Source: Gammaproteobacteria bacterium (GTDB lineage: Bacteria; Pseudomonadota; Gammaproteobacteria; Arenicellales; Poriferihabitantaceae). Taken from it: 32,979 nt of DNA. The notes under the pieces are model-generated. The model worked only from the letters and a program-made list of their open reading frames with translations, searched no databases and was not told where the DNA came from. Positions 1-32,979 of this stretch are shown here, piece after piece (the stretch's first letter is position 1; each line of letters opens with the position of its first letter). The translations under genes were made by a program, and so were the position numbers. The stretch covers positions 1 to 32,979 of the forward strand of contig JAJDVC010000226.1 of the NCBI GenBank assembly GCA_022826305.1, given 5' to 3'.

Positions 1-1
1 C

Positions 2-406
2 ATGGACCGGCATCTCGCCAACACCAGGACGCTGGTCGATTACCTGAAACAGCATGACCGGGTTTCCTGGGTCAGGTATGCCGGGGACCCCGACAGCCCC
101 TATTGCGAGCTGGCCGGGAAATATCTGCCCAAGGGTGCGGGGTCTGTATTCACCTTCGGAATACGGGGCGGACAGGAAGCCGGTGCAAGGTTCATCGAGA
201 ACGTCCGGTTTCTGAGCCATCTGGCGAACATAGGCGATGCCAAGACGCTCGTCATCCACCCCGCCTCGACCACGCATCGCCAGCTGAATGAAACGGAACA
301 GGCTGCCGCAGGCATCGTCCCGGACATGATACGCATCTCCGTGGGCATGGAATCCATCAACGACATCATCTGGGATATCGATCAGGCACTGGCCAGGTCG
401 GAATAG
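2..406 (+). CDS. metY: O-acetylhomoserine aminocarboxypropyltransferase (sulfhydrylase)-like, C-terminal part, 5' truncated by window edge
   Basis: ORF translation with the Cys/Met-metabolism PLP enzyme C-terminus (YLPKGAGSVFTFGIRGG..., LANIGDAKTLVIHPASTTHRQL..., IRISVGMESINDIIWDIDQAL). Confidence 0.85.
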   Translation: MDRHLANTRTLVDYLKQHDRVSWVRYAGDPDSPYCELAGKYLPKGAGSVFTFGIRGGQEAGARFIENVRFLSHLANIGDAKTLVIHPASTTHRQLNETEQAAAGIVPDMIRISVGMESINDIIWDIDQALARSE

Positions 407-432
407 ATCCTGTGCGAACTCCTGCGGCTGCG

Positions 433-834
433 TCACGGTTCCGAGACGATCATTTCCACAGGAACCGGATGGCGCTGATCGTCGATGCAGACATAGGTGA
501 ATATCGCTTCGGTCACCTTGAGGAATTCCTGGTTCGGCAGCTTGCGACGCACCCAGGTCTCGATCAGGATGGAAATCGATGTCCGGCCGACCCGGTCGAT
601 GCTGCAGTAGCAGCTTACCTGATCACCCACCAGTACCGGCAGATGAAAGGTCATGGATTCCACGCCGACCGTGACCAGCCTGCCCCTGACCTTGTAGCTT
701 GCGTAAATGGCGCCTGCAAGATCCATCTGCGACATGATCCACCCGCCGAAGATATCGCCGCTCGGGTTGGCATCCGCCGGCATCGCGATGGTCCGAAGGG
801 AAGGCCGTTTCTGTTCCGCGTCCTCACAGATCAT
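433..834 (-). CDS. yciA: Acyl-CoA thioesterase, YciA-like hotdog fold
   Basis: Translation RTIAMPADANPSGDIFGGWIMSQMDLAGAIYA... typical of the YciA/BACH hotdog family. Confidence 0.85.
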   Translation of the reverse strand: MICEDAEQKRPSLRTIAMPADANPSGDIFGGWIMSQMDLAGAIYASYKVRGRLVTVGVESMTFHLPVLVGDQVSCYCSIDRVGRTSISILIETWVRRKLPNQEFLKVTEAIFTYVCIDDQRHPVPVEMIVSEP

Positions 835-845
835 GTCATGGATGC

Positions 846-1487
846 CTAGACGACCGGGTTGAAATAGTGGCGCCCGGATGAAATGCCCAGTATCTCGTCC
901 ATCAGTCGTTCCATGTACTCATCGGAGTCCTGCAGTCCCGAATTCTCGGCATTGACCACCAGTAGCGGTGACTGGCTGTACCCGAGGAAGAACCGGGTGT
1001 AGGACTCCGATAACTGCTCGAGATACTCCCGCTTCATGTTCCGCTCGTACAGTATGCCGCGACGACGTATACGGCTGACCAGCACGTCCAGCGGCGCCTG
1101 GAGATAGATCACGAGGTCGGGGACCGGGGTTTCCGTCTTGATGAGCTGGAAGACCTGCTCGTACAGCCGGTACTCTTCATGAGTCAGGCTCAGGCGCGCA
1201 TAAATCGGATCTCTCTCGAACATGAAGTTGGAGACCCGGACCGAGGGAATGAACAGGTCGCTCTGGTGCAGTTCCCGCAGACGCTTGATGCGCTGGAAGA
1301 GAAAGTAAAGCTGTGTCTGGAGGGCGTGCTGTTCGGGGCGCCTGTAGAATTTCTCGAGAAAGGGGTTCTCTTCCGATTGTTCAAGCATCAGCGCACCACC
1401 CAGGGACTTGCAGATACGACGTGCAAGCCTGGTCTTCCCCACCCCGACTGGCCCCTCGACAGCGACGAACTTGATGGTATTGCTAAT
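846..1487 (-). CDS. Deoxynucleoside kinase family protein (dAK/dGK-like); start codon apparently non-canonical (ATT at 1487-1485)
   Basis: Extending the ORF upstream of the listed GTG (1442) gives ISNTIKFVAVEGPVGVGKTRLAR, a complete P-loop. An in-frame TGA lies at 1532-1530 and no ATG/GTG/TTG occurs between it and the P-loop GTG. Downstream motifs (ERDPIYARLSLTHEEYRLYEQ, VPDLVIYLQAPLDVLVSRIRRRG) match dNKs. Confidence 0.8.
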   Translation of the reverse strand: MSNTIKFVAVEGPVGVGKTRLARRICKSLGGALMLEQSEENPFLEKFYRRPEQHALQTQLYFLFQRIKRLRELHQSDLFIPSVRVSNFMFERDPIYARLSLTHEEYRLYEQVFQLIKTETPVPDLVIYLQAPLDVLVSRIRRRGILYERNMKREYLEQLSESYTRFFLGYSQSPLLVVNAENSGLQDSDEYMERLMDEILGISSGRHYFNPVV

Positions 1488-1591
1488 CGTTTTCCCCCGG
1501 CACCGAAGACGCGTTTGCCTGACTGCATGTCAATTCGTATACTCCGGTGATTCTACAGCAGGCACCGGCCAGCCAGTAACTGGCGAGACAG

Positions 1592-2155
1592 ATGAAACTA
1601 CTTTTTGATCTTTTTCCCCTGATCGTCTTTTTCGGCATCTTCAAATTCTACGATATTTTCCTTGCCACTGCGGCAGCCATCGTCGCAACGTTCATCCAGG
1701 TCGGTTATTTCTGGACCAGGCATCGTCGTTTCGAGACGATCCACATTCTCACGCTGGTTGTCATCACCGTTTTCGGCGGGCTGACCATCCTGCTGAAAGA
1801 CGATATCTTCATCAAGTGGAAGCCGACGATCATCAACTGGCTGTTTTCGGGGATCATCGTCACGATGCTGCTGTTCGCGCGCAAGTCGGCGCTGGAGTAC
1901 ATCATGGGCGGTCAGATATCGTTGCCACCACCCGTCTGGAAGAACCTGAACTGGGCATGGGCCGCCTTCTTCGCTGTGCTGGGCGCCCTGAACCTTTACG
2001 TGGCCTTCTACTACAACCTGGAAGCCGCCCCCCAGGCACGCACCGAAGCCTGGGTCAATTTCAAGGTATTCTGGATGCTGGGCCTGACCTTCGCTTTCGC
2101 CGTCCTGCAAATGCTCTATCTTTCCCGTCACATCGAACTCGAGGAAAAACAATGA
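1592..2155 (+). CDS. yciB: Intracellular septation protein A / inner membrane protein YciB
   Basis: [33 protein letters not shown]... hydrophobic multi-TM protein of the IspZ/YciB family. Confidence 0.93.
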
Positions 2156-2454
2156 TGTACTACAGCATTTACGCAACCGACGGACCCGACACACTGGAAA
2201 GGCGCATGGCCGCCCGGCCCGCCCACGTGGAACGGCTCAGGACACTGGTGGACGAAGGCCGGCTGCTTGCGGCAGGACCCAGCCCGGCCGTGGATTCAGA
2301 GGATCCGGGGCAGGCAGGATTCGTCGGCAGCGTGATCATCGCCCGGTTCGATTCACTGGATGCGGCGAAGGAGTGGGCGAATGCCGATCCCTACATTGCC
2401 GCCGGCGTGTATGAGACGGTCGAGGTCAGGCCGTTCAGGAAGGTGCTGCCCTGA
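2152..2454 (+). CDS. YciI-like protein
   Basis: [45 protein letters not shown]...; ATGA overlap with the yciB stop; C-terminal part of the listed 1816..2454 ORF. Confidence 0.88.
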
Positions 2455-3300
2455 TCCCTCCACCTGCCGTCACCCCGATCGGACATTCATCTTCATGAGA
2501 ACCCCTGAATGCGATCCTTTCCCGGACATTGCATGAGTGCCGACGAGTAGTGGATCCTGCCCGTTTCAAGGCACGATTTCCCCAGTCCGAATGAGGTGCA
2601 GAAGATTTCAAGGATATTTTTCCCGGGAAAGCGGTTTCGGCAGGTCGGCAACGGATTCCTGTACGGACAACTCCCGGACAGCATGCACACCGCACTGATC
2701 CGCAACGGCTTCAAGCGAATCGTTCCGACATGAGCCCGGGACAGTTGCGTACCGAACAGGCGCTGCTTCTCCCGGTTCTGCTTATGTCGCTCCCGGGATT
2801 CATCCGGCAACGCCTGCGATGTGCTGGTAATCCGTGTACTACAGGCAATGCCCGTACGATGCTTCACATGCTGAAACAGTTGAAAATCAGGGGAGGGGGG
2901 TCAGGCACAACCTGATCAGGGCCATAGTGCTGTCCAGCGTCAATACGGATCATGAGGAACGGATGCGGTCCCTGGTCCGGCCGGTGCCGCTTGCGGATGC
3001 CAGGCAGTCCGATCAGCCATCCTCCCACTCGGGCTTCCGGCTTGCTGTCAACTCGCCGGAGACGCTCCGTCGTCTGCCCGATGATGGGGAGCCGACGACG
3101 CGCGAAGCGTTCGAAAAGCATCCGACATGAACTGGATCACGCCCCGAACATGGTAGCCTTCGAAACAGTGTCCGGAACGGCGCCGCCTACCTCGCCCCAT
3201 TGCAGATTCCTGTCTCAAGGTCCGGAAATCCCTGCAGCGCAAGCCACTCAAGCCGGATCAACCTGTAAGAACTGATTGCGTTGGGAGTAGAATTGTTGGC

Positions 3301-4601
3301 ATGAGTGACAGACCCTTTCCGAAACCGCCGGCGGCGGAGCCGTTGCCGCTGGAAACCTGGCTGGACCAGACGGACCGCGCCGAAGTCGGCCGCGAGCCGT
3401 TCTTCCGCGGGCGGGATGCGGAGTTCGATGTCTTTCGCCGGGCGGCGGGCAGCCTCGACGCAGGCATGGTCGGCGGCGGCACGATGGTGTTCCAGGGCGC
3501 GCCGGGCGCCGGGAAGTCGGCCCTGATGGCGGAGTGCATGGAGGCGGTGCGGCGTCATTCGACCCCCGAGGCGCCCTGGGTGGCGGTGGCCATCAGGCCC
3601 GAGACCCTGAGATCCGCCGTCGATGTCATGATGCGCCTGATCGAGGCGACCAATGCGGAAAGCGAACGGCTTTCGCAGATGGCGCCCGGGACAGTCGCCG
3701 GGAAGTTCGAGAAGCTTCTGGAGACCGGCCGGCAGCTCTACGGGGAGTTGTCGGCACGGGGTATCGGCGTGGCGGGTGTTTCCGTGGGGGGCAGACCGGA
3801 AGCCGGAGGTAGCGAGGGTGCGGACATTCCTGCGGAGCGGGTATTCCGGGACGCGGCCCCGCTGCTGGGAGATTTCCATCTGGTGGTACTGGTGGACGAA
3901 GCGCAGAACACACCGGTGTCCGAGACAACCCGGGGGGTGATGGACTGTCTGCACAATCCACCGGCAGGAATTCCCCTGGTGGCGGCGTTCTTCGGTCTGA
4001 GCGACACCCAGGGGTGCTGCGCGAGTGCGGCCTGTCGCGGTTCGCCGACGAACGGGTCGTGCCCATCGAGCGGTTGCCGGCCGGGGATGCGGTCAGCGCC
4101 ATCCGGAGCGTCTTCGACGCCTACGGCTTCACGGGCGCGCCGGAAGATCGGGAAGCTTGGGTGAGCGAACTGGCCAAGCTGTCCCAGGGGTGGCCGCAGC
4201 ACATCAACCGGGTGGCCGTGGCGGCGGCCCGGTTGATCCGTGACAACGGCGGACGCATTGATGGGTCCCTGCTGGAGCGGGCCCTGGAAAGCGGCCGGGA
4301 ACGGAAGGACGCCTACTATGCCGGGCGGCTTGCGGCCGGTTCCAGCCGGGCATGGGTCTATCGGGAACTGGCCCTGGCCGCCCAGGAGAGGGGCGGTGAA
4401 TTGTCCCATGACAGGATCGAGTTGCTCACCGAGGGGGTACGCGGGAAAACGGGAAAGTCCATGGACGAGTTCCTGACCAATGCCCTGCATGCCGGATTGC
4501 TGGCCCCGTCCCGGGAGATACCGGACCATTACAAGATTCCGATTCCTTCCTTCGGGGACTGGCTCCGGGCCTTGCCCCTGGAATCGAGAGACGGAACGTG
4601 A
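3301..4601 (+). pseudogene. AAA/Orc1-like P-loop ATPase (ATP-binding protein) split by a single frameshift at about 4011-4014
   Basis: Frame 1 (3301..) carries Walker A FQGAPGAGKSALMAE and Walker B LVVLVDEAQNTP up to AAFFGLSDTQG. Frame 3 (from GTG 4014) continues VLRECGLSRFADERVVPIERLPAGDAVSAIRSVFDAYGF... through a C-terminal winged-helix-like region. Restoring one G in GGGG (4011-4014) would give one ~433-aa protein. Confidence 0.75.
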
Positions 4602-4854
4602 GCAGCATTCACTTGTCGGAAAATCGCTTGACTCAGCGGATTCGAGGTCGCCAGGAAGAAATGAGACACATCAAGCCGCATCTGGCAGAGCGAGGGGTTG
4701 TACCCGGCCCGGCTGCCCGCCATGCCGCATCCACCATAACCGAACAGAACCACCGCTATCTGCGATTCGTGGCATGGAGCACGGTATTCCGCCGCAGACC
4801 ACTCCATCAACTCCCGAGCCTGCTCCAGCAGCTGACGATCCCGCATCAGTCCAT

Positions 4855-5172
4855 GATGTGACGGACGACCGGGTGCATGGCAATCAGGCGGGCTGGACAC
4901 GGTATTGCTGCAACGACTGTTTTCCTGCCGCTGTTCTGCCAGTCATCGCCGTCGCTCGCCCAGATGAGCACATGGAGGCCGGGCAATACGGATGCGGCGA
5001 AGCATGCCGGTGCGATCAGGTGTCTGCCGGTCAGTCGTTTGCGTCGGCAGTGGCTGTCCGTGCGGATCATCTTCCGGGGGAACAGCGGCTTCCGCCGCTG
5101 GCGCATCATGGACTGGTGCAAGCGTCATGACCTGAAACACCTCACGGACATTACCCGTAATCCACCGATTAC
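4855..5172 (+). mobile_element. Remnant of an IS1380-family-like transposase (frameshifted internal fragment)
   Basis: Frame 1: DVTDDRVHGNQAG. Frame 2: TVFLPLFCQ...MSTWRPGNTDAAKHAGAIRCLPVSRLRRQWLSVRIIFRGNSGFRRWRIMDWCKRHDLKHLTDITRNP. This resembles the IS1380 core DxTDDPVHG...YCFLPLYVFCG...LRPSNIDxAKHAWAI...RIIxRGDSGFxRWRxxxWCxRH as recalled. Confidence 0.7.
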
Positions 5173-5606
5173 CTGCGTATCGCAGGCTCCGCAATACCGT
5201 TCCTTCATGCCGATGATACCCAATCCTTCACGGCGCCCATGCAATGTTCGGATTAACAATCCCGCCTCTGCGAAAGGTCACTGGAACATCACGGATGTTT
5301 TTCACCAGACAAGGACTATGAGTCATGTCACAGTCCGACACCAGGATATTATAATAGGAAGGGGAACAGAGACCTTCATGACTGTCATTCCAGCCGGAGA
5401 GCGATGAGGTACGGCCTGTTGACCGGGCCTTGACAATCCCCTGTTCGGAAGATGGCCAGATTGCCTTGCATCACCCTGTTGCGCCTTTCCTGTCTCATCG
5501 TTCTGATCTGACTGGAACGGGTATCCGGTACTGGTCGACTTCAGGAAATCACGATTACTGGCAGGAATATTCCGGGATGCCGCGGCGACATTTGAAAAAA
5601 AGACCG

Positions 5607-6713
5607 ATGGCTGTGAAAGACATGACACGCATAGCAGTTGCAGGATACGGGCTGGTCGGGAAGCGCCACGTGGACGTTCTGCACAGATTTTCCGACCTGT
5701 CGGTTGCCGCCGTGGTCGAACCGAACGAACAAAGGAGAACAGCGGCGGCGCAACTCGGGATACCGGTGTTTCCGACGCTGTCGCAAATGCTTGATCAGAC
5801 CGCGCCGGATGGCGTGGTTCTCGCGACGCCAACACCGCTTCATGTGGAACAGGGTCTCACCTGTGTCGCCCGGGGCTGCCCGATCCTCATTGAAAAACCC
5901 ATTGGGGTGAGAGCCATCGATGCATATGGCCTGATCGAGTCGGCAGACAGGTCCGGCGTTCCATTGCTTGTCGGCCATCATCGGCGATACAACGGAATCG
6001 TCCAGTCGGCAAAACAGGCGCTGGACGGCGGGGAAATCGGCGAGATACGTTCCATCCAGGCTACCTGCTGGCTGTACAAGCCCGACCATTACTTCGAGAC
6101 CGCTCCATGGCGCAAGCGCAAGGGCGCCGGGCCGATCTCGGTCAACCTCGTGCATGACATCGACCTGCTTCGCTATTTCTGCGGCGAGGTCAGCACCGTA
6201 CAGGCGGTTGTAGCCCCGACATTCCGTGGCTTTGAAAACGAGAACCTGGCCGCCGCGATCCTCACCTTCGGATCGGGAGCAGTCGCGACGATTTCGGTGT
6301 CGGACAGCATTGCCGCGCCCTGGAGCTGGGAGCTGACCGCACGGGAAAACCCGGCATATCCGGTGACGGACGAAAGCTGCTACCTGATTGGCGGTTCGGC
6401 CGGCAGCCTTTCCCTGCCTGACCTGCGCCTCTGGCGTCATGCCGCCGAACCGGACTGGTGGACGCCGATCAGCGCCGATTCCCTGGAATACAGGGATGAA
6501 GATCCCTTGTGCATGCAGATGGCCCATTTTTCGAGGGTCATCAAACGCCTGGAGCCTCCACTGGTATCGGGTGTGGAAGGCATCCGGTCCCTGGAGGTTG
6601 TCGAGGCTGTTGCTGCATCCGCGAATACCGGCGGAACCATAACGCTGGATGATCCGCAAGGGACCGGTGTCGCCCGGATGCCCGACGCCTTGCGCTCCCG
6701 GGGGCAACCTTGA
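5607..6713 (+). CDS. Gfo/Idh/MocA family oxidoreductase (intact)
   Basis: MAVKDMTRIAVAGYGLVGKRHVDVLHRF..., PILIEKPIG, VNLVHDIDLLRYFCGEV; start chosen near the Rossmann motif (ATG 5607 or 5622). Confidence 0.88.
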   Translation: MAVKDMTRIAVAGYGLVGKRHVDVLHRFSDLSVAAVVEPNEQRRTAAAQLGIPVFPTLSQMLDQTAPDGVVLATPTPLHVEQGLTCVARGCPILIEKPIGVRAIDAYGLIESADRSGVPLLVGHHRRYNGIVQSAKQALDGGEIGEIRSIQATCWLYKPDHYFETAPWRKRKGAGPISVNLVHDIDLLRYFCGEVSTVQAVVAPTFRGFENENLAAAILTFGSGAVATISVSDSIAAPWSWELTARENPAYPVTDESCYLIGGSAGSLSLPDLRLWRHAAEPDWWTPISADSLEYRDEDPLCMQMAHFSRVIKRLEPPLVSGVEGIRSLEVVEAVAASANTGGTITLDDPQGTGVARMPDALRSRGQP

Positions 6714-7340
6714 ACGGCACTGCCTGCCCTCTTCGCGTCGGCCTGATCGGAACAGGGCGAATCAGCGATATCTGTCTCCGGACCTGTGCGAAACATGATG
6801 CGATCAATATCGTGACCTGCGGCAGCCTTGATCTGCACGAGAGCCGTGCAAAGGCCGGACAGCATGGCATCAGGAGGGTCCGTACCCCTGAAGAGATCAT
6901 CCCGGATGCCGAAATTGATGCGATCCTGAATCTGACGGTTCCGGCGGCCCATGCAGACGTGAGCCTGTCGGCCCTGGAATCCGGCAGGCATGTCTATTCG
7001 GAGAAACCGCCTGCTTCGTCCCTGATCGACGGCAAGCGGGTGCTGACCCTGGCCGACGCCAGGGGGCTTGTAACAGGCAGTGCGCCCGACACCTCCCCTG
7101 GAGGGCGTCGGCAAACGGTGTGCAGGTTGCTCGACGACGGGATGATCGGCCGCCCCAGCGCCGTGGCGGCATACGTTGGAAGCCATGGCACGGAACGTCA
7201 CAACCCCAATCCCGGTTTCCATTATCAGCCAGGTGATGGACCCATGCTTGATCCTGGCCCATACTACCTGACAGCCACGGTCTTTCTGCTCGGACCCGTC
7301 GCACGCGTTGCCGACCTGTCGAACCGGGCCCTTGACTGGC
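6710..7340 (+). pseudogene. Gfo/Idh/MocA family oxidoreductase, 3'-truncated
   Basis: LRVGLIGTGRISDICLRTCAKH..., GRHVYSEKPPASSL, GPMLDPGPYYLTATVFLLGPVARV. The translation loses family resemblance after about 7340 and the ORF stops at 7534 in a frame overlapping the next gene remnant. TTG start overlaps the previous stop. Confidence 0.75.
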
Positions 7341-7342
7341 GA

Positions 7343-8310
7343 ATGACTGAAACCGGTTTGCGCCAAGGCCGCATCCGCGGACTGGTCCCTGTCGGAAGAA
7401 CGCTGTTACGCCTCGTTCGAGGAAATGGCAAGGGTAGAGGCCATGCGCAGGTACGGGGTAGAGGCCGTAATGATCTATACCCCCAACCACCTGCACTTCC
7501 CGTGTGCGGTGGCTTTTCTCGAGGCAGGCATTGACGTTCTCTGCGACAAGCCACTGACCAGCGGGCTGGAGGAAGCCGAAACACTGGTCGCCATGACCGA
7601 GGAAACGGGGAGTGTGTTTGGCGTCTCCCATGTCATGTCATGTTTTCCGATGATCAGGCAGGCGCGGGAAATCGTGGCGGGCGGACAAACCGGATCCATG
7701 TGGAATTCATGCAGGACTGGATAACTCCTGCAGACGCGGGAAACGCTCCGCATGTCAAATGACGGCTGGACCCCGCAAAATCGGGAAAAAACCAGTTGCG
7801 TCGGGGATATCAGCACCCATGCGACCCACCTGGCGCGGTTCGTGAGCGGGCTGCACATGACTCATCTGCGAGCCCGGTTCCATGTCTGCGGCACCCCGAA
7901 ACCACCGGAGGACACGGCTTTCATGATGACCCGCTATCACGGACATGTCCCCGGCATGCTCATGGACACGCGTCTTGCACCCGGGAACCGTGGCGGACTG
8001 CGGCTGCGGTCATATGGCTCGGAAGACGGCGTGGAGTGGGATATGGAAAATTCCGAAGAACTGAAATTCAACCGGTTCGGGGAACCTGATCGGATTCTCA
8101 GTCGCGGTCATGACCACGGAATCGGTTCCAGGACCGAACGGTACATTCGTGCTGCCCGTGGCTTCCCGGAAGGCATTATTGACGCCTGGGGAAACCTGTA
8201 CACTGAATCTGCAATGGCTGCTGCCGGGAGGATGGACCGTAAAATGTACCCCGGGGCTGGATCGAATTGCCGCGCGTTCAGGAAGGAGCTGATGGTGTAC
8301 GCTTCATTGA
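7343..8310 (+). pseudogene. Second Gfo/Idh/MocA oxidoreductase (inositol-dehydrogenase-like), N-terminally deleted, with two frameshifts and one in-frame TGA
   Basis: VCAKAASADWSLSEERCYASFEEMARVEAMRRYGVEAVMIYTPNHLHFPCAVAFLEAGIDVLCDKPLT (frame 3) -> VEFMQDWITPADAGNAPHVK[TGA 7760]RLDPAKSG (frame 2) -> KTSCVGDISTHATHLARFVSG... NRGGLRLRSYGSEDGVEWDMEN (frame 3, after AAAAAA at 7786-7791). Confidence 0.8.
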
Positions 8311-8398
8311 GGCGTCTGTCAAATCGAGCAATGCCGACGGTTCCCGGGTCGGGACATGATTTCCGGAAACCGGACAGGCGGCCGGGAATCCGGCCGGA

Positions 8399-9118
8399 TC
8401 AGGGCAGGTTGTCCCACACGGCCTTGCCACCGACTTTCTCGCGCAGCAGTTCCAGCCATTTCCCGTGCAGGTCGCGTTCCTCCTGACTCACCTTGACGGC
8501 CGGCAAACGCGTCAGGTCCATGGTGTCCCCGGTTCTTTCCAGCTCGACCTCGCTGTCACCGGGCAGGAAGGAGTTCGGTTCAGCCAGCAGGCTCGTCTGC
8601 CCGCCAGTCATCTTCAGATAAACCTCGGCAAGCAGCCTTGCATCAAGCAGGGCCCCATGCAGGATCCGCGATGAACCGTCCACCTCGTAGCGCTTGCACA
8701 GGGCATCCAGACTGTTCTTGCGACCAGGATGCATCTTGCGAGCAACATCGAGCGTATCGAATACCGTGCAATGCTCCCCGATCACATCCCCGGCGAATCC
8801 ATCGACATCGCCGAATTCATGATTCAGGAATCCCACGTCGAACGGCGCATTATGAACGATCAGTTCCGCTCCATCGATGAATCTCAGCAATTCATTCGCG
8901 ATATCCGCAAAAAGCGGCTTGCCCTTGAGCATTTCCTGGTTGATGCCATGCACCTCCAGTGCCACCGAATCGATATCCCTTTTCGGATCGATGAAATGAT
9001 GCAGTTCATTCTCGGTAATCTGCCGGTCAACCATCTCCACGCAACCGATTTCAATGATCTTGTGTCCTTCGCTGACCTCAAGGCCCGTGGTTTCCGTGTC
9101 CAGTACGATCTGTCTCAT
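8399..9118 (-). CDS. dnaQ: DNA polymerase III epsilon subunit (3'-5' exonuclease)
   Basis: [29 protein letters not shown]... ExoI DETTG motif, [29 protein letters not shown]. Confidence 0.96.
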
Positions 9119-9552
9119 GATCTGATTTTCTCAACTGCCTGATTCGCCAACTGGTCGGCCCGTTCGTTGCCGGGATTTCCCGAATGACCCTTGACCCAGC
9201 GCCAGGAAACCTTGTGCCGTGACACCTCACGATCAAGTGATTCCCACAGATCCTGATTCTTCACAGGCCTGCCTGATGCGGTTTTCCAGTTATTCCGTTT
9301 CCACTTGTCGACCCACTTCTGGATTCCGTTCTTGACGTACGTGGAATCAGTGTACAGCACCACGTCGCAGTGCTTCTTGAGCGCCCTGAGCGCCTCTATG
9401 GCCGCTGTAAGCTCCATGCGGTTGTTGGTGGTCTCGTGTTCACCGCCGCACATTTCCTTTTCGTGCTCTCCATAACTGAGCAGGGCCCCCCAGCCTCCCG
9501 GGCCCGGATTGCCCTTGCACGCACCATCAGCGTAGATACTGACCCTGACCAA
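9115..9552 (-). CDS. rnhA: Ribonuclease HI
   Basis: [52 protein letters not shown]...[18 protein letters not shown]; 4-bp overlap with dnaQ. Confidence 0.97.
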
Positions 9553-9592
9553 TTATCTGCGTCCTCCCGGAAAGAGGGTGATGGAACCCTGC

Positions 9593-10387
9593 TTATCCCT
9601 GCTTATCGACAACCAGTTTCAGGGCGGTCCGGGCCGCCTGCTGGGAGGCTGGCTGGGCGATCCCGGGAAGCAACCTGCGCCAGGTCGATTGTGCAATTGT
9701 CCGGGGAGTCATGGCAACTTCCCGCTTTCTTCCGACGATCACGTAAACACCCCCCAGGCCAGGCCACCATCGGTTACCGACCTTTTCCAGGAACTCAAGC
9801 CGATTTCTCCACTTCAGCGACTGGAGCGGTGGCCTGTATGCAACCATCCCGGCACCTGCCAGATCGTAACCGAGCAACGATATCCAGTCCTGAACCCGCC
9901 CGACGCGGTAGAATCTTCCGTTCCAGGGTTGTTGCCTTCCGAACAGGCGGGCCCCGCCGTAAAGACTGAACTGGTTGAATCCAATGATCACCAGACAACC
10001 TTCAGGTTCCAGTATCTGGGTAACCTGGCGTAGCACTTCATGCGGCGTATCGCTGAAATCAAGCGTATGGGGCAATACGACAAGACCGCAAGACCGCTCA
10101 GGAAACGGCAGGGCGCTGGAGTCCGAAACGATGTAGTGGTGATTGCGGTAATACGGGTATTCAGGGGCAAGTCCGGGCAGGGAATCCAGATTCCCCGTAT
10201 CCACGATAAGGCGCTGCCTGACCTCGAGATCCTTGAGATAGCTGAACCGGGGCATGCCCACCTGCAATGCGTTGGCATAGTACTGTGACGGAATCAGCTC
10301 CCGGCATCGACCGACCTCGGTTTCCAGAAGCGCCTTCCCCAATGAAGAATTCTGCCAGCACTTGCTCATGGTCCATGATTGTCGCAC
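9593..10387 (-). CDS. Class I SAM-dependent methyltransferase
   Basis: Translation contains DSSALPFPERSCGLVVLPHTLDFSDTPHEVLRQVTQILEPEGCLVIIGFNQFSLYGGARLF; matches the methyltransferase commonly next to rnhA/dnaQ in gammaproteobacteria. True start may be internal. Confidence 0.83.
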   Translation of the reverse strand: MRQSWTMSKCWQNSSLGKALLETEVGRCRELIPSQYYANALQVGMPRFSYLKDLEVRQRLIVDTGNLDSLPGLAPEYPYYRNHHYIVSDSSALPFPERSCGLVVLPHTLDFSDTPHEVLRQVTQILEPEGCLVIIGFNQFSLYGGARLFGRQQPWNGRFYRVGRVQDWISLLGYDLAGAGMVAYRPPLQSLKWRNRLEFLEKVGNRWWPGLGGVYVIVGRKREVAMTPRTIAQSTWRRLLPGIAQPASQQAARTALKLVVDKQG

Positions 10388-10983
10388 ATCCGCCTGAATA
10401 TTTCATGAAATTTGGCGGAACAAAGGGGCGGCACCAAACCTTGAGGTTGTATCCCGGATATGGAATTCCGCATGACGCACAGGGTTCGCAGGCAGCCAGC
10501 AGACAAGTACACCGAACACCATTTCCATAACTGCACCTTGGCAGTGCAGGCCGCTGCCGGGGTAATGACGGTCTCGCCATGTCCGGGACACAACCATCTG
10601 TCGGGTGACAGAAGTCTGCTGCGGAAGATACCCGGTGCATTGGTCTGCCGGAATCGCTGATGACCACGCTTTTTTGCAACGGCTACCGCAACGGCGAAAT
10701 CACCTGTTATCCCATCACTCCTCAACCCAGCGGTTACTGCGGGCTGTGCGCGCTTTCGTAGCTGATGAATGAGGTGAAAAAGATTGCGGATTGATTATCA
10801 GTACCCGGGGGGGGGTTACTGTAATTCATTGAAAGATCAACGATAAGTATTTGTCCATTGCAACCGTCCGTCGCCATTTCCGCCCTTGCAAGGCAACTGC
10901 TCCATGAACATTCATGTAATTTCCTGAATTTTCAATGTTGATGGCATTACAATCGGGATCAGGCATTTATCCGGTCTGTTGCC

Positions 10984-12165
10984 ATGCATACACCCACCGT
11001 AGAACTTGCACGGGAACTGATCCGTATCGAGTCCGTTACGCCCGACGACAACGGATGCCAGGATATCCTGTGCTCCCGGCTTGAGTCCGCAGGCTTTTCC
11101 TGTGAACGGATGGTCTTCAGGGATGTCAAAAACCTGTGGGCGAGGCGGGGCGATTCATCACCCCTGCTGGTGTTCGCGGGACACACGGACGTCGTGCCCA
11201 CGGGTCCGCTTGAAGAATGGACGCATGCACCTTTTTCCGGAATCATCGAGAAGGGCATGCTGCATGGTCGCGGTGCGGCAGACATGAAAGGCAGTATTGC
11301 CTGCTTTGCCGTCGCCTGCGAACGATTCGTGTCAAGACATCCGAGGCATGGCGGATCCGTCGCTCTGCTGATCACAAGCGATGAGGAGGGAATTGCCAGG
11401 TGGGGCACGCGAGCGGTCATGGAGGAGCTTGACAAGAGGAACACCCGGATCGACCTGTGCCTGGTCGGGGAGCCTTCAAGCACGAGCACCTGCGGGGACA
11501 CTATCAAGGTGGGACGGCGCGGATCGCTGAACGGCTGCCTGACCATTCACGGCAAGCAGGGTCATATCGCCTACCCGCACCTGGCCGAAAACCCGCTGCA
11601 TCATGCGCTGGGGCCGCTTGATGATCTGGTAAACACCAAATGGGATCTGGGCAACGAGCACTTCCAGCCCACCAGCTTCCAGATATCCAATATCAGGGGA
11701 GGCACCGGTGCGAGCAATGTGATCCCCGGCCATGTCGAAATACAGTTCAACTTCCGATATTCACCGGAAACCGACGATGAACAGCTTCGTGGCACGGTAC
11801 ACCGGATCCTGAATCGGCATGAAGCGCTGGAGTACGACATCGCGTGGGGAGAACCGAGCTGCCCGTTCTACACTCCGAACGGCAGACTTGAAGCGGTCGT
11901 CAAGCAGTCCATCAGGCGGATAACCGGCCTGTGCCCGGAATCAGCCACTACCGGCGGGACGTCCGACGGTCGGTTCATTGCCCCCTCAGGCGCCGAGGTG
12001 GTTGAGCTTGGACCCGTCAATGCAACCATACACCAGATCAATGAACAGGTCTCGATCCGGGACCTCGAGCTATTGACGGATATTTACGAGGACATTATCG
12101 AAAGTGTACTGAACGGCCCGGACAGTACCCGGGCAGAAAGGCCGGCATCCGACATGACGGCATGA
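10984..12165 (+). CDS. dapE: Succinyl-diaminopimelate desuccinylase
   Basis: LARELIRIESVTPDDNGCQDILCSRLESAGF..., FAGHTDVVPTGPLEEWTHAPF, GRGAADMKGSIACF, TSDEEG, TTGGTSDGRFIAPSGAEVVELGPVNATIHQINE. Confidence 0.95.
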   Translation: MHTPTVELARELIRIESVTPDDNGCQDILCSRLESAGFSCERMVFRDVKNLWARRGDSSPLLVFAGHTDVVPTGPLEEWTHAPFSGIIEKGMLHGRGAADMKGSIACFAVACERFVSRHPRHGGSVALLITSDEEGIARWGTRAVMEELDKRNTRIDLCLVGEPSSTSTCGDTIKVGRRGSLNGCLTIHGKQGHIAYPHLAENPLHHALGPLDDLVNTKWDLGNEHFQPTSFQISNIRGGTGASNVIPGHVEIQFNFRYSPETDDEQLRGTVHRILNRHEALEYDIAWGEPSCPFYTPNGRLEAVVKQSIRRITGLCPESATTGGTSDGRFIAPSGAEVVELGPVNATIHQINEQVSIRDLELLTDIYEDIIESVLNGPDSTRAERPASDMTA

Positions 12166-12611
12166 TCTGGACAGGGCCTCGGCAACCAAATTCAAGACTG
12201 CAAAAAGCGATTCTCCGGGCAGTTTCCTGTACAGTGCCCTTTCCGGAACCTGTGAAACCCCACGACTTCGGTTCGGGCATTCCCCTATCGTGACATTTCA
12301 GTCTCTGGCTGACTTGTCGATCAATATAGTCGACCAGCCTTTCATTCTGGCCCGAACATGGGGCGGTCAGCCGACGGCCCTGGATATCCGGTTTGCCAAA
12401 AATCCTGTTAGCCGTGCCCAGTATCCTGGCCTGATGCCTTACATCCGGAATTCGGATCCCGCTCCCTGGAAATCTCTCTCGGCAGGATCGAATTTGCGAA
12501 CATCAAAACCGCCAGGTTCGCGGCATTCCGAATCAGTTCCAGCGGTCAGGCAGGACTGCGTCAGCCAAACATCGTGTAGCAGGAACATTGGAGTATCGCA
12601 CCGTTCAGTCC

Positions 12612-12646
12612 ATCAAAGGTGGCGCACTCGACTGCGCCACCTTGAT
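12612..12646. terminator. Strong inverted repeat, candidate bidirectional terminator or RNA hairpin
   Basis: AAGGTGGCGCA-CTCGAC-TGCGCCACCTT (11-bp perfect stem, 6-nt loop) just downstream of znuA (minus strand); no clear U-tract. Confidence 0.5.
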
Positions 12647-12683
12647 AAAGACGGAATACTGACTTTCGCAGGCTGCGCCGAAC

Positions 12684-13769
12684 CTACAAGGTCAGCGCCT
12701 GCACGAGCGTCATCGCGTTGTGCCGTATCATGTCGAGGTAGGTCGGTGCCGGACCGTCCGGGCCGGACAGTGCGCCAGGATAAAGCGTGCCGCCGATGGT
12801 AGCTCCGGTCTCGTCAGCGATGCGTTCCAGGAGGCGGGAGTCCGCAACATTCTCTATAAAGACGGCACGAATGCCCTGATCGCGTATCTGCTGGACAAGG
12901 CGGGCGACATCCCGTGCGGACGCCTCTGACTCGGTGCTGAGGCCCTGCGGTGCGATGAAGGTCAACCCGTAATCGCGACCGAAATACTGGAACGCATCGT
13001 GGGAGGTGACGACGGTCCGGCTATTCGAGGGAAGCCCGGCAACAATCTTGCGGATTTCCGAGTCGAGGGCCTCGAGTTCATCCACATAGGTCTCGCGGTT
13101 CCGATAAAAGTGGCCGGCATTTCCGGGATCGGCCTTGGCCAGCGCTGCGGTGATGTTGTCCACGTAAACCACTGCATTGCGGAGACTCTGCCAGGCATGA
13201 GGGTCGAAGGCACCATGGTCATGATCATGGTGTCCGTGACCTTCACCTTCGGCATGCTCGTCATGTTCGTCATGTTCGTCATGGTCATCGTGACCTTCGC
13301 CTTCGGCATGTTCGTCGTGCTCGTCATGGTCATCGTGACCTTCGCCTTCGGCATGCTCGTCATGCTCGTCATGGTCATCGTGACCTTCACCTTCGGCATG
13401 TTCGTCATGCTCGCCAGTAATCGGGTCGATGCCGTCAGTTGCCTCCACCCGGAGGCCGCGGAAGTCCGAAGCATCGATCAGCCGGTCCAGCCAGCCCTCG
13501 AACTGCAGCCCATTGACGACAAGGACCTCCGCCTCGCTGACGGATCGCGCATCGGCAGGGGTAGGCCGGTAAACGTGCGTATCCCCGTCGGGGCCGACGA
13601 GTGTCGTGACTTCGACATGCTCTCCGCCGATGCGCTCCACCATGTCGCCGAGGATCGAGAAGGTAGCCACCACCGGAATCGTCCTGTCGGACTGTGCGAT
13701 GACCGGAACGGCGAGCGACAGCGCGAGGACGGCGGTGGCGGATAACATGAACATTCTGCGGGCTGGCAT
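12684..13769 (-). CDS. znuA: Zinc ABC transporter substrate-binding protein with repetitive His/Asp/Glu-rich loop
   Basis: MPARRMFMLSATAVLALSLAVPVIAQSDRTIPVVATFSILGDMVERIGGEHVEVTTLVGPDGDTHVYRPTPADARS...; AGGAGG ribosome-binding site upstream of ATG 13769; true N-terminus lies inside the listed 12684..14171 ORF. Confidence 0.93.
   Translation of the reverse strand: MPARRMFMLSATAVLALSLAVPVIAQSDRTIPVVATFSILGDMVERIGGEHVEVTTLVGPDGDTHVYRPTPADARSVSEAEVLVVNGLQFEGWLDRLIDASDFRGLRVEATDGIDPITGEHDEHAEGEGHDDHDEHDEHAEGEGHDDHDEHDEHAEGEGHDDHDEHDEHDEHAEGEGHGHHDHDHGAFDPHAWQSLRNAVVYVDNITAALAKADPGNAGHFYRNRETYVDELEALDSEIRKIVAGLPSNSRTVVTSHDAFQYFGRDYGLTFIAPQGLSTESEASARDVARLVQQIRDQGIRAVFIENVADSRLLERIADETGATIGGTLYPGALSGPDGPAPTYLDMIRHNAMTLVQALTL
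13237..13412 (-). repeat. In-frame tandem repeat, about 3.9 copies of a 45-bp unit, coding a His/Asp/Glu-rich segment of ZnuA
   Basis: Plus-strand unit TGACCTTC[G/A]CCTTCGGCATGYTCGTCRTGCTCGTCATGGTCATCG at 13237-13290 (54-bp variant), 13291-13335, 13336-13380, 13381-~13412; protein unit DDHDEHDEHAEGEGH. Confidence 0.93.
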
Positions 13770-13795
13770 TATTGAACCTCCTTTCAGGTCTTGTT

Positions 13796-14665
13796 TCAGG
13801 TTTTGAGATAACGGCGCGGGAAAACCCGCCCGGCGAGACCGCCCATCGGTCCGAAGACCAGCGACAGCACATAGGCGAGACCTGCGACCAGAATGATCGC
13901 CGGCCCGGACGGCAGGCTGAAGTAATAGGAAAAAAGCAGACCACTCAGGCTCGAGAGCATCGCAGCCGAGACGGCGATGACGATCAGTGCGCCGATGCCG
14001 ACTGACCAGAATCGCGCCACGGCGGCGGGAAGGATCATGATGCCGACAGCCATCAGCGTACCGAGTGCGTGGAAACCGGCCACGAGGTTCAGCACGACAA
14101 GGGCAAGAAACGTGAAATGCGCCATGGCGCTGAGTCCGCTCACCGAGCGAAGGAACTGCGGGTCCGCACATTCGAGCACGAGCGGCCGGAACAGAATCGC
14201 GAGCGCGAAGATCGAAATGCTCGTGATCGAACAGAGCAGAATCAGGGTGTCGTCGTCGAGCGCGAGCACGGTTCCGAAGAGCACATGCATCAGGTCGACG
14301 TTGCTGCCTCGGGTAGACACGATCAACACGCCCACCGCCAATGAGATCAGGTAGAAGGCCGCGAGGCTCGTATCCTCGCGCAATGCCGTGACTCGGGTCA
14401 CGAAGCCCGCGAGGAGCGCCACGGCCATGCCTGCGATCAGACCACCGATGGTCATCGCCCCGAGCGAGAGACCGGCGACGAGATAACCGACGGCCGCACC
14501 CGGCAGGATCGCATGGGCCATCGCATCACCCGTCAGGCTCATGCGGCGCAACATCAGGAACACTCCAACCGGCGTCGCGCCGACCGAGATTGCAATGCAA
14601 CCCATCAGCGCTCGCCGCATGAAGCCGAAATCGGCGAAGGGCTGGACGAGGATCTCCCACATCAT
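13796..14665 (-). CDS. znuB: Zinc/metal ABC transporter permease
   Basis: MMWEILVQPFADFGFMRRALMGCIAISVGATPVGVFLMLRRMSLTGDAMAHAILPGAAVGYL... ABC-3 family permease; ATGA overlap with znuC. Confidence 0.92.
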   Translation of the reverse strand: MMWEILVQPFADFGFMRRALMGCIAISVGATPVGVFLMLRRMSLTGDAMAHAILPGAAVGYLVAGLSLGAMTIGGLIAGMAVALLAGFVTRVTALREDTSLAAFYLISLAVGVLIVSTRGSNVDLMHVLFGTVLALDDDTLILLCSITSISIFALAILFRPLVLECADPQFLRSVSGLSAMAHFTFLALVVLNLVAGFHALGTLMAVGIMILPAAVARFWSVGIGALIVIAVSAAMLSSLSGLLFSYYFSLPSGPAIILVAGLAYVLSLVFGPMGGLAGRVFPRRYLKT

Positions 14666-15405
14666 GCAGCGATTCGCCCGCATGTATGCGGGGGGCCGGC
14701 ACAGGCCTCGCACATCTGGCGTGCACGGAACTGGTTCTCGGCCGTCAGAACCTGTGCCGTGGGTCCATGGGCAACGACTTCACGGGCGAGCATCAGCGTG
14801 CGGGGGAAGTGAGTCCGTACCGTGTCCAGATCGTGCAGAACAGCGAGCACTGTGCGACCTTCGCCATGCCAGCGCTGCACCACACCGATCAGATCTGCCA
14901 TCGTTCTCACGTCAACCGCGCTAAAGGGCTCATCCAGCAGGACGAGCCGAGCGTCCTGCAACAGAAGCCGCGCGAAAAGCACACGCTGTATCTGCCCGCC
15001 AGACAGCGACCCGATCGGTCGCTTCTCGAATCCTTCGAGCCCGACCGCAGCTATCGCTTCGGCAATGCGTGCGTGGTGAGCGGTTTGCAAGCCGGCAAAG
15101 CCGCCGATTTCTCGCCACAGTCCCATCGCCACAAGGTCGGCGACTGTGATCGGGAAAGACCGGTCGATGTCCGATTGCTGCGGCAGGTAAGCGATCTCGC
15201 TGCGCGTGAGACCCCCGAAGGCGATCCGGCCCTCGAGCGGTCGGAGAATACCGATCACCCCCTTCAGCATCGTGGATTTTCCAGCCCCGTTGGGTCCCAC
15301 GATGGCTGTCAGGCTGCCCTCGGCAATCTCGCCGCGCTGGCGATGCACGGCCGGATGCCGGTCGTAGCCGAGGGTCAGATCCTGGAACTCCAGGGCGCAG
15401 GTCAT
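14662..15405 (-). CDS. znuC: Zinc/metal ABC transporter ATP-binding protein
   Basis: MTCALEFQDLTLGYDRHPAV..., Walker A VGPNGAGKSTM, LSGGQIQRVLFAR, Walker B RLVLLDEPF; start within listed ORF. Confidence 0.92.
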   Translation of the reverse strand: MTCALEFQDLTLGYDRHPAVHRQRGEIAEGSLTAIVGPNGAGKSTMLKGVIGILRPLEGRIAFGGLTRSEIAYLPQQSDIDRSFPITVADLVAMGLWREIGGFAGLQTAHHARIAEAIAAVGLEGFEKRPIGSLSGGQIQRVLFARLLLQDARLVLLDEPFSAVDVRTMADLIGVVQRWHGEGRTVLAVLHDLDTVRTHFPRTLMLAREVVAHGPTAQVLTAENQFRARQMCEACAGPPHTCGRIAA

Positions 15406-15536
15406 GATCCCCCCGGCATCGACGTTGCCCAGAAGAAGGCGCTCCACAGCATGGCAACGATCAGGGTCGCGCCGACCAGCCGAGGCCCAATGCCGAGCGG
15501 CAGCAACCGGAATGAAAGGATATGCCGGATCCTCAT
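15402..15536 (-). CDS. 44-aa small putative membrane protein between zur and znuC
   Basis: Manual translation MRIRHILSFRLLPLGIGPRLVGATLIVAMLWSAFFWATSMPGGS*; ATGA overlap with the zur stop (15536-15533) and with the znuC start (15405-15402); one predicted TM segment (LVGATLIVAMLWSAFFWA). Confidence 0.65.
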   Translation of the reverse strand: MRIRHILSFRLLPLGIGPRLVGATLIVAMLWSAFFWATSMPGGS

Positions 15537-16081
15537 GTCAGCGCTCCCTGTCGAGTGGCGGCACTCACGTCCAGCTGGCGTGACTCTTCATCTGCACACC
15601 GTGTGCACATGCCCTCGATCTCAATCGTGCGACGTGACACGACGAACCCGAAGACAGCGGCATCCTCGGCAAGCAACCCTCCAATTCTCGGATCCTCAAG
15701 TTCGATCGATGACCGGCAGCCGTTGCAAATGAAGAAAAGGCAATCGTGGTCACGCTCGGGATGGATGCACGGGACATAGGCGTTCAGGCTTTCTATCCTG
15801 GAAACGAGACCCTGAGCCATCAGGAAGTCAAGCGCCCGGTACACGGTCGGCGGTCCTACCGGGCGGGAATCCCCGAGCTTGATCGCTTCGATCAGCTGGT
15901 AGGCACCCGTCGGCCCACCGCTGTCCCACAGCAGTTCCAGCACACGCCTGCGTAGTTGCGTCATTTGTACGCCGCGCTCCTCGCAAATGGATACCGCCAG
16001 CGCGATCCGTTCTTGAGGTGAGTGCTGCCCGCGGCAATCCGGATCAACACAGGGGCAAGGTCGGGGCAGCGGTTTCGTCAT
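15533..16081 (-). CDS. zur: Fur-family transcriptional regulator, Zur-like
   Basis: RRRVLELLWDSGGPTGAYQLIEAIK...RPVGPPTVYRALDFLMAQGLVSRIESLNAYVPC...HDCLFFICNGCRSSIEL...CTRCADE; heads the znu operon. Confidence 0.9.
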   Translation of the reverse strand: MTKPLPRPCPCVDPDCRGQHSPQERIALAVSICEERGVQMTQLRRRVLELLWDSGGPTGAYQLIEAIKLGDSRPVGPPTVYRALDFLMAQGLVSRIESLNAYVPCIHPERDHDCLFFICNGCRSSIELEDPRIGGLLAEDAAVFGFVVSRRTIEIEGMCTRCADEESRQLDVSAATRQGALT

Positions 16082-16113
16082 CTCTTCGATCTCACTTTGC
16101 AGAGCAAGGTTGG

Positions 16114-16127
16114 AATGTTATAACATT
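16114..16127. promoter_or_regulatory. Zur-box-like palindrome upstream of zur-znuCBA
   Basis: AATGTTA|TAACATT perfect 14-bp palindrome within GGAATGTTATAACATTTTG, 33-46 bp upstream of the zur start; resembles the proteobacterial Zur operator core. Confidence 0.65.
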
Positions 16128-16264
16128 TTGTTTCTCATTGCAAGCAGGGGTGCGATTCACGAAGACTATCCAGTCAGCAAACCTTCCGGAAACATTTCCT
16201 CTGGTACATATCGGCAGCAAACAGTATCATTCGTCGAAACTTTCCATGGTGCAGGATAAAGCCC

Positions 16265-17452
16265 ATGACCCGTTTGAGCAACGAGGGAACACAGGTGACC
16301 CTTCGGTGGAATGATGGAACATCATCGTGTTTTCATGCCATCTGGTTGCGTGACAACTGCCGTTGCAGCCACTGCGGGGAACCGTCGACAGGTCGCCGTA
16401 CACTGAGACTGAGTCAGATCGATCTGTCCGTCACCCTGACGGACGCCCGGCTGGTGCAGTCCGGTTCAGGGGAGTGTATCAGGGTAGCCTGGTCGGACGG
16501 TCACCAGGGAGAATTCGGCACCGTCTGGCTAAAGGAGCATGCCTATGATGCACGCTCACGCAGAATGAAGTCGTTCCATCCTGCGCTGTGGACCAATGGG
16601 CTCCGGGAAAATCCTCCGTCAATGCCGTTCGAGGAAGTCATGACAGCGGATTCCGCATTCTTCGACCTGCTCAACATCATCAAGAATCATGGGCTGTGCC
16701 TTGTGGACGGGGCGTCGGCATCTCCGGGAACAGCGGAAAAGCTGGCGCGCAGGATCGGTTTCCTCCAGACAAGCAATTACGGAAAGGTCATGGACCTCAT
16801 TGCGGATAAAAGGCATCGCAGCATGGCTAACGATGCCGATCCGCTCAAGCCGCATACCGACGAACCCTATCGGGCGTCTCCCCCGGGTATCCTGCTGTTT
16901 CACTGCGTTGAGGCCGGTGAAGACGGGGTTGGAACCTCCACCTTCCTGGACGGATTTGAAGCTGCGGAGACCCTGAAACGGGAAGACCCGGAGGGGTTTT
17001 CCGCCCTGACACGGAACAACCAGACATTTCGTCGGTTTTTCGACGGGGATGTTGATCTGATCTGCGAATTCCCAGTCATTTCGACAGACCAGTTCGGTAA
17101 CGTATGCGGGGTACGGGTAAACGACCGGGTTGCCGCACCGACCTGCATCGACCCTGGTCAGATAACGGATTACTACCGGGGCATGAAGCGGTTTCTCCAG
17201 CTGTCGGAAGACCCGGACCGGATGATCAGGAAGATACTCGAACCCGGAGATATCGCGATTTTCGACAACCACCGCATCCTGCACGGCAGAACCCGGCTGA
17301 AGTTCAGGGGCAGGCGATGGCTGCAGTGGGTCCAGGTCGAACGCGGAGATTTCTACAGTACCCTGCGCATCCTGTCGGACAAGCTTGAGCGGAACAAGGA
17401 TGCCAGGCCATTGCTGCGCGGGGCATACGGTTCCCAGACCCTGAATCAGTAA
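16265..17452 (+). CDS. Gamma-butyrobetaine dioxygenase-like 2OG-Fe(II) oxygenase (TauD/BBOX family, N-terminal DUF971-type Cys motif)
   Basis: WLRDNCRCSHCGEPSTGRRTL N-terminal motif; PHTDEPYRASPPGILLFHC (HxD) and IFDNHRILHGRTRL distal His/Arg. Confidence 0.87.
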   Translation: MTRLSNEGTQVTLRWNDGTSSCFHAIWLRDNCRCSHCGEPSTGRRTLRLSQIDLSVTLTDARLVQSGSGECIRVAWSDGHQGEFGTVWLKEHAYDARSRRMKSFHPALWTNGLRENPPSMPFEEVMTADSAFFDLLNIIKNHGLCLVDGASASPGTAEKLARRIGFLQTSNYGKVMDLIADKRHRSMANDADPLKPHTDEPYRASPPGILLFHCVEAGEDGVGTSTFLDGFEAAETLKREDPEGFSALTRNNQTFRRFFDGDVDLICEFPVISTDQFGNVCGVRVNDRVAAPTCIDPGQITDYYRGMKRFLQLSEDPDRMIRKILEPGDIAIFDNHRILHGRTRLKFRGRRWLQWVQVERGDFYSTLRILSDKLERNKDARPLLRGAYGSQTLNQ

Positions 17453-17464
17453 CGAGGAAAATTC

Positions 17465-18223
17465 ATGAGTGTTGTGGTCGTGACAGGCGCCAGCCGCGGG
17501 ATCGGCGCGGAAATCGCACGCCATGCGGCACGCGAGAACTGGAAGGTCTGCATCAACTATTCGGTATCCGTCGACGAGGCCGAATCGCTCGTGTCGGAAG
17601 TACGTGACAACGGGGGGACCGCCATCGCGGTCCAGGCCGATGTAGGAGACGAAACCCAGGTCAAGCGCATGTTCGAACAGGTTCGCACTGAACTCGGGCC
17701 GGTTGCCGGACTGGTTAACAATGCCGGCATCAACGGAGCGGTATGCCGGGTCGACGAAATCGATCCGGACACGACGATGGGCGTATTTCGTATCAATATC
17801 CTGGGATGTTTCCTGTGTGCCAAGCACGCTATCCGGCAAATGGCCAGACGGCATGGCGGGTCGGGGGGATCGATTGTAAACGTCTCCTCGGCAGCATCGA
17901 AGCACGGCGGCCCATCTACCTACGTTGACTATGCGGCATCCAAGGCCGCCGTGGACACGTTTACCGTGGGTCTGGCGAAGGAGCAGGCGGATCAGGGCAT
18001 TCGCGTCAATACCCTGCGGCCCGGTGCAACCATGACCGAACTGAGCGTCAGGTGGGCCGAGGATAATCCTGACTGGCTCGACTGGGTCATGGAACAGGTG
18101 CCTCTGGGCCGACCTGCGGAGGTGTCCGAAATCGCCAGTGCAGGAATGTTCCTGCTCAGCGAGCGATCATCCTACATGACCGGGGCTGCCGTTGACGTCT
18201 GCGGCGGATGGGTCTCTCCCTGA
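17465..18223 (+). CDS. SDR family oxidoreductase
   Basis: VVVTGASRGIGAEIARHAA (TGxxxGIG), LVNNAGING, NVSSAASKHGGPSTYVDYAASKAAVD (YxxxK). Confidence 0.93.
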   Translation: MSVVVVTGASRGIGAEIARHAARENWKVCINYSVSVDEAESLVSEVRDNGGTAIAVQADVGDETQVKRMFEQVRTELGPVAGLVNNAGINGAVCRVDEIDPDTTMGVFRINILGCFLCAKHAIRQMARRHGGSGGSIVNVSSAASKHGGPSTYVDYAASKAAVDTFTVGLAKEQADQGIRVNTLRPGATMTELSVRWAEDNPDWLDWVMEQVPLGRPAEVSEIASAGMFLLSERSSYMTGAAVDVCGGWVSP

Positions 18224-18254
18224 TCCCCTTTCCCGGCACCGGCGGCGACAGGCC

Positions 18255-19175
18255 ATGAAGATTGCCATCATCGGGGCAGGTGCCATGGGCTCCGTCTATG
18301 CCGCGTTGCTGGCCGAGGCCGGCAACGAGGTACATGTGCTGGATATCCGGCAGGACCATGTCGATGCCATCAACGGAATCGGGCTCAGGATCAGCGGCTA
18401 CAGCGGCGATCGTATCGTATCCGCCATAGCAGCCCATACCTCGGCAGAGAAGATAGGCCTGTGCGAACTGGTGATTATCGCGACCAAGACCTTTGGCGTG
18501 GAAGGCGCCGCACGTTCGGCAAGGAAGCTGACTGGACCTCGTTCGCTGATTATCACCATACAGAACGGCCTGGGCGCAGCAGAAAGGATTCGCAACGCAA
18601 TCGACACTCCCGACATCCTGCTGGGCGTGGCGGCAGGATTCGGAGCCTCGATAAAGGCGCCGGGACATGTACACCACAACAGGATGGAACTGATCCGGCT
18701 GGGCGAAATGGCGGGCGGGCTGACGGATCGGTTGCAGCAGGTCGTTACCGTCTGGCAGGATGCCGGATTCAACGCCCGGGCATTCGAGGATATCAACCAG
18801 CTGATCTGGGAAAAGTTCGTATGCAATGTCACCTACAGCGCCCCCTGCACCGTTTTCAACGCAACCATCGGGGAAGTCATGCAGGATCCTCATGCCTGGC
18901 CCATCGCCCGAAACTGCGGCATGGAAGCCTATGAGGTCGGCATCGCGAAGGGTATCCGCTTCGGTTTCGGGGATATCGTGCGGCACATCACGCAATTCGG
19001 TGAAAACCTTTCCGGAGCCAGACCATCCATGCTGCTGGACCATCTGGACAGAAGAAAGTCGGAAATCGACTCGATCAACGGCATGGTGCCTGTCGTCGCC
19101 GCCGAGGCAGGTATCCGCGCACCTTGCAACGAGGTGGTCAGCGCGATCATCAGGTTCCGCGAACGGCACTTCTGA
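18255..19175 (+). CDS. Ketopantoate reductase (ApbA/PanE) family oxidoreductase
   Basis: MKIAIIGAGAMGSVYAALLAEAGNEVHVLD..., LIITIQNGLGAAERI, NQLIWEKFVCNVTYSAPCTVFNATIGEVM. Confidence 0.88.
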   Translation: MKIAIIGAGAMGSVYAALLAEAGNEVHVLDIRQDHVDAINGIGLRISGYSGDRIVSAIAAHTSAEKIGLCELVIIATKTFGVEGAARSARKLTGPRSLIITIQNGLGAAERIRNAIDTPDILLGVAAGFGASIKAPGHVHHNRMELIRLGEMAGGLTDRLQQVVTVWQDAGFNARAFEDINQLIWEKFVCNVTYSAPCTVFNATIGEVMQDPHAWPIARNCGMEAYEVGIAKGIRFGFGDIVRHITQFGENLSGARPSMLLDHLDRRKSEIDSINGMVPVVAAEAGIRAPCNEVVSAIIRFRERHF

Positions 19176-19326
19176 ATCCTGGTTCTGCCACCGCCATCCT
19201 TCAGGGGTTCGGCTATCCGGATATCTGCAGCATCCCGGCGATCCCTCCAGGGTGCCGGACAAGCCCAGACAGATATATCCCGATTTGTCCCTCTCCCGGC
19301 CTCGATGCCCGATCGCGCCGTGACTG

Positions 19327-20472
19327 CTACCCCTCTCCGACGGGCAGGCGGTCACGTACAAGGCTCCCCCAGAAAGCCACCCCGACAGGCAACAGCGCAT
19401 CATTGAAATCATAATCCGCAGAATGCAGGGGCTGGCTGCAGGCGCCGTCTTCTCCGTTTCCCAGCAGCAGGAAACAGCCCGGTACCGCCTCGCAGAAGTA
19501 GGCGAAATCCTCGGAAAAGCTCATTGGCGAACAATCTCCGACAGCTTCGAGCCCCGCTGCACGAGCAGCCCGCACCACGGCGCTGGTCGGGATCTCGGCA
19601 TTGATGACCTCGATGAATTCCGTATTGAACTGCATGTCGGCGCTTACCCCGTGGGCCGCGGCTATGCCATCCACGATTTGCCGCATGAATCGCTCCACGG
19701 TCTTGCGGTCTTCCGGGAGCCGGGCACGCACATCGCCTTTCAGCGTGGCCTGGCCCGGCAGTACGTTTCGCAGGCCGTCCGTCAGAAATTCTGTCACCGA
19801 CACCACGGCTCCAGCACCTGGAGCCAGCTTGCGTGACACGATGGTCTGCAGCGCCAGGACCATTTCCGCCCCCACGGTAATGGCGTCTGCCCCGGTTTGC
19901 GGCATCGAGGCGTGTCCTCCCCGGCCGTGGATCCGGATTTCAAACAGGCTTTCGCTCGTGCAGATCTGGCCGACCCGGGTTGACACCTGTCCCAGGGGAG
20001 CGGCCGGCAGATTGTGGATGGCATAAACCTCTTCCACGGGAAAGCGTTCCAGAACGCCTTCCTCGATCATGGCCCTGGCACCGAGTCCGTGTTCCTCGTT
20101 GGGCTGGAAGATGAACACCACCGTCCCGTCGAAATCACCTTTTCGGGCCAGCATTTCGGCAGCGCCGAGGAGCATTGTCGTGTGCCCGTCATGTCCGCAG
20201 GCATGCATCACGCCCGGGTTTTGCGAGACATGACCGTGGCTGCCGGTTTCGCTGATGGGCAATGCGTCCAGATCCGCGCGCAGTCCAATCGCCCGGTCGC
20301 GGGTACCGGATCGCAGGATACCGACCACGCCGACGCCTTCATGCACCTCGAGACCCAGATCACGCAGTACTGCAGCGACTTTCGCCTTGGTGCGCCTTTC
20401 CTGGAAACCCAGTTCGGGATGTCTGTGAAAATCCCGGCGAAGCGCCTCCAGCCTCGCATGGAATTCGTTCAT
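19327..20472 (-). CDS. M20-family amidohydrolase / metallopeptidase (hippurate hydrolase-like)
   Basis: RRDFHRHPELGFQERRTKAKVAAVLRDLG..., GLRADLDALPISE, MHACGHDGHTTMLLGAAEML, NEEHGLGARAMIEEGVLERF. Confidence 0.93.
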   Translation of the reverse strand: MNEFHARLEALRRDFHRHPELGFQERRTKAKVAAVLRDLGLEVHEGVGVVGILRSGTRDRAIGLRADLDALPISETGSHGHVSQNPGVMHACGHDGHTTMLLGAAEMLARKGDFDGTVVFIFQPNEEHGLGARAMIEEGVLERFPVEEVYAIHNLPAAPLGQVSTRVGQICTSESLFEIRIHGRGGHASMPQTGADAITVGAEMVLALQTIVSRKLAPGAGAVVSVTEFLTDGLRNVLPGQATLKGDVRARLPEDRKTVERFMRQIVDGIAAAHGVSADMQFNTEFIEVINAEIPTSAVVRAARAAGLEAVGDCSPMSFSEDFAYFCEAVPGCFLLLGNGEDGACSQPLHSADYDFNDALLPVGVAFWGSLVRDRLPVGEG

Positions 20473-20519
20473 GAGCAGTACACCTTTCTACGTGTTCCAG
20501 ATCTGGTGATACCCATGTC

Positions 20520-21668
20520 TCAATGAATGATCACCTCTTCCACGGATTTCGGATGGGACGTCACGGCTTCATGGCCGTCTTCCGTGAGAATGAAACTGTC
20601 GCCGACCTGGGCACGGAAATCATCCGTGCTCACCGACCCGTCCACCGCAAATACCATACCCGGTTGCAGCACAGTCCGGTCTCCCGTCACCAGCTGCGGT
20701 TTTTCGAGAAAACTGAATCCCGTGCTCCGCCCGCAACGGAACGGGTAATCGTAGCCCGCCGACTGGATGACCTCGGCATAGGCGGCATGCACATCCTCAG
20801 CCAGCACGCCCGGCCTGAGCACGCTCAACGCAGCAGCCTGGCTGTCCACCGCAACCTGATAGACCGCCCGCTGGGAAGGATCGGCGATTTCGCCAATCCA
20901 GAATGTCCGGTCGAAACCCAGCTTGAAGCGATGGAAATTCGTCATGCCGCAGAAGCACAGGAACACGGGTTCGCCGCGCTGCATGACCCGGTTGGAAGCA
21001 TGGTGATGGGTACGGGTGATCTGCTCTCCGGATGCCATGATCTGCAGGAAGTGGGTATTCGGAGACATGCCGGTGCCGGCATAGTGGGTTCGTAGCAGTG
21101 CGGCGGCCTTTCGGGTACCCGCCTGCGAGGTCGCAAGCGCCACTTCGTATTCGGGTACGCCGTGCGCGATGGCTCCCCTGCCCGCCTGCATCATTGCGCA
21201 TGCCACCTCCCCCGCATGCCTCGCGAGCTGCAACTCCTCCGGAGACTTGATCATGCGAAGCTCGGCGATTATCGGGGTGATGTTGTCCAGCGGCATGCCG
21301 GCTCCCAGTTCGTCGATGTACTCACGCACCAGGGGTGGCATATGATGCAACTCAATGGCGATCCGGCTTCTTCCGCCCAGCACCGCGGGCAGGTGTTCGC
21401 GCCACTCCTTTCCCATGCCGTCGTTCCATGGCTCGATACGGTCCACTAGCGCCTGGTCGACAGCACTGTTGTAGTCCACGGTGGGCGTGATCAGCAGGGT
21501 CTCTCCCTCGCGGTGCACCACCAGGATGGTGGGACGCCCGAATTCCATGTGCAGGTAATCGTAATATCCCGTGAAGTAGTACACGGCATCGTCATCGGTA
21601 ATCAGGGCGACCTCAATGCCCTGGTCCGCCATGCGTTGTCTCAGGGTCCCGACTCGTTGTTGAAACAT
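20520..21668 (-). CDS. M24 (creatinase/prolidase/DoeA-like) fold hydrolase, apparently lacking canonical metal ligands
   Basis: Creatinase N-domain-like ALITDDDAVYYFTGYYDYLHM...; M24-like C-domain ...ITRTHHHASNRVMQRGEPVFLCFCGMTNFHRFKLGFDRTFWIGEI...DRTVLQPGMVFAVDGSVSTDDFRAQVGDSFILTEDGHE. Confidence 0.88.
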   Translation of the reverse strand: MFQQRVGTLRQRMADQGIEVALITDDDAVYYFTGYYDYLHMEFGRPTILVVHREGETLLITPTVDYNSAVDQALVDRIEPWNDGMGKEWREHLPAVLGGRSRIAIELHHMPPLVREYIDELGAGMPLDNITPIIAELRMIKSPEELQLARHAGEVACAMMQAGRGAIAHGVPEYEVALATSQAGTRKAAALLRTHYAGTGMSPNTHFLQIMASGEQITRTHHHASNRVMQRGEPVFLCFCGMTNFHRFKLGFDRTFWIGEIADPSQRAVYQVAVDSQAAALSVLRPGVLAEDVHAAYAEVIQSAGYDYPFRCGRSTGFSFLEKPQLVTGDRTVLQPGMVFAVDGSVSTDDFRAQVGDSFILTEDGHEAVTSHPKSVEEVIIH

Positions 21669-21713
21669 GCTTTTTCTCCCGGATATGCAGGTGAATCCTG
21701 AAAACAGACCGTA

Positions 21714-23189
21714 TCAGGTTCCGACCCGATGATTGAACTCGACAATCAGTTCGTCCCACAACGATTGTTCGGCGGCCATCCCATCCCAGAAAGACTGGTT
21801 CCGGCGGCGATCAAATTCCCCGACATCGACTCCGCGCTGCTCCACCCAGGTATAGTAGCCCAGATTGAAGATGCGTTTTCTCTCCTGCCCGGTCAACTCA
21901 TGCACATGTGCGGGTTCGCAGCCAGACAGGCAGCGGCCGAATATCTCCGCGACATCCGCAGGAAGGGCTTCCGCGCCGAAATGCTCCTGCTCGCACTGAC
22001 GCAACTCGCTCCGGTACATCGCCGCGCCATCGGTGGCAACGCACAGCAGCACATCGTTCTCGGTGAGATCGCCATGACGTGCCAGCTTGATGGCGGACTG
22101 GATGTTCGCCAGGCCGGAAATGCCGATATGCTTCAGCTTGTCGAGGAACAGGGCGGGAACACCAGTCCGCCCGGCAAGAAACGCATGTCCGACATCCGTG
22201 TTGAACAGGATGTTCATGAGATCCGGGCCAACATCCGAGATGCCGACCACATAGTCCATGTTCATGACATTGTGGATCAGGGGAATATGCTTGTCGCCGA
22301 TACCCTGGATATTGTGTTCACCATAACCGTTGCAGAGCATGGTGGGACACTCCAGGGGTTCGGTGGCTGCAATCCGGGCACCATAAACCTGTTTCAGGTA
22401 ATCGCCCGCAGCAATGGTGCCAGCTGACCCGGTGCCAGCGATGAAGGCATGCAGCCGATCACCCTTGTTCGCCGCATACTCGAACAGGGTACCCAGTGAC
22501 GGGCCCGTTACCACGCGATGGCACAGGTAATTTGCGAACTCGTTGAACTGGTTGAGAATGACGCTGCCCGGCTCCCTTTCCAGCCTGTCGCAGGTATCGT
22601 AGATCTCCTTCACGTTGCTTTCCGAACCCGGAGTGCGGATGATGTCCTGATCGGGCTTCAGGGTCCATTCCTCAAGCCAGTCGAATCGTTCCTGGCTCAT
22701 GTGTTCCGGCAGAACCGCCACGCCGCGGCATCCCAGGATGCGGGAAATGGCGATACCGCCGCGGCAGTAGTTTCCGGTGGAGGGCCAGATGGCCTTGCCG
22801 GCACGGGGATCGAACCGTCCCGTGACCAGCCGGGTCACCAGGCATGCATAAGCGGCCAGCACCTTGTGTGCGGCAATCATCGGAAAGGTATCCCCCAGCA
22901 CTACCAGGATACGGGCCGGGACACCGCTGACGGATCGCGGTATTTCCAGCCATTCAGGTTGCTCCCTCAGCCCACCGCCCTCATGGGCGTTGTACCAGTT
23001 GATGCGAAACAGGTTGAGCGGATCAGGCCTGTCGCGGGGCACGTTTTGCAGGGACCGTTGAATTTCCTTCCGGACGGCGTGCGGGGACGCCAGCTCAGCG
23101 AAGGTAGGCAGCACCAGTTTCTGTTCCCGGGCATGCTTCAGGGCGGACTCCAGGATCTGGGCGTCGTGAATGGCCGGCATGATTTGCAT
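21714..23189 (-). CDS. PLP-dependent enzyme of the cysteine synthase/tryptophan synthase-beta fold, atypical
   Basis: FPMIAAHKVLAAYACL candidate PLP lysine, WPSTGNYCRGGIAISRILGCRGVAVLPEHMS, HAFIAGTGSAGTIAAGDYLKQVYG. Confidence 0.78.
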   Translation of the reverse strand: MQIMPAIHDAQILESALKHAREQKLVLPTFAELASPHAVRKEIQRSLQNVPRDRPDPLNLFRINWYNAHEGGGLREQPEWLEIPRSVSGVPARILVVLGDTFPMIAAHKVLAAYACLVTRLVTGRFDPRAGKAIWPSTGNYCRGGIAISRILGCRGVAVLPEHMSQERFDWLEEWTLKPDQDIIRTPGSESNVKEIYDTCDRLEREPGSVILNQFNEFANYLCHRVVTGPSLGTLFEYAANKGDRLHAFIAGTGSAGTIAAGDYLKQVYGARIAATEPLECPTMLCNGYGEHNIQGIGDKHIPLIHNVMNMDYVVGISDVGPDLMNILFNTDVGHAFLAGRTGVPALFLDKLKHIGISGLANIQSAIKLARHGDLTENDVLLCVATDGAAMYRSELRQCEQEHFGAEALPADVAEIFGRCLSGCEPAHVHELTGQERKRIFNLGYYTWVEQRGVDVGEFDRRRNQSFWDGMAAEQSLWDELIVEFNHRVGT

Positions 23190-24051
23190 GGACGATCGGC
23201 TGGCTGGAGGATTACCCGCTATATTAGTGCATGGACCAGGAAATTTTCTGCTTTATTTGCAAGAGGAACATGGTGAATGATTCACAATGTATTGCCGGGC
23301 GAGGAGTTGTCGCAACGAATTGTCGGTTTCGGTCCCGGCGGAAGGCCCCATGGCGCGGATGTGATGTGCCGCGAGACGGAAATCGTCATAGTGGGGAACC
23401 ACGGAAACCGCACGCCGGATTCCATGGACATGCAGACACCGAGGGACCTGCTGACCTCGTCCTGAAGACTCCCGCAGACCAGGGGCTGACCAGCGTGGGG
23501 GAAATATCTTCACGGGAGAGCCATGGCTCATCAGCGGGCTGACTCCGGAACTGATGAAGGTATCCCGGACCTGGCCAATGAAAACATGGTGCGTGCCAGC
23601 CCGCCCGCTGCTCATGACCGTGCAGTCGAAAGGCGGCAAGCGGATCCTTCAGCCGCAAGGAACCGATCGACATGGAATGCCAGTCGGCACGGGAAAGACT
23701 GTCCCCGGATACGGATTCACCCACCCCGCAAAGATCGGAGATCAAGCTCTGGTCATCACGCAGGATATTCGTGCAGAAGCATCCGTTGTCGATAATGACC
23801 TGTGCTGCCGAAGACAGGTGATGTCCGCAGACGGGCATTGTCGATGCCTCTCCGTCCGCCGAAGCGGATGTCATGGCGGAAACCGTTACCCCGGGCCGTC
23901 CGGCCAGCCCATCGGTCGCCACAACGTTGACCGTGTTTGAGCCTGACTCATCCCTTTCAGAAACCGCGATCCCGGATCGTTTTCCCCGGTGTTCCGGACA
24001 TGACTCAGGAGCTTCTCCGTAAAAACGCGGACACGGTGTCCTGCATACCGG

Positions 24052-25593
24052 CTACCACTTGCAAAGAACCGTGTTATCGACTGCGGGACAGGGCGGGAAG
24101 CTCTCGGCCAGAACGCCGGACAGCTCCCTTATGACCTCCCGATGCCCGGGATCGCCGAAAAGGTTCACGCATTCCCCGGGATCCTCCTCGAGATTGAAAA
24201 GCTCCCCCCAGCGCGGATGTTCCGGATAGCGGGTCAGCCTCCATGTGCGGTTCTGCACCGTCTGATTGTAGAGATCCTGCTTCACCGTGGGGTGATATTC
24301 ACCGAAATTGAATTCCCGACCCGCTGCGCCATCGAACAGTGGAACCATGCTGACGCCGTCGGATCCCGGCATGGCATCCTTCAGGCCGGCGAGATCCAGT
24401 ATGGTGGGTGCAAGATCGATATGGCTGGTCAGCGCATCGGACCTGCCCGTCCTGATGCCGGGTCCGCACATCAGCATGGAAACCTCGGTCAGCTGCCTGT
24501 AGGACGCGGGGCCCTTGTGAAGCAGGCCGTGGTCACCGAGATATTCCCCGTGATCGGAAGTGAAGAACACATTGGTGTTGTCCGCAAATCCGGCATCGGA
24601 CAGTTCCGCCATGATCCTGCCCACGCCGTCGTCGATCATTTCCACCATGGCATGTGTATAGGCAATGGCCTTTCGCAGCGAATCCTCCGAGATGGCGTCG
24701 GTCAGTATCGTCGAACCCGCCTCGACTCCCTGGTCCCCAGACCAGTAGCTTTCCCTGAAGCCCTGTACATGCGGATACAGATCCCTGCAATAGGCCGGAA
24801 TCCCGGGACGTTCCGTATCCGACACGACCGGCAGCGGCATCCCGGCCGGATCGTACCGCTGCGCGTATTCCGTTGGCGGATCGAATGGGTGGTGGGGATC
24901 CGGAAAGGAGACGAACAGGAAAAACGGGATGTCGCTACAGGCCATGGAACGAATGAAGTCCACCGAGCGCCCCGTGATCCAGGTGTTGTAATGCAGTTCG
25001 ACCGGCAGTGCACAACACCAGATTTCATCCAGATCCTCGGGGGGAGCGGCCGGGGCGCTGTCCGGCAGGAGCAGCTTCCAGGCGTCCGGTGACTGCTCCC
25101 TCAACCAGTTCGCGTAATGTCCGGCCAGATGGGCTGTATCCGATTCGCCGAGCAGCAGGTCCAGTGTCTGGTAACCGTAATACGGCCCTGTCCAGTCCGT
25201 CGCACCGGGACTGTTCCAGAATGCGCGCGAATCCGGCATGCGGTATCCGGCCGGCGCCAGCAACGGCTGCAGATGCTGCTTGCCCACACCATGCGTCCGG
25301 TATCCGTGGTCGGCCAGTATACCGGGCAATGTCGGCACGTGGGCCGGTAGCGCCATGCCGTTTACGATCAGGGAGTGGCGCCGGGGGAAGCACCCGGAAA
25401 CCATGGTCGCGCGGCTCGGGGAACAGATCTGCATCGGCGTGATGTGCCGGTCAAAACGCATGCCGTGGCGGGCGATCGCGTCGATATGCGGTGAACGGAC
25501 CTGTCGGTTTCCATAGCAGCCAAGGCTGTCCGAGCGCTGCTGATCGGTGCAGATGAAGACGAAGTTCCTAGCAGACACGGGCGGTTTGCCCAC
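24052..25593 (-). CDS. Sulfatase (formylglycine-dependent, Cys-type)
   Basis: NFVFICTDQQRSDSLGCYGN..., sulfatase signature CSPSRATMVSGCFPRRH, FFTSDHGEYLGDHGLLHKGPASY; GTG start (25593 or 25578) overlaps the amidase stop. Confidence 0.92.
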   Translation of the reverse strand: MGKPPVSARNFVFICTDQQRSDSLGCYGNRQVRSPHIDAIARHGMRFDRHITPMQICSPSRATMVSGCFPRRHSLIVNGMALPAHVPTLPGILADHGYRTHGVGKQHLQPLLAPAGYRMPDSRAFWNSPGATDWTGPYYGYQTLDLLLGESDTAHLAGHYANWLREQSPDAWKLLLPDSAPAAPPEDLDEIWCCALPVELHYNTWITGRSVDFIRSMACSDIPFFLFVSFPDPHHPFDPPTEYAQRYDPAGMPLPVVSDTERPGIPAYCRDLYPHVQGFRESYWSGDQGVEAGSTILTDAISEDSLRKAIAYTHAMVEMIDDGVGRIMAELSDAGFADNTNVFFTSDHGEYLGDHGLLHKGPASYRQLTEVSMLMCGPGIRTGRSDALTSHIDLAPTILDLAGLKDAMPGSDGVSMVPLFDGAAGREFNFGEYHPTVKQDLYNQTVQNRTWRLTRYPEHPRWGELFNLEEDPGECVNLFGDPGHREVIRELSGVLAESFPPCPAVDNTVLCKW

Positions 25594-26998
25594 CTTGCAG
25601 GGAAGATTCCGGCGGTGGCTCGAATCCGCCCGTCAGGGTCTCGATCTCCCGCATCAGGGCCAGTACGACATCTTCGCGCCAGGGCGCGGCAACCACCTGG
25701 ACACCAACCGGGAGATTGCCTGATTCACTGGTTCCGGCCCGTACCGTGCCGCCCGGCCAGCCCAGAAGATTGTGGACGATGATATAGCTCCACGTCTCGA
25801 AAGTGTCCTGACGGGAAGACCCGTGCGGGCGGGCAATGGCATGGGCGGCGGGACAGACAATCGCATCAAGCCTGGAAAAGCACTTGAGGGCCTGACTCCT
25901 GGCCTCATCGATCCTTTCCAGCAGGACAGGATCGAAACTGCCGGATTTCTTCAGGCCCTCTTCCGTCAGGTAACCGTCCAGATCAGGACCAGGTTCGCAA
26001 GTTCCATGGCGCTCCAGCAGCCGCATGACAAACCCTGCATTGGCGCTTTCCCTCAGTTCACAGCACAGGGACACCAGCTCCATCATCCCCGGCAAACGGC
26101 ATTCGCTTATGGACAGGCCACGATCCGAAAGCCGATCTGCAACCTGCCGGGTCACCCGTACAATGTCCTCGCAGGGACTCCGGATGCCGTTATCGCAATA
26201 CCACCCGATCCGGAGGCGCTGCAGATCGACATCATCGGGGTTGCCTGACGGAACCGGGTAAACATAGGGATCCACGCCGTCCGGACCGCTGATCAGGGGC
26301 AGCGACAGGACCAGGTCCTCGACATGCCGGGCCATCGGACCGACCTGGGTCAGGGATTCCATCACGCCGCCGACATGGGAAACGATATGACCCGTTCTCG
26401 GCACCCTGCCTGAAGTCGGCTTGATTCCCGCTATGCCGCACAGGTGAGCAGGCTCACGGATACTGCCGCCCGTATCCGAACCCAGTTCCAGGAAAGAACC
26501 GCCACAGGCGATGATGGCTGCGGACCCTCCGCTACTGCCGCCAGGAGACCTGGAAAGGTCATAGGGATTGTTCGTACGGCCGTAGATCAGGTTATTGGTC
26601 TCTCCGCTGAACGTCAGTTCGGGGGTGTTCGACTTTCCGACCAGAACGGCGCCAGCCGAGCGTAGCCGGGCGACGACCGGCGCATCCTCGCCGGGCAGAA
26701 AGTCCTTCCTGCCCAGCGTCCCGCCGGTGGACGGCATGCCGACCGTATCCAGGGAGTCCTTCACCGTGATCGGAACACCATGAAGCGGTCCGGCGACCTG
26801 CCCCCTTTCCGCCATCGCGTCAAGCCGGTCGGCTTCCCCCAATGCCCGTTCCTCGCATAACTGCACGATCGCATTGACGGCTGGATTCACTTTCCTGATC
26901 CGGCCCAGGGACATCTCGACCATCGCCCTTGAGGAGAGCCTGCCGGCAAGAATTTCACGGCTGATCCTGGCCGCTGGCCAGTAGAGTTCCCGAGACAT
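25568..26998 (-). CDS. Amidase (amidase-signature family)
   Basis: GVPITVKDSLDTVGMPSTGGT..., NPYDLSRSPGGSSGGSAAIIACGGSFLELGSDTGGSIREPAHLCGI (Ser-cisSer-Lys signature). Confidence 0.94.
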   Translation of the reverse strand: MSRELYWPAARISREILAGRLSSRAMVEMSLGRIRKVNPAVNAIVQLCEERALGEADRLDAMAERGQVAGPLHGVPITVKDSLDTVGMPSTGGTLGRKDFLPGEDAPVVARLRSAGAVLVGKSNTPELTFSGETNNLIYGRTNNPYDLSRSPGGSSGGSAAIIACGGSFLELGSDTGGSIREPAHLCGIAGIKPTSGRVPRTGHIVSHVGGVMESLTQVGPMARHVEDLVLSLPLISGPDGVDPYVYPVPSGNPDDVDLQRLRIGWYCDNGIRSPCEDIVRVTRQVADRLSDRGLSISECRLPGMMELVSLCCELRESANAGFVMRLLERHGTCEPGPDLDGYLTEEGLKKSGSFDPVLLERIDEARSQALKCFSRLDAIVCPAAHAIARPHGSSRQDTFETWSYIIVHNLLGWPGGTVRAGTSESGNLPVGVQVVAAPWREDVVLALMREIETLTGGFEPPPESSLQGGQTARVC

Positions 26999-27022
26999 GT
27001 CGATTTGCCTGAAATTTTGTCA

Positions 27023-27034
27023 TGAGTATACTCA
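27023..27034. promoter_or_regulatory. 12-bp perfect palindrome in the divergent amidase/MFS intergenic region; candidate operator
   Basis: TGAGTATACTCA at 27023-27034, between the amidase start (26998, minus) and the MFS start (27068, plus). Confidence 0.35.
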
Positions 27035-27067
27035 AAATCCGTTCCCGCCTGCCATGAAGGTGCCTGG

Positions 27068-28345
27068 ATGAATCAGCCGAACACTCCTGATACCGGCCTG
27101 ATCAGTTCGCTGAAGGCGACCTGGGCGCTGCTGCTCGGATTCGGAATCCTGATGCTGGGCGACGGCCTGCAGGGAACGTTGCTGGCCGTGCGTGCGGATA
27201 TCGAGGGATTCAGCGCAACCAGGACCGGTTTCATCATGTCGGCGTTCTACTGCGGTTTTCTGAGTGGTTCCATCCTGACCCCCAGGATAATGGTCAGGGT
27301 CGGGCACATCCGGGTATTCGCCGCGCTGGCTTCCCTGGCCTCCGCCGCCATCCTGGTGCATGCAGTGTTCGTCCAGGTGCCGACCTGGGTGGCGCTACGT
27401 CTGGTCAGCGGTTTCTGCTTCGCCGGTTTGTACGTGGTAGCGGAAAGCTGGCTGAATGACCGGGCAACGAATGCAAACCGCGGACAGCTGCTCTCCCTGT
27501 ACATGGTAGTCACCTATCTCGGAGTGGGCATGGGGCAACTGCTCCTGAATCTTGCCGCACCGCAGGACTACCCCCTGTTCGTACTGACCTCGGTCCTGAT
27601 TTCCGTAGCGGTGATTCCACTGCTGCTGTCCGCAGGTGAGGCCCCGAGATATTCGGAATCGGTTGCCATCCGGCTGCGCGATCTCTACAGGCTGTCCCCG
27701 CTGGGCGTGGTCGGCATGTTCATCGAGGGCCTGACAAGCGCCACATTTTTTGCCCTGGCCCCTCTGTATGGTCATCGACTCGGACTGAGCCTGGAAGAAA
27801 TTTCCTATCTCATGGCATCGGGAGTGATCGGGGTGATTATCCTCCAGTGGCCGATCGGAGCCCTGTCGGACAGGTTCGACAGGCGTCGGGTGCTGATGCT
27901 CATGTCCCTGCTTGCGGCCGCTGCGGCTTATGGCTGCATCGCATTCCCTGGCGATTCAACCCTCCTGCTGTTCGTATCGACAGGCCTGTTCGCCGGCCTT
28001 ACCCTGCCCCTGTACTCGGTATGCATCGCGCACACCAATGATCATCTCGAACCCAGACAAATGATCGCCGCAAGCGGCTCCCTGGTACTGGTCGGAGGCA
28101 TCGGGGCCGTCATCGGTCCGGTCATGGTCGCGGCATCGATGGACCTGTTCGGGAATGCGGCATTCTTCTGGTGCATGTCGGGCGCCCATGCCGCAACCTG
28201 TATCTTCGCGCTGTACAGGATGACGCGGCGAACCGCCCTGCCACCGGACAGGCAGGGGCCCATCACTCCCGCCGGCATGCATCCTTCAAGTTCCGTGATC
28301 GAATCCATACAGCAATACGCCGTGGAGGAATCCGATCCGGACTGA
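27068..28345 (+). CDS. MFS transporter
   Basis: About 12 TM hydrophobic protein: LLLGFGILMLGDGLQGTLLAVRADIEGFSATRTGFIMSAFYCGFLSGSILTPRIMVRVGHIRVFAALASLASAAIL...ALSDRFDRRRVLM. Confidence 0.92.
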   Translation: MNQPNTPDTGLISSLKATWALLLGFGILMLGDGLQGTLLAVRADIEGFSATRTGFIMSAFYCGFLSGSILTPRIMVRVGHIRVFAALASLASAAILVHAVFVQVPTWVALRLVSGFCFAGLYVVAESWLNDRATNANRGQLLSLYMVVTYLGVGMGQLLLNLAAPQDYPLFVLTSVLISVAVIPLLLSAGEAPRYSESVAIRLRDLYRLSPLGVVGMFIEGLTSATFFALAPLYGHRLGLSLEEISYLMASGVIGVIILQWPIGALSDRFDRRRVLMLMSLLAAAAAYGCIAFPGDSTLLLFVSTGLFAGLTLPLYSVCIAHTNDHLEPRQMIAASGSLVLVGGIGAVIGPVMVAASMDLFGNAAFFWCMSGAHAATCIFALYRMTRRTALPPDRQGPITPAGMHPSSSVIESIQQYAVEESDPD

Positions 28346-28387
28346 ACGGCGCTGGCAGGACGCCGCTACAGCGGCAATACGCCGATG

Positions 28388-28771
28388 TCACAGTCGCTCG
28401 ACAAGGGACTTGATATACGCGAGACGGACCGCGACATCTTCCTCGAGATGCCTCACTTCCTGTGCAATCATCTCCCTGATCTCGGTTCCCGAACGACGGG
28501 CGATCATCAGCTTCTCGAGCTCGGTCAGGGCGTTTCGAAACTCGGCGGAGCTTTCAAAGATCACATCCGTCTGCCGGGTCCCGCTGTCCACAAGAATCGA
28601 CTTCTTCAGCCGAGGAAAGCGGTACTTGCGGCTTTCGGGCAGCATGGACCCCTGCTTCCGCTCATAGGTGATTTTCAGGATATCGGTATTATCGACCATG
28701 AAGGTGGCGAACCGGGCGATCTGACCCGGATTCCTTATCCCCATGGCCTCCAGGGCCGGGTAGGTTTTCAT
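28388..28771 (-). CDS. DUF3461 family protein
   Basis: MKTYPALEAMGIRNPGQIARFATFMVDNTDILKITYERKQGSMLPESRKYRFPRLKKSILVDSGTRQ; start within the listed ORF. Confidence 0.8.
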   Translation of the reverse strand: MKTYPALEAMGIRNPGQIARFATFMVDNTDILKITYERKQGSMLPESRKYRFPRLKKSILVDSGTRQTDVIFESSAEFRNALTELEKLMIARRSGTEIREMIAQEVRHLEEDVAVRLAYIKSLVERL

Positions 28772-28784
28772 TTCGTTTCCTGTA

Positions 28785-30680
28785 TCAATGGGCGGTCGGA
28801 TGGGAGTCGTCGACTCCCGGTTTCTCATATCCGTGCAGAACCTGCTGGATCTCCATTTCGGCCTGGTTCAGTTCCTCGATGGTCCTGTGACAGGATATCT
28901 GGTGTCCATCCTCCAGATTACGGACCGGCGGGCTTTCCTGTTCGCATTTTCCCTCGATTCCCATCGGGCACCGGTTGAAGAACGGACACCCCACCGCCGT
29001 GATCTCCACATCCTTGGCGATACCCACGGCCATTTCCCGCTTCTGCATGGTTTCTTCCAGCCAGCCGATACGCAGTTCGGGCACCGAACTGATCAGCAGG
29101 CGGGTATAGGGATGGAAGGGTGGATCCAGCACCTCGTTGGTCGGTCCCTGCTCGACGACGCGGCCTGCATACAGCACGACTATCTCGTCAGCAAACGACG
29201 CCACGGTCGACAGGTCGTGGCTGATGAACACGAAAGAAACCCCGGTCCTGTCCCGCAGGCTGGTAAGCAGCTTGATCACGTTCGCACCCACAATCGAATC
29301 CAGTGCCGAGGTAACCTCGTCGCACAACATCACCTCCGGATTGGCCGCCAGGGAGCGGGCCATGTTGATGCGCTGTTTCTGCCCCCCGGACAATTCCATC
29401 GGGTAACGCGTGGCAAAGTCTGCCGGCAGTTCGACCATTTCGAGGATTTCCACTACCTTGGCATGTTTCTGCCTGCCCTTCAGACCATGATAGAACTCGA
29501 GCGGGCGACCGATGATATCCCCGATCACCTGCTTGGGATTCAGTGCGGTATCCGCCATCTGGAACACGAACTGGATTTTCTGCAGTTCCTCCAGCTTGCG
29601 GCCGTGCAGGTCGCCTTCAAGCTCCTTGCCGTCAAGCTTGATGCTGCCCCTGGCCTGGGGGAGCAACCCTGCTATGACGCGCGCGAGGGTGGACTTGCCG
29701 CAGCCCGACTCCCCGATCACCCCTACCACATGCCCGTTCTTCACGTCCATATCGATATCCCGCAAGATGGTAATCTTCGGTTCTCCACTGACGATACCCC
29801 CATAACCCGCGGTCATGTTCCCCACCTGGACCGCAGGCAGATCCCGATCGTGCTCGGCCCCGATCTCGGTACCCAGACCGGACTGCGGAGTAGGCCGCAC
29901 CGCAGCCATCAGCCTCTTCGTGTAGGCATGGGACGGATTGTTGATGATCTGGTCCGAAGATCCCTGCTCCATGATCTCGCCACCGTAGAGCACGACGATA
30001 TGATCGGCTATCTGGGCGACCACAGCCAGGTCATGTGTGACATAGATGGCTGCGGAGTTCTCTTCCTGGATGACTTTCTTGAACGCCTTGAGCACCTCGA
30101 TCTGGGTCGTCACGTCCAGTGCGGTCGTGGGCTCGTCGAGCACCATCAGGTCCGGGTTGCCGCACAGGGCCATGGCTGCCATCAGGCGTTGCAACTGGCC
30201 ACCCGAAACCTGATGCGGGTAGCGGTAGCCGATCCGGTCCGCTTCGGGAAGTTCCAGGGCATGATACAGTTCCTCGGCCCGCCTGGTGGCTTCTTCCTGG
30301 GTCATTACGCCGTGCAGCACGGCCGACTCGGTAACCTGCTCCCCGATCGTGATGGCCGGATTGAACGTCGCTGCCGCGCTTTGCGCGAGATACGCGACCT
30401 TGGCGCCCCGGAGTTCCCGGGTACGCAACGGCTCGATGGAGAGCAGGTCCTCGCCGTTCAGCAGGGCCTGTCCGCCCGCAAAGTGAAGCCCTGGCTTGGT
30501 ATAGGCCAGAGAGGCGAGGGATATCGTGGTCTTGCCGGAACCGGATTCGCCGATCAGGGCGACCACTTCCCCTTTGTGCACGTCGAACGTCACACCCTTG
30601 ACGATGGGTATGATCTCGCCATCGTCATTGGTGGCGCTGATCTTCAGATCCCTGACCTCGAGGAGTTTTTCTTTTTCCAT
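28785..30680 (-). CDS. Dipeptide/oligopeptide-type ABC transporter, fused double ATP-binding protein (DppD-DppF-like)
   Basis: Two Walker A (IGESGSGKTT, IGESGCGKST), two signatures (VSGGQLQRL, LSGGQKQRI), oligopeptide-transporter C-terminal Cys motif CPFFNRCPMGIEGKCEQESPP; start MEKEKLLEVRDLKIS. Confidence 0.94.
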   Translation of the reverse strand: MEKEKLLEVRDLKISATNDDGEIIPIVKGVTFDVHKGEVVALIGESGSGKTTISLASLAYTKPGLHFAGGQALLNGEDLLSIEPLRTRELRGAKVAYLAQSAAATFNPAITIGEQVTESAVLHGVMTQEEATRRAEELYHALELPEADRIGYRYPHQVSGGQLQRLMAAMALCGNPDLMVLDEPTTALDVTTQIEVLKAFKKVIQEENSAAIYVTHDLAVVAQIADHIVVLYGGEIMEQGSSDQIINNPSHAYTKRLMAAVRPTPQSGLGTEIGAEHDRDLPAVQVGNMTAGYGGIVSGEPKITILRDIDMDVKNGHVVGVIGESGCGKSTLARVIAGLLPQARGSIKLDGKELEGDLHGRKLEELQKIQFVFQMADTALNPKQVIGDIIGRPLEFYHGLKGRQKHAKVVEILEMVELPADFATRYPMELSGGQKQRINMARSLAANPEVMLCDEVTSALDSIVGANVIKLLTSLRDRTGVSFVFISHDLSTVASFADEIVVLYAGRVVEQGPTNEVLDPPFHPYTRLLISSVPELRIGWLEETMQKREMAVGIAKDVEITAVGCPFFNRCPMGIEGKCEQESPPVRNLEDGHQISCHRTIEELNQAEMEIQQVLHGYEKPGVDDSHPTAH

Positions 30681-30684
30681 CGCC

Positions 30685-31605
30685 CTACACCATCTTCTTG
30701 GCGAGACTGCCGCCGGATTTGGCGGACACGTCATCCACTATCAGGTTGATGGCGATGGTGAACGTCGCTATCGCGAATGCCGGCCAGATCGCGGCGTACG
30801 AACCGTATGTCAGGCCCTGGAGGTTCTCCCGCACCATGCTCCCCCAGTCGGATGCCGGGGGCTGGACACCCAGCCCGAGGAAGCTCAGCGAGGAAATGAA
30901 CAGTACGACGAACACCAGGCGCAGGCCGAAATCGGTGGCGAGGGGCATTGCGGCGTTTGGCAGAACCTCGGAACGGATGATCCACCAAACCCCTTCACCC
31001 CGCGCCTTGGCCGCCTCCACGAAATCCTGCACCATGATGTCCTGGCCCAGCGCCCGGGCAATGCGGAACACGCTCGAGGCGTAGATGATCGACGCAGTTC
31101 CGATCAGGACCGGTATTGACGACCCGAGCCAGGCGATCGCAATCAGTCCGAGCATGATCGTGGGAAGGGCCAGGATCGCGTCGTTTATCCGGCTGATCCC
31201 CATATCGATCCATCCGCCCTTCACTGCCGCCAGAATGCCGAGCGTTATTCCCATGAGATAGGCCAGAATCGTTGATGCCAGGGAAATGCCGATGGTGTTG
31301 CGGGCACCGAAAATGATGCGTGACAGGGTATCCCGGCCCAGATAGTCCGTGCCCAGGTGGAACGTTCCATACTCGTTGCTGTGCGCATCCATGAAACCGT
31401 CATCACCATCCATGTCCATTTCATGAAACGGTGCTATGGACGGGCCGATCACGCACATGACCAGCCAGAAGGCCACGACAGCCACTGACAGCTTTCCGAC
31501 CCAGGAAAGCTTGATACGCCGCTTCGGCGGCGCATCGGGCAATTCGGCGAATGCATCAAGCTCGGCGAGAACCGCCTCTTCTTTGGTAGACTTGTTTTCG
31601 TTCAT
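30685..31605 (-). CDS. Dipeptide/oligopeptide-type ABC transporter permease (DppC-like)
   Basis: FHLGTDYLGRDTLSRIIFGARNTIGISLASTILAYLMGITLGI..., EAAKARGEGVWWIIRSEVLPNAAMPL. Confidence 0.94.
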   Translation of the reverse strand: MNENKSTKEEAVLAELDAFAELPDAPPKRRIKLSWVGKLSVAVVAFWLVMCVIGPSIAPFHEMDMDGDDGFMDAHSNEYGTFHLGTDYLGRDTLSRIIFGARNTIGISLASTILAYLMGITLGILAAVKGGWIDMGISRINDAILALPTIMLGLIAIAWLGSSIPVLIGTASIIYASSVFRIARALGQDIMVQDFVEAAKARGEGVWWIIRSEVLPNAAMPLATDFGLRLVFVVLFISSLSFLGLGVQPPASDWGSMVRENLQGLTYGSYAAIWPAFAIATFTIAINLIVDDVSAKSGGSLAKKMV

Positions 31606-31617
31606 GTTCCTGCTCCC

Positions 31618-32568
31618 CTACTTCGGATTCCTGAGCCTGGGATTCGAAAGGATCGAGGCAATATCCGCCAGCAGGATCAGCAAAACGTAGGTACCGCAGA
31701 ATATCATCGCACAGGCCTGTACAAGCGGCAGGTCGCGGGTCTGCACCCCATCGATCATCAGCTTGGCCAGTCCCGGATAGGAGAAGATGGTCTCCACGAT
31801 CACGACCCCACTGACCAGATAGGCCAGGTTCAACGCGATGACATTGACAATCGGTCCGATGGCATTGAAAAAGGCATGGCGCAGGATGATCCGTCTTTTC
31901 GGTACGCCCTTGAGAATGGCCATTTCGATGTAGGGGGAACTCATGACATTGAGAATGCCGGCGCGGGTCATCCGGATCATCTGCGCCGACACCACGATAA
32001 CCAGGGTAATCAACGGCATGGCCAGCGCACCGAGCAGTTCAAAAAAGTTTTCCTCTCCGGTCAGGTAGGCCGTTGAGGGGAGCCAGTGCAGTTCAACCGC
32101 GAGGATCAGGACCAGGATGGTGGCGATGAAGAATTCCGGTACGGAAATCGTGCTCAGGGTTCCGAACGTGACGAAACGATCCAGCCAGGTACCGGGATGC
32201 ATTGCCGCCCAGAGCCCGAGCGCGATGGATATCGGTATCGAGATCAGGGCGACCAGTCCCGCCATCACCATCGTATTGCTCAACCTGCCTCCGATCAGGC
32301 TTTCAATCGTTGCCCCTCCGGCCTTGGATATGCCGAGGTCTCCCGTGAACATGTTGCCGAGCCAGGAGAAATAGCGCATGTAGCCGGGCTGGTCCATACC
32401 CAGCTCCTTGCGCAACGCGGCCAGGGTTTCCGGGGTTGCACTCTGCCCGAGAATGATCTGGGCGACATCACCCGGCAGGACACTGGTCATCAGGAATACG
32501 ATGACCGATACAACTATCAGCGTAGCAAAACCTATGGCGATCCTTTGCAATACCATCTGCATCATCAT
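31618..32568 (-). CDS. Dipeptide/oligopeptide-type ABC transporter permease (DppB-like)
   Basis: MMMQMVLQRIAIGFATLIVVSVIVFLMTSVLPGDVAQIILGQSATPETLAALRKELGMDQPGYMRYFSWLG... Confidence 0.94.
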   Translation of the reverse strand: MMMQMVLQRIAIGFATLIVVSVIVFLMTSVLPGDVAQIILGQSATPETLAALRKELGMDQPGYMRYFSWLGNMFTGDLGISKAGGATIESLIGGRLSNTMVMAGLVALISIPISIALGLWAAMHPGTWLDRFVTFGTLSTISVPEFFIATILVLILAVELHWLPSTAYLTGEENFFELLGALAMPLITLVIVVSAQMIRMTRAGILNVMSSPYIEMAILKGVPKRRIILRHAFFNAIGPIVNVIALNLAYLVSGVVIVETIFSYPGLAKLMIDGVQTRDLPLVQACAMIFCGTYVLLILLADIASILSNPRLRNPK

Positions 32569-32691
32569 GACTTGCGTTCCTCTTTGTTGGTTTCGATGCG
32601 TGTGCGTCCCCATTCAGTACACAGACATCAGTCCACCTGAACCGCTTCCATCGGCCAGGTGCAATAAATCGACTACAACTCCGGGTAAGCT

Positions 32692-32735
32692 TAAAAAAAA
32701 AGGACCTGCACAAAATGGGGGTTCGTGCAGGCCCC
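32692..32735 (-). terminator. Rho-independent terminator-like hairpin between the substrate-binding protein and permease genes
   Basis: Minus strand GGGCCTGCAC-GAACCCCCATTTT-GTGCAGGTCC followed by T9; 10-bp stem with one G-U pair. Confidence 0.85.
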
Positions 32736-32768
32736 TATCAATATGATGATCGACGCAACGGATCAGAT

Positions 32769-32979
32769 TTACGCCAGCCAGATGAACTCGGGCCACTCAC
32801 AGGCGCCCAGCTGTCCCAGCGGAACAGTCGGCATTCCCATGACATTGTCCGCAATACCGTCGTTGATATTGGAGAATGCCGGAATAACCATTCCGCTACC
32901 GTTGTGAATCAGTTCCTGCATCTCGCAATACATCGCATGCCGCTTGTCCGGATCCGTTTCGGCCAGCGACAGTGACAGC
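32769..32979 (-). CDS. ABC transporter substrate-binding protein (SBP family 5-like), C-terminal fragment at window edge
   Basis: Manual translation of minus strand: LSLSLAETDPDKRHAMYCEMQELIHNGSGMVIPAFSNINDGIADNVMGMPTVPLGQLGACEWPEFIWLA*, followed by terminator hairpin and permease genes. Confidence 0.85.
   Translation of the reverse strand, partial: LSLSLAETDPDKRHAMYCEMQELIHNGSGMVIPAFSNINDGIADNVMGMPTVPLGQLGACEWPEFIWLA

Follow-up and report, generated by a model that had tools for sequence, protein, structure and literature searches.

In one widespread type of bacterial zinc-import operon, a so-far-unnamed family of micro-proteins is encoded at the head. One member is a 44-amino-acid (aa) open reading frame (ORF), a real gene, in the window analyzed here (i.e., the whole 32,979-nucleotide stretch, positions 1 to 32,979 of contig JAJDVC010000226.1, from a 3.03-Mb gammaproteobacterial genome assembled in 263 contigs). 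Computation established that the gene is real, conserved, strictly linked to the Azt-type ATPase family, and placed in an operon headed by a Zur box, and it predicted the topology of the gene product. On the basis of this linkage and of co-loss, the micro-protein is best read as an accessory subunit or regulator of a zinc ABC importer. More specifically, we infer with a probability of roughly 60% that it is a fourth, membrane subunit of the Zur-controlled AztABC/ZniCBA importer and that it binds the permease AztB.

The micro-protein gene (positions 15402 to 15536, minus strand) was delineated from its ORF, the frame conserved in relatives, a profile search, and the helix modeled by AlphaFold. 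Read from 15536 to 15402, its translation is identical to that quoted in the original prediction, in which the ORF was fitted between zur and the ATPase gene by ATGA overlaps. On the coding strand, the junction sequences showed this fit to be exact, with the zur TGA and the micro-protein ATG overlapping at 15533 to 15536 (GCTGACATGAGGAT), and the micro-protein TGA and the ATPase ATG at 15402 to 15405 (GGATCATGACCT). The proposed coupling of the same ATGA kind between ATPase and permease was borne out by their junction (GCATGATGTGG). A ribosome-binding-site-like AGGGAG (15544 to 15549, minus strand) lies within the 3' end of zur, 7 nt 5' of the micro-protein start codon.

The other operon genes, all on the minus strand, encode a zur-like Fur-family repressor (first gene, 15533 to 16081; Pfam FUR, 33.4 bits; NCBIfam Zur PRK11639, 100.4 bits, below the cutoff of 167), an AztA-type zinc ABC transporter ATPase of 247 aa (14662 to 15405), an AztB-type permease of the ABC-3 family whose gene shares the ATGA overlap with aztA (13796 to 14665), and an AztC-type zinc-binding protein whose long loop is repetitive and rich in His (12684 to 13769). 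Pfam matches among the operon proteins were FUR, ABC_tran, ABC-3, and ZnuA. None of the window proteins reached the NCBIfam equivalog cutoffs for AztA (219 bits; cutoff, 220), AztB (262.9 bits; cutoff, 280), or AztC (304.4 bits; cutoff, 350). These three models were nevertheless the best matches, above the Znu models, and the gene order is therefore zur, micro-protein gene, aztA, aztB, and aztC. The operon is of the AztABC/ZniCBA type and not a classical znuCB operon, and the names aztA and aztB fit better than the znuC and znuB proposed originally. A gene for the metallochaperone AztD was not found in the window by tblastn with two AztD queries. The loop of the window AztC, rich in His, Asp, and Glu, is built of near-identical tandem repeats (HDEHAEGEGHDDHDEH), with about 20 His residues between the motifs PTPAD and DPHAW.

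Upstream of the operon is the perfect palindrome ATGTTATAACAT (16115 to 16126), a candidate Zur box and the sole match in the window, separated from the annotated zur start (16081) by 33 bases. When up to two mismatches were allowed, a Zur box headed the operon in 54 of 85 micro-protein loci (see below), compared with 1.3% in shuffled sequence. Of the 13 loci scored as micro-protein negative by the profile, 12 have such a box too.

The family has so far escaped annotation. The window ORF matched no family at threshold in Pfam-A and NCBIfam, and searches of 26 members against Pfam and NCBIfam gave scattered weak matches only (best E values, 0.012 and 0.02, respectively); for these two databases, the original remark that no named family could be recognized is true. 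We found no description of the micro-protein in the open-access literature. Three plasmids carry it annotated as a "hypothetical protein" (QEW23251.1, WP_203101353.1, and XBA80629.1).

Family members have a median length of 48 aa and one hydrophobic helix. The window micro-protein, which is encoded upstream of the ATPase, consists of a basic N-terminal tail (residues 1 to 13), a single transmembrane helix (approximately residues 19 to 38), and a short C-terminal tail, and AlphaFold modeled one helix over residues 7 to 38 (pLDDT of 95/89 at residues 21 to 40). Its conserved positions, the invariant Arg19, Trp31, and Trp36-Ala37, follow the family core R-x(11)-W-x(4)-W-A. Across 85 sequences, the Arg is invariant, the Trp twelve residues after it is present in 98 to 99%, and the WA motif five and six residues after that Trp is present in about 91% by weight. 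A helical face formed by the conserved residues was looked for and was not found (p = 0.89). The mean number of Lys and Arg residues was 2.06 on the N-terminal side of the helix versus 0.28 on the C-terminal side, with an N-terminal excess in 79 of 85 sequences and a C-terminal excess in none. By the positive-inside rule, this excess places the N terminus in the cytoplasm, a topology predicted from the charges.

In 21 of the 85 micro-proteins, at least five His residues (5 to 16) are present, nearly all within the N-terminal tail (e.g., MAHSHSHDHPPDHGHHGHAHGHAHSHG). These His-rich members come mainly from Bradyrhizobium-like loci and none from the window clade. Because the window member has no His-rich tail, metal binding cannot be the general function of the family. 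A trade-off between micro-protein His tails and AztC His loops appeared as a trend only (Mann-Whitney p = 0.06 for 30 loci, not corrected for kinship).

Codon comparisons indicate that selection acts on the amino acid sequence of the micro-protein. For the window clade, pooled pN/pS was 0.52, and for the Bradyrhizobium clade, it was 0.30. Pairwise dN/dS values were mostly 0.1 to 0.7 (lowest, 0.06; up to about 1 for a single pair), and third codon positions varied the most.

The micro-protein gene is tightly linked to the Azt-type ATPase gene. Among 60 genomes searched, five others carry the micro-protein (81, 66, 59, 58, and 54% identity), each directly 5' of the ATPase. Within the order of the window (109 genomes), an ATPase search and the micro-protein profile selected the same 6 genomes, and profile matches beyond these were weak fragments. 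We then collected 98 Azt-type loci from an ATPase scan of named genomes, plasmid records, and wider genome searches, and built a helix-core profile from 26 micro-protein sequences. With this profile, 85 of the 98 loci, 59 of them outside the profile-building set, showed the micro-protein immediately 5' of the ATPase and in sense orientation, and one further copy (L208) recognized by eye raised the carriers to 86. No control locus (60 in total, all of other ABC ATPases) scored above 5.2 bits. The micro-protein gene overlaps the ATPase start in 42 of the 85 loci and lies within 20 nt of it in 75, with a gap of up to 62 nt. No fusion of micro-protein and AztA was noticed in the loci read, and the overlaps are in different frames.

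A search of 399 proteobacterial genomes with the profile gave matches in 61 genomes, and all 61 adjoin an Azt-type ATPase. Fifty-five of these genomes fall among the 68 that were ATPase positive, and the other six have a diverged Azt-type ATPase (41 to 47%) adjoining the micro-protein, with aztB and aztC behind it. Thirteen ATPase genomes gave no profile match; four of them hold a divergent micro-protein copy (G479, G617, G809, and G825) and the remaining nine belong to one family; four of these nine were read, and all were in the AztD clade (see below). A weak match with two stops (L007, 1501 to 1617), in a same-family genome (G016) without an Azt-type ATPase, was taken as a chance or decayed copy.

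An association of the micro-protein with zur was considered and rejected. Most relatives have no adjoining zur, and the micro-protein is kept with or without it, so the linkage is to the transporter and not to zur. Conservation of the frame in relatives, the check on which the original prediction of a gene could have fallen, was found, and the claim of a real small protein is now strongly supported by the conserved frame, purifying selection, invariant residues, and strict linkage. At 60% G+C, open frames of 44 aa are by themselves not uncommon. However, a spurious ORF arising by chance in a GC-rich junction is refuted by conservation, as frame, residues, and selection are shared by Alpha-, Beta-, and Gammaproteobacteria.

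A maximum-likelihood tree was computed from 97 ATPases plus 6 outgroups. The window ATPase grouped with the Azt-type family and not with other ABC ATPases (97 Azt-type sequences versus 6 outgroups; support, 100/100). Within the wider family, it fell in a supported clade (100/99) outside the separate AztD clade (100/100). Of the 12 loci without the micro-protein, 11 group together in a single clade (100/100) embedded in the carriers. The seven loci in which AztD was found all lie inside this micro-protein-less clade (seven of its eleven), and AztD was not found among micro-protein carriers, many of which have short flanks. The simplest reading of the tree is that one ancestral micro-protein gene was lost a single time on the way to AztABCD. 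The AztD-clade loci have a Zur box only about 50 to 92 nt 5' of aztA. Outside this clade, L209 (G436) is the only Azt-type locus that lacks both the micro-protein gene and a good Zur box; its operon is perhaps under another promoter.

AztABCD of Paracoccus denitrificans shares the ATPase, permease, and binding-protein families and Zur regulation with the window operon but differs in that AztD-clade loci have no micro-protein and have the Zur box close 5' of aztA. In P. denitrificans, the box is 30 to 44 bp before aztA (PMC5387054, Table 7), which leaves no room for a micro-protein gene and agrees with a single loss of it. The importer of the AztABCD clade thus functions without it. ZnuABC of the Escherichia coli type likewise has an ABC-3 permease, a ZnuA-like binding protein, and Zur control, but its ATPase is on a distinct branch, and the 60 control ABC-ATPase loci, among which classical znuC was not singled out, were without the micro-protein.

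Two characterized importers are described as ZniCBA. Klebsiella pneumoniae ZniCBA is located between mltB and pncC (PMC10797113), and the enterobacterial-type locus L249 (G800) shares this mltB/pncC-recA neighborhood. Its genes, recognized by eye, encode an MltB-like protein, a 36-aa micro-protein whose gene comes directly after a Zur box, the ATPase (from zniC), the permease, the binding protein, a PncC-like protein, and RecA. The enterobacterial-type zniCBA locus, as represented by L249, includes the micro-protein gene. In Rhizobium leguminosarum, 153 bp separate the Zur box from zniC, and expression of zniCBA requires the region between -258 and -88 (PMC12183173). Two Rhizobiaceae-like micro-protein loci have a Zur box at -151, similar to the published distance, and the Rhizobium operon probably includes the micro-protein gene, a likeness drawn from these loci. 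In contrast, the published accounts, as far as consulted, give three genes only, with no fourth (PMC10797113 and PMC12183173). The Cupriavidus "ZniCBA" was rejected as a relative; it is an unrelated RND efflux pump that shares the name.

KdpF and CydX are small partners of a membrane transporter or enzyme. AcrZ, MgtS/MgtR/MgtU, and LucB are small transporter partners as well (reviewed in PMC10710835). The micro-protein resembles all of these in being a short single-pass protein, binding to a membrane transporter or enzyme being a property of theirs, but family searches revealed no sequence relation. The micro-protein family would be distinguished by its own partner, its orientation, and its conserved Arg and Trp residues.

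The strict linkage, translation just before the ATPase, the predicted N-in helix, with its Arg placed at the edge of the membrane, and the loss confined to a single branch are all in keeping with the reading as a subunit; the functioning of the AztABCD-clade importer without the micro-protein and the missing helical face of conservation speak against it. Alternatively, the micro-protein might be a posttranslational regulator that inhibits the importer or directs it toward or away from proteolysis when zinc returns, with the His tail as sensor, in the manner of MgtR, MgtU, or MgtS. Such roles on metal transporters are known for the small single-pass proteins MgtS, MgtR, MgtU, and MntS (PMC10710835), and the fast evolution of the micro-protein sequence and the variable His tail would suit this role. 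However, coexpression from the head of the operon and the ATPase-start overlap in about half of the loci are better suited to a stoichiometric partner, and the micro-protein core is retained in lineages without a His tail; we consider such a regulator unlikely, although it ranks second after the subunit.

An independent membrane protein of the Zur regulon, engaged in metal binding or trafficking and sharing only the promoter, is a decidedly poorer candidate. The Zur box preceding the micro-protein gene, the His-rich tails, and a DUF1826 gene upstream in one operon are in its favor, and operon linkage alone is also compatible with it. (In that operon, on a Skermanella rosea plasmid [L115, 3224 to 3971], the DUF1826 gene overlaps the micro-protein gene start and seems to be part of the operon.) Against it, every profile match in the 399 genomes adjoins an Azt-type ATPase, and micro-protein and transporter occur together in all 6 genomes of the order that have either, with no attachment to zur. 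It is also most improbable that the ORF is a leader peptide, of which the act of translation and not the product couples or adjusts aztA translation. Its operon-head position and frequent overlap with the ATPase start would be expected of a leader, but amino acid-level selection, the invariant Arg, the near-invariant Trp, the conserved transmembrane helix, and the charge bias would not. Gaps of up to 62 nt mean that translational coupling is not general, and the AztD clade manages without the micro-protein.

If the micro-protein is indeed a membrane subunit, its helix would bind the transmembrane bundle of AztB such that the invariant Arg sits at the cytoplasmic face and the Trp and Ala positions that are conserved lie within the membrane. 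Made just ahead of the ATPase and permease, it could join the complex during its formation and may aid assembly, stability, or gating of AztA2B2. In some lineages, but not in that of the window, the His-rich N-terminal tail might hold zinc at the cytosolic side of the pore, where the metal could be handed on or sensed so as to damp transport. The broader scheme, in which Azt/Zni importers are four-part, the micro-subunit is ancestral and was lost once on the AztD branch, and a poly-His tail takes or senses zinc in some lineages, is offered tentatively, as a whole that we regard as possible but doubtful.

The genetics of Azt/Zni import under zinc starvation in Paracoccus, Klebsiella, and Rhizobium has been based on three or four known genes. 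If the micro-protein is an additional membrane subunit, earlier work on the type of importer that bears it was done without one part in view, and zinc reception at the cytosolic side of the importer would become testable through the His-tailed members. For annotation, the succession of a Zur box, a small ORF, and aztA can serve as a rule that adds a gene otherwise missed or called hypothetical. Azt/Zni-type importers probably have a fourth part.
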